64,000 nucleotides of DNA from NCBI GenBank assembly GCA_018268015.1, contig JAFDXJ010000008.1, positions 1 through 64,000 of the forward strand, given 5' to 3'. The stretch comes from Bacteroidota bacterium. Lineage in GTDB: Bacteria > Bacteroidota > Bacteroidia > Chitinophagales > Chitinophagaceae. The position numbers and the translations under genes were made by a program. This document shows positions 1 to 64,000 of this stretch, in pieces (within the stretch, counting starts at the first letter, position 1; each line of letters starts with the position of its first letter). Below the pieces are notes generated by a model. It ran no database searches, had not been told where the DNA came from, and saw nothing but the letters and a program-made list of their open reading frames with translations.

Positions 1-181
1 CGAAAGTACGAACATGCGGAAATTTTTAGAAATAAAAATATTACTTCTGCTAATCAATGATTTATGCCGATTGTGCGTAGTTTATATATATCAAAATGAT
101 ATTGCGTCAATACAACTTCTATTTTCTATTTATCCTTTGGGATACTTTCTCATTTTTCCTATTCTTTGTGGCACTAAATGA

Positions 182-209
182 AAAAGGCCGCCTGAATGGG
201 CAGCCTTTT
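182..209 (-). terminator. Rho-independent terminator of the SlyD-like gene
   Basis: An inverted repeat (AAAAGGC at 182-188 against GCCTTTT at 203-209) with an inner GCCT/GGGC pairing and a GAAT loop lies 20 bases beyond the stop codon of the minus-strand SlyD-like gene. Read on the minus strand the arm ends in a run of T. Bases 1-181 contain no gene that I can support. Confidence 0.75.
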
Positions 210-228
210 CTTTGATTTCCTGAATGAA

Positions 229-684
229 TTATTCGGGTAGTATTATTCTCGATTTTCCACCTTCTATTTCTACTAACTCTAATTCAAAAGTGAGATCCTT
301 GCCGGCAAGGGGATGATTGGCATCTAAAACGACCACATCTTCTTTCACTTCCCGGATCACAACCGGAAAGGATTGCCCTTCTTGATTACTCATATTTAAT
401 GCCATACCTACTTCCGGTTTCATATCTGCCGGAAAACGGTCTTTGGGAAATTCCATAATCATTTCTTCCAACATGGGGCCATAAGCCTCATCAGAGGGAA
501 TCCTGATCGTCTTCTTTTCTCCCTTTTCCATACCGGTAACACCGGCATCAAATCCGGGTATCACCATACCACTGCCTACTTCAAAGGATAATGGTTCGCG
601 TCCTTCAGATGAATCGAATGTAGTGCCATCATCTAATTTTCCATGATAATGGACTTTTATTTTATCACCCTTTTTTACTTGCAT
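229..684 (-). CDS. SlyD-like FKBP-type peptidyl-prolyl cis-trans isomerase
   Basis: The 151-residue product catalyses prolyl isomerisation and probably acts as a folding chaperone in the cytoplasm. No signal peptide is visible. The N-terminus has the FKBP strand pattern with VHYHGKLDDGTTFDSS (about 11-26), then IPGFDAGVTGMEKGEKKTIRIPSDEAYGP, which is the SlyD-type active-site region. The insert-in-flap segment lies between about residues 70 and 125, with NHPLAGKDLTFELELVEI closing the FKBP fold. The His-rich metal-binding tail of enterobacterial SlyD is missing, as in most non-proteobacterial members. It stands alone, divergent from fmt, and has its own hairpin terminator. Confidence 0.9.
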   Translation of the reverse strand: MQVKKGDKIKVHYHGKLDDGTTFDSSEGREPLSFEVGSGMVIPGFDAGVTGMEKGEKKTIRIPSDEAYGPMLEEMIMEFPKDRFPADMKPEVGMALNMSNQEGQSFPVVIREVKEDVVVLDANHPLAGKDLTFELELVEIEGGKSRIILPE

Positions 685-901
685 AATTGTATTTTAAATT
701 TGAATAAAAAGAAACCTCTTGAAAAATGTTCTCATTCAGTTTTTAACTAAAAAACTTTTTCGCCCTGCAAGGTACACCGTTTTACAGCAGCCACAAAGGC
801 TTTCCCGGTAATATTTTCTTATATTAGTTTCGTAATCATTGAAAATCAGGTTTCAAAGAAATTGGATTTTTATTTGACCTGATTTGGTTGTTTTTTTGCG
901 C

Positions 902-1846
902 ATGCATACTGAAAAATTAAACCCGGAATCATGCAGGATCATTTTTATGGGTACGCCCGCTTTTGCGGTGGCTTCTTTAAAAGCGCTGCTGGATCGCGGG
1001 TTTCCTATTGTTGCCGTTGTCACTTCTCCCGATAAACCGGCAGGTCGCGGAATGCACATGCAAAAAAGCGATGTAAAAATTTTTGCAGAAGCCCATCACC
1101 TGCGCATCCTGCAACCCGTCAACCTGAAAGCGCCGGAATTTGTAAATACCTTGAAAGAAATCAATGCTTCATTACAAGTGGTCGTAGCATTTCGTATGCT
1201 TCCTGAAGTCATTTGGAATATGCCTCCATTAGGTACCATCAATGTGCATGCTTCCTTATTGCCTCAATACCGCGGTGCGGCACCCATCCATCATGCCATC
1301 ATCAATGGAGAGAAAGAAACTGGCGTGACCATCTTTAAATTGCAACATGCCATAGACACCGGAAATATACTGGCTTCTTTAAAAATGCCGATAGGGGTTC
1401 AGGAAACCACAGGGGAATTATATGATAAGTTACAACATGCCGGCGCTCACTTACTCGCGGAAACCGTATGTAAAATGATCAACAAGGAACTGGTTGAAAA
1501 AGCTCAGGAAACGAATGCACTCTCATTAAAAACAGCTCCTAAAATTTTTAAAAAAGATACTTTGATCTCCTGGAATAAATCAGTTGATGAAGTATATAAT
1601 TTTATTCGCGGCTTAAGCCCATACCCGGCTGCCCAAACATTCCTGGATGGTAAAACCCTCAAAATATTTTCTGCTTCAAAAGAAAATGCAATGCCGAATG
1701 GTTCTCCGGGCGATTTTTTAACTGATGGAAAAACTTTTTTGAAATTTACCTGCAATGATGGATTTATTCATGCAACAGATCTGCAGTTAGAAGGGAAAAA
1801 AAGAATGTCTATTGAAGTCTTTTTAAAAGGCTACCATTTTAAGTAA
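902..1846 (+). CDS. fmt: Methionyl-tRNA formyltransferase
   Basis: This enzyme transfers a formyl group from 10-formyl-tetrahydrofolate to Met-tRNAfMet before translation initiation. The N-terminal formyltransferase domain begins IIFMGTPAFAVASLKAL and contains VTSPDKPAGRG and the signature HASLLPQYRGAAPIHHAIINGE with the catalytic Asn-His-Asp region. The C-terminal OB-like tRNA-binding domain begins near residue 205 (ISWNKSVDEVYNFIRGLSPYPAA). The total of 314 residues is normal for the family. I chose ATG at 902; the frame extends to a TTG at 884, but that would add six hydrophobic residues not expected in a cytosolic enzyme. The gene ends one base before the stop of the convergent LysM gene. 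Confidence 0.93.
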   Translation: MHTEKLNPESCRIIFMGTPAFAVASLKALLDRGFPIVAVVTSPDKPAGRGMHMQKSDVKIFAEAHHLRILQPVNLKAPEFVNTLKEINASLQVVVAFRMLPEVIWNMPPLGTINVHASLLPQYRGAAPIHHAIINGEKETGVTIFKLQHAIDTGNILASLKMPIGVQETTGELYDKLQHAGAHLLAETVCKMINKELVEKAQETNALSLKTAPKIFKKDTLISWNKSVDEVYNFIRGLSPYPAAQTFLDGKTLKIFSASKENAMPNGSPGDFLTDGKTFLKFTCNDGFIHATDLQLEGKKRMSIEVFLKGYHFK

Positions 1847-1847
1847 T

Positions 1848-2753
1848 CTACTGCTCAAAATAGGTGATGGCCAGGGCAAATTTCGGATCATGTATGCCGA
1901 GCGCCTGAGCAGCTGTATCACTGATGCGGAAATCCAGTCCTTCATTGGAAGGGATGGACTCCAGTTTCCATAAGACTTTAGCAAAAATATTTTCACCTGA
2001 AGCGGAGGTTATTTTTACAATAGTCCCGGCCGGAAGTTGGTTCATCAATATATAGTTTGCTCTACTTCCATTGCTTAGGGAAGATTCAAAAGTCTTGGCA
2101 TTACCACTCAGGACATGCATATTTTTTCCCATCCCATTTTTAAAAAACAATGCTTCCATGCTTAGTGGAGTGACAGGACCGGTAACCAGGGTATCAACCG
2201 GTTTATTTTGAATAGTACTCGTATCGGCGGCTGGCACATAAGTAACACTGGTAAGTGTATCTGCAACGGTTTGCTGATTGGTTTGTTGCTGTAGGGCGGT
2301 ATTATCTTCAGGTGCAAAGTCATCGGCTTCAAAGCCTACAATCAGGGACTTGCCATCCACAATGACATCTGAAGAAAGTTTATTCCAACTTTTTAATTGT
2401 GTAATACTGCTGCCAAATTTTTTACTGATGGAATAGAGTGTTTCTCCCTTTTTTACGGTATGCATGATCGGATGCGTCGTAATCGCCACAGCGTCTGTAG
2501 GGGTATTATTTTCAACGGTCTTTTGAGGTACGGGTATCTTTAATTTCTCACCTATTTTTAAAATGCTTTTACTATTTAAGTGATTGATTTTCATCAATTC
2601 TCCTGTTGTGGTATTAAATTTTTTTGCAATTCCTGAAAGTGTTTCACCTTTTACCACAGTATGTGTAGTAAAAGTTTCCTGCGCTTGTAGAGTAGAAATT
2701 TGGAAAGTGTAAAAAACAATAAATAAGATAAAAAATAATACGTGTTTTCTCAT
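1848..2753 (-). CDS. Exported LysM-domain protein
   Basis: The 301-residue protein starts with a signal peptide (residues 1 to about 24, hydrophobic FFILFIVFYTF, then QAQ). Two LysM peptidoglycan-binding modules follow: THTVVKGETLSGIAKKFNTTTGELMKINHL (about 30-75) and MHTVKKGETLYSISKKFGSSITQLKSWNKL (about 98-140). A Thr/Gln-rich linker leads to a C-terminal domain (about 200-301, GMGKNMHVLSGNAKTFE to ALGIHDPKFALAITYFEQ) that looks like a small beta-barrel, possibly double-psi/RlpA-like, but this is uncertain. It probably sits in the periplasm bound to murein. No catalytic motif is visible. It is convergent with fmt with a single intervening base, leaving no room for a separate terminator. Confidence 0.8.
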   Translation of the reverse strand: MRKHVLFFILFIVFYTFQISTLQAQETFTTHTVVKGETLSGIAKKFNTTTGELMKINHLNSKSILKIGEKLKIPVPQKTVENNTPTDAVAITTHPIMHTVKKGETLYSISKKFGSSITQLKSWNKLSSDVIVDGKSLIVGFEADDFAPEDNTALQQQTNQQTVADTLTSVTYVPAADTSTIQNKPVDTLVTGPVTPLSMEALFFKNGMGKNMHVLSGNAKTFESSLSNGSRANYILMNQLPAGTIVKITSASGENIFAKVLWKLESIPSNEGLDFRISDTAAQALGIHDPKFALAITYFEQ

Positions 2754-2833
2754 TTTACATTCTTTTTTCGAAAAGCAAAAAATTGCCGTCCATAGGATTA
2801 AAGCAAATCCAATACGCGGAAAGGCTTAAAATA

Positions 2834-4129
2834 TTATTTAGGTTTTTGTAAAAAATAATCAAAGCGTTTTGCGCTTACTTCATGCATATCCGGTATATCT
2901 TCTCTTTTATATTCACCATCATCCAGTTTTTTCTTGGTAAGGCTGAATGCCTGTAAGGTGCGTTCAATATCTTCATCTGTATGTGTAGCGGTGGGTATAA
3001 GCCTGTAAATGATATGGCCTTTAGGTATAACCGGGTACACCACAATGGAACAAAATATGCCATAGTTCTCCCGCAGGTCCATCACCATGGCAGTGGCTTC
3101 TTCCATGCCACCTTTCATATATACAGGTGTAACCACAGAATTTGTTTTGCCTATATCAAAACCTTTTTCTTTAAGGCCTTTTTGCAATTTCAAGGCATTG
3201 TGCCATAATTTTTCCTTCATCTCAGGTTTGGTCCTTAAAAATTCCAATCTTTTTAAATTCCCGATTACGATAGGTAGGGGTAAGCTTTTGGCAAATATTT
3301 GAGAACGGCAATTATAACGGATATAGCTGATAATATCTTTTTTCCCTGCTATAAACGCTCCAATAGAAGCCATGGATTTTGCAAAAGTGGAGAAGTATAA
3401 ATCTATTTCATCCTGGCAATCCTGTTCTTCTCCTGCGCCTGCGCCGGATTTTCCCAGGGTACCAAAGCCATGCGCATCATCAACCAGTAACCTGAAAGAA
3501 TATTTAGGGCGGAGTGCGCAAATTTCTTTTAATTTTCCCTGATCGCCTGCCATTCCAAAAACACCTTCTGTAATTACTAAAATGCCGCCATCCTGTTGTT
3601 TTTCCAAAAGAGCCGTAGCACGTTCCAGTTGTTTTTCACAGTCTTTGATATCATTGTGTTTGAATACAAAACGCTTTCCGGGATGCATCCGCAGGCCATC
3701 AATAATACAGGCATGGCTTTCAGCATCATAAACGATAATATCGCGCCGGTCGCAAATACAATCTATGGCGCTCATAATTCCCTGATAGCCATAATTTAAT
3801 AAAACACAATCCTCTTTCTTTTCAAATTGGGCCAGTTCCTGTTCCAATTGTTCATGATAATCTGTATTTCCACTCATCATGCGTGAGCCCATAGGTGCGG
3901 CAAGGCCAAAATTCTCAGAAGCTTCCGCATCTACCCGGCGTATTTCAGGATCATTGGCCAGTCCCAGGTAATTATTCAGACTCCAAACAATCATATCCTT
4001 ACCACGAAATTTCATCCTGCTGGCTATTTCCCCATCCAATTTAGGAAATGCAAAATATCCATGAGCACGATCTCTGTGCTGTCCTATAGGCCCCTGATTG
4101 GCAATGAGCTTCTCAAAAATATCTCTCAT
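2834..4129 (-). CDS. Alpha-oxoamine synthase family PLP enzyme (serine palmitoyltransferase-like)
   Basis: This is a 431-residue member of the fold-I PLP family that condenses an amino acid with an acyl-CoA (KBL, BioF, HemA, SPT). Visible motifs are NNYLGLANDPE near the start, GSRMMSGNTDYHEQLE, the Asp of VDDAHGFGTLGKSGAG, and the PLP lysine K251 in FSTFAKSMASIGAF. Members of this type are common in Bacteroidota, and several have been assigned to serine palmitoylation for sphingolipids. The sequence alone does not separate SPT from 2-amino-3-ketobutyrate ligase. A tdh gene, which would favour the ketobutyrate role, is not adjacent. A -7-like TAACTTTG lies on the minus strand at 4232-4225. Confidence 0.8.
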   Translation of the reverse strand: MRDIFEKLIANQGPIGQHRDRAHGYFAFPKLDGEIASRMKFRGKDMIVWSLNNYLGLANDPEIRRVDAEASENFGLAAPMGSRMMSGNTDYHEQLEQELAQFEKKEDCVLLNYGYQGIMSAIDCICDRRDIIVYDAESHACIIDGLRMHPGKRFVFKHNDIKDCEKQLERATALLEKQQDGGILVITEGVFGMAGDQGKLKEICALRPKYSFRLLVDDAHGFGTLGKSGAGAGEEQDCQDEIDLYFSTFAKSMASIGAFIAGKKDIISYIRYNCRSQIFAKSLPLPIVIGNLKRLEFLRTKPEMKEKLWHNALKLQKGLKEKGFDIGKTNSVVTPVYMKGGMEEATAMVMDLRENYGIFCSIVVYPVIPKGHIIYRLIPTATHTDEDIERTLQAFSLTKKKLDDGEYKREDIPDMHEVSAKRFDYFLQKPK

Positions 4130-4327
4130 ATTTATTTATTATTAGATTACAGAATAAGTTTTTTGCATTGATAAACTTTGTTATTAATCCATGATCAACA
4201 GGTAATCAACTTGAAGAATTGCCGCAAAGTTAGTAGAATAAAGTTTTCAATTTGTTTTGAAAAGAGAAATGCACATTTTTTATCTGAAATCTCTTATTGC
4301 TATGCCCTGTTTCCTATTTTTGAAAGA

Positions 4328-5974
4328 ATGAAAAATATGCATATGAAATTTTTATCCAAATGCCTTCTGGCCATTCTATTTCCAATCACAGCAATATGCC
4401 AGGGAAATTTTAGTCAATCTAGGCCAAAACTGGTCGTAGGAATCGTGGTGGATCAGATGCGCTGGGATTATTTATACAGGTATTATGACCGGTATAGCGA
4501 TGGCGGTTTCAAACGCTTATTGAATGAGGGGTTTTCCTGTGAAAATACGATGATTCATTATCTGCCCTCTTATACAGCCGTTGGTCATTCCTGCATCTTT
4601 ACAGGATCTGTTCCGGCGATTAATGGCATTGCGGGCAATGATTGGATTGATAAAAAAACAGGCAGGGATATTTATTGTACGGATGATAGTACAGTAAGTA
4701 CGGTGGGCGCTGAGGGGAATGCCGGAAAAATGTCACCGGCTCATTTATTGACCACAACAGTCACCGATGAATTAAGGCTGGCAACCAATTTTGCGTCCAA
4801 AGTGGTAGGTGTTTCTCTGAAAGACCGGGCTTCCATTTTGCCGGCAGGCCATACGGCAAATGCTGTTTTCTGGATGGATGATGCTTCGGGGAATTTTATT
4901 AGCAGTACCTATTATATGAATCAATTACCTGACTGGGTCACCCGGTTTAATAAAAAACAGTATGTAAAAAAATTTATGCAAAAGAAATGGGAGACCTTGT
5001 ATCCCATTCAAACGTACCAGCAAAGCGATGCTGATGATCAATCTTATGAGGGCAAATTTTCGGGTGAATCCGCTCCTGTATTCCCACATCGTCTGGAAGA
5101 TGCTTATGCTAAGAATAAAGGCACATTCCGAAGCACACCTTTTGGCAATACCCTCATCTTAGACTTTGCAAAAGAAGCTTTGAAAAATTATCAATTGGGC
5201 GAAGGAAAAAACACCGACTTTCTGACCATTAATTGTGCCTCTACGGATTATGTAGGACATAAATTTGGCCCCAATTCAATTGAAGTTGAAGACACGTATC
5301 TCAGGTTGGATAAAGACCTGGAAGCATTTTTCAAATATCTTGATGACAATATTGGTAAAGGCCAATACCTTATTTTCCTCACTGCGGACCATGGTGCAGC
5401 ACAGGCCATTGGCTTTAATGAAGCACATCATATCCCTTCAGATTTATGGAACGATGGCCGGATCAGTGACCAGTTAAATGATTATTTGAAAAATATTTTT
5501 GGCATTGAAAAGCTTAGTTACGGCATCATGAATTACCAGGTTTTTTTGAATGACCCAAAAATGGATCAGGAAAAACTGGATCGGGAAAAAGTTAAAAGTG
5601 CAGCAATAGATTTTCTGCAGAAAATTCCGGGTGTGATGTATACCATTGATGTAGCGGATATTGGAAATACGCCTCTTCCGGAGCCTATTAAATCCATGGT
5701 CATTAATGGATATAACCAATCCAGAAGCGGGGATATCCAGATTATTTTGCAACCCGGATGGTTTGAAGGCAGTAACATAACAGGCACCACACATGGCACC
5801 TGGAATCCGTATGACACGCATATCCCATTACTTTGGTATGGCTGGAAAATAGCGCCGGGACATACCAATAGGCTCATTCACATGGAAGATATAGCGCCTA
5901 CCGTGGCAGCCTTACTTCATATTCAAATGCCCAATGGCAATGTAGGCACTGCAATTACGGAAGTGATTCCCTGA
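4328..5974 (+). CDS. PafA-type alkaline phosphatase family protein, exported
   Basis: The 548-residue product resembles the Bacteroidota phosphate-irrepressible phosphatase PafA, a broad phosphomonoesterase of the alkaline phosphatase superfamily. A signal peptide occupies residues 1 to about 24 (FLSKCLLAILFPITAICQG). The core starts PKLVVGIVVDQMRWDYL, where the Asp binds zinc. The predicted nucleophile is Thr83 in LPSYTAVGHSC. K165 and R167 in LKDRASILPAGH match the Lys-x-Arg pair that defines the PafA branch. Further metal ligands lie in TADHGAA and in the late STYHGS-like TTHGTWNPYD segment. I chose ATG at 4328 because it gives a proper signal peptide; upstream in-frame codons back to 4178 do not. 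It probably releases phosphate in the periplasm. Confidence 0.88.
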   Translation: MKNMHMKFLSKCLLAILFPITAICQGNFSQSRPKLVVGIVVDQMRWDYLYRYYDRYSDGGFKRLLNEGFSCENTMIHYLPSYTAVGHSCIFTGSVPAINGIAGNDWIDKKTGRDIYCTDDSTVSTVGAEGNAGKMSPAHLLTTTVTDELRLATNFASKVVGVSLKDRASILPAGHTANAVFWMDDASGNFISSTYYMNQLPDWVTRFNKKQYVKKFMQKKWETLYPIQTYQQSDADDQSYEGKFSGESAPVFPHRLEDAYAKNKGTFRSTPFGNTLILDFAKEALKNYQLGEGKNTDFLTINCASTDYVGHKFGPNSIEVEDTYLRLDKDLEAFFKYLDDNIGKGQYLIFLTADHGAAQAIGFNEAHHIPSDLWNDGRISDQLNDYLKNIFGIEKLSYGIMNYQVFLNDPKMDQEKLDREKVKSAAIDFLQKIPGVMYTIDVADIGNTPLPEPIKSMVINGYNQSRSGDIQIILQPGWFEGSNITGTTHGTWNPYDTHIPLLWYGWKIAPGHTNRLIHMEDIAPTVAALLHIQMPNGNVGTAITEVIP

Positions 5975-5979
5975 TGAGG

Positions 5980-6966
5980 CTAGGTTTGTTTTTGTAATAT
6001 ATGTGATACAATCATATCTGCATGGTTCCGTGAATTCTCAATAAACCATTGATGGGTATTCATGCCACCGCAAACAACCCCGGCAAGGTAAATTCCAGGA
6101 ATATTCGTTTCCATGGTTGTTTCATCATAGAAAGGTTTTTTATCTGCATCGTCAGAAATTTTTATACCCATATTTTCCAGCAATGTAAAATCCGGAAGAT
6201 AGCCGGTCATGGCAATCACAAAATCATTCTGCAGGGTTATCAATTTTTCCGCTGTTTGAATATCAACTTCATCTTCCCTGATGGCGGTCAGGCATGATTG
6301 GTAATACACTTGAATACTGCCTTCTTCAATCCGGTTTATTATATCCGGGCGTACCCAGTACTTTACACGTTGCCCGATTTCATTCGCACGAATCACCATA
6401 GTTACCTCTGCGCCTTTACGCCAGGTCTCCAGGGCGGCATCTACTGCCGAGTTTTGTGCACCGATAACAACCACTTTTTGAAAAGCATATTGATGAGGGT
6501 CTGTATAATAATGTTTTACTTTGGTCAAGTTTTCTCCCGGGATATTTAATAATTGCGGGCGATCATAAAACCCTGTAGATACAATGATGTTTTGTGTATG
6601 GTATTGTTTTTTCGAAGATTGAATTAGAAATTGTGTACGTCCTTCCTGAATGACAGATTCAACTTTTTCATGATAATTTATATGAAGTGAAAAATTTTGC
6701 ACAACCCTGCGATAGTATTCCAGGGCTTCTTGTTTTTTGGGCTTTGGATGTAGTGTCATGAAAGGCACTCCGCCAATTTCAAGTCTTTCGGAAGTAGAAA
6801 AAAATTGCATGTTTACCGGGTAATGGTACAAGCTATTAACCAAGGAGCCCTTTTCTATGATGAGGTATTCGAGGCCCGCATTTTTGGCTGCTATGCCACA
6901 GGCAATCCCGATGGGACCGGCGCCTATAATAATCAACTGATAATTTTTTTTTGAAATATTTTCCAC
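5980..6966 (-). CDS. ypdA: YpdA-type FAD/NAD(P)-dependent oxidoreductase (putative bacillithiol disulfide reductase)
   Basis: The 328-residue flavoprotein has an N-terminal dinucleotide-binding motif (IIIGAGPIGIACGIAAKNAG), then LVNSLYHYPVNMQFFSTSERLEIGG, which is characteristic of the YpdA/Bdr branch rather than thioredoxin reductase. There is no CxxC redox pair. The second nucleotide site is VVVIGAQNSAVDAALETWRKGA, and the C-terminal FAD-binding part ends GIYLAGVVCGGMNTHQWFIENSR. Family members are linked to reduction of bacillithiol disulfide in low-GC Gram-positives and some Bacteroidota. Whether this host makes bacillithiol cannot be judged here, since no bshA/B/C gene is in the window. 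The gene lies 17 bases downstream of rimM on the same strand and is convergent with the PafA gene. Confidence 0.85.
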   Translation of the reverse strand: MENISKKNYQLIIIGAGPIGIACGIAAKNAGLEYLIIEKGSLVNSLYHYPVNMQFFSTSERLEIGGVPFMTLHPKPKKQEALEYYRRVVQNFSLHINYHEKVESVIQEGRTQFLIQSSKKQYHTQNIIVSTGFYDRPQLLNIPGENLTKVKHYYTDPHQYAFQKVVVIGAQNSAVDAALETWRKGAEVTMVIRANEIGQRVKYWVRPDIINRIEEGSIQVYYQSCLTAIREDEVDIQTAEKLITLQNDFVIAMTGYLPDFTLLENMGIKISDDADKKPFYDETTMETNIPGIYLAGVVCGGMNTHQWFIENSRNHADMIVSHILQKQT

Positions 6967-6983
6967 GGTGGAATTATTGATGA

Positions 6984-7499
6984 TTAAAAAATATCGAGTA
7001 AGCCATCCGGCAATTGTACGAACACAGCCTTCTTTTTCCGGTCTATTTTGAGCAGGGTTTCTTCGTGCAAAGGAATTAAAATTTCTTTGCCTTCCTGGTG
7101 AACTTCCAATAAAACCTGTTGCGGAGACTCGAGTACATTTTCTATAATACCTATTTTATTTGATTGTTGGAATACGGTGTATCCAATAATTGCAACGGGT
7201 GCTTTTGCCGCAACATTTTTTTCAAAATCAGCGCTTAATAAATAGACCTTTTTATGCAGCAATGCCCTGGCTGTTTCTTTGGAGTGAATTTCATCAAATT
7301 TCAACCAGGTTTGTTGCATGTCCCCGACCCTTGAATGCTCAATAAAATAGGGGATATAGCTATCCGGTAGCATTTCTAAAAAGATGGATTTTACATTTTT
7401 GAAATCGCTTTTTTTGCCCAGGTGATGCTGAAGCATCACTTCCCCATGTAAGCCTGAAATAGCGCCTATTTTCCCGATATATTCGTATGATGGAAGCAT
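6984..7499 (-). CDS. rimM: Ribosome maturation factor RimM
   Basis: RimM binds ribosomal protein S19 in the head of the 30S subunit and assists late 16S rRNA folding. The 171-residue product begins YEYIGKIGAISGLHGEVMLQHHLG, the N-terminal RimM barrel motif, and has the PRC-like C-terminal half with IGIIENVLESPQQVLLEV and EILIPLHEETLLKIDRKKKAVFVQLPDGLLDIF. I chose ATG at 7499, because the frame running back to 7583 would add 28 residues before the conserved start. The usual partners rpsP, trmD and rplS are not adjacent. Co-transcription with the downstream YpdA gene is likely. Confidence 0.88.
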   Translation of the reverse strand: MLPSYEYIGKIGAISGLHGEVMLQHHLGKKSDFKNVKSIFLEMLPDSYIPYFIEHSRVGDMQQTWLKFDEIHSKETARALLHKKVYLLSADFEKNVAAKAPVAIIGYTVFQQSNKIGIIENVLESPQQVLLEVHQEGKEILIPLHEETLLKIDRKKKAVFVQLPDGLLDIF

Positions 7500-7614
7500 T
7501 TGAAAATGAATGAGAGCATTTTTTATCAAAATAAGGGATCTTGTTTTACTTAAACAAACCAAAATGATCCTGTAAGAAATCAATATAAGGTTTTAGATGG
7601 ATTAGATATAAAAG

Positions 7615-7648
7615 AAAAAAGCTGCTCCGGGTGTGGGGCAGCTTTTTT
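7615..7648 (-). terminator. Terminator of the rpsF-rpsR-rplI operon
   Basis: AAAAAAGCTGC at 7615-7625 pairs perfectly with GCAGCTTTTTT at 7638-7648, with further TCC/GGG pairing inside. The hairpin starts 18 bases past the rplI stop codon. Its symmetry gives T-runs on both strands, but the gene order makes the minus strand the relevant one. Confidence 0.88.
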
Positions 7649-7665
7649 AAAAAAATATGAAAAGA

Positions 7666-8124
7666 CTAAATGGTGGCTTCTTCACCCACCACTTCAAATT
7701 CTATTTCCACATGATGGTTTTTACCCAGGTCAATAGCTGCTTTATAGGTTCCAAGTTCCTTCACTTCATCTACAAGGCTGATGCGTTTCCGGTCAATTTC
7801 ATAGCCTTTTTGATCCCTGATTGCACGGGCAATTTGCAATGGTGTAATACTGCCGAATATCTTGCCGCTGGTACCGGTTTTTGCAGAAAGTTTAATGGGG
7901 GAGGCTTTAAGCGTTTCAATGACTTTATTAACTTCCTCAAGCATAGCCGCATCTTTCTTTTCCTTAACCTTCATTTTTTCATTCATCTGCTTCAGGTTAG
8001 ACGGGCTACCTTCCACAGCGAGTTTACGTGGGATGAGATAATTGCGTGCATAGCCGCTTTTTACCTGTACCAGTTCATTGCGCTGGCCCAGATTATCTAC
8101 ATCTTCTATTAATATTACTTGCAT
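7666..8124 (-). CDS. rplI: 50S ribosomal protein L9
   Basis: The 152-residue protein starts MQVILIEDVDNLGQRNELVQVKSGYARNYLIPRKLAVEGSPSN, the diagnostic N-terminal 23S rRNA-binding domain of L9. It continues through the long charged central helix (NLKQMNEKMKVKEKKDAAMLEEVNKV) to the C-terminal domain with GKIFGSITPLQIARAI. The length is typical. It is the last gene of the rpsF-rpsR-rplI transcription unit, 57 bases after rpsR, and is followed by a strong terminator. Confidence 0.97.
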   Translation of the reverse strand: MQVILIEDVDNLGQRNELVQVKSGYARNYLIPRKLAVEGSPSNLKQMNEKMKVKEKKDAAMLEEVNKVIETLKASPIKLSAKTGTSGKIFGSITPLQIARAIRDQKGYEIDRKRISLVDEVKELGTYKAAIDLGKNHHVEIEFEVVGEEATI

Positions 8125-8181
8125 AAAATAAATTTTTTCCTATCCAGTATATTGTACATGGAAGGGAATGTCTTAATTAAA

Positions 8182-8448
8182 TTATTTCAATAAATCCGTT
8201 ACATAAGGCAGTAATGCCATTTGACGGGCTTTCTTAATGGCATCACTAACTTTTCTTTGATATTTCAAAGAATTCCCGCTAAGACGACGAGGTAATATTT
8301 TACCTTGTTCATTGAGGAATCTTTTTAAAAACTCTGTGTCTTTATAATCAATGTAGCGGATACCATATTTTTTAAAACGGCAAAATTTCTTTTTAGGTTT
8401 TTCCTGCTTAATGGCCGTTAAGTATTTTATTTCATTTTGCTTTGCCAT
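8182..8448 (-). CDS. rpsR: 30S ribosomal protein S18
   Basis: The 88-residue product carries the S18 core [58 protein letters not shown] (split here only by description), which binds the 30S platform beside S6. It lies two bases downstream of the rpsF stop codon, so the two partners are probably translationally coupled. There is no ssb gene between rpsF and rpsR, unlike the order in many Firmicutes. Confidence 0.97.
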
Positions 8449-8450
8449 AA

Positions 8451-8804
8451 TTAAATTTCCTGTTTTTGGTTTCCGGTTGGTAATCCATTTCTTTTCTTGT
8501 AATTGTACTCTACAGCATATTTGTCGAGTGCATTAAACATGTGACGCATTACTTTATCGTCACGGAGAAGTTGTATTTTAAACTTCTCATTGAAGTCGGA
8601 TGGCGCAGTATATTCCAGTACCCAGTAAAGACCGGTGGTCTTTTTTTGTACGGGATACGCCAGTGATTTTAATCCCCACGGATTGGAGTGTACAATCACA
8701 CCCTCATGCTCCGTGATAAAGTCGGTATATTTTTTCTGGATGTTTTTAAATTCATCTTCAGAAAGTACCGGGGTAAAAATCACCATCAATTCGTAATTGT
8801 TCAT
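8451..8804 (-). CDS. rpsF: 30S ribosomal protein S6
   Basis: The 117-residue protein begins [21 protein letters not shown], the typical S6 start. It contains [28 protein letters not shown] and ends in the [22 protein letters not shown] region. S6 pairs with S18 on the small-subunit platform. It heads the operon and is preceded on the same strand by a TACCTTTG -7 element. Confidence 0.97.
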
Positions 8805-8837
8805 ACCCTTTTTGTTTTTAAATATTATTTAGGGCTG

Positions 8838-8845
8838 CAAAGGTA
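8838..8845 (-). promoter_or_regulatory. Bacteroidota-type -7 element upstream of rpsF
   Basis: The minus strand reads TACCTTTG from 8845 to 8838, matching the TAnnTTTG consensus, about 34 bases before the rpsF start. No TTTG is visible at the expected -33 spacing, so this rests on the -7 box and its placement alone. Confidence 0.4.
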
Positions 8846-8948
8846 AGGGAAAGAAATCATTTTTATAAAAATATCCTTAAAGATTCTTCCTATCAGATGA
8901 AATTTTTTGAAAGGAGTGATAAAGCATTGATTATAAATTCATTGTGGT

Positions 8949-10352
8949 TTATTCTTCGGTTGGTTTTTCCATCCGGGCAATGGTTTTTTTTGCCAATAAC
9001 AGCCTGAGCTTTTTATTTTTTTCAATGACTTTTGATTTGATATATTTTTCAAGCCGATGATGAAATGGGATAATAATCGCCGCTACGAGCACGAGGCCTG
9101 CTAACATAAGGATTGGGGAATGATGCGTAACGTCTTCCAGGAATGGATGTAACATCAGGTTAATAAATTCAAAAAAGATTAATAGCACAATGATGCCTAA
9201 ATATTCTATGGCTTTTTCATGCACAATAATGCTCCTGCTCAGTAATAAAAAGGCGATTAAACAAATAATAAAAATTAATGCAATCCCGGAATATTCCATA
9301 TCATCCCTACGCTGTTTTTCTTTTAGGGCTTCCTGTTCTTGTAAGTCCTTTTGCCTTTGTGATTCATGATAGGTAAGATTTTGAATATCCCATTGCATCC
9401 CCGCATCATCCAGACTGTCTCTTAATGCACTTTCCAGTTTGAAATAGGTAATAGCCATCTGGGGATCCGTTTTTTCATATAACATCGCCAGTGGCTTATA
9501 CAGATCCAGTTTTTCTTTACCATATCTTAATTTATGTGCAATGTTTAATGCTTTATTGTAATACGATATTGCGGAATCGGTATTATTTTCTTTGGCATAC
9601 ACTTGTGCCAGGAAATCATAATTAAACATGAGATAGTATGTGTCATACGCATCCGTTGAATATTGAATGGCTTTATATAAATAGGGCTTAGCAATATCTC
9701 CATTCCCCAGCTTAAAATTCACTAATCCCATTCCACCTAAAGCCTGTCCCAGCATACGTTGAGTATCATTTTTCGCACTTAAGGCTATTTGGTAGCTTTC
9801 CTGGAAATAGACTAAAGCGCTATCCGGCTTATTTAGTTTTATATAAGAATAACCATTATTATAGGCAGCTTCAAATAATTGTTCAGGTGATTGAATGGTC
9901 TTGGATAAATGATAAGCTCTTTGGGAATAAGACAATGCATCATGGAAATCATTCAAGTCACTATACATTCCGCTGATTTCGATGAGTCCCCTGGCCATCC
10001 ATTCTTTTTGATTTTCATTTTCAAAAATTTTGAGAGCAGCCAGGTGCAATTCCAAAGCCCGGGCATCATTTCCGGTATAGCTAATGGCCATTGCCTCACA
10101 ATACATACTCTTTGCAAGGCCGGCCTGATCATCTATTTCTTTACTCATTGCCATTGCTTTATCCGCATACAATAAAGCACTGTCAATATCATTACTGCTA
10201 TATATAATGGAAAGCTTTATCAAACTGTTCACTGTATTTGTATCACTTTCAGCATTCATCAGCATTTTGTTCAGGCTATCAATCACCGGGCTTTGCGGAA
10301 AGGCATGGGTGCAGAAGAAAAATAAAAAAATCAAAGGATAAATTTTTTTCAT
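8949..10352 (-). CDS. TPR-repeat membrane protein of unknown function
   Basis: The 467-residue protein has a signal peptide (1 to about 19, LIFLFFFCTHAFPQS). A long array of tetratricopeptide repeats follows from about residue 40 to 310, visible as repeated pairs such as SALLYADKAMAMSKEI, ALELHLAALKIFENE, ALSYSQRAYHLSKTI, ALVYFQESYQIALSA and AISYYNKALNIAHKL. A coiled-coil stretch (QRQKDLQEQEALKEKQRRDDMEY) leads into three hydrophobic segments between about 352 and 435 and a basic cytoplasmic tail. The layout resembles the sensor part of TPR-containing histidine kinases or regulators in this phylum, but no kinase or DNA-binding domain is present. It lies 47 bases downstream of the CocE pair on the same strand and may be co-transcribed with it. 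Confidence 0.75.
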   Translation of the reverse strand: MKKIYPLIFLFFFCTHAFPQSPVIDSLNKMLMNAESDTNTVNSLIKLSIIYSSNDIDSALLYADKAMAMSKEIDDQAGLAKSMYCEAMAISYTGNDARALELHLAALKIFENENQKEWMARGLIEISGMYSDLNDFHDALSYSQRAYHLSKTIQSPEQLFEAAYNNGYSYIKLNKPDSALVYFQESYQIALSAKNDTQRMLGQALGGMGLVNFKLGNGDIAKPYLYKAIQYSTDAYDTYYLMFNYDFLAQVYAKENNTDSAISYYNKALNIAHKLRYGKEKLDLYKPLAMLYEKTDPQMAITYFKLESALRDSLDDAGMQWDIQNLTYHESQRQKDLQEQEALKEKQRRDDMEYSGIALIFIICLIAFLLLSRSIIVHEKAIEYLGIIVLLIFFEFINLMLHPFLEDVTHHSPILMLAGLVLVAAIIIPFHHRLEKYIKSKVIEKNKKLRLLLAKKTIARMEKPTEE

Positions 10353-10399
10353 ATGATATTTTTAATCAGGCCAGAAGTTAGAAGACTAAAATAAATTTT

Positions 10400-12280
10400 T
10401 TATTGATTTTTATTTAAAATGGGTAAACTGATTTTACTAATATGCACTCCATCATGATATAATTTAATGGAGGATTTGATAAAATCACGTTCATTCGCAT
10501 CCGGAATACATAAAAATTGCTGAGGATTCCTATCCACCAGGGGGAACCAACTACTCTGCACCTGCACCATGATGCGATGACCTTTTAAAAAAGTATGGCA
10601 AATATCATTCATGGAAATTTTTATTTGTGAGACCTGCCCCGGTATAAAAGCCTCCGGATTACTAAAACTATTCCTGAATTTACCCCGCAGCACTTCAGCA
10701 CGCACCATCATTTCTGCATTCGGGATAGATGATAATTTTCCAGGGCGGATATTTTTACTTGCTGATGCATCCCCGGGAAAAACATCAATTAATTTTACGA
10801 TGAAATCTGCGTCCGTTGTGGATATCGAAACTTCAAGATTTGCCAATAAAGGTCCGGCAATGGTTAGATCGTTTTGCAAAGGTTCTGAGGCGAATGATAA
10901 TACATCATTTCTTTTGGAAGCAAATCGTTCATCCTCTGCCATGTATTCATTATTTCTTCTTGCCGATGAAATGCCGGTATAAGGTACAGGATTTGCCGGG
11001 TCGCTGATATATTCATCATATCCATTTTGATATAAAGTTTTATCTGTAGTTAAGGTATGGTTTTGACCCAAATAAAAATCTGTAAACTGTATATTTTTTG
11101 GTGGCCATTGATTAAAATGTTTCCATTGATTGGTACCGGTTTCAAAAATGGTAGCTTCACGGGCATTAAAATCTCCCTGATCTTTTAAATAATAATTAAA
11201 GAATCTGGTCAATAAACTATCTCTGAAATATTCATTCGTATTACTTCCAAACTGGTAAGGGCCGAATGTATTCCATGACCTGGATGCCCAGGCGCCATGT
11301 GTCCAGGGACCCATCACCAGAAAATTTTTGTTTTGCGGACTTTGATCTTCGATTGCTTTATAGGTATGCAATGCGCCAAAAAGATCTTCTGCATCATACC
11401 AGCCACCGACAACCAAAACAGGAATTTTGATATTCTTTAAATATTGCCTGATATTCCTTTTTTGCCAATAAGTATCATATGTGTCGTGTTGTAAATATTC
11501 GTTCCAGATATAAGAGCGATGATTAAAATAAGTTGCTGACTGGGTATTTTTAATTGGACCGAGTTGGAGAAAAAAATCATAAGCATTCGTCCTTTTCGCC
11601 TGAAACATATTGCTTCCATAATCCTCAACCGGGCCCTTTCTTTCTTTGCCATAATAATTCATGAAATCAAAATTGTCCATTAAAAAAAAGGCGCCTTGAT
11701 GATTTGCGTCATCCCCGATAAACTCATCTGTTACCGGCGCTTGAGGGCTTACAGCTTTGATGGCAGGATGTGCTCCCGGCAAACTGGCGGTAGCATAAAA
11801 ACCCGGGTACGATATACCATAAAGACCTACACGGCCATTGTTATTTTTGATGTGGTGTATCAGCCAGTCAACAGTATCCCATGTATCACTGCTTTCATCT
11901 ACATCCTGTTTACTTTTTTTATTTTCAATATAAGGTGTCACTTCCAGGTTGATCCCTTCACTCATATAACGTCCACGAACATCCTGGTAAACAAAAATAT
12001 ATTTTTGATGCATGAGTGCTGAATCCGGTCCTATTTGGCTGGCATATTGATTATTTCCATATGGACCGGCAGAATAGGGCGTACGTTCCATGAGAATAGG
12101 ATATTTTTCTGTTTGGTCTTTGGGTGAATAAATGACCGTGTATAACCTGACTCCATCACGCATAGTAATCAGGGTATCCATTTTATTATAATGATCTCTG
12201 ACAAAATTATCCTTTGGTTTTTCCTGGCAGTTTGCTGATGTAAAAGCTAGAAAAAGGAGAGGCAGGAATTTTACTTTCAT
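10400..12280 (-). CDS. CocE/NonD-family exported hydrolase, copy 1
   Basis: The 626-residue product belongs to the X-Pro dipeptidyl peptidase S15/CocE family of serine hydrolases, which cleave peptides, esters or acyl groups. A signal peptide or lipoprotein signal covers residues 1-19 (FLPLLFLAFTSANCQ; Cys18 could be lipidated). The alpha/beta-hydrolase core has ITMRDGVRLYTVIY, the oxyanion-side motif YVYQDVRGRYMSEG-like (FVYQDVRGRYMSEG) and the nucleophile Ser157 in LYGISYPGF. Later come GGWYDAEDLFGAL and GPWTHGAWA, carrying the likely Asp and His. The C-terminal jelly-roll (about 400-626) ends with VQVQSSWFPLVDRNPQQF. It follows its paralogue by five bases, so the two are probably one transcript. 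Confidence 0.88.
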   Translation of the reverse strand: MKVKFLPLLFLAFTSANCQEKPKDNFVRDHYNKMDTLITMRDGVRLYTVIYSPKDQTEKYPILMERTPYSAGPYGNNQYASQIGPDSALMHQKYIFVYQDVRGRYMSEGINLEVTPYIENKKSKQDVDESSDTWDTVDWLIHHIKNNNGRVGLYGISYPGFYATASLPGAHPAIKAVSPQAPVTDEFIGDDANHQGAFFLMDNFDFMNYYGKERKGPVEDYGSNMFQAKRTNAYDFFLQLGPIKNTQSATYFNHRSYIWNEYLQHDTYDTYWQKRNIRQYLKNIKIPVLVVGGWYDAEDLFGALHTYKAIEDQSPQNKNFLVMGPWTHGAWASRSWNTFGPYQFGSNTNEYFRDSLLTRFFNYYLKDQGDFNAREATIFETGTNQWKHFNQWPPKNIQFTDFYLGQNHTLTTDKTLYQNGYDEYISDPANPVPYTGISSARRNNEYMAEDERFASKRNDVLSFASEPLQNDLTIAGPLLANLEVSISTTDADFIVKLIDVFPGDASASKNIRPGKLSSIPNAEMMVRAEVLRGKFRNSFSNPEAFIPGQVSQIKISMNDICHTFLKGHRIMVQVQSSWFPLVDRNPQQFLCIPDANERDFIKSSIKLYHDGVHISKISLPILNKNQ

Positions 12281-12285
12281 GCGTT

Positions 12286-14160
12286 TTATTTTAATACCGG
12301 TAAAATGATTTTGGACATGTGTTGTGAATCATGATAAACACGAATATCTTCTTTAATAAAATCGGTGTCATTTGCCGTATAAATATTCATAAATTGTTGT
12401 GGATTCCTGTCAGCCAGAGGAAACCAGCTGCTTTGTATTTGTATCATGATACGATGACCTTTTAAAAATGTATGGGCCACATCCGGCAACTCCCATTTCA
12501 CTTCAGTGATTTTACCGGGAATAAAGGGCTCCGGTTTTTCAAAACTATTTCTAAATTTCCCCCGCATTATTTCTCCCCGTACCAACATTTCATAACCTCC
12601 CATTGGATAAGGATTCTGAATGAGTGATTGAATACGTTCCGGGTAGGTGAAATCATCCGGGAAAACATCTATTAATTTCACCACAAAATCAGCATCAGTT
12701 GAAGACAGTGACACCATCAGGTCGGCAATCACAGGGCCGGCAAGCGTTACATCATTTTCCAAAATATCGGTGGAATAGGTTAAAACGTCCGTTCTTCGTT
12801 CGGCAAAACGCTGATCGTCATCCATATATTCGCGTGTTCTGCGGAAATGTATATCCTGTGTATAGGGTACAGGGTGAGCCGGATCACTGGTATAGGTATC
12901 ATATCCATTTGGTGAAGCAGGAGCGGGGGTATTCAAATATAATTTTTGATGGTCACCCAGGAATAAATTTTGTGTTTCAATATTTTTGGGGGGCCAGGTA
13001 GAAAATTCTTTCCATTGATTTTCTCCACTAAAGAAAATATGAGCGGTGGCCACATGATTCAAATTACCTTGTCCTAATAAATAATAATTGAAAAAGGGAA
13101 TCTCCAGGCTGTCCTGGAAATAAGCAGAAGTATTACTTCCAAAATAAACATTTCCCAGGTGTGATCCTTCGCGGCCCCATTGGCCATGATACCATGGTCC
13201 CATCACAATCCGGTTATTGGTTTGTGGACTTTGTTTTGCTGTGGCTTTAAAGCAATTCCATGCACCAAAACAATCTTCTGCATCAAAAAGACCTCCTACC
13301 CATAACATTGCCGGCTTTACCTGGTATAATCCTACACGTGCATTTCTTTCCTGCCACCAGGAATCATAGTTGGGGTGTTGGTACATTTCATGCCAGAATT
13401 TAATGCTATCACCTATCAATGCAGAGAAATTCTTTAAGGCCCCTGTCTTTAAATAGGCATTGTAATTATCATCTGAATGAAAAGAAAAGCCTGGGCCATA
13501 ATCCTTCATTGGCTGGTGGTGCGGTTTACCAAATGAAGGGTAAAATGAAAAACCATCCATGACAAAGAATGCACCTTTATGGTGAAAATCATCTCCCATA
13601 AACCAGTCTGTTACCGGCGCTTGCGGGCTTACGGCCACAAGCGCAGGATGCCCGCTCAATGCAGCTTCTGTAGAATAGAATCCGGGATAGGAAGTGCCTG
13701 TAATGCCTACTTTCCCATTATTATCAGGTATGTTTTTTATCAGCCAGTCAATGGCATCATAAGTATCACTTGCTTCATCAATTTGCTTACCGGTCTTATT
13801 TTTGATAAAGGGACGCACATCTACAAATTCTCCTTCACTCATATAGCGGCCCCGTACATCCTGCATTACAAAAATGAAATTTTCTTTCATGTATTTCATT
13901 TTATAAGAATTCCAGATAGCGACGTATTTATCCGGACCATAAGGATTACAGGAATAAGGAGTACGGGTCATCAGGAAGGGGTGTGCAGAAGATTGATCTT
14001 TGGGGATATAAACGGAGGTAAATAACCTGATTCCATCCCGCATGGGAATATAAGTCTCCATTTTGGTATAATTGTTTACAAACCAGGTACTGTCTTCATT
14101 TTGTGCGAATAATACCATTGCCGGAAACACCAGCATTAAGGAAAAAAATACTTTTTTCAT
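12286..14160 (-). CDS. CocE/NonD-family exported hydrolase, copy 2
   Basis: The 624-residue paralogue of the downstream gene has the same domain order. A signal peptide (KKVFFSLMLVFPAMVLFAQ) is followed by IPMRDGIRLFTSVY, FVMQDVRGRYMSEG, nucleophile Ser157 in ITGTSYPGF, GGLFDAEDCFGAW, GPWYHGQWGREG and the C-terminal jelly-roll with IQIQSSWFPLADRNPQQF. Choosing ATG at 14160 instead of the frame start at 14196 places the serine at exactly the same residue number as in copy 1, which supports that start. It is probably a dipeptidyl-peptidase or acylase acting in the periplasm. The substrate cannot be read from the sequence, but the neighbouring peptide genes favour peptides. Confidence 0.88.
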   Translation of the reverse strand: MKKVFFSLMLVFPAMVLFAQNEDSTWFVNNYTKMETYIPMRDGIRLFTSVYIPKDQSSAHPFLMTRTPYSCNPYGPDKYVAIWNSYKMKYMKENFIFVMQDVRGRYMSEGEFVDVRPFIKNKTGKQIDEASDTYDAIDWLIKNIPDNNGKVGITGTSYPGFYSTEAALSGHPALVAVSPQAPVTDWFMGDDFHHKGAFFVMDGFSFYPSFGKPHHQPMKDYGPGFSFHSDDNYNAYLKTGALKNFSALIGDSIKFWHEMYQHPNYDSWWQERNARVGLYQVKPAMLWVGGLFDAEDCFGAWNCFKATAKQSPQTNNRIVMGPWYHGQWGREGSHLGNVYFGSNTSAYFQDSLEIPFFNYYLLGQGNLNHVATAHIFFSGENQWKEFSTWPPKNIETQNLFLGDHQKLYLNTPAPASPNGYDTYTSDPAHPVPYTQDIHFRRTREYMDDDQRFAERRTDVLTYSTDILENDVTLAGPVIADLMVSLSSTDADFVVKLIDVFPDDFTYPERIQSLIQNPYPMGGYEMLVRGEIMRGKFRNSFEKPEPFIPGKITEVKWELPDVAHTFLKGHRIMIQIQSSWFPLADRNPQQFMNIYTANDTDFIKEDIRVYHDSQHMSKIILPVLK

Positions 14161-15279
14161 TACAGTTTTTTTGATGATGAATAGATCAAATACCATGTCT
14201 AAATTAGTATTGGGGGAGATTAGATATCTGTGGAAAATTACGATACTTAAAGGTAGTTTTAAAAATAAAATGATGATTGATCTAAAATGTATAGAAATTA
14301 TTATAGATGGAAAGATTATTTGCTTTCAAAAAAATTTTGAAAAGGGGACTTATTTCACTTTTGATGGACTTTAATGAAATTGCAAAGAATTGATGAATCC
14401 AATTCATTTTTGTCTAAACATTTTGATTGAAAAATATTTAAGCAAACAGATTTAAAAAACTATAACCTCGTAAGAGTTCTTATGGATTTTATTTTTATGA
14501 TTCTAAAATAATCATATCTCTATTCTTTTTGCTCATTGACTATAAAATAATAATCAAATTACCTTTTTGCCATAAAGGGTTTAAAAAAAAAAATTACTTT
14601 TTCTTTCAAGCAGAAAACTTTGAAATGGTAATAAGAAAGATAAAATAATTGGATCATATTCTCAATTAATCGCAGTGATTTTTTGAGTCGCTTAGTAAGA
14701 TAAGAATGATGAAAAAATTCTCCCATTATAGAGAATGGTATTTTTATGAGCTCTTTCCCGTTAAAAAAGTTTCCTATATTCTTAAAACAAATATATTTGA
14801 ATCTCGATTCATTATTTTATCAGCTACTCTTTCCAAAACGGGATTATGAAAAAAATAAAAATTGCGTTGTTCCCCAGTTGTTTGATTTTCCTTTCTTTTA
14901 TCAATACCGATTTTATCAAACCTGTTTTATATTCAAATGAGTCAAAATGATATGGAGGAAACCACACACCCCATCCTGTTGGAAAATGATTGTTAAGAAT
15001 TCAGATTCACACTTAGAAGATTTTGCCGAAATCATTTTCATTTCCGGTTTATCATCTATTCCAAGAACTCAATTAGATATTCATAAAAGAACCTTATGAA
15101 TTGTAAATTAATAAACATGATCATTTCAACCGCTCAAGTAGTACTCGTCAAAACAGCGGAAATAAGAATGTGTAAAAATATCCTCATGATAAAGTAATGA
15201 CTTGAAATTATTAGGTAGAGAATCCTATTTAAATTCATTATTTAAAATTTAATTATTAAAACTTCAATATCATTTTTTC
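14161..15279. other. Long AT-rich intergenic region without a convincing gene
   Basis: This gap of about 1.1 kb separates the divergent CocE pair and the permease operon. It is visibly richer in A and T than its surroundings, with many short stops in all frames. No tRNA fold, repeat array or transposase fragment could be recognised. The only coding-like trace is a 34-codon ORF at 14846-14950. The span may carry regulatory regions for both flanking operons. Confidence 0.6.
14846..14950 (+). pseudogene. Possible truncated secreted-protein start
   Basis: A 34-codon ORF begins MKKIKIALFPSCLIFLSF, which looks like a signal peptide, and stops at TGA 14948-14950. The frame then continues YGGNHTPHPVGK before a second TGA. 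This may be the remnant of a decayed exported protein, a tiny secreted peptide, or chance in AT-rich DNA. Confidence 0.22.
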
Positions 15280-16587
15280 ATGAGTACTCAAAATACCAAT
15301 GAAGGATTAAAACGGGAGATAGGTCTTTGGGGCCTTTCGGCCAATATGGTAAACATTATCATCGGCTCAGGTATATTTGTTTTACCTGCCATCATTGCCG
15401 GTATTTTAGGCCCGGCTTCCGTTATTGCCTATGTTTTCTGTGGTGTGCTCATCATGCTTATTATGCTTTGCTATGCAGAGGTAGGCAGCAAAACCACAGA
15501 TTCCGGCGGCTCTTATACTTATGTGGAAAAGGCATTTGGAAAATATCCCGGCTTCCTGGTGTTTATGCTCCTTTTTATTTCTACAGTATGTGCCGTAGCA
15601 GCCGTAGCGAATGTGTTGTTTGATACGCTCACTACTTTTTTCCCGGCTTTGCAGGGGAATTTTATTAAAACCGTTTTCTTTATCATACTATTTTTCGGTT
15701 TAGCTTTCATTAATATCCTTGGTGTAAAACAAGGTGTGGGCATGGTAAAATTTCTTACACTAGCTAAATTAATCCCATTGATCATTTTTATAGTGGCAGG
15801 TATATTTTATATCAACATGGATAACCTGAAATGGGATGCCATGCCGGGTTACAAATTGGTGGGAGATGCTTCTTTAATTTTGTTTTTTGCCTACCTGGGC
15901 GGCGAGACCGGACTTTCAGTAGGCGGGGAAATCAAAAACCCCGAAAGGACTGTGCCAAGAGCAGTCGTGATCAGTATTCTTTTTTTAATTGTTTTTTATA
16001 TTGCTATTCAAACGATAGCACAGGCTGTGCTGGGGGCTGATTTGCCTAAAGAAATTGCTGCCCCTCTTGCAGTGGCTGCAAAAATAATTTTTGGCGCTTT
16101 TGGGTTTACTTTTATCCTGGCAGGAACGGCTGTATCCATGTTTGGGAATATCAGCGGACAGATTTTAAATAATCCCCGCAATTTGTTTGCCGTAGCAAGA
16201 GACGGCATATTACCTGTTGCTGCATTTCAAAAAATACATAAGAAGTATGCTACTCCCTATATTTCTATTTTAGCTTATACAGTTCTTTGTTTTTTATTTG
16301 CGGTGTCAGGCGGTTTCCAAACGCTTGCTGTGCTTTCTGTGGCAGGTGCGCTTCTCGTTTATCTTGCCGTTTCGCTTGCCGTATTGAAGTTCCGTAAAAT
16401 GCCTGAAATGAAATCCAAAGGATTTACCGCCCCGGGTGGAATGGTTGTACCTTTATTATCCATTGCGATTTGCTTGTTCTTTTTGTATCACCTGAAGGCT
16501 AATGAAATGATCAGTGTTGTTGTATTTATAGCGATAGCAACTGTTTTGTATTTTGGTTTAAATGGAATGAAAAGAAAAGATTTATAA
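15280..16587 (+). CDS. APC-family amino acid permease
   Basis: The 435-residue integral membrane protein has the hallmark start of the amino acid-polyamine-organocation family, GLWGLSANMVNIIIGSGIFVLPAIIAGILGP, where the broken first helix (GSGIF) binds the substrate backbone. About twelve hydrophobic segments follow. Other conserved features are CYAEVGSKTTDSGGSYTYVEKAFG and FFAYLGGETGLSVGGEIKNPERTVPRA. It probably imports amino acids across the inner membrane by proton symport; which ones cannot be told. It heads a four-gene plus-strand operon with a dipeptidase, a hydrolase and a YfcC-type carrier, so a role in using peptide breakdown products is likely. Confidence 0.9.
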   Translation: MSTQNTNEGLKREIGLWGLSANMVNIIIGSGIFVLPAIIAGILGPASVIAYVFCGVLIMLIMLCYAEVGSKTTDSGGSYTYVEKAFGKYPGFLVFMLLFISTVCAVAAVANVLFDTLTTFFPALQGNFIKTVFFIILFFGLAFINILGVKQGVGMVKFLTLAKLIPLIIFIVAGIFYINMDNLKWDAMPGYKLVGDASLILFFAYLGGETGLSVGGEIKNPERTVPRAVVISILFLIVFYIAIQTIAQAVLGADLPKEIAAPLAVAAKIIFGAFGFTFILAGTAVSMFGNISGQILNNPRNLFAVARDGILPVAAFQKIHKKYATPYISILAYTVLCFLFAVSGGFQTLAVLSVAGALLVYLAVSLAVLKFRKMPEMKSKGFTAPGGMVVPLLSIAICLFFLYHLKANEMISVVVFIAIATVLYFGLNGMKRKDL

Positions 16588-16610
16588 AATTGAAATTAAA
16601 AAAAATAAAG

Positions 16611-17804
16611 ATGAAATTTCTATTACCTGGTATTTTACTTTTTAGCATTCAGTTGCATGCACAGTCTTTCCAAAGAGTACATGATAAAGCCATTGTTATA
16701 GATACACACAATGACATTCTGATGAAATCAGTTGACCTGGGATATTCCATTGACCAGGATTTAAGAGGCAAAACATTAAGCGACCTTACCCGTTGGAAAA
16801 AAGGCGGGCTTGATGTGCAGGTATTCTCTGTCTATTGCGATGGGGATGCTAAAAACCCCTTCGCCTATGCCAACAGGGAAATGGATAGCTTAGATGCTGT
16901 GGTAGCCCGTAACCCGGATAAAATTGTAAAAGTGGCCAACTATGCAGCACTCATGAAAGCGGTGAAGCAACATAAGATGGCGGCAATGTTTGGCGTAGAA
17001 GGCGGACACATGATAGAAAACGATTTGAATAAATTGGAGGCTTTGTATAATCGTGGAGCAAGGTATTTAACCCTTACCCATAATATTTCACCTGACTGGG
17101 CTACCAGCGCTGCGGATGAAACGAACCCTCATCCCGTGATAGGAAATGGATTCAATAAAGAGGGTAAAAAAGGCCTGACTTCATTTGGTATCCAGGTGGT
17201 ACAAAAAATGAATGAGCTTGGAATGATCGTGGATGTAAGCCATGTGGGCGAACAAACTTTTTGGGATATCATAAAGACCACTACAAAACCCATCATGGCT
17301 TCACACAGTTCAGTGTATAGTCTTGTGCACCACAGGCGCAATTTAAAAGATGAGCAAATAAAAGCCATTGCTAAAAATGGAGGTGTCATACAAATAAATT
17401 TTAATCCCGGTTTTATTGACAGCAGTTATGATAAAAAAGAAGCCGCATTTATTGCCCGCCATAAAGAGGAATATGAAGGGCTTCAGAAAAATGGTATGCC
17501 TGAGTTTTATGCACTGGATTCTATTTACCATGAATACAAAGAAGAAGCAAACAGTATGAGGCCTCCTCTTTCCCTGGTGATTGATCATATTGATTATGTA
17601 GCCAAATTAGTAGGAGTGGATTATGTGGGCATTGGTTCTGATTTTGATGGCATCAACAATACACCACAACAATTGAATGATGTTACCGACTATCCCCTCA
17701 TCACAAAGGCGCTCTTAGAAAGAGGATATAGTAAAAAAGATATTGATAAAATTTTAGGTGGTAATTTTTTAAGGGTATTAAAAGCTAATGAAAAAAATAA
17801 ATAA
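16611..17804 (+). CDS. Exported membrane dipeptidase (peptidase family M19)
   Basis: The 397-residue zinc dipeptidase has a signal peptide (MKFLLPGILLFSIQLHAQ) and the M19 amidohydrolase-type barrel. Visible metal ligands are VIDTHND, the bridging Glu of MFGVEGGHMI, VSHVGEQTFW and ASHSSVYSLVHHRRNL. The Asp of VGIGSDFDGI completes the site. Family members hydrolyse dipeptides, including D-amino acid forms. ATG at 16611 was chosen because it opens the signal peptide; the frame reaches back to a TTG at 16590. It starts about 24 bases after the permease and is followed two bases later by the next gene, which implies tight coupling. Confidence 0.92.
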   Translation: MKFLLPGILLFSIQLHAQSFQRVHDKAIVIDTHNDILMKSVDLGYSIDQDLRGKTLSDLTRWKKGGLDVQVFSVYCDGDAKNPFAYANREMDSLDAVVARNPDKIVKVANYAALMKAVKQHKMAAMFGVEGGHMIENDLNKLEALYNRGARYLTLTHNISPDWATSAADETNPHPVIGNGFNKEGKKGLTSFGIQVVQKMNELGMIVDVSHVGEQTFWDIIKTTTKPIMASHSSVYSLVHHRRNLKDEQIKAIAKNGGVIQINFNPGFIDSSYDKKEAAFIARHKEEYEGLQKNGMPEFYALDSIYHEYKEEANSMRPPLSLVIDHIDYVAKLVGVDYVGIGSDFDGINNTPQQLNDVTDYPLITKALLERGYSKKDIDKILGGNFLRVLKANEKNK

Positions 17805-17806
17805 AC

Positions 17807-18673
17807 ATGCACATGAAAACAAAATTGATTTCAAAAATCTTCATTCCGGTTTTATTACTGGTGTCTGGGGCAGTTCAGTCACAGGTTTCCGACTCCATTG
17901 TACAGAAAGATTTGCAATGGGATACCAGTGCGCCTGCAGGCATTATTGAACTATCAATTCCATCCCATGGGTCTAAAATGGCCGGATTTATTTATACGGC
18001 AAATGGAATACAAAAACATCCAACACTCATAATGTTACATGGGTTCCCGGGAAATGAGCGCAACCTGGATTTAGCACAGGTAGTAAGATCGAAAGGATGG
18101 AATGTAATTTATTTCGACTACCGGGGTTCATGGGGCAGCCAGGGACAGTTTAGTTTCGAAAACTGTGTGGAAGATGTAAAAAGTGTCGTTTCATTTTGCA
18201 AGAAATATTCCGATTCGCTGCTCATAGATACCGCTAATATGGCATTTTTCGGGCATAGCATGGGCGGTTTTGTTTGCTTAAAAGCATTGGCAGAAATTCC
18301 GGACATAAAAAAAGGGTTTGCCTTATCTACCTGGGATATTTATTCAACCGGGAAAAATATCCAGCCATCACAAATAAAAGAAGTGGCAGCGCAATTTGGA
18401 GATGTATTTGTTTTAAACACACCTATTGAAAAGTTGATCAGTAATGTAGTTTTTAATCTTGCCTATTACAACCTTCAAAATGATGCTAAGACTTTATCCG
18501 GAAAAGAAATAATAATGCTGGATGAACATCATGGGAATAGCGTTTTAGCAGAAACATTAAAAAAAGCCAATAACACTTTTTTTGAATATGATATTTGGCA
18601 AACAGATCATTCTTTCAGTAATAAAAGAATTTCATTAATTAATAAAGTGCTACAGTTTCTTAATCAGAATTGA
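17807..18673 (+). CDS. Exported alpha/beta hydrolase
   Basis: The 288-residue protein begins with a signal peptide (about 1-24, ISKIFIPVLLLVSGAVQSQ). The hydrolase core shows TLIMLHGFPGNERNLDLAQ with the oxyanion-hole HGFPG, then the nucleophile elbow FFGHSMGGF with Ser151, and late candidates for the acidic residue (MLDEHHGN) and the His (WQTDHSFSNKR). It belongs to the dienelactone hydrolase/acyl-peptidase-like group, but the substrate is unknown. It begins two bases after the dipeptidase stop, so it belongs to the same operon, and it probably acts on peptides or peptide esters in the periplasm. Confidence 0.85.
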   Translation: MHMKTKLISKIFIPVLLLVSGAVQSQVSDSIVQKDLQWDTSAPAGIIELSIPSHGSKMAGFIYTANGIQKHPTLIMLHGFPGNERNLDLAQVVRSKGWNVIYFDYRGSWGSQGQFSFENCVEDVKSVVSFCKKYSDSLLIDTANMAFFGHSMGGFVCLKALAEIPDIKKGFALSTWDIYSTGKNIQPSQIKEVAAQFGDVFVLNTPIEKLISNVVFNLAYYNLQNDAKTLSGKEIIMLDEHHGNSVLAETLKKANNTFFEYDIWQTDHSFSNKRISLINKVLQFLNQN

Positions 18674-18724
18674 GAATAAAAAAATAAATTCAAAGCGCTA
18701 AAACGATTTCACCAAAACTGAAAG

Positions 18725-20236
18725 ATGAGCATTAAAAAACCAAAATCGTTGCCCAATGCACTGACACTAATCATGATGGTGATTGTATTGGCAGCCATCA
18801 GTACCTGGCTCATACCGTCGGGGCAATACAGCAAATTATCTGTAAGTGAAGACAAAACGTTTGAAATAACCTCTGCCACAGGAACACAGTCATTGCCCTT
18901 TACACAGCATACGCTGGACAGCCTTTCTATTAAAATACCTATTGAAAAGTTCAGTAAGGGAGATATTCGCAAACCGGTATCTGTGCCCGGCACTTATCAA
19001 AAACAAAAACCAAATCCACAGGGATTCATTGCTATGATTGAAGCGCCGGTAAAAGGCATCATGGATAGTATTGATATTGCTTTATTTGTTTTATTCATTG
19101 GAGGTTTTATGGCTGTGTTTACTAAAACAGGCGCTATGTTCAAAGGCATCAAATATCTGGCGCAGAAAATGAAGGGCAAAGAAAGATTATTGATTGTAAT
19201 ATTGATTTTTGTTTTTTCTTTCTTAGGTGGTTCTTATGGTATGGATGTAGAATCCATTGTTTTTTATCCCGTGCTGGTTCCGCTTTTTATGGCAGAAGAT
19301 TATGATGCTATGGTGCCATTGGCAATTGTATTTGGAGGCGCCGGAGTGGGCTATATTGCAAGTTTCACTAATCCTTTTTCTACAATCATAGCATCCAATG
19401 CAGCAGGTATCAACTGGATTGACGGTTTGTATGGCAGGCTTGCATTTTATGTAGTATCTACTACCATGCTAACCTGGTACATACTCCGCTATGCAGCTAA
19501 AGTAAAAAAAGATCGAACCGCTTCGTTTGTTTATAAAATAGATGGCATTAGCGAATCGCCATTTCCATTAGATGTTCATACCAATGGAGAAAAAGTAAAA
19601 TTAAATATTCAAACAAGTTTATTGCTGCTGTTATTTGTTTCCACTTTTATTTCAATGATTGTGGGTATTGTTTTTTACGGATGGTGGACTACAGAAATGT
19701 CTGCCTTGTTTTTTGCATCTACAATTTTAATAGGATTTATACACAGGATGAGCGAAAAAGAATTTGTAGCAGAGTTTATGAAAGGCGCTGAAAGCTTACT
19801 GGCCGTAGCTTTAATCATTGGGCTGGCAAGAGGTGTAACCATTATTTTGAATGACGGCCTTGTAGCAGATACCATTCTGTACCATGCATCAAATGTAGTG
19901 CAACATTTTCCTGCAATCCTTTTTATCATCATGGTGATGATCTTCTATTTCTTCTTTGCCATTCCGGTTAGCTCTTCTTCAGGTATGGCAGTGCTCACCA
20001 TGCCCATTATTGGTGCTTTGGCAATCATTGTAAATATTCCGGGCAAGGAAATTGTAAATGCATACTTATTTGGTATTGGCACTATGTTTTTAATTTCTCC
20101 AACAGCTTCTGTTTTTCCGGCGTTGATGATGGTAAAGATCAGTTACAAAGCCTGGATGAAATTTATTATGCCCATGATCATTGCATTGCTGGTATTGGGT
20201 GCATTGTTTTTAGTAGTTGGTCTTTACTTGAAATGA
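18725..20236 (+). CDS. YfcC-family (DcuC/arginine-ornithine antiporter-like) carrier
   Basis: The 503-residue inner-membrane protein opens with KSLPNALTLIMMVIVLAAISTWLIPSGQY, the typical start of the YfcC family, with a periplasmic insert before the second helix (about 35-110). About twelve helices follow, including FLGGSYGMDVESIVFYPVLVPLF and GAGVGYIASFTNPFSTIIAS, plus the re-entrant PVSSSSGMAVLTMPI region. Relatives move basic amino acids, dipeptides or C4-dicarboxylates. It is the last intact gene of the permease-dipeptidase-hydrolase operon, so an amino acid or dipeptide substrate is the best guess. Confidence 0.85.
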   Translation: MSIKKPKSLPNALTLIMMVIVLAAISTWLIPSGQYSKLSVSEDKTFEITSATGTQSLPFTQHTLDSLSIKIPIEKFSKGDIRKPVSVPGTYQKQKPNPQGFIAMIEAPVKGIMDSIDIALFVLFIGGFMAVFTKTGAMFKGIKYLAQKMKGKERLLIVILIFVFSFLGGSYGMDVESIVFYPVLVPLFMAEDYDAMVPLAIVFGGAGVGYIASFTNPFSTIIASNAAGINWIDGLYGRLAFYVVSTTMLTWYILRYAAKVKKDRTASFVYKIDGISESPFPLDVHTNGEKVKLNIQTSLLLLLFVSTFISMIVGIVFYGWWTTEMSALFFASTILIGFIHRMSEKEFVAEFMKGAESLLAVALIIGLARGVTIILNDGLVADTILYHASNVVQHFPAILFIIMVMIFYFFFAIPVSSSSGMAVLTMPIIGALAIIVNIPGKEIVNAYLFGIGTMFLISPTASVFPALMMVKISYKAWMKFIMPMIIALLVLGALFLVVGLYLK

Positions 20237-20287
20237 AATTGAAATTAATAAATAAACGATTCACCAATAAAGCAACATAAAACCAAA

Positions 20288-20565
20288 ATGGAAAATACGA
20301 CGACTACTGAAAACCTAAAAGAGAATTAAGCCCGCTTTCCATAGCATTAACATGCGTAAGTGTAATGGTAGGTGCTGACATTTTTGTTTAGTTGAATCAA
20401 GCAGCAGTACATCAAAAAGCGACAGACTTTATATTTAACATTAAGGGAGCTTTTAGCCCATACGATGGGCAGTCTTTCAATCAAAATATCAATAGATTCA
20501 GCGTAGGAGTTAAATTCAAACCGGTATCGGTGACGGGCACTGATGTGGGCCCCTCACTGTTTTGA
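20288..20565 (+). pseudogene. Decayed gene relic after the YfcC carrier
   Basis: A protein-like reading starts MENTTTTENLKEN at 20288 and stops at 20329. In another frame PLSIALTCVSVMVGADIFV runs from 20332 to a TAG at 20389-20391, and the same frame continues with a protein-like stretch (TDFIFNIKGAFSPYDGQSFN, then NRFSVGVKFKPVSV) to a TGA at 20565. One frameshift and one in-frame stop would explain this as a broken small gene. The middle part is hydrophobic and the last part has beta-strand character. The family was not recognised. Confidence 0.4.
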
Positions 20566-20659
20566 TAAATTCCAAAAGTAGGATCTGGAGAAATCAATAG
20601 CATTAAAGCATACTTTCATTTTAAAGTAATAACTTCAACCCTGCTATTAATTATTTTTT

Positions 20660-23653
20660 ATGATGAAACGTTATCCCTTTTTATTTTTTGCATTAGGTAT
20701 TGGCCTATCCTTATCAGCTCAAAAAATCCCTTATACAAATTGTGATAGTTGCTGGAACCCGGACTCCTTGGGAAACCATCGGGCTGTATTGATATTTAAT
20801 GGATCAAGGAATATAGCGAAAGCAACTATTGAATGGAGAAGAAGAGACGAAAATCCACAAGACAAAAGAATAATTGTCGAAGATGCTTTAACTCATCTAA
20901 AAGTGACTAATGTAAAAACAGGCGTAATCAACAGGATTTCCGGAGAAATCTATTTTGAACCTGTTTCCGGTAAAGGAACGTATTATGTATATTATTTGCC
21001 TTATAAAAATGAAGGTAGCCCCAATTATCCTAAAGGGACTTATCTTAAACCGGAAAATACGGCAAGCACAGAATGGCTCAACTCCTTTACCAATATAAAT
21101 ATACCTGAAGCAAAAGTTACGGCATTCCAATCCATCAATGCTTTTAATAGTTTTTATCCTATGGAAATAATTGCTACGCCGGATGAAACCAATAAACTGA
21201 TTCAGGCAAATACACAAAATGATTTCCTGGTTTTCCCGGAAGACCGGTTGCATGCTATTAGAATGAAGGATGACCTGCCGGAAAGATGGATAGATAAAGG
21301 TTTACAGGATTTTATACGCGATACGGTTTTATTGGGAGAAAATTTTTCCTACCAACTTGGTATTTATGCTTTGAAAGACATTCAACACATCAAGTTGCAG
21401 TTCACTGATTTGAAAAGTATGGATGGCCACATAATTGATTCAAAGAAAATGTCTTGCCTGAATACGGAAGGGACGGACTATACCGGTAAGCCACTGCAAA
21501 AAACAGTGGATGTATCTCAATATCAGGTACAAGCTTTATGGTGCCTGGTGGATATCCCTGAAAATATAACACCAGGAAAATATTATGGCACCGTAAAAAT
21601 AATGTCGGCAAACTCTTCTTATGATAAAGAGATTAAAATCGAGTTGGTTGTAAAAAATGAAATGAGCAAAGATCATGGTGTGGATGAGCCCTGGAAAATG
21701 ACTCGATTGAAATGGCTTAACTCTTCTATGGCTCAGGAAAATACGGTGATTGCACCATATACTCCACTGAAAATTTCAGGGAAATCGGTGAGCCTCTTTG
21801 GAAGAAAAGTGATCCTGAATGAAGATGGTTTACCTCAACAAATCCAAACATTTTTTACACCGGAAATGACCGGTTATCAAAAGCAGCCAAATGATCTATT
21901 AAAAGAAAGCATTCATTTTCAATTTACCGGTAAAAGCCCTTTACAGGCGATTCAGTTGAAAAATCAAGGACTGCATTTCACCCTTCAAAGCCCCGGAACA
22001 GTGCAATGGAATGCAACTTCAGTTTCTGATGATTTGAAAATGGATGTTCATGGTTCATTGGAGTTTGATGGTTTCCTTTCTTATACCATAAAAGTAACCG
22101 CACTGCAGGAAATATCATTGAAGAATATTTCTATGCTGATCCCTTTTCGGGAAGAGGTTGCTCAATATATGATGGGCCTGGGATTGAAAGGAGAGAAGCG
22201 TCCTGCAGAATTTTCCTGGAAATGGGATGTGGCTCATAAAAACCAGGATGGCGCCTGGATTGGAAACGTCAATGCCGGTTTACAATTTTCATTGCGTGAC
22301 GAACACTATGTGCGCCCGCTAAATACAAATTTTTATTTACTCAAACCATTGATAAATCCTTCATCCTGGGGCAATGATACGCTAGGTGGCATTCATATAG
22401 GCGAAAAAGGAGAATCCGTTTTATGCGATAATTATTCCGGGGAAAGGACCATGAAAAAGGGAGATGTTTTATATTTTAATTTCAATTTACTCATTACGCC
22501 TTTTCACCCGATCAATACAGATTTTCAATGGGCCAACCGCTTTTATCATGCGTATAAACCGATAGATACTATTAAGGCCATCGGAGCTACAATCATCAAT
22601 ATACATCATGCCACCGCTATCAATCCATATATAAATTATCCATTTATAGCATGGAAATCCATGAAAGCTTATATTGATTCCGCACATGCAGATGGACTAA
22701 AAGTAAAAATTTATAATACGATTAGGGAATTGTCTGATCATGCGTATGAAACATTTGCTTTGCGAAGCCTGGGACATGAAATTTATTCACCGGGTAAAGG
22801 GGGAGGCTTCAGTTGGTTACAGGAACATATCGGGGATGATTATATAGCCGCCTGGTTTGTACCGGAAATAAAAGATGCTGCCATTATTAATAGCGGCATG
22901 AACCGATGGCATAATTATTATGTGGAAGGAATGAATTGGCTTACGAAACATGTGGGGATTGATGGTATTTATCTGGATGATGTGGCCTTCGACCGGGTTA
23001 CCATGAAACGTATCAAAAGGGTTTTGACAAAAGATGGACATCCGGGTATTATTGATTTGCATTCAGCCAATCAATACAATAAGAGTGATGGTTTTAATAA
23101 CAGTGCAAATTTATATATGGAACATTTCCCTTACCTCAACAGGTTATGGTTTGGTGAATATTTTGATTATGAAAATAATTCACCCGATTTTTTCCTGACA
23201 GAAGTCAGTGGAATCCCCTTTGGGCTGATGGGAGAAATGTTGCAAGATGGAGGTAATCCATGGCGTGGAATGATATATGGAATGACCAACAGGATACCCT
23301 GGAGTGATGATGCGGATCCGCGTCCTATCTGGAAATTGTGGGATCAGTTTGGTATGCAGGGATCACAAATGATAGGTTATTGGAGTAAAAATTGCCCCGT
23401 AAAAAGCGATCATGATAAAGTCCTTACTACCGTTTATAAAAAGAACGGATCGGCATTGATCGCTATTGCCAGTTGGGCAGATCATGATGTAGATATTCAA
23501 TTGCAAATTGATTGGAAAAAATTAGGTATAGATCCTGCGAAGGCCACAATTATTGCAGAAGAAGTCAAAAATTTTCAACCTGCAAAAGTTTTCAAAATAA
23601 ATGATAAGATCCCGGTTGAAAAGGGAAAAGGGTGGATGCTTATTATAAAATAG
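20660..23653 (+). CDS. Exported DUF6067/GH123-like putative glycoside hydrolase
   Basis: The 997-residue protein has a signal peptide (about 1-20, FLFFALGIGLSLSAQ). The N-terminal half (about 30-330) is beta-rich, with YFEPVSGKGTYYVYYLPY and a long accessory sandwich. From about residue 637 a TIM-barrel-like region appears (IKAIGATIINIHHATAINPY), containing GIDGIYLDDVAFDR with acidic residues D768, D773 and D774. It continues with LYMEHFPYLNRLWFGEYFDY and VSGIPFGLMGEMLQDGGNPWRGMIYGM, segments typical of DUF6067 proteins of Bacteroidota. A small C-terminal beta domain closes the protein. It probably cleaves glycans in the periplasm or at the cell surface. No SusC/SusD pair is adjacent, so it is not in a recognisable polysaccharide utilisation locus. 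Confidence 0.7.
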   Translation: MMKRYPFLFFALGIGLSLSAQKIPYTNCDSCWNPDSLGNHRAVLIFNGSRNIAKATIEWRRRDENPQDKRIIVEDALTHLKVTNVKTGVINRISGEIYFEPVSGKGTYYVYYLPYKNEGSPNYPKGTYLKPENTASTEWLNSFTNINIPEAKVTAFQSINAFNSFYPMEIIATPDETNKLIQANTQNDFLVFPEDRLHAIRMKDDLPERWIDKGLQDFIRDTVLLGENFSYQLGIYALKDIQHIKLQFTDLKSMDGHIIDSKKMSCLNTEGTDYTGKPLQKTVDVSQYQVQALWCLVDIPENITPGKYYGTVKIMSANSSYDKEIKIELVVKNEMSKDHGVDEPWKMTRLKWLNSSMAQENTVIAPYTPLKISGKSVSLFGRKVILNEDGLPQQIQTFFTPEMTGYQKQPNDLLKESIHFQFTGKSPLQAIQLKNQGLHFTLQSPGTVQWNATSVSDDLKMDVHGSLEFDGFLSYTIKVTALQEISLKNISMLIPFREEVAQYMMGLGLKGEKRPAEFSWKWDVAHKNQDGAWIGNVNAGLQFSLRDEHYVRPLNTNFYLLKPLINPSSWGNDTLGGIHIGEKGESVLCDNYSGERTMKKGDVLYFNFNLLITPFHPINTDFQWANRFYHAYKPIDTIKAIGATIINIHHATAINPYINYPFIAWKSMKAYIDSAHADGLKVKIYNTIRELSDHAYETFALRSLGHEIYSPGKGGGFSWLQEHIGDDYIAAWFVPEIKDAAIINSGMNRWHNYYVEGMNWLTKHVGIDGIYLDDVAFDRVTMKRIKRVLTKDGHPGIIDLHSANQYNKSDGFNNSANLYMEHFPYLNRLWFGEYFDYENNSPDFFLTEVSGIPFGLMGEMLQDGGNPWRGMIYGMTNRIPWSDDADPRPIWKLWDQFGMQGSQMIGYWSKNCPVKSDHDKVLTTVYKKNGSALIAIASWADHDVDIQLQIDWKKLGIDPAKATIIAEEVKNFQPAKVFKINDKIPVEKGKGWMLIIK

Positions 23654-23799
23654 AATGCATGGATTCTATTCATTGAACCCAAAGTGGCCAGTTGATTGGG
23701 GCGGAAAATGTGAATGCTTGAAAAGGCATTTGGATGTTTTAGAGTAAGTGGATAAGAGTGAATTTATTCTGTGAAAAAGTGAAGCGTTTTTTGATGGCA

Positions 23800-25866
23800 T
23801 CAACTTGGAATATGATTTTTATTTAAAAGATATTGAAAGGTGGCAATTTGTGCGCGTACTTTCTTTTTGTCCATTCCTGTTACATAATGATTGGATAAAG
23901 TATTATCTAAAATTCTTGCCTTCACATTGTCGGAAAGCTGAATATTCAAAATGTCTTTTAGCTCTTTGATATTTACTTCACGGGATAGTGGAACGGTCGC
24001 TTCCACCCGGTGGTCCAGGTTACGAACCATCCAGTCGGCGCTGGAAATAAATATTTTTTCCTTTCCTTTATTATGAAATAACAAAATACGCGCATGTTCC
24101 AAATATTCATCCACAATGCTGATTGCATGAATACGTTGATTTAATTTTTTTTGTTCGGAACGGATACAAAAAATACCGCGAACGATTAAATCTACTTTAA
24201 CCCCCATTTCTGCTGCCTCATATAATTTATTGATGAGTTTGCTATCACTCAAAGAATTTACTTTTACTAAAATATAAGCCGGATTCCCGGCTTTGGCTTC
24301 CCTGATTTCATTTTGAATGAATTTTAAAAATACTTCTCTTGTATTTATCGGGCATACAAGTAAAGTTTTGCAAGCTTTTAAATGATTCAGTCCGGAAGAA
24401 GGATTTTCGAGATATTTAAAGATCCGGTTGATATCTGCCATGATATTTCGATTACTTGTGAGCAGGCAATTATCTGCATAAACGAGCGCCGTTTTTTCAT
24501 TCAGGTTGCCGGTACTCACAAAACCATACTGCATTGTTTTTTTGCCTTTCCTTTTTTTGATCACACAAATCTTTGCGTGCACTTTCATATTAGGAACCCC
24601 AAGTAATACTTTGATGCCTTCTTCTTCTAAAACCTTTTTCCATTGAAGATTGGCTTCTTCATCGAATCGAGCGCGTAATTCCAGCATAACGATGACCTGC
24701 TTCCCATTCCGGGCAGCATTAATCAGCGCATTGATGATTTTTGATTGAGGCGCTAATCGGTACGCCGTGATTTTTATGGAGAAAACATTCGGGTCAATTG
24801 CTGCTTCACGCAATAAATCAATTAATGAATTGAAAGAATGATATGGAAAATGCAAAAGAATATTTTTCTTCTCAATGACATCCGTAACGCGATTTGATAT
24901 TTTTAATTCAGGGTGAATAAAAGGTTTATTTCTTTTTATCTTTTTTGGAAATACATCCGGGAAATCCATAAAATGCCTGAAATTGTGAATACTACCACCG
25001 GGAATGATATTGTCTTTGCCGGAAACATTCAACTTTTTTAAAAGATAACTCAAAAGATCGGCATCCATATTTCTGTCGTAGCTGAAACGTACGGTACGAG
25101 CTAATTTCCGGCTTTTAACACCTTTCTCAACTTTTTGAACAAAAGTGGTAAAAACATCATTGTCTATATCAAATTCGGCATCCTTTGTTACTTTAAAAAT
25201 ATGTGCTTCATAGGTGTCATAACCAAAATAGGAAAAGATATAGGGTAAATTAAAACGAATGAGATCTTCCAGTAGAATGATGGTATGTCGGCGGGGAGGA
25301 GAGGGAATTTGTACAAAACGGCCAAGGATCTTACTGGGAATTTCTATAACGGCATATTTTTTTTTCCCGGGTGAATTATTTTTATGCATAACCACCCCGA
25401 GATAAATACTTTTTTCACGCAAGTAGGGGAGTTGTGGAATACTCTCAATCATCAATGGATTAATAATACTGCGTACTTCTTCTTCAAAATAATTTTTGAC
25501 AAAGCTTTTTTGTTGTATTGTCAGCCTTTTTTCATTAACCAGGTAAATATTTTTTTTTCTTAATTCCTGTAAGATGCCCTGCCATATATTATTGAATTGG
25601 GTTTGTTGCTGTAACACAACTGCTTGAATCTGGTCCAGGATGATTTGTGGTTTTTCTTCCAGGTGCATGTTTGCTTTTTTGCCTCCAAGCTCAATCATGC
25701 GTTTGAGCGTAGCTACACGGATTCGAAAGAACTCATCCATATTATTGGAATGGATGCCAAGAAAACGAATTCGCTCTTTCAGGGGAACCGTTTTGTCATT
25801 GGCTTCCTGTAATACCCTTGCATTAAAACTTAACCAACTAATATCTCTTGCAATTAACCCTTTCAT
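23800..25866 (-). CDS. ppk1: Polyphosphate kinase 1
   Basis: This enzyme reversibly polymerises the terminal phosphate of ATP into polyphosphate. The 688-residue length and domain order are those of PPK1: an N-terminal helical domain (RDISWLSFNARVLQEANDKTVPLKERIRFLGIHSNNMDEFFRIR), a head domain, and two phospholipase D-like C-terminal domains. The phosphorylated histidine is H430 in PNMKVHAKICVIKK. The second domain shows LEHARILLFHNKGKEKIFISSADWMVRNLDHRVE. It probably acts in the cytoplasm or at the membrane. No exopolyphosphatase gene is adjacent. A convergent gap of about 146 bases separates it from the glycosidase-like gene. Confidence 0.96.
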   Translation of the reverse strand: MKGLIARDISWLSFNARVLQEANDKTVPLKERIRFLGIHSNNMDEFFRIRVATLKRMIELGGKKANMHLEEKPQIILDQIQAVVLQQQTQFNNIWQGILQELRKKNIYLVNEKRLTIQQKSFVKNYFEEEVRSIINPLMIESIPQLPYLREKSIYLGVVMHKNNSPGKKKYAVIEIPSKILGRFVQIPSPPRRHTIILLEDLIRFNLPYIFSYFGYDTYEAHIFKVTKDAEFDIDNDVFTTFVQKVEKGVKSRKLARTVRFSYDRNMDADLLSYLLKKLNVSGKDNIIPGGSIHNFRHFMDFPDVFPKKIKRNKPFIHPELKISNRVTDVIEKKNILLHFPYHSFNSLIDLLREAAIDPNVFSIKITAYRLAPQSKIINALINAARNGKQVIVMLELRARFDEEANLQWKKVLEEEGIKVLLGVPNMKVHAKICVIKKRKGKKTMQYGFVSTGNLNEKTALVYADNCLLTSNRNIMADINRIFKYLENPSSGLNHLKACKTLLVCPINTREVFLKFIQNEIREAKAGNPAYILVKVNSLSDSKLINKLYEAAEMGVKVDLIVRGIFCIRSEQKKLNQRIHAISIVDEYLEHARILLFHNKGKEKIFISSADWMVRNLDHRVEATVPLSREVNIKELKDILNIQLSDNVKARILDNTLSNHYVTGMDKKKVRAQIATFQYLLNKNHIPS

Positions 25867-25951
25867 GTATTTGAAAATGGATATGCAAAATACGAAAGTG
25901 TATTTTGAGGTAATGTTAAGTTTTTATCAACTAAATATTTTACAAAAAAAT

Positions 25952-26443
25952 TTATTTCTCCCTGATTTTTTGGATCAGGTTTGTAGTGGAAAAGCCTTCC
26001 AGGATAGGGTTTACGACTACTCGCCCTCCATGTTGAATGACCTCTTCTGCTCCAACAATTGTTTCGATTGTATAATCACCACCTTTGACAAGAACATCCG
26101 GCATTATTTTTTTAATCAGTTGAAGAGGGGTTTCTTCCTCAAAAACGACTACCCAATCTACCATCAAAAGGGATGCAAGAATTAAGGCTCTTGAATGTTC
26201 ATTATTCACTGGCCGGCCAGGTCCCTTGAGTTGTCTCACCATTTTATCCGCATTTACACCAACCACCAGGTAATCGGCTTCCCTGGCAGCTTGCGAAAGT
26301 GAATAAATATGACCTTCATGTAAAATATCAAAGCAACCATTTGTAAATGCAATTGTTTTGCCCAAAAGCCTTATTGTCTTTACTGAACGACAGGCTTCTT
26401 CAATGGAAATAATTTTTCCTGGGATGAATGAAACATTTTTCAT
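25952..26443 (-). CDS. rfaE2: D-glycero-beta-D-manno-heptose 1-phosphate adenylyltransferase
   Basis: The 163-residue nucleotidyltransferase corresponds to the C-terminal half of HldE and makes ADP-heptose for the lipopolysaccharide inner core. The cytidylyltransferase-type motif is FTNGCFDILHEGHIYSLSQA (HxGH), followed by VVGVNADKMVRQLKGPGRPVNNEHSRALILASL and LVKGGDYTIETIVGAEEV. The kinase half (HldA-like, RfaE1) is not fused or adjacent, which is common outside Proteobacteria. It lies 85 bases upstream of ppk1 on the same strand, so co-transcription is possible. Confidence 0.92.
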   Translation of the reverse strand: MKNVSFIPGKIISIEEACRSVKTIRLLGKTIAFTNGCFDILHEGHIYSLSQAAREADYLVVGVNADKMVRQLKGPGRPVNNEHSRALILASLLMVDWVVVFEEETPLQLIKKIMPDVLVKGGDYTIETIVGAEEVIQHGGRVVVNPILEGFSTTNLIQKIREK

Positions 26444-26561
26444 GGGTTAAAGATCGTAGATAAAAATCATATTCCATGATGGATATCTTCTTTAAAATTC
26501 AAATCAGAAGTTTCTTTCTTAAGAATTAAATTTTATCCGAATGGGTTGAAAAGTGGAATGG

Positions 26562-27092
26562 CTATTTTTTTATTAAGCCCAATTGTTGCATGAATTCTAA
26601 ATTGTCCATAAAATCCTGCTCCTCAGCAATCTTGCCCTCTTTCATTCGTACAAGTGTAGCACCTTCAATATCCACTTTTTTCCCCGTTGCCGGAATGCCA
26701 AAAAATGTACCCGTATGGGTGCCTTTAAAATTCCAGTGTTTCACTAATTTATTTCCCATACCAAATACATCAATGATTGTAAATTTTATATCAGAAAACC
26801 CTGTGAGGTAGTTGGCGTAATACGCCCTGGCACTGTCTATGCCCACAATATCGGGGTGCGTATGCATGACCACATCTGTGGTAAAATTGCTGTCATTGAA
26901 TAATTCGAGTTTACGATTGTTTACAATCTCGTCCCAAACATGGGTATACATTTTGATGTTTGCGGCCACAGAATCTACACCGGTGCTTGCCGTTTGATCA
27001 TTTTGAATATTATTACAGGATGATCCTGACAGTAAGATGATGGGAAGAGAAAAAAACAGGGTTAAAGATAAATGAGCAATGGACCTTTTCAT
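26562..27092 (-). CDS. SnoaL-like (ester cyclase-type) lipoprotein
   Basis: The 176-residue protein has a lipoprotein-like signal ending at Cys26 (ILLSGSSC). The rest forms a single SnoaL/NTF2-like cone: MYTHVWDEIVNNRKLELFNDSNFTTDVVMHTHPDIVGIDSARAYYANYLTG (broken into helices and strand), then GMGNKLVKHWNFKGTHTGTFFGIPATGKKVDIEGATLVRMKEGKIAEEQDFMDNLEFMQQLG. These match the ester cyclase/SnoaL family of polyketide cyclase-like folds, often of unknown substrate. It is probably anchored to a membrane on its periplasmic side. It sits between rfaE2 and the divergent M1 peptidase without an obvious functional link. Confidence 0.8.
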   Translation of the reverse strand: MKRSIAHLSLTLFFSLPIILLSGSSCNNIQNDQTASTGVDSVAANIKMYTHVWDEIVNNRKLELFNDSNFTTDVVMHTHPDIVGIDSARAYYANYLTGFSDIKFTIIDVFGMGNKLVKHWNFKGTHTGTFFGIPATGKKVDIEGATLVRMKEGKIAEEQDFMDNLEFMQQLGLIKK

Positions 27093-27279
27093 AATGAATT
27101 GTTTTGGTTTGAATGAATTTAAAATTCCTTACAATGGTACATAAATTTTAATTGCCGGGTAGAAAAATATGAGTTTGGTTTAGTTATTATATACTGATTA
27201 ATCATGATCTCATACCACTCATCAAACGTTTTTAAAATTCATTTTAAATATTTCTACCTTTCACTTAAATCCATTTATT

Positions 27280-29163
27280 ATGATTAAGCGTATTTTGTTT
27301 GTTGCCTTAGCTCAAAGTTTTTTCTTCCATTTCGTGATGGCTCAATCCTTATATGTACCGAGAGATGTACAGGAGGCCTATAAAAATGATACCCGATCCA
27401 TGGATGGAAAACCGGGTAAAAATTATTGGCAGAATCGCGGTCGGTATAATATTACCATTACGGCCATGCCTCCGGACAGGAATATCAAAGGGTCAGAAAT
27501 GATAACCTATATCAATAATAGCCCGGATACATTGAAGGAGCTTGTTTTCAAACTTATTCTGAATAATCATAAACCAGGTGCAATACGCTTTGGGGATGCC
27601 TCAGAAGATTATCTTACAGATGGTGTTCATATTGATCGTTTTACCCTCGATGGCGTTTCATCAAAGTGGATGGAAGGATATGGTCATGGTACCTGGCAAG
27701 GACAAAAACTCCGAAACCCTTTGCTCCCTCATGATTCTGTACAAATAGCTGTGGACTGGCATTATACGATATCATTACAAAGCGGCCGTGAAGGTATGCT
27801 GGATTCTACAACTTATTTCCTGGCTTATTTTTATCCTCGTGTTGCGGTTTATGATGATTACCGTGGCTGGGATAAGATGAATTTTACGGGTGATCAGGAA
27901 TTTTACAATGATTTCAACGATTATACACTTACAGTAAATGTGCCCAAAAACTTTATCGTGTGGGCAACCGGTACATTACAAAACCCGGATGAAGTATTGC
28001 AACCCGCTTATGCAGATAAGTTAAAGAGATCAATGGTGTCAGATAAGACTATGCGCATTGCTACACCGGAGGATTTAGCCGCTAAAAATATTACAGCACA
28101 AAAGGATATCAATGCCTGGATTTGGAAAGCCCATGATATATCGGATATGGCTCTTGCTTTAAGCGATCATTATGTATGGGATGCTGCAAGTGTAATTGTT
28201 GATGGCAAAACGCAAAGAAGGGCCAGTGTGCAGGCAGCATATAATGATACTGCTCAAGATTATCACCAGATGGTGGAATATGGAATGCATGCTTTAAACT
28301 GGTTGAGCAACAACTGGCCTGGCATACCTTATCCATATCCTAAAACCACCATTGTACAAGGCTTTGCAGATATGGAATATCCGATGATGGTCAATGATGA
28401 AACATTTGAAGACCCCAATTTTGCCAAATTTGTAGTGGAGCATGAATTGGCGCATAGCTATATGCCTTTTTATATGGGTATCAATGAAACAAGGTATGGT
28501 TTTATGGATGAAGGCTGGGCAACCACATTCGAATTGCTGATTGGAAGAGCAGATGTAGGTAATGAAATGGCGGATAATTTATTTAAACAATTTCGAGTGG
28601 AAGGATGGATTACGGATAATAACCAGGAAGAAGATCTGCCCATTATTACACCCGGGAATATTTATAGTGGGGTAGGGCTTGGAAATAATGAATATGGTAA
28701 AGCTTCATTGGGATACCTGGCTATGAAAGATTTATTAGGGGATGATTTATTTAAAAAATGTTTACATGCTTATATGGACAGGTGGCATGGTAAACATCCA
28801 ATACCATGGGATTTCTTTTATACGTACAATGATGTTGCCGCCAGAAACTTAAATTGGTTTTGGAATAGTTGGTATTTCAGTAATTATTATATTGATATGA
28901 AAATTTCTTCTGTCAATAAAACGGCTAAAGGTTATGCGATTTATATTGAAAATGTCGGAGGATTCCCCGCGCCTTTTGATATAAAAATAACGTATGCTGA
29001 TGGAACGATAAATAGTTTGCATCAAACACCCGGGCTATGGGAAAAAAATATGAAAACCGCCGTTGTGCCCCTGAGTTCCGGGAAAGTGATTCAATCAATC
29101 AAACTGGATGGCGGAATTTTCATGGATGCTACTCCGGAGGATAATTCATGGGAAAAGCCTTAA
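27280..29163 (+). CDS. Exported M1-family zinc aminopeptidase
   Basis: The 627-residue peptidase has a signal peptide (about 1-21, ILFVALAQSFFFHFVMAQS), an N-terminal beta domain with NITITAMPPDRNIKGSEMITYINNSPDTLKELVFKL, and the gluzincin catalytic domain. The zinc site is HELAH at 388-392 with the third ligand E411 in FMDEGWA, the spacing expected for family M1. The family exopeptidase motif appears only loosely, so it may be one of the exported Bacteroidota M1 homologues with altered specificity. It fits the general proteolytic character of the window. A strong hairpin terminator follows the stop. Confidence 0.9.
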   Translation: MIKRILFVALAQSFFFHFVMAQSLYVPRDVQEAYKNDTRSMDGKPGKNYWQNRGRYNITITAMPPDRNIKGSEMITYINNSPDTLKELVFKLILNNHKPGAIRFGDASEDYLTDGVHIDRFTLDGVSSKWMEGYGHGTWQGQKLRNPLLPHDSVQIAVDWHYTISLQSGREGMLDSTTYFLAYFYPRVAVYDDYRGWDKMNFTGDQEFYNDFNDYTLTVNVPKNFIVWATGTLQNPDEVLQPAYADKLKRSMVSDKTMRIATPEDLAAKNITAQKDINAWIWKAHDISDMALALSDHYVWDAASVIVDGKTQRRASVQAAYNDTAQDYHQMVEYGMHALNWLSNNWPGIPYPYPKTTIVQGFADMEYPMMVNDETFEDPNFAKFVVEHELAHSYMPFYMGINETRYGFMDEGWATTFELLIGRADVGNEMADNLFKQFRVEGWITDNNQEEDLPIITPGNIYSGVGLGNNEYGKASLGYLAMKDLLGDDLFKKCLHAYMDRWHGKHPIPWDFFYTYNDVAARNLNWFWNSWYFSNYYIDMKISSVNKTAKGYAIYIENVGGFPAPFDIKITYADGTINSLHQTPGLWEKNMKTAVVPLSSGKVIQSIKLDGGIFMDATPEDNSWEKP

Positions 29164-29191
29164 TAATTTTCACATTAAAAGGAAGAGATTT

Positions 29192-29228
29192 AAAAAGAGG
29201 AATGGGTAAATGCCTGTTCTTCTTTTTT
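29192..29228 (+). terminator. Terminator of the M1 peptidase gene
   Basis: A 15-base-pair stem (29192-29206 against 29213-29227, three G-U pairs) with a six-base loop ends in a T-run. It starts 29 bases past the stop codon of the M1 peptidase gene. Confidence 0.8.
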
Positions 29229-29373
29229 GGGAGTATAAAGAAATTTTGAATGGCTAACAACAGGAGAAGCTGTGTATAAAATTATCCACTATTTAAATGT
29301 TTGCTTGGCTCAGTGTATGAATATAAATTCTTGAATAGGTTATACTAAACATACAACTGCTCTGCGCGATACG

Positions 29374-29595
29374 TTAATATTCATCTTCATTAAACATAAA
29401 ATCTTCCTGACTCGGATAATCGGGCCAAATATCTTCTATGCTTTCATATATTTCACCTTCATCTTCCAAATCCTGCAGGTTTTCCACTACTTCAAGTGGC
29501 GCTCCTGATCGTATGGCATAATCAATTAATTCATCTTTTGTGGCAGGCCATGGTGCTTCTTCTAAATAACTGGCCAGTTCTAAAGTCCAAAACAT
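29374..29595 (-). CDS. Small acidic DUF2795-like protein
   Basis: The 73-residue product starts MFWTLELASYLEEAPWPATKDELIDYAIRSGAPLEVVENLQDLEDEGEIYESIEDIW, matching small Bacteroidota proteins of the DUF2795 type (a short three-helix unit with the PAT-KDELIDYA-RSGAP-EVV-NL pattern). It is strongly acidic, cytoplasmic, and without a known biochemical role. A nearly ideal promoter lies just upstream and no partner gene is on the same strand, so it is probably expressed alone. Confidence 0.85.
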   Translation of the reverse strand: MFWTLELASYLEEAPWPATKDELIDYAIRSGAPLEVVENLQDLEDEGEIYESIEDIWPDYPSQEDFMFNEDEY

Positions 29596-29609
29596 AATGA
29601 CATTTTGCG

Positions 29610-29640
29610 CAAATGTAAGCGTTGTATTGGAAAAACCAAA
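29610..29640 (-). promoter_or_regulatory. Bacteroidota primary sigma promoter of the DUF2795 gene
   Basis: On the minus strand TTTG (29640-29637) is followed after 19 bases by TACATTTG (29617-29610), exactly the -33/-7 arrangement of Bacteroidota. The start codon lies 14 bases beyond the -7 box, so the 5' leader must be very short. Confidence 0.65.
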
Positions 29641-29744
29641 TGTGTTTTATGTGAAAAAGTATTGTATGAATATTATTTATATTGCGTGCATGTGCGCATC
29701 AAATTCTCAGCCGGATTGCCTCTTCAATATTAATAAGAAAAAAC

Positions 29745-30401
29745 ATGTTAGAAGCTAAGAATATACATAAAAATTATGGGCCATTGCATGTTTTAAAAGG
29801 GGTAGATATTTCTGTCCGGCCTGCGGAGATCGTCTCCATCGCAGGCTCTTCCGGCGCTGGGAAAAGTACATTATTGCATATCCTGGGTACATTGGACTCG
29901 GCAGATAAAGGTGAATTAATGATCAATAATATTCCTGTTCAGGGCTTGAAAGGAAAAAAATTATCTTCCTTCAGGAATAATCATATTGGTTTTGTTTTCC
30001 AGTTTCATCATTTACTACCGGAATTTACGGCATTAGAAAATGTATGTATTCCGGGTTGGATAGCCGGCAGAAGGAAAAAGGAAGTATCTGCAGAGGCCTT
30101 GAAACTTTTGGATACATTGGGTCTGTCTGACCGCCTGGAACATAAGCCGGATATGCTAAGTGGCGGGGAACAACAAAGAGTTGCCGTAGCTCGTGCCCTG
30201 ATCAATAAGCCGGCTATTGTTTTTGCAGATGAGCCTACCGGAAATTTAGACAGCCGTCATGCAAAAGAATTGCATGATCTTTTTGTTCATTTAAGGGATA
30301 CCTTTCATCAATCCTTTTTAATTGTTACCCATAATGAAGAGTTAGCGCTTATGAGTGACCGTACTTTGCATATGAAAGATGGGTTGATTATGGAAAATTG
30401 A
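29745..30401 (+). CDS. LolD-like ABC transporter ATP-binding protein
   Basis: The 218-residue ATPase belongs to the LolD/MacB/FtsE group. It has Walker [11 protein letters not shown]-loop [18 protein letters not shown], signature [15 protein letters not shown], Walker [13 protein letters not shown] and the H-loop THNEE. LolD relatives power extraction of lipoproteins from the inner membrane. I chose ATG at 29745 ([20 protein letters not shown]), since the frame upstream to 29682 adds residues absent from the family. No permease gene is adjacent, so its partner (LolC/E- or MacB-like) must be encoded elsewhere. Confidence 0.9.
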
Positions 30402-30436
30402 TCCCCAAGTTTCTATTGTTTTAAAAGTTTTGGGGA
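30402..30436 (+). terminator. Possible terminator between LolD-like gene and thioesterase gene
   Basis: CCCCAA (30403-30408) pairs with TTGGGG (30430-30435), with TTTT/AAAA inside the loop, immediately after the LolD-like stop codon. The T-run comes only after a short purine stretch, so its efficiency is uncertain. Confidence 0.35.
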
Positions 30437-30476
30437 AAAGGAATTTTTATTATTTTGATGCAGGCTAAAAAAATAA

Positions 30477-31019
30477 TTACTTTTCTGTTTTCATTTTTGC
30501 TTTAGGAAAGAATAAAGATTTTAATTCAAAGGCATCATCGGGTTTCATTTTTCCTGCAAGGATCAGCCTGAGTTGCCTTCGTCGTAAAGCGCCATCGTAT
30601 AATTTTTTTTCATCCTCCGTTTCCGGGATTACCGCCTCTACTGAACGGGGTTTGCCATTGGGATCCAGGGCCACAAAAGTGAAGAAGGCTTCATTGCTTT
30701 CATATTTATATTGATGCAAGGAATCCTCACCCCATACTTTTAAATGTATTTCCATAGAAGTATTAAAAGCTCTTGTTACCTGGGCTTCAATATGTACAAT
30801 ATTTCCCAGTTTGATTGGGTTTTTAAAACTGAGATTATCCACACTGGCGGTCATGCTGGGTGCATTACAATGTTTTCCACAGGCAATACCGGCAGCAATA
30901 TCCATCCAATACATCAGTCTGCCACCCATTAAATTGCCAAAAATATTGGTATCATTGGGTAGTACAAGTTCATTCATTACAATAAAACTTTCACTGGCTT
31001 TTCTTCCTTTCATGTCCAT
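30477..31019 (-). CDS. Hotdog-fold acyl-CoA thioesterase
   Basis: The 180-residue enzyme belongs to the YciA/BFIT-like acyl-CoA thioesterases. The hotdog helix is NIFGNLMGGRLMYWMDIAAGIACGKHC, with the conserved Asn and Asp positions in the pattern N-GNLMGG-LM-WMD. SVDNLSFKNPIKLGNIVHIEAQVTRAFNTSMEI follows. It probably hydrolyses acyl-CoA in the cytoplasm. A TACCTTTG -7 box lies on the minus strand at 31039-31032. The residues after about 135 form a charged helical tail of uncertain role. Confidence 0.9.
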   Translation of the reverse strand: MDMKGRKASESFIVMNELVLPNDTNIFGNLMGGRLMYWMDIAAGIACGKHCNAPSMTASVDNLSFKNPIKLGNIVHIEAQVTRAFNTSMEIHLKVWGEDSLHQYKYESNEAFFTFVALDPNGKPRSVEAVIPETEDEKKLYDGALRRRQLRLILAGKMKPDDAFELKSLFFPKAKMKTEK

Positions 31020-31082
31020 TTTTTATGGCTGCAAAGGTAAGAATGTGTCTTTGAAAAAGTGAATTTGTTTTGAAAACCTGAA

Positions 31083-31952
31083 TTATTCCCGCAACATATC
31101 AGCCAATTGTATCAAATCCTGTTTCTTGTATTGTAATGCAGGCGTATCAAAACATTTGGTTAGTTCTTCTAACCAAAGGAGCAATGCGTCTGTCGGAGAT
31201 AATGCTTTGAAGTAGGAAGAGATCGGCGGAACTGAAATTCTCTTAAAATAATTGTCAATATCATCATGGGTAAATGGCCTGCCCGTTGTGGGATCAATAA
31301 AAAAATGATACGGATTATTTTGCCCCTTTGATGGTTCATCATCGAATCGGGTATCATAAAATGCAAGAACAAATTGCCTGGGGATATTAATGACACTGAC
31401 CGGTAGATCCAGAAGAATGGCTAATCCAAGATAAAGTATTCCATTGGAATAGCTGTTTCCTTTTTTTGTTTGAATAACTTTATTTAATAAAAAGGAATCC
31501 GGAGTTTTATAATCTATCTCAAGACCATTTAATTTATAATAATTATACAAGATACTTGAAATGACATGTGCCTGTTCTAAAGGTGTCAAAAAACTATTCA
31601 GTTCCAACCAGATATTGCGACGAATTTTTTCTACTTCCTGTAATAAGGGTGTGATGGCAAGGTCAGGGTATTGAATTTTGGAAACCAAGAGTGCTCCATG
31701 AATGACATCTTGTGTAGAACTTGTTTTCCAGGCTTGCAGTTCCTCTACAATATCCACAAATTGTAAGCGATGAATAAGCATTTCTATTCTTGATTGGACA
31801 TGCTCACTAATGGTGGTCTCCCATAAATTTTCTAAATTAGGAATGATATTTTTACCATAATCAAAGATGCGTGTACTGACTGTATTATACACTTCTTCAT
31901 CCGGATCATCAATTAATCGTAAGAGGGCAGATATTTCTTTATTTTCTTTCAT
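31083..31952 (-). CDS. SirB1-family transglutaminase-like protein
   Basis: The 289-residue protein has helical repeats at the N-terminus (ALLRLIDDPDEEVYNTVSTRIFDYGKNIIPNLENLW, resembling a HEAT-like unit). The SirB1/transglutaminase-like domain follows from about residue 85 to 240: TPDSFLLNKVIQTKKGNSYSNGILYLGLAILLDLPVSVINIPRQFVLAFYD and HHFFIDPTTGRPFTHDDIDNYFKR-like segments. A Cys nucleophile is not visible at the transglutaminase position, which is usual for SirB1-type proteins. Function is unknown. It is divergent from the giant T9SS cargo gene. Confidence 0.78.
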   Translation of the reverse strand: MKENKEISALLRLIDDPDEEVYNTVSTRIFDYGKNIIPNLENLWETTISEHVQSRIEMLIHRLQFVDIVEELQAWKTSSTQDVIHGALLVSKIQYPDLAITPLLQEVEKIRRNIWLELNSFLTPLEQAHVISSILYNYYKLNGLEIDYKTPDSFLLNKVIQTKKGNSYSNGILYLGLAILLDLPVSVINIPRQFVLAFYDTRFDDEPSKGQNNPYHFFIDPTTGRPFTHDDIDNYFKRISVPPISSYFKALSPTDALLLWLEELTKCFDTPALQYKKQDLIQLADMLRE

Positions 31953-32020
31953 CTTTCTCTCTACAAACTAAGTCATTTTTTCTTTGTCTGCAAAGCATCA
32001 CGGGTATTAATACTGGTTTT

Positions 32021-32052
32021 TTTGGGTAATTAAGATATTTTGCCCATATTTG
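32021..32052 (+). promoter_or_regulatory. Probable promoter of the giant T9SS cargo gene
   Basis: TTTG at 32021-32024 is followed after 20 bases by CATATTTG at 32045-32052, one mismatch from TAnnTTTG. The start codon is at 32075, giving a leader of roughly 16-20 bases. Confidence 0.4.
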
Positions 32053-32074
32053 TTGTAACAATATCCTGATAAAT

Positions 32075-35000
32075 ATGAAAAACCTACTCCTTGTAGGCTT
32101 TGCTGCTATGCTTAGCATTCCGGTAATTAGCCTTGCACAATCACTACCACAGGTTCCATCTAATTTTGGTATTTGGGAAACTTTCACAACATTTAATAAT
32201 AAGATGCAATCTCCGGAATTGCGTGGACGACTTTGCAATGTTGCTTGGAAGTCAATAGAGCCCGAACCGGGCGTATATACCTGGGATGCCCTGGATACAG
32301 TACTATATCGTACAGGAGCAGATTCTTTGCCTTTAATTTTCATGGTATATACGAAAGAAGATGCGCCAGACTGGTTATTTACCACAGGAAATGTACCCAG
32401 AGTTGTCGAAAGAAATGAAGTAGGAGATTCTGTTGGTTATGCACCATATTACCTGGATGAAAACTATAGGAATTATTTTAAAAACATGATTACAAGAGTC
32501 AGGTTGCATATGGATTCATTACCCTGGAATGTAAGGGAATGGATTATCGGAGTACAAGCCTGTTTTGGTTCCACCGGCGATGCTATTTCTTATAAAGGCT
32601 TTGTGGACCCGCAATACCAGTTAAGCAGCCAACAGTTTAATACTTTATTCAAGGAATTTTCCCTGGCATATTATAATGCCTATATAACCACTGATCCAAA
32701 AATTTCTGTATTAAGCAACCCGGATAATAAAGGGGAAGCACAATGTAACTGGCTGGAAGAAAATTGCCCTGGTGGCTGGATCAAAACAGGTTCTTTGGGG
32801 AAGTCATACCAACTAAATGATGAATTGGATAAATCCATGTGGCTTCATGATATGTTGAATACACCTCGGGAAGACGGTGATTTTCTGAGGGCACGATGCG
32901 AAATCGGTGGAGATGGATTACGTTCCGGGTATTGGAATATTTGTAAATATAAAAATGTATTTGCCGTTTTAGCCAGTTGTGTTTATTGGGGAGTTGACTG
33001 GAGCAATCAAAATTATGATATGATTGATGATTCATATAATGATCCGGCATATTTTTTCTTTAATCGGTATGCAGGACAGAAAACCCCAGATAAGAGTACC
33101 AATGCCATGAGCTATTTGAAGGACGCATTAGACGCTTCAGATACAGATCGATTCCCGGAAAGTATTTATGGAAAAGCAAAAAGGAAAAATCAACTAAGAT
33201 ACTTTGCCATTCTGGATAGCTTTATATCTTATGGAGCAAAGGAAGACGATATTTTAGCAGCGAGTCAGGGAGAAATGGGAAACAGAATTGCTACCGGATT
33301 AAATGATGTAGGCTGGCGTATCCTCCCGGGAAATTATGAAAGATATATGCGCCAACTTATGCCCAATGAAACCAGTGTTGGTTATTGGAATGTTCAATCC
33401 TCAGATAGTGCTACAACTATTTATGGGCGCTTCGCTAGAGGATTTGATCTTGCGCAAAATAAAGATGGCTTATATTTCATGATGGATTCTGCTTTTATGA
33501 GCAATGCACCATTGAATGCACAATATCCCATTACATTAGATATTGTATATCTTGATAAAGGAAATGGCGCCTGGAAATTATTTTACGATGCCATGGATTC
33601 TACAGATAAAGAAGCGTTGAGTATTCAATGTAATAATACCGGGAATTGGAAGACAGCTTCCGTAACGCTTTATGATGCGTATTTTGGTCAACGTGCCAGC
33701 CGTCAGTCTGATTTTTATATAAAAAATAATGGCAATGAAAATGTTATTTTTCAATTAGTTGAGATTGCAAGGCCGGATAGCCTTCAATCAAATATTGGTA
33801 TTCATACTTCTCCCTTGACTTCATTTGATACGGTTTGTATTAATAGCAATGCAATAAAACCTTTGGCCATAAACGGAGATTTTATGAATAATACGCCTGT
33901 TCAAATTGGCCCGGCGCCAGGCTATCTTTTTTCCTTTTCAGATTCTGCTTTCCAGGATTCACTTATCATCAGCGATTATGGCAATAGATTTTCAAAACAG
34001 GTAAATGTAAAATTGATCACAAGTGATACGGGTACATTTTATACATTTTTACCAATCACTTCATCCTTCCAGGATTCAATAATGTTACAGATTTCCGGTA
34101 CAGTTGTCAATAGTTTTGCAGATATTCAGGCCAATGTAATGAATGTTACCTGTTATAATGCTAAAAATGGAAATATTTCTCTGCTATTGGATGATTCTAT
34201 AAATACATATCAGTATTCATGGTCTGAACCAAACATTAAATTTTCTTCCAACAATAAAAATATTGACAGCCTGCTGCCCGGAAATTATCACCTGGATGTA
34301 TTTGCCGCAGGTGCTTGTAAATCTTCAGCCGACTTTGTCATCACTCAACCGGACCTGCTCCAGGTAAGCATCAATGCGGACACGATGATTTGTAAAAATG
34401 GCCTGGCAAATGTGACCGTCACTGCTACAGGAGGAACATTACCTTATATTGGAACCGGTGTGATCCCTTCCAGCCCGGGTAATAGAAATTTTACGGTTAT
34501 TGATTCCAATGGTTGTACGGTTAATAAGACGATTCCAATAACAAATGGAACGATGGTGGTACCCGCTAAACCTGTACAGATATTTAGCGCTGCTGCTGAT
34601 TCTACCGGGCTTTGTAATGGAGGAGATTATAATTTTTATATAGATACTGTAAGTAATGCTACCAACTATCAATGGTCTTTACCGGAAAATTGTTACATCA
34701 TATCCGCTTCAACAGACAGTAGTGCAATTATCATGCATGCTCCGGAAAGTTTTTCAGGCGGTACACTTAGTGTTGTATCAGCGAATATTTGCGGAGTAAG
34801 TACTGGCACACTCATGAAAACCCTGACTTCCTTACCTGCACCACCTTCCATGATCAATGGGCCAGTGAACGTAATGCCTTCTCAACAAGATATCAATTAT
34901 TCACTTACTGAAACCCAGGGATTAACCTACAATTGGGCTTTTCCTCCACAAGTTCTGATCAATTCTGGACAAGGGTCTTCTTTAGTTAATGTTAACTGGG

Positions 35001-36715
35001 GAGTCGTTTCAGGAAATATTTATGTAAATGCACAGAATAATTGCGGGCAATCTGCCAATACAGTGTTACAGGTTAGTACAATTGGAGGTTTATTTACTTT
35101 GTCAGATACGATACTTTCAAATTTTGATACCACATGTGTAGGTGGATTGAGTACGGCAAAATCATTCGGTATGAGCGCTTCTGGTATTTATGGAGCGCCT
35201 GTTACTATCGGCCCTGCTGCCGGGTTTAAATTTTCTCCATCTTTAAATGGTACTTATACGGATTCGCTGGTCTATTCAAACTATGGCAACAATTTAAATA
35301 AATCTGTTTTTGTAAAATTTTCTCCTATAACAGAAAATACAAATGAAGCATTTGTTCCGGTGAGCAGTAATGATTTTCAAACAGCCTATATTCATGTTAC
35401 CGGTAAAGGGATTTTAAGCAGCCCACAAATCTCTGCAGAAGTGATACCGGTTAATTGTTTTGGTGAAAAAAATGGTTCTATTGATGTGCAAACAAATGAC
35501 GGTAATGGTCCTTTTACCTTTTCCTGGAAAAGCTCATCGCCACCATTCTCATCTAATGAATCTTATATCAGCGGACTGAAAGCGGCAGACTATACGGTTA
35601 CGATCAATTCATATGGGGGATGCAGTGCTTCTTCCACATTTACCGTAACGCAGCCAGATATACTTAAGACAGTCATAAGTGCTGATGAAATGTATTGCAA
35701 AAATTCAACAACGAATGTTTATGTGGATGGCAGTGGAGGAAATTTACCCTATACCGGCACAGGCACTTTTACAAAAGGGCCGGGATCTTCTTTATATTCA
35801 ATTAGTGACGCTAAAGGTTGCACAGCCCAGCAATATTTTAATGTACAAAATGGCAGCGTGGTTGCACCTGTCAGGCCAAATGTGATCAATGCTGAGGATG
35901 CAATAAATAAAGGGCTATGTTTCCCTACTCAGGCTGTTTTATCCATTGAGTCAATACCTAATGCATCACATTATTCCTGGACCTTACCAAATGGATTAAC
36001 TATGATCCATGCAAATACTGATAGTTCCGAAATAACTATTTTACCCAAAAGCGGCTTTTCCACCGGAACTGTATCGGTACAATCTGTAAATGCCTGTGGT
36101 ATAAGTATGGGAACAATTAAAACACTGCAATCAGCGCCTTCAAAACCTCCTTATATCAATGGCCCGGTAAATATTGACCCTTCATTTGACGAATTGGAAT
36201 ATTCAACAGAATATGTGGAGGGTATCACTTATGCCTGGTCAGTGCCTGTAAAATCTACGATTATCAATGGGCAAAATACTAATCAAATTCATGTTGACTG
36301 GGGAACAAAGCCGGGTAATGTTTCCGTTAAAAAATTAAATGCCTGTGCACAATCTCCTACGACTTATTTATATGTGAATTTAAAACCCGGATTTCAAAAT
36401 GGATTTTCAAATACTTCAATACCCGCAAACGAACAAATGCTCAAGGAAAATGAAAGCCCGGTTAAAGTATCGCTTTATCCAAACCCAGCGAGGGATTTTA
36501 CCGTATTGCAATTCTATATGAAATCCTCAAAGTCTTATACTGTACAGCTTTTAGGAATGGATGGCCAGGTTTTGCAAAACCTGAAGGGTATCGGTGAGAC
36601 AGGAAATAATCAACTCAGGATAAATCTTGCAAACTATGCAAATGGATTGTATCAATTAATTTATTTCAATGAGAAAGGGATAAAAAGCGTTATGAAATTT
36701 ACGAAAGAAAAATAA
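32075..36715 (+). CDS. Giant T9SS-exported protein: glycosidase-like head, duplicated SprB/PKD-like module, type A sorting tail
   Basis: The 1546-residue protein starts with a signal peptide (about 1-22). Residues about 25-420 look like a TIM-barrel glycoside hydrolase (RLCNVAWKSIEPEPGVYTWDALD, WIIGVQACFGSTGDA), but the family and catalytic acids were not identified. A beta domain (about 430-572) follows. Residues about 575-1002 and 1003-1434 are two homologous copies of one composite module: an FDT-C strand domain with IGPAxGF and YGN, a SprB-like repeat ending ITQPDLL/VTQPDIL, then PKD-like Ig domains containing INGPVN. The C-terminus is a T9SS type A sorting domain (SLYPNPARDFTVLQF to GLYQLIYFNEKG). 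It is probably displayed on or released from the cell surface by the T9SS, plausibly for polysaccharide binding or degradation. The gene is single and divergent from the SirB1-like gene. Confidence 0.82.
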   Translation: MKNLLLVGFAAMLSIPVISLAQSLPQVPSNFGIWETFTTFNNKMQSPELRGRLCNVAWKSIEPEPGVYTWDALDTVLYRTGADSLPLIFMVYTKEDAPDWLFTTGNVPRVVERNEVGDSVGYAPYYLDENYRNYFKNMITRVRLHMDSLPWNVREWIIGVQACFGSTGDAISYKGFVDPQYQLSSQQFNTLFKEFSLAYYNAYITTDPKISVLSNPDNKGEAQCNWLEENCPGGWIKTGSLGKSYQLNDELDKSMWLHDMLNTPREDGDFLRARCEIGGDGLRSGYWNICKYKNVFAVLASCVYWGVDWSNQNYDMIDDSYNDPAYFFFNRYAGQKTPDKSTNAMSYLKDALDASDTDRFPESIYGKAKRKNQLRYFAILDSFISYGAKEDDILAASQGEMGNRIATGLNDVGWRILPGNYERYMRQLMPNETSVGYWNVQSSDSATTIYGRFARGFDLAQNKDGLYFMMDSAFMSNAPLNAQYPITLDIVYLDKGNGAWKLFYDAMDSTDKEALSIQCNNTGNWKTASVTLYDAYFGQRASRQSDFYIKNNGNENVIFQLVEIARPDSLQSNIGIHTSPLTSFDTVCINSNAIKPLAINGDFMNNTPVQIGPAPGYLFSFSDSAFQDSLIISDYGNRFSKQVNVKLITSDTGTFYTFLPITSSFQDSIMLQISGTVVNSFADIQANVMNVTCYNAKNGNISLLLDDSINTYQYSWSEPNIKFSSNNKNIDSLLPGNYHLDVFAAGACKSSADFVITQPDLLQVSINADTMICKNGLANVTVTATGGTLPYIGTGVIPSSPGNRNFTVIDSNGCTVNKTIPITNGTMVVPAKPVQIFSAAADSTGLCNGGDYNFYIDTVSNATNYQWSLPENCYIISASTDSSAIIMHAPESFSGGTLSVVSANICGVSTGTLMKTLTSLPAPPSMINGPVNVMPSQQDINYSLTETQGLTYNWAFPPQVLINSGQGSSLVNVNWGVVSGNIYVNAQNNCGQSANTVLQVSTIGGLFTLSDTILSNFDTTCVGGLSTAKSFGMSASGIYGAPVTIGPAAGFKFSPSLNGTYTDSLVYSNYGNNLNKSVFVKFSPITENTNEAFVPVSSNDFQTAYIHVTGKGILSSPQISAEVIPVNCFGEKNGSIDVQTNDGNGPFTFSWKSSSPPFSSNESYISGLKAADYTVTINSYGGCSASSTFTVTQPDILKTVISADEMYCKNSTTNVYVDGSGGNLPYTGTGTFTKGPGSSLYSISDAKGCTAQQYFNVQNGSVVAPVRPNVINAEDAINKGLCFPTQAVLSIESIPNASHYSWTLPNGLTMIHANTDSSEITILPKSGFSTGTVSVQSVNACGISMGTIKTLQSAPSKPPYINGPVNIDPSFDELEYSTEYVEGITYAWSVPVKSTIINGQNTNQIHVDWGTKPGNVSVKKLNACAQSPTTYLYVNLKPGFQNGFSNTSIPANEQMLKENESPVKVSLYPNPARDFTVLQFYMKSSKSYTVQLLGMDGQVLQNLKGIGETGNNQLRINLANYANGLYQLIYFNEKGIKSVMKFTKEK
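33797..36376 (+). repeat. Tandem duplication of a 1.3 kb coding module inside the cargo gene
   Basis: Copy 1 runs from about 33797 to 35080 and copy 2 from about 35081 to 36376. The two copies align along their whole length at protein level, for example TQPDLLQVSINADTMICKN against TQPDILKTVISADEMYCKN. Nucleotide identity has decayed, so the duplication is old or the copies have diverged under selection. Confidence 0.8.
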
Positions 36716-36983
36716 AAATCTTCTTCATGAGAAAGAGGAATTAAGTACAGGTAATCCATGATGTTTTTTTGAAGCCTTTGGGAAAGGAAAGTTTCCTTTA
36801 ACATCAAAGACATCCGAATAGCAAACTACATGAAAAATTGTGTTGCCTGAAAAATTATACTTAATGAAAATATTTTAATAAAGATTTTACCAATTAAAAT
36901 AAAGAGATTGCGAAAAATGTAATGATTCCAAAATACTCTTTCCGTATCATAGATTAAAGTAGTAAAGAGTTAAGAAATTAAAT
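36716..36983. other. Convergent intergenic gap with an inverted repeat
   Basis: This AT-rich gap lies between the ends of the cargo gene and tyrS. AAAGGAAA at 36783-36790 and TTTCCTTT at 36792-36799 form a short inverted repeat, a weak terminator candidate. No gene is apparent. Confidence 0.4.
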
Positions 36984-38261
36984 TTAGTATGCTTCTACTA
37001 AAAAATAATTCTTCTTGCCCTTTTGTACCAGGATATATTTTTCATGCAATAAAAAATGATTGTTGATCACAGCCTGCAAATCAGTTATTTTTTTTCTATT
37101 GATACTGACGCCACCATTTTGGAGCAATTTTTTAGCTTCGGACTTGCTGGGAAGAATTTGCAAACTTGATAAAAAGGAAACAATATCTATTCCCGATAGT
37201 AAGGAGTTTTTTTCAATTTTCAATTTTACAATACCCTCAATGTTTTCCAGGTCTTCGAGGCTTAAAGTCTCGGCCGGTGCATTTTTTGCAGCAAATAATT
37301 TTTTTGTAGTGTCTTCTGCTGCTTGTAAAGATTCAGGGCCATGAACAAAAAGAGTTACTTCTTTGGCCAATTTGTGTTGAACAATTCTTAAAGAAGGATC
37401 GGCATCATGTTCTAAGATCAATTGATCTATGATTTCTTTTTCTAAAAAGGTAAAAATTTTAAGCCATTTTTTGGCATCTTCATCTGATGCATTTAACCAA
37501 AACTGGTAAAATTGATAAGGAGTTGTTTTCTCTGCATCCAGCCAGACATTTCCACTTTCCGTTTTGCCAAATTTACCTCCATCTGCTTTGGTTATTAATG
37601 GACAGGTAAAAGCAAAAGCTTCTCCACCAGATTTTCTTCGAATAAGTTCTGTACCGGTAACAATATTCCCCCATTGGTCACTACCCCCCATTTGAACTTT
37701 ACAGTTTTTATGTTCATACAACCAAAAGAAATCATATCCCTGCATGAGCTGGTAGGCAAATTCGGTATAACTGATACCTGTTTCACTTTCAATTCTTTTT
37801 TTCACGCTGTCTTTAGCCATCATATAATTGATGGTGATATGTTTGCCGGTTTCACGCAGGAATTGAATAAAAGATATTTGTTTAAACCAATCATAATTAT
37901 TGAGGATTTCGGCCGCATTTTTTTTGTTGTCATCAAAATCCAAAAATTTTTCCAATTGTCTTTTGATTCCTTCCAAGTTCATATTTAATTGTTTTTCATC
38001 CAATAAAACTCTTTCTTCATTTTTCATGGAGGGATCACCGATCATACCCGTAGCGCCGCCCACTAATGCGATGGGTTTATGACCGGCTTTTTGAAGATGG
38101 ATGAGTAAAATAATCTGTACCAGGCTGCCGATATGTAAACTATCGGCTGTAGGATCAAATCCAATATATGCCGTAGTCATTTCTTTTTCCAATTGTGCTT
38201 CGGTACCGGGCATTATATTTTGAATCATACCACGCCATTCCAGCTCTTTTATTAAATTCAT
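36984..38261 (-). CDS. tyrS: Tyrosyl-tRNA synthetase
   Basis: The 425-residue class I synthetase charges tRNATyr. The HIGH-type motif appears as PTADSLHIGSLVQI, the tyrosine-binding region as YDFFWLYEHKNCKVQMGGSDQWGNIVTGTELIRR, and the KMSKS loop as DGGKFGKTESGNVWLD, which is the usual KFGKT form of bacterial TyrRS. A C-terminal S4 RNA-binding domain occupies about residues 355-425 (PSKSEAKKLLQNGGVSINRKKITD). A -7-like TACTTTTG lies on the minus strand at 38288-38281. Confidence 0.97.
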   Translation of the reverse strand: MNLIKELEWRGMIQNIMPGTEAQLEKEMTTAYIGFDPTADSLHIGSLVQIILLIHLQKAGHKPIALVGGATGMIGDPSMKNEERVLLDEKQLNMNLEGIKRQLEKFLDFDDNKKNAAEILNNYDWFKQISFIQFLRETGKHITINYMMAKDSVKKRIESETGISYTEFAYQLMQGYDFFWLYEHKNCKVQMGGSDQWGNIVTGTELIRRKSGGEAFAFTCPLITKADGGKFGKTESGNVWLDAEKTTPYQFYQFWLNASDEDAKKWLKIFTFLEKEIIDQLILEHDADPSLRIVQHKLAKEVTLFVHGPESLQAAEDTTKKLFAAKNAPAETLSLEDLENIEGIVKLKIEKNSLLSGIDIVSFLSSLQILPSKSEAKKLLQNGGVSINRKKITDLQAVINNHFLLHEKYILVQKGKKNYFLVEAY

Positions 38262-38425
38262 GGTTTAAAATCTGTTTCGGCAAAAGTAAAGGCTGTGTTT
38301 TTATTTTCCTTTATTTTATATAGCAAACCTGTTTTAAGACATCAACTTTTTAAGGAAAATTAAATGGAGAAATTTAAAAAATAAACCTATTTTCAACATT
38401 AGAATTGTAACCTAAACCGGTAGCT

Positions 38426-41400
38426 GTGAGGAAAATTTACTTTCTTATTATTTTACTTTCTCTGCTCGCTCAAAAAATGGACGCTCAAAGTTTCCGTAAT
38501 GAGTGGATTGATTATACAAAGACTTATTACAAATTCAGCCTGGGTCCTTTTGGTTATGATCAAGTGGGTTGGCCTAATTCAACTGGCCTCGTGCGAATCT
38601 CACAGGCAACTTTAGCTGCAAATGGGTTGGGGAATATCCCTGCAGAACAATTTCAATTATGGAAGGATGGAAAAGAGCAGCCCATTTATATAAGTAAAAC
38701 CACGGGAATATTAACGCCCGGTGACTATATTGAATTCTGGGGTGAAATTGCTAATGGTAAGCCGGATAAAGAACTTTACCCGGATAGCAGCTACCAGTTA
38801 GATGATACTTGGAGTCTTGAAACAGATACAGCTTCTTACTTTCTTACAAACAATATTTCAGGAAATAATCTACGGCTTCTCCAGGCAAATAATGCGGTAA
38901 ATACGGCAACGATACAGGCGGATAAAAATTTTATGTTTACCGTTGCACGTCATTATCGTTCCTATTTAAACCCGGGTATTGGTGTTTATGAAGAGCAACT
39001 TTTATTTTCATCTACATATGATATCGGCGAAGGATGGGCAAGCAGACCAGTGAATCCATCAACATGTGGTTGTAGCACACAGGATATTCCCTGGTATGCT
39101 TTAAAATTATATATGGATACCAATGGCCATCCAATGACAGCAAAGATCAATATTCTGGGAAATTCTCCGCACTACCGCAATGTAAAAGTGTTATTAAATA
39201 ACGATTCACTGACCCAATTCCCACTGGATTATTTTGATTATACTAAAAAAGTTATTTCCAATATTCCGGCCGGAAATATTAAAAATGATTCCGCTTTATT
39301 TGTGATAAAAAACCTGGGTAGCGAAAGCGAAAATGAATTGAAAGTCGCCAGTATTGCTTTGGATTATCCACGCACTTTTAATTTTGCCGGGAAAAGCTCT
39401 TTTGAATTCTCCCTTAGCCCTTCTGATTCAGGTCACTTATTGAAAATTTATAATTTTAACGCCAATGGAACCATCCCGGTATTATATGACCTAACATATT
39501 TAAAACGATATATTGCGAATACAGATATTGCAGATACACTGCAATTTTATATTCCTCCATCTATGGACAGTGCACGGTATGCACTGGTTCGCTCCGATGG
39601 TAGTACTGCTCAAAATATAACCGTACTTCGTCAAAGACAATTCACCGATTTTTCTAAAGTGGAGAATCAGGGGAATTTTTTAATCATCACCAATCGCTTA
39701 TTGTTGGGAAGTGGTAATGATGATTATATAAATCAATATCGCGATTACAGAGCATCTGATTCGGGCGGCCATTTCAATGCAGATATTATAGATATTGAAG
39801 ATATCACAGATCAATTTGCGTATGGTATTCAATGGCATCCTTTTTCTATTAAAAACTTTTTGCGTTATGGCAGGGAAAATTTTGTTGATCCCCCACAGTA
39901 TGCATTTATCATAGGTAAAGGCGTAAGCTATATAGAGAATCGGCCCAATAGTAATCAACCCATTTCTTCCCAGATAAATTTAGTTCCTACGTATGGCGAC
40001 CCGGGTTCAGATAATTTATTAGCTTCTAATGATTACAGTGCAATAAGCGTTACACCTATCGGGAGATTATCTGCAATTTCTGTAAATGAAATCGGCGATT
40101 ATTTGCAAAAAGTAAAAGAGTATGAAGCCGCCCAGAGAGATACACTTCAAAATGTAAATCAGAAAAGCTGGATGAAAACTGTTTTACAATTAACCGGAGC
40201 CTCGGATCCGAATTTGGGAAATATTTTGGATTCATTTACAAAAGCCTATGCCGCAATCATCAGTGATACGCTATTTGGAGGGAATGTAACCAACTACAGT
40301 AAAACCGGCGACCCGGTTGGTTATCCACAAGCTATTGCCAATTTCACCAATACTTTTAATGAAGGAAGTGCTTTAGTGGAATATTTTGGCCATTCATCTT
40401 CTTCTAACCTGGATTTTAACTTGGATGATGCATCTAAATACAACAATACCGGACGGTACCCGGTCTTTCTGGTAAATGGATGCAAGGCAGGAAATATTTT
40501 TGACTATGATCCAAACAGGTTTACACTACGTTCTACCACATCGGAGAGATTTGTTTTAGAGCCGGAAAAAGGCGCCATTGCTTACGAATCAAACAGCAGT
40601 TTTGGTATCGTTAGTTATTTAAATATCCTTACACAGGAATTTTATAAAGCCATTGCATATAGTAAATATGGAAAAGGCCTGGGAGAAATTTCGATTGAAG
40701 CAGTAAAACAATTTTTGAATTATACGGGTCTTGATGATTTCTACGGCCGTTTTCATGCAGAACAATTTGTTTTACATGGAGACCCTTCCCTTCACTTCAA
40801 CTCATTTCCGTTACCGGATTATGCTGTGGATAGCACATCTATACAGGTATTGAATAATCCGCTGACCGTAGCGAATGATTCTGTTTTATTGAAAATAAAT
40901 TACTACAATTTGGGCCGTGCTGTAAATGATTCTGTACATATATCTCTCTCAAGGAAATTCCCCAATGGAGATAGTATGGAAGTTTATCAGGCGACCATTC
41001 CACCGGTACATGCTTTAGATTCCATGTATATAAAGATCCCGGTTGTAAGTAACCGGGACAAAGGTGAAAATCGGGTAACTTTTTTTATTGATGATTTAAA
41101 AGAAAAGACTGAATTAAGTGAAAAAAATAATAGCTGTATAACTACTTTTTTTATTACGGATGCAGCGTTATTACCCATCACGCCATATAATTATTCCATC
41201 GTATCACAAGATGTTATTGATCTGAATGCATCTACTGCAAATGCCCTTGATACGGTGAAGCAATATATCATGGAACTGGATACAACAGCTTTATTTAATT
41301 CTCCCATAAAATTAACAAGGCATGTCATTGGCCCTGCGGGAGTCATTTCATTTAATGCTGTTCCATTGTCCTTGAATAATACGGTTTATTACTGGCGGGT

Positions 41401-43327
41401 TGCAGTGGATAGTGCCAATGCACCCTGGAATCATTTTTCATTTATCCATAAAAATCCCGGAAATCCCGGCTTTGAGCAGGCACATTATTTTCAACATACG
41501 GAATCATCTTTCCAAAATATCATCCTGGATTCTTCCCGAACATTTTCATTTGGTAAAGAATTAACCAATGTATATGTCTTGCAATCCATTTATCCTACCA
41601 GTGGTACGGAAGATTACCAGTTTAGCGTACATGTCAATGGGAATCAAATTGCAGCCAGCGCCTGTGTAGGCAGCTCCATCATTTTTTCCATTTTTGATCC
41701 ACTGACTTTTAAAGCGGTTCCGAATCTTACACAACCCTTTAATGCAGGACCTGTATGTGACTCAAGCCGCTTATACAATTTTGAATATAGTACACAATCT
41801 GCTGCAACCCGGAAAAATGCAATGGACTTTTTAGATTTTTATGTAAATAATGGATACTATGTAGTAGCCCGAAAAATATACGATCTTGGAAATGCTGATT
41901 GGGCACCAACCGTATGGGCGAGTGATACGACGATCTATGGTTCTCATAATTCCTTGTACCATCGTCTGAAAGACCAGGGTACCATGATAGATTCCTTTAT
42001 ATACCCACGCACCTTTGTGATGATTTTCAAAAAGAATGATTCTACGAATTATAAACCGGTATCTGTTTTTTCGAAAGGATTATATGACCGTATAACGGTT
42101 TCTGAGAATATACCTACTACGGATACCCTTGGCACAATTACATCACCATTATTTGGGCCGGGTAAAGCCTGGAGTAAAGCCATTTGGAATGGAAATAGTA
42201 TCAATAATAATAATATTACAAAGATGGATATTATTGCTATTGACAAGAATGGTAAGGATACCGTTTTTTATACAATTGATAAAACACAAAATGAACAGGA
42301 TATTTCTGCGATGGATGCTGCAATATATCCCTACGTACAATTACGAATGCATAGCCAGGATTCAATAACTACACTGCCATTTCAATTGCATGATTGGCGT
42401 GTGGAATATGCTCCGGTACCGGAAGGAGCATTACAGCCTTCTTTAGGAATAGATATTCCGGATTCAATCAATTTCATGCATGCCACCAATGTTGCTTTTG
42501 ATACATTGCAGGGTTATGTAGTCTTTAAAAATATCAGCCAGACTGCATTTACACCCCTCAAAATAAAATGGGTATTATACGATGAAAATAATAATGCGTA
42601 TTCTTTTGAAGTACCGCGTACCAGGGCATTACCGGCTGGTGATACCGTCTATGTGAATTTCCTGGCAAATCTTACTGCACTGAATGAAGGCCTGTATAAT
42701 TTATATATTGAAGTAAACCCGGATAATGATCAACCTGAGCAATATCACTTTAATAACTTCTTGTATAAATATATTAAAATAAAAAGAGAAATGGTCTTGC
42801 CGGTTCAGTTACTGGATTTTACAGCTACCAAACAAAAAACCAGTGTATTATTAAATTGGAAAATAACTCATGAAATAAATATTGCCTATTACCAGGTAGA
42901 AAGAAGTGTGGATGGCCTTACTTTTTCAACACTCGGGAAAATCATCCCTGTACCCGGCAACTCTTTGGTAAAGAATTATCAATTTACTGATTTGAATCCA
43001 TACCAGGGAAAAAACTATTATCGCTTAAAGATGATAGATGCCAATGGTGCATTTTCATATTCACCTATACGGGAAATTGATTTTGAATTACAATCAGTTG
43101 TTTTACTTTATCCCAATCCTGTTCATTCCGAATTAAAGATCCAGGTTTTTAAAAACAATACAATATTGAACCATGTCATACTTTATTCCTTATATGGTCA
43201 GAAGTTATTGGTAAAAGAATTTTCAGGTATGATTACCCTCTCTTTAAAAAATTTGCCTGCCGGTACATATATTGCTTTGATCAATGATGGCACAAATGAA
43301 AAGGCGTATAAAATACAAAAGGAATAA
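38426..43327 (+). CDS. porU2: PorU2-type C25 peptidase (putative T9SS sortase), copy A, with own type A sorting tail
   Basis: The 1633-residue protein resembles PorU2, a gingipain-family (C25) relative of the T9SS sortase PorU. A GTG start at 38426 opens the signal peptide (IYFLIILLSLLAQKMDAQ). The N-terminal domain has FRNEWIDYTKTYYKF and EQFQLWKDGKEQPIY. The C25 domain spans roughly residues 410-790, with predicted catalytic His656 (VEYFGHSSSSN) and Cys686 (FLVNGCKAGNIF). CARDB-like modules end in TELSEKNN and NPDNDQPEQYHFNNFLYK. The C-terminus adds a fibronectin-like domain (VLPVQLLDFTATKQ) and a type A T9SS tail (LLYPNPVHSELKIQVFK). It would be exported across the outer membrane by the T9SS. 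About 185 bases separate it from porV2. True sortase activity is inferred only from family membership. Confidence 0.8.
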   Translation: MRKIYFLIILLSLLAQKMDAQSFRNEWIDYTKTYYKFSLGPFGYDQVGWPNSTGLVRISQATLAANGLGNIPAEQFQLWKDGKEQPIYISKTTGILTPGDYIEFWGEIANGKPDKELYPDSSYQLDDTWSLETDTASYFLTNNISGNNLRLLQANNAVNTATIQADKNFMFTVARHYRSYLNPGIGVYEEQLLFSSTYDIGEGWASRPVNPSTCGCSTQDIPWYALKLYMDTNGHPMTAKINILGNSPHYRNVKVLLNNDSLTQFPLDYFDYTKKVISNIPAGNIKNDSALFVIKNLGSESENELKVASIALDYPRTFNFAGKSSFEFSLSPSDSGHLLKIYNFNANGTIPVLYDLTYLKRYIANTDIADTLQFYIPPSMDSARYALVRSDGSTAQNITVLRQRQFTDFSKVENQGNFLIITNRLLLGSGNDDYINQYRDYRASDSGGHFNADIIDIEDITDQFAYGIQWHPFSIKNFLRYGRENFVDPPQYAFIIGKGVSYIENRPNSNQPISSQINLVPTYGDPGSDNLLASNDYSAISVTPIGRLSAISVNEIGDYLQKVKEYEAAQRDTLQNVNQKSWMKTVLQLTGASDPNLGNILDSFTKAYAAIISDTLFGGNVTNYSKTGDPVGYPQAIANFTNTFNEGSALVEYFGHSSSSNLDFNLDDASKYNNTGRYPVFLVNGCKAGNIFDYDPNRFTLRSTTSERFVLEPEKGAIAYESNSSFGIVSYLNILTQEFYKAIAYSKYGKGLGEISIEAVKQFLNYTGLDDFYGRFHAEQFVLHGDPSLHFNSFPLPDYAVDSTSIQVLNNPLTVANDSVLLKINYYNLGRAVNDSVHISLSRKFPNGDSMEVYQATIPPVHALDSMYIKIPVVSNRDKGENRVTFFIDDLKEKTELSEKNNSCITTFFITDAALLPITPYNYSIVSQDVIDLNASTANALDTVKQYIMELDTTALFNSPIKLTRHVIGPAGVISFNAVPLSLNNTVYYWRVAVDSANAPWNHFSFIHKNPGNPGFEQAHYFQHTESSFQNIILDSSRTFSFGKELTNVYVLQSIYPTSGTEDYQFSVHVNGNQIAASACVGSSIIFSIFDPLTFKAVPNLTQPFNAGPVCDSSRLYNFEYSTQSAATRKNAMDFLDFYVNNGYYVVARKIYDLGNADWAPTVWASDTTIYGSHNSLYHRLKDQGTMIDSFIYPRTFVMIFKKNDSTNYKPVSVFSKGLYDRITVSENIPTTDTLGTITSPLFGPGKAWSKAIWNGNSINNNNITKMDIIAIDKNGKDTVFYTIDKTQNEQDISAMDAAIYPYVQLRMHSQDSITTLPFQLHDWRVEYAPVPEGALQPSLGIDIPDSINFMHATNVAFDTLQGYVVFKNISQTAFTPLKIKWVLYDENNNAYSFEVPRTRALPAGDTVYVNFLANLTALNEGLYNLYIEVNPDNDQPEQYHFNNFLYKYIKIKREMVLPVQLLDFTATKQKTSVLLNWKITHEINIAYYQVERSVDGLTFSTLGKIIPVPGNSLVKNYQFTDLNPYQGKNYYRLKMIDANGAFSYSPIREIDFELQSVVLLYPNPVHSELKIQVFKNNTILNHVILYSLYGQKLLVKEFSGMITLSLKNLPAGTYIALINDGTNEKAYKIQKE

Positions 43328-43512
43328 AAGATTTATTTTATAGAATTTTTATTAAAAGCGCTGGAAAATTCAACAAAGAAAGACTCCGGTGAGGGAAAGC
43401 CCGAATACTCCATTTAAAAATTCCGGTTTTATATAAAATATTTTAATCTTTGTTGCGTATATCTTAAAGGCGCCAAAGAATAATAGCCTTACATTCGCCC
43501 TAATAAACACTT

Positions 43513-44700
43513 ATGAAGTACATGTGCCGTCTGATCTGCCTGCTAATAATAACTCTATATGCAGGAATTACCCAGGCACAATTCCGCAAATATTCCAATG
43601 AATTTCTCAATATTGGCGCAGGAGCGCGTGGGCTTGCAATGGGTGGGGCGCAAGTAGCCAGTATAGAAGATGGTGACGCCGGTTATTGGAATCCGGCAGG
43701 GCTTGTATATGTATTTGATCATCCCTCAATTGGCCTGATGCATGCGGATTATTTTGCCGGTATTGGCAAATATGATTATCTCTCCGGGGCTATGCCTATT
43801 GGGGATAAATATAAATCTTTAGGCATTTCCATTATGCGTTTTGGTGTGGATGATATTCCGAATACGCTTTTTCTGGTGGAGCCGGATGGATCTCTGAATT
43901 ATAATAATATACAATCCTTTTCTTCGGCGGACTATGCTTTAATTTTATCTTATTCCCATTTATTTAAAGATGAGGAGAAAAGACAATTGAGCTGGGGGGC
44001 CAATACAAAAATTATTTATCGGAGTGTGGGTAGTTTTGCTACAGCCTGGGGCTTTGGTTTTGATTTGGGATTTATGTATAAAACCCCCACCTGGCGTTTA
44101 GGAATTTCTGCAAGAGATGTTACCACCACTTTTAATGCATGGTCTTTTTCATTTGATGAAAAAGAAAAAGAAGTTTTGTATCTCACCAACAATGATATTC
44201 CCATAAAGTCAACGGAGCTTACCGCACCAAGGCTGGTGATAGGAGGGGCCTATAATTTTAAACTGAGTGACAATTTTCACCTGTTGGCAGAGACAGATTT
44301 AAATGTCACATTTGATGGACAAAGAAATACCCTCATCAGCGCTAATCCGGTAAGCATAGACCCGCATTTTGGCATTGAAGCAAATATTAATGATATCGTT
44401 TTTATTCGGGCCGGTGCTCAAAATTTTCAACAAGCACTTGCAGATGGGGATACATTGAACCAAAAAAAAGTTTGGATTTTTCAGCCCAGTATTGGTGCAG
44501 GATTTAGAATTGGCAATGTAAACATTGATTATGCCTTCACCAATTTAGCAAATCAGTCTAACCCTTTGTATTCACATATCTTCTCACTGAGACTGGATAT
44601 ATTGCCTAAAAAAACGGAAAGTGAAAAAAACGGGTATTTCCCTAAATTGCCACCCTCTGAAAAACCCAAAAAACAAAAAGGCTATTTTCCAAAATCCTGA
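43513..44700 (+). CDS. porV2: PorV2-type outer-membrane barrel of the type IX secretion/sorting system
   Basis: The 395-residue FadL-like barrel belongs to the PorV/PorQ family. A signal peptide (about 1-22) precedes the family signature FLNIGAGARGLAMGGAQVASIEDGDAGYWNPAGLV. Alternating beta-strands fill the rest, ending IDYAFTNLANQSNPLYSHIFSLRLDIL. PorV proteins shuttle T9SS cargo from the translocon to the PorU sortase. Its position between two PorU2-type genes, eight bases before the second one, suggests it serves them. The last 30 residues are an unusual basic extension with the pentapeptide GYFPK twice. Confidence 0.85.
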   Translation: MKYMCRLICLLIITLYAGITQAQFRKYSNEFLNIGAGARGLAMGGAQVASIEDGDAGYWNPAGLVYVFDHPSIGLMHADYFAGIGKYDYLSGAMPIGDKYKSLGISIMRFGVDDIPNTLFLVEPDGSLNYNNIQSFSSADYALILSYSHLFKDEEKRQLSWGANTKIIYRSVGSFATAWGFGFDLGFMYKTPTWRLGISARDVTTTFNAWSFSFDEKEKEVLYLTNNDIPIKSTELTAPRLVIGGAYNFKLSDNFHLLAETDLNVTFDGQRNTLISANPVSIDPHFGIEANINDIVFIRAGAQNFQQALADGDTLNQKKVWIFQPSIGAGFRIGNVNIDYAFTNLANQSNPLYSHIFSLRLDILPKKTESEKNGYFPKLPPSEKPKKQKGYFPKS

Positions 44701-44708
44701 TAGATGTC

Positions 44709-47700
44709 ATGAAGAAACTTTTATCCATATTCATTTTATCATTATTTGCTCTATCGGCCATGGCACAAGCATACAATAATGAATGGATAGATTATTCAAA
44801 GACTTACTACAAGTTTAAAATTCCTCGAAGTGCAGTTTACAGAATCAGTCAATCTACTTTGACAGCCGCAGGTTTGCAAAATGTACCGGTGGAGCAATTT
44901 CAATTATGGAGAAATGGGAAAGAAGAAATTATATATACATCCGTTTCAACTGGGCCTTTGCCTGCGGGAGGATATATAGAATTTTGGGGGAAGCAAAATG
45001 ATGGGAAGCCGGATAATGCTTTGTATAAAGATCCGGCCAATCAATTGAATGATGCTTATAGCTTTGAAACTGATACTGCAAGCTATTTTTTGACGGTAAA
45101 CCCATCGGGAAATAATAAACGTTTTATAAACTCCGTGAATGATGTGGCAGGAAATACTTTACCACCGGATCCCTATTTCATGTATCATTTTAGAATTGAT
45201 TTTAAAGACCAGATCAATAGAGGAAAAGCAGTGAATTATGGAGAATATGTTTACTCCTCAACTTATGATGTGGGTGAATTATGGACTACAGGCGATATAC
45301 ATCCGGGCGGCCCGGCCAATCAACAAACAGGTAGTTTACTTGTAGCTACTTCAGGGCCTATGGCTACTTTATCCGTTTGCTTTACCGGCAATTCTTTTTT
45401 AGGAAATAGCCGGAAAGTGAAAGCTGATATCAATGGAGTTAATTATATTAATGCGCCTCTTGCGCCATTTGAAGCAAAAGTTTTTACCAATACTGCGGTG
45501 CCTCTTTCCGGGATCAATGCGTCTTCAGTACAATTCACTTTATCCAATGTCAATTCCGATGTGAATGACCGGGTGGCCGCTTCATTTTTAGATTTATTAT
45601 ATCCACATGTTTTTGATTTTAATGGACAACCAAATTTTTTGTTTACACTCGCGCCCAGCGCACAAGGAAATTATTTAGAGATTAAGAATTTCTCCTGGTC
45701 CGGTCCAGCACCTGTTTTGTATGATTTTACATCACAAAAAAGATATGTTGCCAATACTTCGGTGAATGGTTTATTGCGTTTTGCATTGCCTGCATCGGGC
45801 GTATCAAGAGATTTTGTTTTGGTAAACCAGGATGCCACAAATGTGTTTAATGTAAATACTTTGACGCAGCGTAATTTTATGAATTTCTCGGCATCTTCCA
45901 ACCAGGGAAATTACCTGATCATTTCCAATAAAATTTTATTTCCCAATAATGCCGTAGAGAATTACAGGCAATACCGCTCCTCTGCAGCTGGCGGTTCTTA
46001 TAATGCAAAAATTTATGATATAGATGAGTTGACTGATCAATTTGCATTTGGTATTAAAAAGCATCCTATTTCCATTCACAATTTTTTGCGATATGCCAGG
46101 AAAAATTTTGCTGCACCTCCGAAAATGGTTTTTCTTATCGGTAAAGCAGTTACTTATGATGAGGCAAGAAAGAATGAAAGTTCTCCTTACATAGATCAGT
46201 TGAATCTGGTACCAACTTTCGGCTGGCCCGCTTCAGACAATATCCTGGCATCTGATAATCTTGATCCACTCCCTGCAACACATATCGGCCGGCTTTCTGC
46301 CATAAGTACAACGGAAGTAAATAATTACCTGGATAAAGTAAAATTGTATGAACAACAGCAAGCAAGCACATTGCAGACGATAGAAAATAAAGCATGGATG
46401 AAAACTATGGTGCATGTCGTTGGCGCCAATGATCCCAACCTGGATGCATCTCTGACGGCACATTTAAATTCATACAGGGATATTGTGATTGATACTTTTT
46501 ATGGCGCAAATGTTACCAGTTTTAATAAAACATCTACGGGACCTGTTACACCTATTACCAACGCTTTGATGGAGCAGTTATTTAATAATGGCATCAGTTT
46601 ATTAAACTACTTTGGTCATTCCGCCGCAACTGCTTTGGATTATAATTTAAATTCTCCGGATCAATATAATAATTACGGAAAGTACCCCATGTTTCTGGTA
46701 AATGGATGTAGTGCAGGAAATATCTTTTCTTTTGATACATCCCGCATGAACCTTATCACATCCTTATCAGAATTATATGTACTCGCGAAAGACAGAGGCT
46801 CCATTGGGTTTATAGCTAGTACACATTTTGGTGTGGAAAGCTTTTTGGATAATTATTGCAAAGGATTTTATCAATCCCTGTCTATTGATGATTACAATGA
46901 ACCAATCTCTTTCAATATTTATGATGCCTTAAATTACTTATTGAGTAATAGAGGCATTGACTCTACCACTCGGTATCTGCATGCAGAAGAAAATGTATTA
47001 CATGGAGATCCCGCCATCAAAATCAACGCCCATACCAAACCTGACTTTGTTATTGAAGAACCACAGGTAATCATTAATCCCACTTTTATTTCTGTTGCCA
47101 GTGGAAGTTTTGATATCAAAACCTATATCTATAATATTGGGAAAGCATTAGGCGATTCGGTTTCTTTTTCCATTAAAAGACAATACCCCAATGGTAATAT
47201 CGTATCTCTTTTTTCACAAAATATCAAATCAGTTCGTTATATAGATTCTGTAAAATTGACGGTGCCAATCGTAGCATCAACGGATGTCGGTGAAAATAAA
47301 CTTATAGTTACCATAGATGATAATTTTAAGTATGATGAATTGAGTGAATTAAATAATACCATCACAAAATCATTTTTTATTTATGAAGATGAATTAAAGC
47401 CGGTTTATCCTTATGATTTTGCTATTGTAAATAAGCAAGGGATTAAACTGGTGGCTTCCACAGCTAATCCTATTGCACCACTGCAACAGTATGCTATGGA
47501 AATAGATACTACGGAGCTTTTTAATTCGCCTTTGAAATACAATCAAACGATCAATTCTGTTGGAGGCGCATTGGAGTTCAATGCCGGAATACCTTTTACA
47601 GATAGTACAGTTTATTATTGGCGTGTAGCTCCGGTACCCACTGATGGTGTCTATCACTGGAATACCAGCAGTTTTGTTTATCTTCCGGGAAGCAGTTTTG

Positions 47701-49787
47701 GTTACAACCAGTCGCATTTATATCAACATTTAAAATCTTCTACGGACCGGATTTATATAGATAGCTTTTCCAGGAAATGGTATTATGATAGCATCTTATC
47801 TTCCATGCAAATTATCAATTCCATTTTTGGGTTTAGTGGCGCACAGGATGCAGATTTTCAGGTACAGATAAATGGATATACAATCAGTTCATATCGTTGC
47901 ATGGGGCATTCCGTTGTGTTTAATGTATTTGATCCGGTGACACTTAAACCATTTTATAATCAGGCCATTCCTTCTACCACTCCAAGTGGAAGTTATGGAG
48001 GGTTTATGGGAAGTGGCGGTGTTTGCGGAAAGATTGGTTCCCAATATAATTTTGAGTTTACTTATATGGATACGGTTGGCAGAAGAAAGATGCGCGACTT
48101 TATGGACTGGATACCGAATGGATCTATTGTAACGACAAGATTATTCTTAGATCAACCTTTTGATCAAACACCCTATGTTGATGTTTGGAAAAATGATGCG
48201 AATATTTATGGAGCCGGCAACACCTTGTATAACCGAATGATCAATGTGGGTTTTAGCGGATTAGATTCCTTTACTTATGCACGAACATGGGCTTTTGTAT
48301 ATCAAAAAAATACGCCGGCTTTCACAACTTCATGGGATTTGAGTGAGGGTCTATATGATAAAATCATCCTGGATAAAATCATCATCTCACCGGATAGTCT
48401 GGGTTTCATTACATCCCCTTCTTTTGGCCCGGCTAAAGCCTGGAAATCAGTAGTGTGGCGCGGTGCCAGTCTGGACAATCAACCCGGTGATCATGTAAAT
48501 GTTGATGTAATCGGTGTAAACACTGCCGGAGCAGAATCTGTTTTATATACATTGAATTCGGGGCAACAAAACTTTGATATTTCCGCAGTGAGCCCGGTTC
48601 AATATCCTTTTATCAAACTACGCATGCGCGATGCGGATAGTATCAATCTGACTCCTTACCAGTTGCGCTACTGGCGTATTTTATATGACCCTGTTCCTGA
48701 AGGAGCGCTGGCACCCAATATTTTATATTCTTTCAAAGACACATTGGGTCTGGGAGAAAAAACCAATTTCAGTATTGCTTTTAAAAATGTTAGTGAGACC
48801 GCTTTTGCAGATAGTATTGCCGTTAATATGACCATCTATGATGCTAATAATGTGGGCACGAATGTTTTTATTCCAAAATTAAAAGCATTGAATCCCGGGG
48901 ATACTGCATCCGTAACGACGTCTATTGATTCAAAGAATTTTAATGGGTTAAATAATTTATACCTGGATATAAACCCGGATAATGATCAACCGGAGCAATA
49001 TCATTTCAACAACTTTTTATATAAGAATTTCCTTGTTGCTACAGATAATTATAAACCAACTCTGGATGTAACTTTTGATGGCGTACACATATTAAATAAT
49101 GACATTGTTTCTGCCAATCCCCATGTTCTTATCAAAATGAAAGATGAATCGAAATATTTATTATTAGATGATACCAGTCTTTTTTCCGTACAATTAGTGT
49201 ACCCGGATGGCAGTCAGCGAAGATTTTATTTTAATAATGATACACTCATTTTTACTCCGGCTACGGGCAGTGCAGATAATATTGCAACAGTAGATTTTAC
49301 ACCCTTTTTATTGACAGATGGCACCTATAGGTTACTGGTACATGGTCAGGATAAAACAGGGAATCCTGCAGGCTTTGTTGATTATACCGTTTCTTTTAAT
49401 GTGTATAATACTCCGATGATCAGCAATTTGTTTAACTATCCAAATCCATTTACCACATCTACAGCATTTGCGTTTACGGTTACCGGAAGTGTATTGCCAC
49501 AAAATATCCGAATACAAATCTTGACAATTACCGGGAAAATTGTTCGGGAAATAACTTCTGCCGAATTAGGCCCATTGCATATAGGACGCAATATCACTGA
49601 ATTTAAATGGGACGGTACGGATCAGTACGGGCAAAAACTCGCTAATGGGGTATATCTCTACCGGGTACTGACTAACCTGAATGGAAAATCATTGGATAAG
49701 TTCCCTACCTATGATTCCAATGGCAACCAGGTAGATACGGATAAATATTTTAATAAGGGATATGGAAAAATGTACTTAATGCGCTGA
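44709..49787 (+). CDS. porU2: PorU2-type C25 peptidase (putative T9SS sortase), copy B, FlgD-like C-terminus
   Basis: The 1692-residue paralogue of copy A has the same overall order: a signal peptide (LLSIFILSLFALSAMAQ), an N-terminal domain (YNNEWIDYSKTYYKF, EQFQLWRNGKEEIIY), a C25 domain with His637 (LLNYFGHSAATA) and Cys667 (FLVNGCSAGNIF), and CARDB-like segments ending DELSELNN and NPDNDQPEQYHFNNFLYK. It lacks copy A's fibronectin and type A tail. Instead it has an extra beta-domain (about 1450-1560) and a FlgD/Ig-like terminal region with NYPNPFTTSTAF, IRIQILTITGKIVR and FKWDGTDQYGQKLANGVYLYRV, which is itself a known form of T9SS terminus. It starts eight bases after porV2, so the two are co-transcribed. 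The usual PorU2-PorV2 pair is most likely this gene with porV2. Confidence 0.85.
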   Translation: MKKLLSIFILSLFALSAMAQAYNNEWIDYSKTYYKFKIPRSAVYRISQSTLTAAGLQNVPVEQFQLWRNGKEEIIYTSVSTGPLPAGGYIEFWGKQNDGKPDNALYKDPANQLNDAYSFETDTASYFLTVNPSGNNKRFINSVNDVAGNTLPPDPYFMYHFRIDFKDQINRGKAVNYGEYVYSSTYDVGELWTTGDIHPGGPANQQTGSLLVATSGPMATLSVCFTGNSFLGNSRKVKADINGVNYINAPLAPFEAKVFTNTAVPLSGINASSVQFTLSNVNSDVNDRVAASFLDLLYPHVFDFNGQPNFLFTLAPSAQGNYLEIKNFSWSGPAPVLYDFTSQKRYVANTSVNGLLRFALPASGVSRDFVLVNQDATNVFNVNTLTQRNFMNFSASSNQGNYLIISNKILFPNNAVENYRQYRSSAAGGSYNAKIYDIDELTDQFAFGIKKHPISIHNFLRYARKNFAAPPKMVFLIGKAVTYDEARKNESSPYIDQLNLVPTFGWPASDNILASDNLDPLPATHIGRLSAISTTEVNNYLDKVKLYEQQQASTLQTIENKAWMKTMVHVVGANDPNLDASLTAHLNSYRDIVIDTFYGANVTSFNKTSTGPVTPITNALMEQLFNNGISLLNYFGHSAATALDYNLNSPDQYNNYGKYPMFLVNGCSAGNIFSFDTSRMNLITSLSELYVLAKDRGSIGFIASTHFGVESFLDNYCKGFYQSLSIDDYNEPISFNIYDALNYLLSNRGIDSTTRYLHAEENVLHGDPAIKINAHTKPDFVIEEPQVIINPTFISVASGSFDIKTYIYNIGKALGDSVSFSIKRQYPNGNIVSLFSQNIKSVRYIDSVKLTVPIVASTDVGENKLIVTIDDNFKYDELSELNNTITKSFFIYEDELKPVYPYDFAIVNKQGIKLVASTANPIAPLQQYAMEIDTTELFNSPLKYNQTINSVGGALEFNAGIPFTDSTVYYWRVAPVPTDGVYHWNTSSFVYLPGSSFGYNQSHLYQHLKSSTDRIYIDSFSRKWYYDSILSSMQIINSIFGFSGAQDADFQVQINGYTISSYRCMGHSVVFNVFDPVTLKPFYNQAIPSTTPSGSYGGFMGSGGVCGKIGSQYNFEFTYMDTVGRRKMRDFMDWIPNGSIVTTRLFLDQPFDQTPYVDVWKNDANIYGAGNTLYNRMINVGFSGLDSFTYARTWAFVYQKNTPAFTTSWDLSEGLYDKIILDKIIISPDSLGFITSPSFGPAKAWKSVVWRGASLDNQPGDHVNVDVIGVNTAGAESVLYTLNSGQQNFDISAVSPVQYPFIKLRMRDADSINLTPYQLRYWRILYDPVPEGALAPNILYSFKDTLGLGEKTNFSIAFKNVSETAFADSIAVNMTIYDANNVGTNVFIPKLKALNPGDTASVTTSIDSKNFNGLNNLYLDINPDNDQPEQYHFNNFLYKNFLVATDNYKPTLDVTFDGVHILNNDIVSANPHVLIKMKDESKYLLLDDTSLFSVQLVYPDGSQRRFYFNNDTLIFTPATGSADNIATVDFTPFLLTDGTYRLLVHGQDKTGNPAGFVDYTVSFNVYNTPMISNLFNYPNPFTTSTAFAFTVTGSVLPQNIRIQILTITGKIVREITSAELGPLHIGRNITEFKWDGTDQYGQKLANGVYLYRVLTNLNGKSLDKFPTYDSNGNQVDTDKYFNKGYGKMYLMR

Positions 49788-49797
49788 TATTTGCAAA

Positions 49798-50196
49798 ATG
49801 AGAAAAGTAGGTATTGGTACACGCGTGATGAATTTTTTAGTGGACACCACTATTATTTTTATTATCACATATATCGTTTATAAAATATGGAATTTTAATG
49901 TGTTTTATTACCACATTCCATATTATCCTTTTTATTATTTTATGGCATTAATCCTTTTTTTGTATTACCTGGTTTTCGAATCTATCAATGGTCGTACAGT
50001 GGGGAAATTGCTCACCATTTCCAGGGTCGCCAATGCAGCGGGGGGCAAGCCGTCTTTTTTTCAGATTCTTATTCGAAGTTTGATCCGAATAACCGTAATA
50101 GATTGTTTTTTTATACCTTTTCTGAATATGCCATTACATGATTTTTTAAGCAAAACGTATGTAGTGGATTATGAAAAAAAAGCGCCTTCAAAATGA
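49798..50196 (+). CDS. RDD-family small membrane protein
   Basis: The 132-residue protein has three hydrophobic segments: MNFLVDTTIIFIITYIVYKIW, PFYYFMALILFLYYLVFE and RITVIDCFFIPFLNMP. The RDD family signature appears as FLVDTT at the N-terminus and ESINGRTVGKLLTISRVANAAGGKPSFFQILIRSLIR in the middle. The first conserved Arg is displaced to GTRVMNF. It sits in the inner membrane with unknown function; some RDD proteins take part in sodium/proton exchange. It starts ten bases after the porU2 copy B stop, so it is likely the last gene of that operon. Its 3' end overlaps the hairpin terminator. Confidence 0.82.
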   Translation: MRKVGIGTRVMNFLVDTTIIFIITYIVYKIWNFNVFYYHIPYYPFYYFMALILFLYYLVFESINGRTVGKLLTISRVANAAGGKPSFFQILIRSLIRITVIDCFFIPFLNMPLHDFLSKTYVVDYEKKAPSK

Positions 50197-50206
50197 AAGC
50201 GCTTTT
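50178..50206. terminator. Bidirectional terminator between the RDD gene and the DUF2911 gene
   Basis: AAAAGCGC at 50178-50185 pairs with GCGCTTTT at 50199-50206, and the loop contains a second TTCA/TGAA pairing. It overlaps the stop codon of the plus-strand gene and lies just past the end of the minus-strand gene, so it can serve both. Confidence 0.75.
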
Positions 50207-50215
50207 AAGAATTTT

Positions 50216-50785
50216 TTATTCTGCTCCTACATTAAATTCTGCTTGCAGGTCTCCCCATAGCAGATCCACTGTTCCATCATCATCAATTGAAAAGGTCATT
50301 TTCTCTGAAAAAGAATCAGCTTTTTCTGAGGGCACGTTCACGCGCAGAGCATCCTGGGTGGAATCGTATTTAAATGCGCCCCATTGATTAGCAACTTTAT
50401 TGAAGATAATAGTCCACTCATTTCCGGAATGAATGGTAAATAAGGAATATGTACCTGAAGCTAAGTTTTTCCCTTCGATGTTCACATCTTTATCTACGGT
50501 AAATGTAGTTGCTTCATTGGCACCGGTACGCCATACTTTGCCATCCATGGGTTCGAGGTCTTTCCCGATTGTCCGGCCTTTAACAGAAGGCTGACTGTAA
50601 TTAATGGTGATGGTAATTCCTTCATCCGTTTTTTGTGTAACAACAGCCGGCGGACTTGGTCTTTTAGATTTATCTTCCGGCATTTTAGTGTCGGTTTTTT
50701 CCGTCATGCTTGAATCCTGCGCTTGTGCTTGATATTGAAATAGACAGGCGGCTGAAAATAGTGCGATTGCAAATAATTTTTTCAT
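50216..50785 (-). CDS. Exported DUF2911 protein
   Basis: The 189-residue protein has a signal peptide (KLFAIALFSAACLFQYQAQAQ) and a DUF2911 domain: ITINYSQPSVKGRTIGKDLEPMDGKVWRTGANEATTFTVDKDVNIEGKNLASGTYSLFTI and WTIIFNKVANQWGAFKYDSTQDALRV (given in pieces of one continuous domain). The WRTGANEATTF motif is diagnostic. The domain is common in secreted Bacteroidota proteins and has no known enzymatic role. ATG at 50785 was chosen because it opens the signal peptide. It lies about 135 bases downstream of panD on the same strand. Confidence 0.88.
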   Translation of the reverse strand: MKKLFAIALFSAACLFQYQAQAQDSSMTEKTDTKMPEDKSKRPSPPAVVTQKTDEGITITINYSQPSVKGRTIGKDLEPMDGKVWRTGANEATTFTVDKDVNIEGKNLASGTYSLFTIHSGNEWTIIFNKVANQWGAFKYDSTQDALRVNVPSEKADSFSEKMTFSIDDDGTVDLLWGDLQAEFNVGAE

Positions 50786-50920
50786 AATGTGTTTTTTAAA
50801 ATTTTTCGAAATATTTTGATACAAAAAATACAATCAATAACCTTTCCAAAAAATGGAATAGGCGCTTTTAAAAAATATTTTATGAAATTAATTCATTTGG
50901 TCACTTATAAGATACCGTTC

Positions 50921-51265
50921 TTATAATTTATTCCCCTCTTTTGGAAAGACTAAAGCAGGCTGAAAACTTTTAGCTTTTTCAAAATCCATGCTAGCATAAG
51001 ATATGATAATAACAACATCGCCCACAGCTCCTTTACGGGCGGCAGGGCCATTGAGACAAACGGTACCACTTCCTTTTTTGCCTTTGATAATATAGGTTTC
51101 AATGCGAGAACCATTATGGGCATTCACAATTTGAATCTTCTCATTTTCAATCAGGTTAGCTGCCAGCATCAGATCTTCATCCAGAGTCAGGCTGCCAACA
51201 TAGTTCAGGTTTGCCTCTGTAATGACGGCTCTGTGAATCTTCGATTTTAATACCTGTATTTGCAT
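50921..51265 (-). CDS. panD: Aspartate 1-decarboxylase
   Basis: PanD decarboxylates L-aspartate to beta-alanine for pantothenate and CoA synthesis. The 114-residue proenzyme begins [33 protein letters not shown]. Self-cleavage at Gly24-Ser25 (YVGS) creates the pyruvoyl cofactor. [44 protein letters not shown] completes the small double-psi barrel. It stands apart from panB and panC. A -7-like TACATTTG lies on the minus strand at 51280-51273, giving a short leader. Confidence 0.96.
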
Positions 51266-51375
51266 AATCCGGCAAATGTAGGATTCTTACTGAATAATTT
51301 TGGGGCTTTAAATGTTTTGTTAACAGAATTTTTTTCTTTCCCAATTTATATTTGCGCATTTGAAAAAACTTCGAG

Positions 51376-52329
51376 ATGCGGAAAATAACCATTACTGCAA
51401 TTTGCTTTTTACTTTTTACACATATTGATGCACAGGTTGATATGCCTGTTCAGGAAGTGCCCGTAGAAATATTTCGCACCGTTAAAAAAGACCCGAATGA
51501 TACTACCGGATGGCAATGGAAAAGAAGTGGATTATTTAATTTAAATATAGCCCAAGGTTCATTATCAAACTGGGCGGCTGGCGGTGAAAATTTTTCTTTG
51601 GCTATTGTTTCTTATTTTAATTATTACCTGCTAAACAGGGGCGTCAGACATACTTGGGACAATAATTTTGATTTTAATTTTGGTTACCTTAAAACGACCT
51701 CACAGGGAGGAAGAAAAAATGATGATCGGATAGATGTATTATCTAAATATGGTTATAAGCTTGATACAACTAAAAAAATCTATTTGTCAGGATTATTCAA
51801 TCTTCGAACACAATTGTTTAATGGATATGGCTATATAGGTGATAGCGCCTATTTATCTTCATCTTTTATTTCACCTATGTATTTGGTACTGGCGGTAGGT
51901 TTTGATTTCAAACCGGTAACTAATTTTTCATTATTTCTTTCTCCTTTAACGAACAGGACCACTATCATCGCCAATAAAACGTTATCGGCAAAAGGAGCTT
52001 ATGGAGTGGCCGCCGGGAAACATGTACTGAATCAGATAGGTGCATTTGCTTCAGTCAATTATTCAGCAAATATCATAAAGAATGTAAGCTATAAAGGGCG
52101 CCTGGATTTGTTTACCGATTATCAAAATAATCCATCCAATGTGGATTTATACTATACGAATTACCTGAATTTTCAAATCAATAAATATATGACGGCTACA
52201 TATGGCCTTGATATGATTTATGACGATGATGTTAAATTGTTTGGGAAAAATAATGATAGCCCGGCTTTACAAGTTAAAAGCCTGATTGGAATTGGTGTTT
52301 CTATACCCTTTGAACAAGTAAAAAAATAA
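51376..52329 (+). CDS. Exported DUF3078 protein
   Basis: The 317-residue protein has a signal peptide (about 1-19, ITAICFLLFTHIDAQ). The DUF3078 region shows GWQWKRSGLFNLNIAQGSLSNWAAGGENFSLAIVSYFNYYLLNRGVRHTWDNNFDFNFGYLKTTSQGGRKNDDRIDVLSKYGY in alternating strands, with many aromatic residues typical of an outer-membrane barrel. It closes with the strand-ending GIGVSIPFEQVKK. Its role is unknown. The start is divergent from panD; a TATATTTG at 51347-51354 is a fair -7 candidate. Confidence 0.85.
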   Translation: MRKITITAICFLLFTHIDAQVDMPVQEVPVEIFRTVKKDPNDTTGWQWKRSGLFNLNIAQGSLSNWAAGGENFSLAIVSYFNYYLLNRGVRHTWDNNFDFNFGYLKTTSQGGRKNDDRIDVLSKYGYKLDTTKKIYLSGLFNLRTQLFNGYGYIGDSAYLSSSFISPMYLVLAVGFDFKPVTNFSLFLSPLTNRTTIIANKTLSAKGAYGVAAGKHVLNQIGAFASVNYSANIIKNVSYKGRLDLFTDYQNNPSNVDLYYTNYLNFQINKYMTATYGLDMIYDDDVKLFGKNNDSPALQVKSLIGIGVSIPFEQVKK

Positions 52330-52407
52330 TACTTTCTCAATTATATATAACAGAGAATACCCTGGGCAATAATTCTTTTTATATAATTCCTGCCAGCATT
52401 CAATGAA

Positions 52408-52839
52408 TCAGGTCTTCAACAATATAGATTTGAACTTTTTTAATTCGGCGATTTCGGTTGGTGAAATGGGTTCATTGTTTTCAAATTTTGCTTTCAAAAA
52501 CTTCACCCTTTTATGTTGAGGATATTTTGCCAGGATTTCATTCATCAACAACAGGAGGCTTTCATCTTTTTCGATAATTTCTGCATGTATGGGTACTTCA
52601 GTTTTATTTCTTGTACTCATTTTCTTCATGATAGCTTCCAATCCGGCAAGCTTTCCCGGTGATATACCTTTGATGGCTGCAGCCTTACTGTATAATCCTT
52701 GCAACTGTTTTTTACTCAGACTCCCCCGATCCATATATTGTTTATAGAGGCTTATAACAAAGGATGAAACCGGATAGGCTATTATACAATCTTCCAGTAC
52801 AATATTGACAATATCAAGGCGGGATTTATGTTTGTCCAT
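52408..52839 (-). CDS. Small helical protein of unknown function downstream of ribBA
   Basis: The 143-residue product was not recognised. It has no signal peptide or membrane segment and is predicted mostly helical and basic. An N-terminal half (DIVNIVLEDCIIAYPVSSFVISLYKQYMDRGSLSKKQLQGLYSKAA) is followed by a second half containing LKAKFENNEPISPTEIAELKKFKSI. The KKQLQGLY and SPTEIAELKKF segments look like short conserved helices. It starts 30 bases after the ribBA stop on the same strand, so it is probably co-transcribed with it. Confidence 0.6.
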   Translation of the reverse strand: MDKHKSRLDIVNIVLEDCIIAYPVSSFVISLYKQYMDRGSLSKKQLQGLYSKAAAIKGISPGKLAGLEAIMKKMSTRNKTEVPIHAEIIEKDESLLLLMNEILAKYPQHKRVKFLKAKFENNEPISPTEIAELKKFKSILLKT

Positions 52840-52869
52840 ACATAATTTGGGGAAATATATTCAAGCCGG

Positions 52870-54075
52870 TTATTTACCGGCAAGAATATTATGACCGAGT
52901 TTATCCCTTTTTGTTTTGAGATAATTTTCATTAAAAGGATTAGCGCTGATTTCTATAGGTATTATTTCTACTATTTCTAAACCGTAACCCATTAAGCCGA
53001 CACGCTTTTTTGGATTATTCGTCATAAGTTTTAATTTGGTGATTTCAAGATGGCGAAGAATTTGTGCCCCTACACCATAATCCCTGTCATCCATACCAAA
53101 GCCCAGGTATAAGTTCGCTTCTACAGTGTCCATTCCTTCTTCCTGTAATTTATAGGCTTTCAATTTATTCACGAGGCCAATGCCGCGGCCTTCCTGGTTC
53201 ATATATAAGATAGCGCCTTTTCCTTCTTTTTCCACCATTTGCATCGCTGTATGTAACTGATCGCCACAATCACATCGGAAACTACCCAGAATATCTCCTG
53301 TAAAACAACTGGAATGTACACGTGTGAGAATGGGGTCTCCTGCTTCCCATGTACCTTTGGTAAGAGCAAGATGTTCTGCTCCGGTCGTTTTTTCTTTAAA
53401 AGCATGCAAGGTAAAATTGCCATATTTTGTGGGCATATCTACTTCCACAATCTCCTGGATGAGGGAGTCGGATTTTAACCTGTATTCAATCAAATCCTTA
53501 ATCGTGATAATCTTTAAGTCAAATTTTTTGGCAATCACTTCCAGTTCAGGTAAACGGGCCATGGTGCCATCTTCATTCATGATTTCTACCAATACACCTA
53601 CAGGCTCAAAACCTGCCAGGCGGGCTAAATCTACCGTGGCCTCAGTATGACCGGCACGACGCAGTACGCCACCATCTTTTGCTCTTAAAGGGAAAATATG
53701 GCCCGGTCTGCCAAGATCAGAAGCTTTTGTTTTAGGATTGATTAAAGAAAGAACCGTTTTACTACGGTCATGTGCGCTTATTCCGGTTGTGCAACCATGC
53801 CCAAGAAGATCTATGCTTACGGTAAAAGGAGTCGCATGTAATGCCGTATTGTTTGAGACCATGAGATCCAAATCCAATTCGGCTGCTCGAGCTTCCGTGA
53901 TGGGTGTACAGATTAATCCCCGGCCTTCCTTACTCATAAAATTGATAATGGAAGGAGTTGCATTTGCTGCTGCAGTGATAAAATCGCCCTCATTTTCCCG
54001 ATCCTCATCATCTACTACGATAATAAGTTTCCCCTGCTTGATATCTTCAATGGCGCTTTCAATGGAGTCTGGCAT
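52870..54075 (-). CDS. ribBA: Bifunctional 3,4-dihydroxy-2-butanone-4-phosphate synthase / GTP cyclohydrolase II
   Basis: The enzyme supplies both precursors of riboflavin. The N-terminal half (about 1-200) is Rib[33 protein letters not shown] and [36 protein letters not shown]. The C-terminal half (about 205-395) is RibA: zinc cysteines in [20 protein letters not shown], then [23 protein letters not shown] and the [19 protein letters not shown] motif. The 401-residue length is normal for the fusion. A TAATTTTG -7-like sequence lies on the minus strand at 54100-54093. No FMN riboswitch fold was recognised upstream, where only 100 bases separate it from clpB. Confidence 0.96.
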
Positions 54076-54177
54076 ATAATTTATTTATTTTGCAAAATTA
54101 CATTATTCCTAATAGAGAATCTTTTATGGACATCCGGAATTCATTTTTAAACTTTATCTCATCAAAACAAAATATCC

Positions 54178-56778
54178 CTATTTTTCATTTCTAAATACAA
54201 TCTGACCATCAAATACATCCACCAACATTGGAAAATCACGGTTGATATCACCGGATAGAATTTTTTTACTTAATTGGTTGATGATCCCTTTTTGAATAAG
54301 CCTTTTTAATGGTCTTGCGCCAAATTGTGGGTCATAGCCATTTTCTACGAGATAATCAATCAGATAATCAGAAAATTCAAGATCAATATTATTTTCCATT
54401 AAGAGGTCATGCAATTGCTTCAATTGAATATGAATAATTCCCCTGATTTGTTTTTTCAATAATGGATGAAACATGATAATCTCATCAATTCGATTTAAAA
54501 ACTCCGGGCGAATAGTCTGCCTCAGTAAGGTCATCACCTCAGCTTTGGTCTTTTCTTCTACTTCATCCAGGTTTTTCTCATCTACATCTTCAAAGGCTTC
54601 CTGGATAATGTGACTCCCTAAATTGCTCGTCATGATGATAATAGTATTTTTGAAATTCACTACTCGTCCTTTATTATCTGTGAGCCGTCCATCATCCAAC
54701 ACTTGCAACAACACATTAAATACATCCGGATGTGCTTTTTCTATTTCATCTAATAATACCACACTATAGGGTTTACGTCTAACCGCTTCTGTAAGTTGTC
54801 CGCCCTCATCATAACCAACATACCCGGGAGGGGCGCCGATTAAACGGGAAACAGTATGCTTTTCCTGGTATTCACTCATGTCTATACGGGTCATCATGCT
54901 TTCATCATCAAATAAAAATGCTGCAAGCGCTTTTGCAAGTTCAGTTTTTCCTACACCTGTGGTGCCAAGAAAAATAAATGAGCCTATAGGTTTTTTGGGG
55001 TCACTTAAACCTGCGCGACTTCTGCGTATTGCATCTGCAACAGCTGCAATGGCTTCGTCCTGTCCGATGACACGCTCATGCAATTTTTCTTCAAGATGCA
55101 ATAATTTTTCTTTCTCTGTTTGAAGCATCCTGCTTACGGGAATGCCGGTTGCTTTAGCTACATTCTCTGCAATATCTTCTGCATCTACTTCTTCCTTCAT
55201 CAGGCGAGAATGTTCACTTATTTTTCCCAATTCAGTTGTGAACGATTCAATATTTTTTTCCACTTCCTGAATTTTTCCATAGCGTATTTCGGCAACTTTA
55301 CCATAATCACCATCACGTTCTGCTTTATCAGCCTGTGTCTTTAGTTGTTCAATTGTGGCTTTTCCATTTTGAATTTTATCTACGAGATCTTTTTCTTCTT
55401 TCCACTTCGCTTTATAGGTATCTCTTTCCACCATAAGATTACTGATGGAGGTATTTAGTTCTTTTAATTTTTGTGCGTCATCTTCCCTTTTGATGGCCTC
55501 TCTTTCTATTTCAAGTTGACGAATCTGTCTTTCCAGAGTATCTAGTTCTTCCGGCATGGAATTCATTTCCAGCCTGAGTTTTGCTGCACTCTCATCAATG
55601 AGATCAATAGCTTTGTCAGGCAAAAACCGATCTGTGATATACCGATTGGATAATTCTACTGCAGCAATAATGGCTTCATCTTTTATACGCACATGATGAT
55701 GTGTTTCATAGCGGTCTTTTAATCCACGTAAAATAGAAATGGCATCTTCCACGCTGGGCTCATCAATCATTACCTTTTGAAATCTTCTTTCAAGAGCTTT
55801 ATCTTTTTCGAAAAATTTTTGATATTCATTCAAGGTTGTTGCGCCGATAGCCCGCAACTCACCCCGTGCCAATGCCGGTTTCAAAATATTTGCTGCATCC
55901 ATGGCGCCTTCCCCGCCACCGGCACCAACGAGGGTATGGATTTCGTCAATGAAAAGAATGATTTCTCCATCACTGTCTGTGACTTCTTTAATTACTGCTT
56001 TCAAGCGCTCTTCAAATTCCCCTTTATATTTTGCGCCGGCAATTAATAAGCCCATATCCAAAGCAAAAATAATTTTTGATTTCAGATTCTCAGGTACATC
56101 TCCGTTCACAATACGGTGTGCCAATCCTTCTGCAATAGCCGTCTTCCCTACACCGGGTTCTCCAACCAATAAAGGATTGTTTTTTGATCTGCGAGAGAGA
56201 ATATGTAATGTCCGGCGAATTTCCTCATCGCGTCCAATAACGGGATCCAGTTTGCCTGCGCCGGCCAGTTCATTTAAATTTTTTGCATATTTCTGTAAAG
56301 CATTGAATTGTTGTGATTGTGTTTGAGAATTTACAGTAGTGCCTTTTCTCAATTCTTTGATAGCGGTGACCAGTCCTTTTTCAGTAAGCCCGGCATCTTT
56401 CAATATTTTGGACGTTTCATCATTGGTTTGTAACAGCCCGATGAGTAGATGTTCCGGGTTGATAAACTCATCTCCAAAAGTTTTAAGAGATGAATTCGCC
56501 CTAAGTAATACATTGTTCAGGTCGCGACTCATCATTTGCGCCGGGTCGCCACTACTTGTTTTTGGTAAATGAGATATAGCATCTGCGATTTTACTTTCAA
56601 TATGCGGGATATTGATATTATTTTTCTTTAGTAAGAATTGGATCGGGCTGTCATGATCATCAAGTAATACTTTAAGCAGGTGTAATGATTCAATATTTGG
56701 ATTTTGGTTATTGAATGCTTCCTGTTGAGCAGCCTGTATGATTTCCTGAGCCTTTACGGTATAATTATTTAATGCCAT
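54178..56778 (-). CDS. clpB: ATP-dependent disaggregase ClpB
   Basis: The 866-residue AAA+ chaperone resolves protein aggregates with the DnaK system. The Clp N-domain (about 1-150) is followed by the first AAA module with Walker A GEPGVGKTA and IILFIDEIHTLVGAGG. The ClpB-specific coiled-coil M-domain spans about residues 405-525. The second AAA module has Walker A GTTGVGKTE, SEYQEKHTVSRLIGAPPGYVGYDEGGQLTEAVRRKPYSVVLLDEIEKAHPDVFN, and the C-terminal domain with GYDPQFGARPLKRLIQK. The M-domain separates it from ClpA and ClpC. A TAATTTTG -7-like box is on the minus strand at 56829-56822. No CIRCE or HAIR operator was seen. Confidence 0.97.
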   Translation of the reverse strand: MALNNYTVKAQEIIQAAQQEAFNNQNPNIESLHLLKVLLDDHDSPIQFLLKKNNINIPHIESKIADAISHLPKTSSGDPAQMMSRDLNNVLLRANSSLKTFGDEFINPEHLLIGLLQTNDETSKILKDAGLTEKGLVTAIKELRKGTTVNSQTQSQQFNALQKYAKNLNELAGAGKLDPVIGRDEEIRRTLHILSRRSKNNPLLVGEPGVGKTAIAEGLAHRIVNGDVPENLKSKIIFALDMGLLIAGAKYKGEFEERLKAVIKEVTDSDGEIILFIDEIHTLVGAGGGEGAMDAANILKPALARGELRAIGATTLNEYQKFFEKDKALERRFQKVMIDEPSVEDAISILRGLKDRYETHHHVRIKDEAIIAAVELSNRYITDRFLPDKAIDLIDESAAKLRLEMNSMPEELDTLERQIRQLEIEREAIKREDDAQKLKELNTSISNLMVERDTYKAKWKEEKDLVDKIQNGKATIEQLKTQADKAERDGDYGKVAEIRYGKIQEVEKNIESFTTELGKISEHSRLMKEEVDAEDIAENVAKATGIPVSRMLQTEKEKLLHLEEKLHERVIGQDEAIAAVADAIRRSRAGLSDPKKPIGSFIFLGTTGVGKTELAKALAAFLFDDESMMTRIDMSEYQEKHTVSRLIGAPPGYVGYDEGGQLTEAVRRKPYSVVLLDEIEKAHPDVFNVLLQVLDDGRLTDNKGRVVNFKNTIIIMTSNLGSHIIQEAFEDVDEKNLDEVEEKTKAEVMTLLRQTIRPEFLNRIDEIIMFHPLLKKQIRGIIHIQLKQLHDLLMENNIDLEFSDYLIDYLVENGYDPQFGARPLKRLIQKGIINQLSKKILSGDINRDFPMLVDVFDGQIVFRNEK

Positions 56779-57019
56779 GTGTATGATAGATTTTTATTGT
56801 TTATCAGATGTCTTAAATCAGCAAAATTAAATCCAGTTTTTATTTAAGAAAAAATGTCGTTTAAATCATGGTATTTCTGCCGCAAAGGCAGCACCCATAA
56901 GATTTTCATGCAATATTTGCAGCACATCTTTTTAACCAAAGAGCATAAATGATCAATTCTTAATAACTATTAACCTCATTCTAGCTTTGTATCTTTGATG
57001 AATTTATTTTTTTAGTACA

Positions 57020-57952
57020 ATGCTACCTTCTTCATTGCATACTTCATTTATTAAATCAACTGCCTTAAGACTTGGCTTTGAGTTTTGCGGAATAGCGAAA
57101 GCTAAGAAATTGGATGATGATGCAAGGCGCCTGGAAAATTGGTTGCACAAGGGTTTTCATGGGAAGATGTCGTATATGGAAAATTATTTTGATTTACGTA
57201 CACAGCCTGATTTATTGGTGCCCGGTGCAAAGTCGGTAATTACGGTATTGAAAAATTATTTCCCGGCAACTACTCAGCATCCACAGGCTCCCAAAATATC
57301 TAAATATGCATATGGGCAGGATTATCATTTTTATATCAAAGAAAAATTGAATGAATTCCTGCATGAATTGCGCACCAATATTGGAGAGATCAATGGTCGT
57401 GGCTTCGTGGATTCTGCTCCCGTTTTGGAAAGGAGTTGGGCACAAAGAAGTGGCCTGGGATGGATTGGGAAGAATGGTAACCTCATCAATAAATCTCAGG
57501 GTTCATTTTTCTTTATTGCCACCCTGATAACGGATTTAGCATTGGAAGAGGATGTACCTTATTTAAAAGATTATTGTGGTAGCTGTACACGATGTATTGA
57601 TGCCTGCCCCACGGAAGCTATACAGGAAGACAGGGTAATTGATGGAAGCAGATGTATTAGTTATTTCACGATTGAATTAAAAGATTTAACTCTTCCGGAA
57701 ACCATGAAAGACCGTTTTGATGGATGGATGTTTGGATGTGATATATGCCAGGATGTTTGTCCATGGAACAGGTTTAGTAAACCAAGCGGTGATCCCGCTC
57801 TAAATCCAATTCCTGAAATACTGGACCTGAGTAAAGAAGAGTGGATGGAAATGAGTGAGGAATATTTTAAATCTATTTTTAAACGTTCCCCTTTAAAACG
57901 CAGTAAGTATGAAGGTATTCAAAGAAATATAAAATTCATTTCCGGAGAATAA
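57020..57952 (+). CDS. queG: Epoxyqueuosine reductase
   Basis: QueG reduces epoxyqueuosine to queuosine in tRNA using cobalamin and iron-sulfur clusters. The 310-residue protein begins with [49 protein letters not shown]. It contains [28 protein letters not shown] (catalytic Asp region). Two 4Fe-4S motifs are visible: [16 protein letters not shown] and [19 protein letters not shown] (56982-56989) and TATCTTTG (56990-56997) upstream are both -7-like, without a clear -33 element. Confidence 0.96.
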
Positions 57953-57987
57953 GCCAAACGCCTGGAATTATTTTCATAAAAACACCA

Positions 57988-58003
57988 TCGCCATATTTGG
58001 CGA
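57988..58003 (-). terminator. Possible terminator of the TamB-like gene
   Basis: TCGCCA-TATT-TGGCGA forms a perfect six-base-pair hairpin in the convergent gap between queG and the TamB-like gene. On the minus strand it is followed by a TGGTGTTTTTATG sequence with five consecutive T. The stem is short, so strength is doubtful. Confidence 0.4.
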
Positions 58004-58073
58004 ATGCTTATTTGCTTAAAGCAGGCGATTTACAAAAAATGATCAGTTTGAGTAAACTTTTCCGTTGAAAAAT

Positions 58074-61000
58074 TTATTCTTCATTTGTATTGGATGAGTC
58101 ATTATAAGGCACTTTACGTTTCTTTGGTTTTGGTTCTAAAATTATATTACTGTCTTTAGGGAAATCAAAAGAATAGGTAATGCTTACACCTTGCCTGGTA
58201 GTACGGCCAATGCTTCCACTCGATACATCCAAACTGCTTTTATTGAAAATGATCGCCCGCAATTTCCTATCTCGGGATAATATAATTTGCACGGAAATAT
58301 CCGGTAACCATTGGAAATTTCCCTGTTGTATTGCAGAACTGCTGATATTGAAATCGAGCCCGGTTCCAAATGTTACGATTACTTTACCATTCAACAAGCT
58401 TTGATTTACTTTGAGATTGACCTGTTGCCGGTCCAGTTTGTTATTTGAGGAAGCGCCTCCAATAAGGTCTGCGCTACTATATGTAGAAGTGCTCACATCA
58501 AATTGTAAACTTTTATCACCTGTAAGTTTTGTAAGGAAATTGGAAACAATTTTATTGACTTCTGAGCTTATTTTTTGTGAAATGGTATTGATCCCAGTGG
58601 ACCGTGCGAGATTGCCGCCTCCACCGATTTCACCATATGGAGCAAAACTACCAAAGACAATCAACCAGGTGACCTGTTTCAGCATTTCATTATTATCCTG
58701 CTGTACTTTATTTAAAAATAAACGAAGGTTATTATCATTATTGATGGGGCTTCCCTGTGGAAAAGCAAAACGAAATTGAATATCCGGTTTAGTAAGTAAT
58801 CCGCGTAATTCAGCTATTACATAAACATCACCACGATACCCCTGTACTGTGCCTCCAAGATTGAGGCCCGTATTATTTACTAAAGAGCCCAGGCTTACAT
58901 TCCTGGCTGTATATTGAGCATCTACATGTAAGTCGGCTTTATAAGGATCTCCATTCCATTCGATGTAATTATTGCTACCCTCTTCAAAATCAAATGGTCG
59001 GCGTACCAGAGATTGAAAATTAAAATTATATTTTCCTTTTTCGATATTATACCTTCCATTCATGGTCATATTTCCTGTAGCAGGGACCTTAATTTTCAGT
59101 CTTCCATTTCCCGTAGCCTCTATAACATCTCCCGAAAGCGGGTCAAGGATTACATCTATTTGTGCCTGGTTATTGGCGGTAAGATCAAGGTCAACAGAGA
59201 GTTTGGTTTCTGAAGTACTAACCGGTGTGACAATTTTTTCACCATATTGTTTAAAAACAATAAAATCCGCTTCAGCACTTTCTTTATCATTGGAAGTAGG
59301 AATATAAATATGTGTAGTATCATTTACTTCACCTTTTATGGACATACGCATATCTTCCTGTGGGCCTTTAATGCTCATGGTTGCTTTGCCAATGGCTTTC
59401 CCATAAAATTGTTGATTATCATTTTCTTTAGTATCCAGGAGCAATAATTTATTGGTGGACATATCGAAATCATAACGCATATTTTTAAAACCGGTTTCAT
59501 ATAAAATCCCTTTAATAGTGCCGGTGTTATTATACCTGTCCCGGATAATCAGATTGCCAAAATTGATTGAATTATCCGTGAAATGGATATCTGCGGAATC
59601 TACATTATAACGCACTTTTGTATAATTCACTGTTAGGGCTGCATCGGTTAGTGCTGCATTACCAGTGATGATTGGAGAATTTGGTGAACCCTGAAGTACC
59701 AGGTCTCCTGTAGCAAAACCATCAAGGTCAGAGAAAATGGTATTCAAAAAACGGTTGAGAAAGCTGATCCGTGTATGATTTAATTTCAAGGTCGTATATA
59801 AAGGTTTATTCACACTATCTTTCAAATTAAAAAAACCGTTGGCATTGATGCCAAAAAGTTCATTATCGGAATGTACCAGCCAATCAATTTTTCCAGTTGC
59901 ATTGGAATAATTTGATTGAATACTCACATGGCCAATAGAATCATTATCCAGCCTGAATTGTGTAGCTTCAATAGCTGCTGCTGCATTAAATTTGCCATAA
60001 AAATCACGCAGGTAAACCTGGCCATTGGCTATACCTTCCAAAGTGGGGCTTTTAATAAACAATGAGGTGAAATCACCAATATTTACATTGTTTAATTTTA
60101 CAACAAGATTATTTCCGGCTGTGCTATCCCGCTTTTCACTTTCCACTGAAATTTCCTGGAATCCTTGTGTAAATTTCACATTATTGGCTATTGCGCTATT
60201 CTTCCTGATCACGAGTTCACCCTCTTTTTCCAATTCCCATTTTTTAGAATTGATCACAAAAGAAGATGGCCTGAATTGAATACGAACACCATCATCCAGA
60301 TTATAAATATCCGCATTCAGGTCTGCAGCGTTCAATTTAGCGTTGGCGCTGGTTTCCAGGTGCAATACGGAATGGTTATTGGAAGAAATGATCGTGAATT
60401 TTGAACTGGGGAAAAACAGGCTGTCGCCGATATATACGCGGTCTATATCTCCATTGATTCGCAACGTGTCAAAAGCGCCGGAGCCGGTTATCAGAGCATT
60501 CTTCAATTTATATTTACCATATTGTGCATTCGGAAAGTTGGTAGTGAAATAAAAGCCGGAATCTTTACTGGAGCTATTTACATATCCCATAATGGAAGCG
60601 CTGTCCAACCCGGATAATTTTGGGTCTATTAATTGAGCATATTTATCAAAATTATAAGTATGAACTGTGACTGAGAAATTTTGATTTTGTGGTGCATTTT
60701 TAGGCTTATTGATTAATGCAGGGTAATAGCTGTTTAAAAATGATTGAAAACTGGTAGGTAAATCGAGGATTGAAAACCGCCCTTTTACTAAAGCATTAAA
60801 TTGGTTACTGATAATACTTAAGTTTTTTTCATTGCTACTGTCAAAAAATGCCTGAACGCTTAGTGAGTCAAAATCGAGCTCCGTTTTATCACTGAGTAAA
60901 ACAGCATTCAATATTTTCGCTGTCCCTAAAAAATCATCAATATTATGGCCGGTAAAGTTCAGGTCAAATAATCCTGTTAACTGAAAATCTCTGTTGGTTA

Positions 61001-62861
61001 AGTGCAATTTTTGAAAATTTGCCCAGCCTAAGTCGCCGAGAATATTGAAACTGGGCGCTTCTCCGGATAAATCAATTTCAATATTACTGGTAAAATTAAA
61101 ATTCGGATCATTGGCCAGGAATTCACCATTGAATTGTTGTTTTTGTAATGTGCCGTTGAAACGAAGATTTTGATAGTTATAATGATTAAATTCTAAATTG
61201 GCAAATACGCCATCCAGGGTGGTTTTGATTTTATCTAAAGTAAAACTTGTACCATTTACTTTTCCTTCAAAACTTACCAGGCCAAGTGAATCCGAATGGA
61301 TAAAACGACCCAGGTTAAATTGCTTTGTTTGCAACTTGCCGGCATATACCGGCTCTCCATACTTTGGCAGGCCCAATCTGAGTTGTGTATAAAAAGCGCC
61401 AAGCGCTGTACTGAAATTTCCATTGATAGAAAAATCATGGATGGTGCCCTGGTAATTACCCTGGAATCGTACATTGCCCAGAGAAGCAAAATCAGGCGTT
61501 TTTAATTTTGAGAGGCCATTATATAAAAATGCAATTTCCCGGTTATTGGTTTGTAATACCGCATTATTTAATTGAATAATAGTCCGGTCAATATCCGGAA
61601 GCCCTTTCATTGAAAAATTTCCACTGGCATAGGTATTTTCATCGGATCGTATAAAAAGATCATTAACCTGGAAATCGTGAATGATACCTCTGAATTTTCC
61701 ACTCAATAAAAATTCTTTTTTCCATGCTTTTAATGGAGGGGCAAAATAAGCGATATCATTACTGTTTACAGTAGTATTTTTAAAATTAGCTGCAATAGAA
61801 ACCTTGTCAATAAAGTCTGCCATATCCTCATTAAAATGATGATACCGCATCGCATAGTAATCCCCAATATGCGATTTAGGCGTACGCAAATCCAGGTTAC
61901 TAAATTCCATGATCTGCGGATTGATTTTTAAGTCGGCTTTTAATTTCTTTAACTCAAAACCACTCCGCTCTTTTGCACTAAGATTTATTTGTGCCCGTAA
62001 TGTATCTTTTTCTAAAACAAAATGTAGAATAGTGCCATTCAATGATGAAGCCTGGATATTTGTACCATCAAACTTCTCTGTTTCAGAATGGGCGCCTCTT
62101 TTTAAATTGCCAAAATAGCCATTGGTTATTTTAATTGATTGAACTTTAGCAAAAATTCCATCCGGATTGAGATGGGAGATACTGTCCTTTCCAGATGTTT
62201 TAACGGAAAGGCTGTCCGGACGAAAACCTTGAAAATTCTCCAGGATAAAACGTGGTTTGTCCAGGTCAATAGATTGGATTTGAAAAAAACTTTTTGCCAG
62301 GTCAATCTTTTCGGCTTCTAATAAAAGGCTGCCTACTTTGGCACTCATCTTCTGGCCTACCCATTCATCATTTTTTATGTATAAAACATTTTTAAGGTCC
62401 ACTTTTTTAAAGTCCAAACGAATACCTGAAGTATCTTTTTTTGTAGTAGGTTTTTGGGAAAAATAATTTATGATAAACTGAAAATTCCAAATGGAATCTT
62501 TACGGTTCTGGTAGATTACGGCATCTTCCAGGCCTATATATTTTAATTCTATTTGTTTTTTGAAAATAAACCAGTCCGTGACCCTTAATTTTAATGAACC
62601 TGCATATAGTAGCGTATCTTTTTTCTGGTCTTTAATTAAAAGGCCATTCAGGTCCACTTTATCAAGCAATGAAAAACCAATTTTCTTTAAACTTACTTCA
62701 GTTTTTAACTCCCTGGATAAATAAGATGTGGTTTTGCCTGCCAGGAAATTCTGTACCGGGCCGGTTTGTATTAAAAGGTACACAAGGAAGAGCAGTCCCA
62801 GTAAAACCAAAATACTTCGAAGGAATATTTTTAAAACTTTTTTGAGGATTTTCATTGGCAA
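58074..62861 (-). CDS. TamB-like translocation/assembly module protein (DUF490)
   Basis: The 1595-residue protein resembles TamB, the inner-membrane-anchored periplasm-spanning partner of an Omp85-type outer-membrane protein. An N-terminal anchor (about 14-35, SILVLLGLLFLVYLLIQTGPVQ) is followed by the AsmA/TamB-like start with SYLSRELKTEVSLKKIGFSLLDKVDLNGLLIKD. A long series of amphipathic beta-strands fills most of the length, as expected for a lipid-groove protein. The C-terminal DUF490 domain (about 1240-1560) has GNMTMNGRYNIEKGKYNFNFQSLVRRPFDFEEGS and IEWNGDPYKADLHVDAQYTARNVSLGSLVN. No TamA/TamL gene adjoins it within the window. It is divergent from bioA. Confidence 0.85.
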   Translation of the reverse strand: MPMKILKKVLKIFLRSILVLLGLLFLVYLLIQTGPVQNFLAGKTTSYLSRELKTEVSLKKIGFSLLDKVDLNGLLIKDQKKDTLLYAGSLKLRVTDWFIFKKQIELKYIGLEDAVIYQNRKDSIWNFQFIINYFSQKPTTKKDTSGIRLDFKKVDLKNVLYIKNDEWVGQKMSAKVGSLLLEAEKIDLAKSFFQIQSIDLDKPRFILENFQGFRPDSLSVKTSGKDSISHLNPDGIFAKVQSIKITNGYFGNLKRGAHSETEKFDGTNIQASSLNGTILHFVLEKDTLRAQINLSAKERSGFELKKLKADLKINPQIMEFSNLDLRTPKSHIGDYYAMRYHHFNEDMADFIDKVSIAANFKNTTVNSNDIAYFAPPLKAWKKEFLLSGKFRGIIHDFQVNDLFIRSDENTYASGNFSMKGLPDIDRTIIQLNNAVLQTNNREIAFLYNGLSKLKTPDFASLGNVRFQGNYQGTIHDFSINGNFSTALGAFYTQLRLGLPKYGEPVYAGKLQTKQFNLGRFIHSDSLGLVSFEGKVNGTSFTLDKIKTTLDGVFANLEFNHYNYQNLRFNGTLQKQQFNGEFLANDPNFNFTSNIEIDLSGEAPSFNILGDLGWANFQKLHLTNRDFQLTGLFDLNFTGHNIDDFLGTAKILNAVLLSDKTELDFDSLSVQAFFDSSNEKNLSIISNQFNALVKGRFSILDLPTSFQSFLNSYYPALINKPKNAPQNQNFSVTVHTYNFDKYAQLIDPKLSGLDSASIMGYVNSSSKDSGFYFTTNFPNAQYGKYKLKNALITGSGAFDTLRINGDIDRVYIGDSLFFPSSKFTIISSNNHSVLHLETSANAKLNAADLNADIYNLDDGVRIQFRPSSFVINSKKWELEKEGELVIRKNSAIANNVKFTQGFQEISVESEKRDSTAGNNLVVKLNNVNIGDFTSLFIKSPTLEGIANGQVYLRDFYGKFNAAAAIEATQFRLDNDSIGHVSIQSNYSNATGKIDWLVHSDNELFGINANGFFNLKDSVNKPLYTTLKLNHTRISFLNRFLNTIFSDLDGFATGDLVLQGSPNSPIITGNAALTDAALTVNYTKVRYNVDSADIHFTDNSINFGNLIIRDRYNNTGTIKGILYETGFKNMRYDFDMSTNKLLLLDTKENDNQQFYGKAIGKATMSIKGPQEDMRMSIKGEVNDTTHIYIPTSNDKESAEADFIVFKQYGEKIVTPVSTSETKLSVDLDLTANNQAQIDVILDPLSGDVIEATGNGRLKIKVPATGNMTMNGRYNIEKGKYNFNFQSLVRRPFDFEEGSNNYIEWNGDPYKADLHVDAQYTARNVSLGSLVNNTGLNLGGTVQGYRGDVYVIAELRGLLTKPDIQFRFAFPQGSPINNDNNLRLFLNKVQQDNNEMLKQVTWLIVFGSFAPYGEIGGGGNLARSTGINTISQKISSEVNKIVSNFLTKLTGDKSLQFDVSTSTYSSADLIGGASSNNKLDRQQVNLKVNQSLLNGKVIVTFGTGLDFNISSSAIQQGNFQWLPDISVQIILSRDRKLRAIIFNKSSLDVSSGSIGRTTRQGVSITYSFDFPKDSNIILEPKPKKRKVPYNDSSNTNEE

Positions 62862-63198
62862 TGAAAAAATAAAGATAAAACCAAAAGCCTAAAATTAAAT
62901 GTAATGTATTAAAGATGTAAGTAATATCTTTTTAAGAAGCAACTTTATGAACTTTTTCTATTTTCAAAAAATATCCGGCATTCTTATCTTCTTCCCGAAA
63001 AGCTTTTCTACATAATAACTGTAGCATGTTGTCAAAAGATTTATTTGATAATGAAAAAATAAAATAATTGAACCATGTTTTAGTTGTTGGGAAGAACATA
63101 TAGGAACTTTTGATAAAACCTGGCACTTTTCCATTGCCTTTTGTTTAATTCTGCCTATTGCTTTTGGCAGGCCAAATGTTTGCTTAATATATTTGCGT
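62862..63198. other. Divergent intergenic region upstream of the TamB-like gene and bioA
   Basis: About 340 AT-rich bases separate the two divergent genes. Apart from the bioA promoter, I see no RNA gene, repeat or supported ORF. It must also carry the promoter of the TamB-like gene, but no TAnnTTTG was seen on the minus strand near 62861. No biotin repressor operator could be recognised. Confidence 0.5.
63163..63195 (+). promoter_or_regulatory. Bacteroidota-type promoter of bioA
   Basis: TTTG at 63163-63166 is followed after 21 bases by TATATTTG at 63188-63195, the -33/-7 pair of the phylum. The bioA ATG begins only four bases beyond the -7 box, so the transcript would be leaderless or nearly so unless translation starts further in. 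Confidence 0.5.
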
Positions 63199-64000
63199 AT
63201 GACATTACTGCAAAAAGATAAGCAATTTGTATGGCATCCATTTACGGCGCAAAAAAATAGACTACCTCCCATTCCTATAGTGCAAGCGAAAGAAAGCCTG
63301 CTTTTTGATGAGCAGGGGAAATCTTATATTGATGCCATCAGTAGTTGGTGGGTCACCTTGCATGGTCATGCAAATCCTCATATTGCACAAAAAATATTTG
63401 AACAAGCCCTCAAACTGGAGCAAGTGATCTTTGCCGGCTTTACACATCAGCCTGCAGTAGCGCTTGCAGAAAAATTGTTGGAAAAATTACCCGGGGGCTT
63501 TTCAAAAATATTTTATAGTGATAATGGCTCTACTTCTACGGAAGTGGCCCTGAAGATGGCTATCCAATTTTGGTGGAATAATGATTCCCAATCAAAAAGA
63601 AAAAAAATCCTGGCATTTAAAAACGCCTACCACGGAGATACTTTTGGCGCAATGGGAGTAAGTGAAAGAAGCGTATTTACACTGGCATTTCAGGACCTGT
63701 TTTTTGAAGTCATTTTTATAGACACACCGGATGAAAATAATCTGCCAGCTCTTTTTAAAATCATTGATGCCCATGCTGAAAATATAGCGGCATTTATTTA
63801 TGAGCCTTTGGTGCAGGGTGCCGGTGGTATGAAAATGTACCAGGCTGAATATTTCAATTTGCTTTTACAAAAAGTGAAATCGCATGATATTATTTGCATT
63901 GCCGATGAGGTGATGACTGGTTTTTTTCGCACAGGAAAGTTTTTTGCCAGTGAATATATGGAGATCAAACCGGATATTATTTGTATGAGTAAAGGCCTTA
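63199..64000 (+). CDS. bioA: Adenosylmethionine-8-amino-7-oxononanoate aminotransferase, cut by window end
   Basis: BioA makes 7,8-diaminopelargonate in biotin synthesis. Only the first 267 codons are inside the window. The frame opens MTLLQKDKQFVWHPFTAQKN, the WHPFT motif of BioA. It then shows DAISSWWVTLHGHANPHIAQKI (active-site WW), FYSDNGSTSTEVALKMA (PLP phosphate site), FKNAYHGDTFGAMGVS and IADEVMTGFFRTGKFFA. The predicted PLP lysine is K265 in CMSKGL at the very edge. No other bio gene is visible on this side. Confidence 0.95.
   Translation, partial: MTLLQKDKQFVWHPFTAQKNRLPPIPIVQAKESLLFDEQGKSYIDAISSWWVTLHGHANPHIAQKIFEQALKLEQVIFAGFTHQPAVALAEKLLEKLPGGFSKIFYSDNGSTSTEVALKMAIQFWWNNDSQSKRKKILAFKNAYHGDTFGAMGVSERSVFTLAFQDLFFEVIFIDTPDENNLPALFKIIDAHAENIAAFIYEPLVQGAGGMKMYQAEYFNLLLQKVKSHDIICIADEVMTGFFRTGKFFASEYMEIKPDIICMSKGL

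Follow-up and report, generated by a model that had tools for sequence, protein, structure and literature searches.

Organization of the cluster

The stretch of DNA analysed here (the window, 64,000 nt) carries a cluster of three genes in the same orientation, in which two large C25 protease-like proteins flank an outer-membrane barrel:

38426..43327, + strand: PorU2 copy A (A), C25 protease-like, with a cargo-type tail; 1633 aa, GTG start
43513..44700, + strand: PorV2 outer-membrane barrel (V); 395 aa, 535.8 bits against NF052325
44709..49787, + strand: PorU2 copy B (B), PorV2-linked C25 protease-like protein; 1692 aa

The gap between A and V is 185 nt, and that between V and B 8 nt; a scan of the A–V gap for sigma-70 and terminator signals revealed none exceeding chance. 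Against the NCBIfam PorU2 family (NF052324, curated cut-off 450) A scores 739.6 and B 837.9 bits, while canonical PorU (NF033707) matches B at 154.5 bits, under its cut-off of 420, and lists no entry for A among its matches. The barrel exceeds the curated PorV2 cut-off of 325 bits and reaches only 40.7 bits against the PorV equivalog NF033710, below the threshold of 250. In the phylogenetic tree PorU and PorU2 are split with 100 % support, and both A and B lie within PorU2. The initial annotation had named the proteases PorU2, with a tree proposed as the check on A, and had assigned the flanked barrel to the PorV family; the scores and the tree bear out these identities, the barrel being PorV2. 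Its claim that the two proteases share one order of domains stands for about 1460 residues, beyond which the tails diverge into a type A tail in A and a PorU-type tail in B.

The genes conserved around V–B include tyrS and glycosyltransferase/acyltransferase-like genes, and no gene specific to the type IX secretion system (T9SS) was recognised among these conserved neighbours. Within the window, positions 32075–36715 encode a protein of 1546 aa that combines PKD-like and SprB repeats with a type A sorting tail and is a probable T9SS cargo located near the cluster.

Catalytic domains and the PorU2-specific insertion

PorU is the standard enzyme that trims and anchors T9SS cargo; the sortase removes the C-terminal domain (CTD) and links the newly formed C terminus to a glycan. 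The C25 catalytic domains of A and B, and the regions that set PorU2 apart, are located as follows:

39677..40792, + strand: C25 catalytic domain of A (His656, Cys686; residues checked)
45912..47021, + strand: C25 catalytic domain of B (His637, Cys667; structure match to RgpB and PorU)
47388..49046, + strand: insertion of about 550 residues in B relative to PorU (alignment to PorU 6za2)
47793..48392, + strand: FAM3/ILEI (POMGnT1-stem)-like domain of the B insertion (structure comparison)
41534..42157, + strand: region of A aligned to the FAM3/ILEI-like domain of B

Both proteins match the C25 family PF01364 with E<1e-49 (5e-51 for A). The catalytic pairs are intact and exactly where the initial annotation had placed them, and the GH and GC of the His/Cys pair are invariant in all aligned PorU and PorU2 copies. 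The N-terminal 881 residues of B were modelled with a pLDDT of 92.9; PorU (6za2) is the best Foldseek match, covering the whole length, and RgpB the best domain match, with a Z score of 38.3 over 324 residues for the catalytic domain against RgpB (1cvr). Among A copies dN/dS ranges from 0.08 to 0.17, with some pairs near saturation of synonymous sites; judged by these ratios, A is under purifying selection. Together with the invariant catalytic pair, they rule out that A is a degenerate copy. A evolves faster than B in most domains; in residues ~1121–1250 of the insertion, by contrast, conservation is stronger across the A copies than across the B copies.

The insertion is borne out by the lengths of the canonical PorU of the family (~1150–1250 aa) and of PorU2 (~1690 aa), and the C-terminal part of PorU 6za2 aligns only from residue ~1446 of B onward. 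Three PorU2 relatives of 1080–1345 aa that fall outside the family (L069:6965-10207, L064:7718-11092 and L065:6993-11030) are of a length that suggests they are devoid of it. In the model of the C-terminal 812 residues of B (pLDDT 89.3), residues 1029–1228 resemble the POMGnT1 stem 5ggi (VIA-align, Z 16.1, rmsd 2.2, 142 residues). The Pfam ILEI family (PF15711) matches B with an E value of 0.028 and a relative with 6e-8, over the cut-off; a Pfam search of A gave no match in the aligned region.

The POMGnT1 stem and FAM3C have been shown to bind GlcNAc-type sugars (PMC9802357). The sugar-binding Arg/Asp/Arg of POMGnT1 aligns with PorU2 only weakly by profile, with the conserved Arg off by one, and a sequence search could not align PorU2 to this site; that the modelled FAM3-like domain may bind sugar is thus a guess. 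In P. gingivalis, PorZ brings glycan to PorU (PMC8545088), which makes a built-in lectin-like domain of PorU2 of interest. PorU2 could in principle be a one-chain attachment machinery, combining a C25 sortase with its own glycan-binding domain and dispensing with delivery of the PorQ/PorZ type, in which case PorU and PorQ would have become dispensable in Chitinophagaceae and A would serve the type A cargo carried by PorV; this extended scheme is considered improbable.

The tails of A and B

The two copies differ in how they end:

42797..43105, + strand: Fn3-like linker of A ('LPVQLLDFTA...'), missing from B (A-clade tail alignment)
43106..43321, + strand: type A T9SS sorting domain of A, about 72 aa (TIGR04183)
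48921..49784, + strand: PorU-type C-terminal region of B, with a CTD of ~116 aa starting at 49437

The linker, including its boundary, was called by inspection and has no family match. The tail of A scores 37.1 bits against TIGR04183 (cut-off 23), which classes it as type A cargo, and the same model matches all 11 A-type tails examined. The tail of B is FlgD-Ig-like, aligns to positions 835–1078 of the PorU model NF033707 and matches residues 1009–1141 of the PorU structure 6za2 (E 2.6e-8); all 28 B tails match PorU and PorZ C termini. Although the B tail lies close to the TIGR04183 cut-off (21.8 bits alone, 24.1 in a search with its neighbours), it is better fitted by the PorU model, at 69.3 bits.

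Counted from the PNP motif, A-type tails span 70–79 aa and B-type tails 103–118 aa, the canonical PorU tail of the same family being 92–94 residues long. In P. gingivalis, cleaved CTDs comprise 67–88 residues and the non-cleaved CTDs of PorZ and PorU 96 and 108 residues, respectively (PMC11285876); PorU is held non-covalently on PorV and has an uncleavable CTD (PMC11285876; PMC5562754). By its length class, which is a clue and not proof, the A tail would be cleavable. One A-type copy, at L086:9995-16315 in a locus of A–V–B order, is 2106 aa long and exceeds the others by ~470 residues.

Absence of PorU and PorQ from the genome

This genome (2.885 Mb, 99.92 % complete) encodes no C25 proteins other than A and B, and a search of it with NF033707 found no canonical PorU. 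The genes gldJ, porV and ispF follow one another on a contig of 136 kb, where 343 nt take the place that porU has in relatives, and this locus rules out a canonical PorU that is hidden or lost in an assembly gap. The order gldJ-porU-porV-ispF occurs in eight of nine PorU-bearing relatives (ispF was unseen in one of the eight), whereas 13 of the 20 other PorU-less genomes have the arrangement gldJ-porV-ispF and none of the 20 carries porU at the gldJ-porV locus. PorQ was likewise undetected in the genome, whose PorV-family matches are PorV and PorV2 only. Across 64 genomes, a match of PorQ strength was present in 22/22 PorU-bearing and 0/42 PorU-less genomes, and five such matches were verified as PorQ.

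The initial annotation, which took the cluster for a second attachment complex, had proposed a search for canonical porU and porV and a count of cargo by tail type. The search returned porV but not porU and, PorQ being undetected as well, there is no complete canonical complex beside which the cluster could be a second one. Type A tails number 36, a count that may be off because many of the matches lie at contig starts (C1, C6, C10, C21, C33, C35, C40 and C57) with similar scores and offsets. At these starts, repeated sequence probably breaks the assembly.

Linkage to PorV2 and origin of copy A

In the named loci, the PorU2 directly 3' of PorV2 bears a PorU-type tail in all 62 cases with a complete PorU2, and type A tails are confined to copies that are not directly downstream of PorV2. 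The order A–V–B is found in the window, G305, L085, L086, L088, L103 and L125, while A lies ~27 kb from V–B in Limnovirga soli, elsewhere on the V–B contig in Segetibacter aerophilus, and at a distance or on a separate contig in Foetidibacter luteolus, G342, G347 and G414. By gene order, porV2 and porU2B are a conserved pair.

Disrupted copies were also encountered. The PorU2 of G254, 3' of an intact PorV2 (L070:4704-9767), consists of four open frames, and the genome also encodes canonical PorU. At L173:6850-18610 (G495) the second PorU2, PorV2 and the third PorU2 each appear as split overlapping frames, which are either pseudogenes or sequencing frameshifts.

In the larger tree a single clade (25 rows, 99 %) unites the A-type copies, and its sister comprises V-linked copies (26 rows, 99 %); this topology is explained by one old duplication with later losses and, as far as the tree tells, A stems from a single old duplication in Chitinophagaceae. 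The split is older than several genera, which rules out that A is a recent local duplicate of B. The extra copies of G362, unplaced in the first tree, were resolved by additional taxa: copies of the G362 type group with A, and those of the G229 type represent a separate duplication. In genus g5, a second and independent PorU2 duplicate lies immediately 5' of porV2; its tail is of a third type. Such independent duplicates 5' of porV2 (L020:3958-8751, L170:7816-12600 and L171:12224-17035) end in a tail of the form '...NW.CG.LP...', in which no sorting domain was recognised.

Distribution in Chitinophagaceae

Of 295 genomes sampled across the class Bacteroidia, 208 encode a protein over the PorU2 family cut-off. 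The 393 Chitinophagaceae genomes comprise 142 with both PorU and PorU2, 129 with PorU2 only, 103 with PorU only and 19 with neither. Extra PorU2 copies are found in 34/129 PorU-less versus 4/142 PorU-bearing PorU2 genomes (odds ratio 12; Fisher p 1e-8, calculated on genomes that are not independent and without correction for phylogeny), although split genes may underlie a few of the two-copy calls. Counted by genus, the figures are 14/31 and 4/42. PorU was found in none of the genomes with a placed A-clade copy that were searched for it.

Members of genus g175 (G313, G398, G533, G569 and G602; one locus, L030), which have single-contig genomes, retain PorV2-PorU2, with PorU, PorV and PorQ undetected and no more than one weak match to a type A tail, possibly the tail of PorU2 itself. 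Since PorV is missing there, PorV2 is the sole possible PorV-family partner of B in this genus, and the persistence of the pair where PorU, PorV and type A tails are lacking indicates that the processing of type A cargo is not the only role of PorV2-PorU2. Conversely, five genomes (G300, G306, G339, G344 and G376) have PorV and 13–36 type A tails, with neither PorU nor PorU2 detected, and the tails alone therefore do not demand a C25 sortase.

Possible roles of the two copies

Built on family membership, catalytic residues, tails, linkage, the loss of porU and porQ and a single duplication, all read from sequence, the favoured interpretation (probability about 0.6) is that a PorU-less T9SS has kept the PorV2-PorU2B pair, that A is an old duplicate that carries a cargo tail, and that the two enzymes are partitioned by their tails. 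By analogy with PorU on PorV, B would be exported and held uncleaved on PorV2 via its PorU-type tail. A would be a type A client of the still encoded canonical PorV and, once exported, would end as a surface or released C25 enzyme. The location of each enzyme would thus be set by the tail, not by the catalytic domain. Either copy may cut CTDs, join proteins to glycan, or only degrade proteins.

How far A has departed from sorting can be read in two ways. It might be a gingipain-like protease of PorU2 descent, secreted or on the surface, that plays no part in sorting, which would fit its Fn3-like linker and cargo-type tail, the resemblance of the C25 domain to RgpB and its faster evolution in most domains. 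Against it, A keeps the whole PorU2-specific insertion, with residues ~1121–1250 better conserved than in B, and A-clade copies did not turn up in any genome together with PorU; this reading is considered possible without being probable. Somewhat unlikely is a special case of tail-based partitioning, in which A replaces the lost PorU, docking on PorV by its type A tail to trim and anchor the type A cargo that PorV carries, and B-PorV2 has a different job. A and B are, after all, the sole C25 proteins of a genome that has 36 type A tails and an intact PorV, and the enrichment of extra copies in PorU-less genomes (p 1e-8, kinship ignored) points in the same direction. So does genus g165, in which PorU2 is single in both genomes with PorU and present twice in all seven that lack PorU. 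Genera that have an extra copy also show a greater density of type A tails than do PorU-less genera that have none (p 0.02, by genus). On the other hand, no extra copy was detected in 95 of the 129 PorU-less PorU2 genomes, many of which have type A tails, the five genomes with neither enzyme imply that a C25 sortase is not strictly needed, and the tail of A belongs to the cleavable length class whereas that of PorU does not.

The initial annotation had instead regarded A and B as alternative sortases that share PorV2. The A–V–B order in the window and in at least six other genomes, and the independent duplicate of genus g5 that likewise lies upstream of V, speak for this model, and the adjacency of A to V in several genera leaves some room for a link between A and PorV2. 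However, B is the partner of porV2 in every V–B locus encountered, whereas A often resides elsewhere in the genome (in Limnovirga, Foetidibacter, Segetibacter aerophilus, G342, G347 and G414 it is separated by 27 kb or more, or placed on a different contig) and has a cargo-type tail in place of the one found on every V-linked copy. A PorV2 shared by both is therefore very improbable, and tail-based partitioning remains the preferred reading.

Comparison with known systems

The PorU-PorV-PorQ-PorZ complex of P. gingivalis likewise combines a C25 enzyme with a PorV-family barrel, and B resembles its PorU in the N-terminal and C25 architecture and in the long tail. PorU2 nevertheless forms a separate, fully supported clade, with B below the PorU cut-off, and contains the ~550-residue insertion with its FAM3-like domain; PorQ, a part of the P. 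gingivalis complex, was undetected in all 42 PorU-less genomes examined. The fold of B residues 1029–1228 is that of the POMGnT1 stem and FAM3 (ILEI), and Pfam ILEI is matched in relatives, although sequence similarity is very weak and the sugar-binding residues have no confident counterpart.

PorU2 is widespread in the class yet little studied, and a search of one collection of open literature for PorU2 by name found nothing. That a third of the Chitinophagaceae genomes have PorU2 without PorU bears on the trimming and anchoring of type IX cargo there. A, B and V are all far over the cut-offs of NF052324 and NF052325, the NCBIfam families that are named 'putative'; what is new relative to these entries, at the level of sequence, is a tail-swapped PorU2 paralogue in a PorU-less T9SS, a setting not described there. 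The gingipains RgpB and Kgp share the catalytic fold (Z 38 and 34) and, with A, a type A CTD of the cleavable class, but have neither the PorU2 N-terminal domains nor the insertion that A retains. The tail swap may be considered a natural experiment on what turns T9SS proteins into fixed components or released clients.
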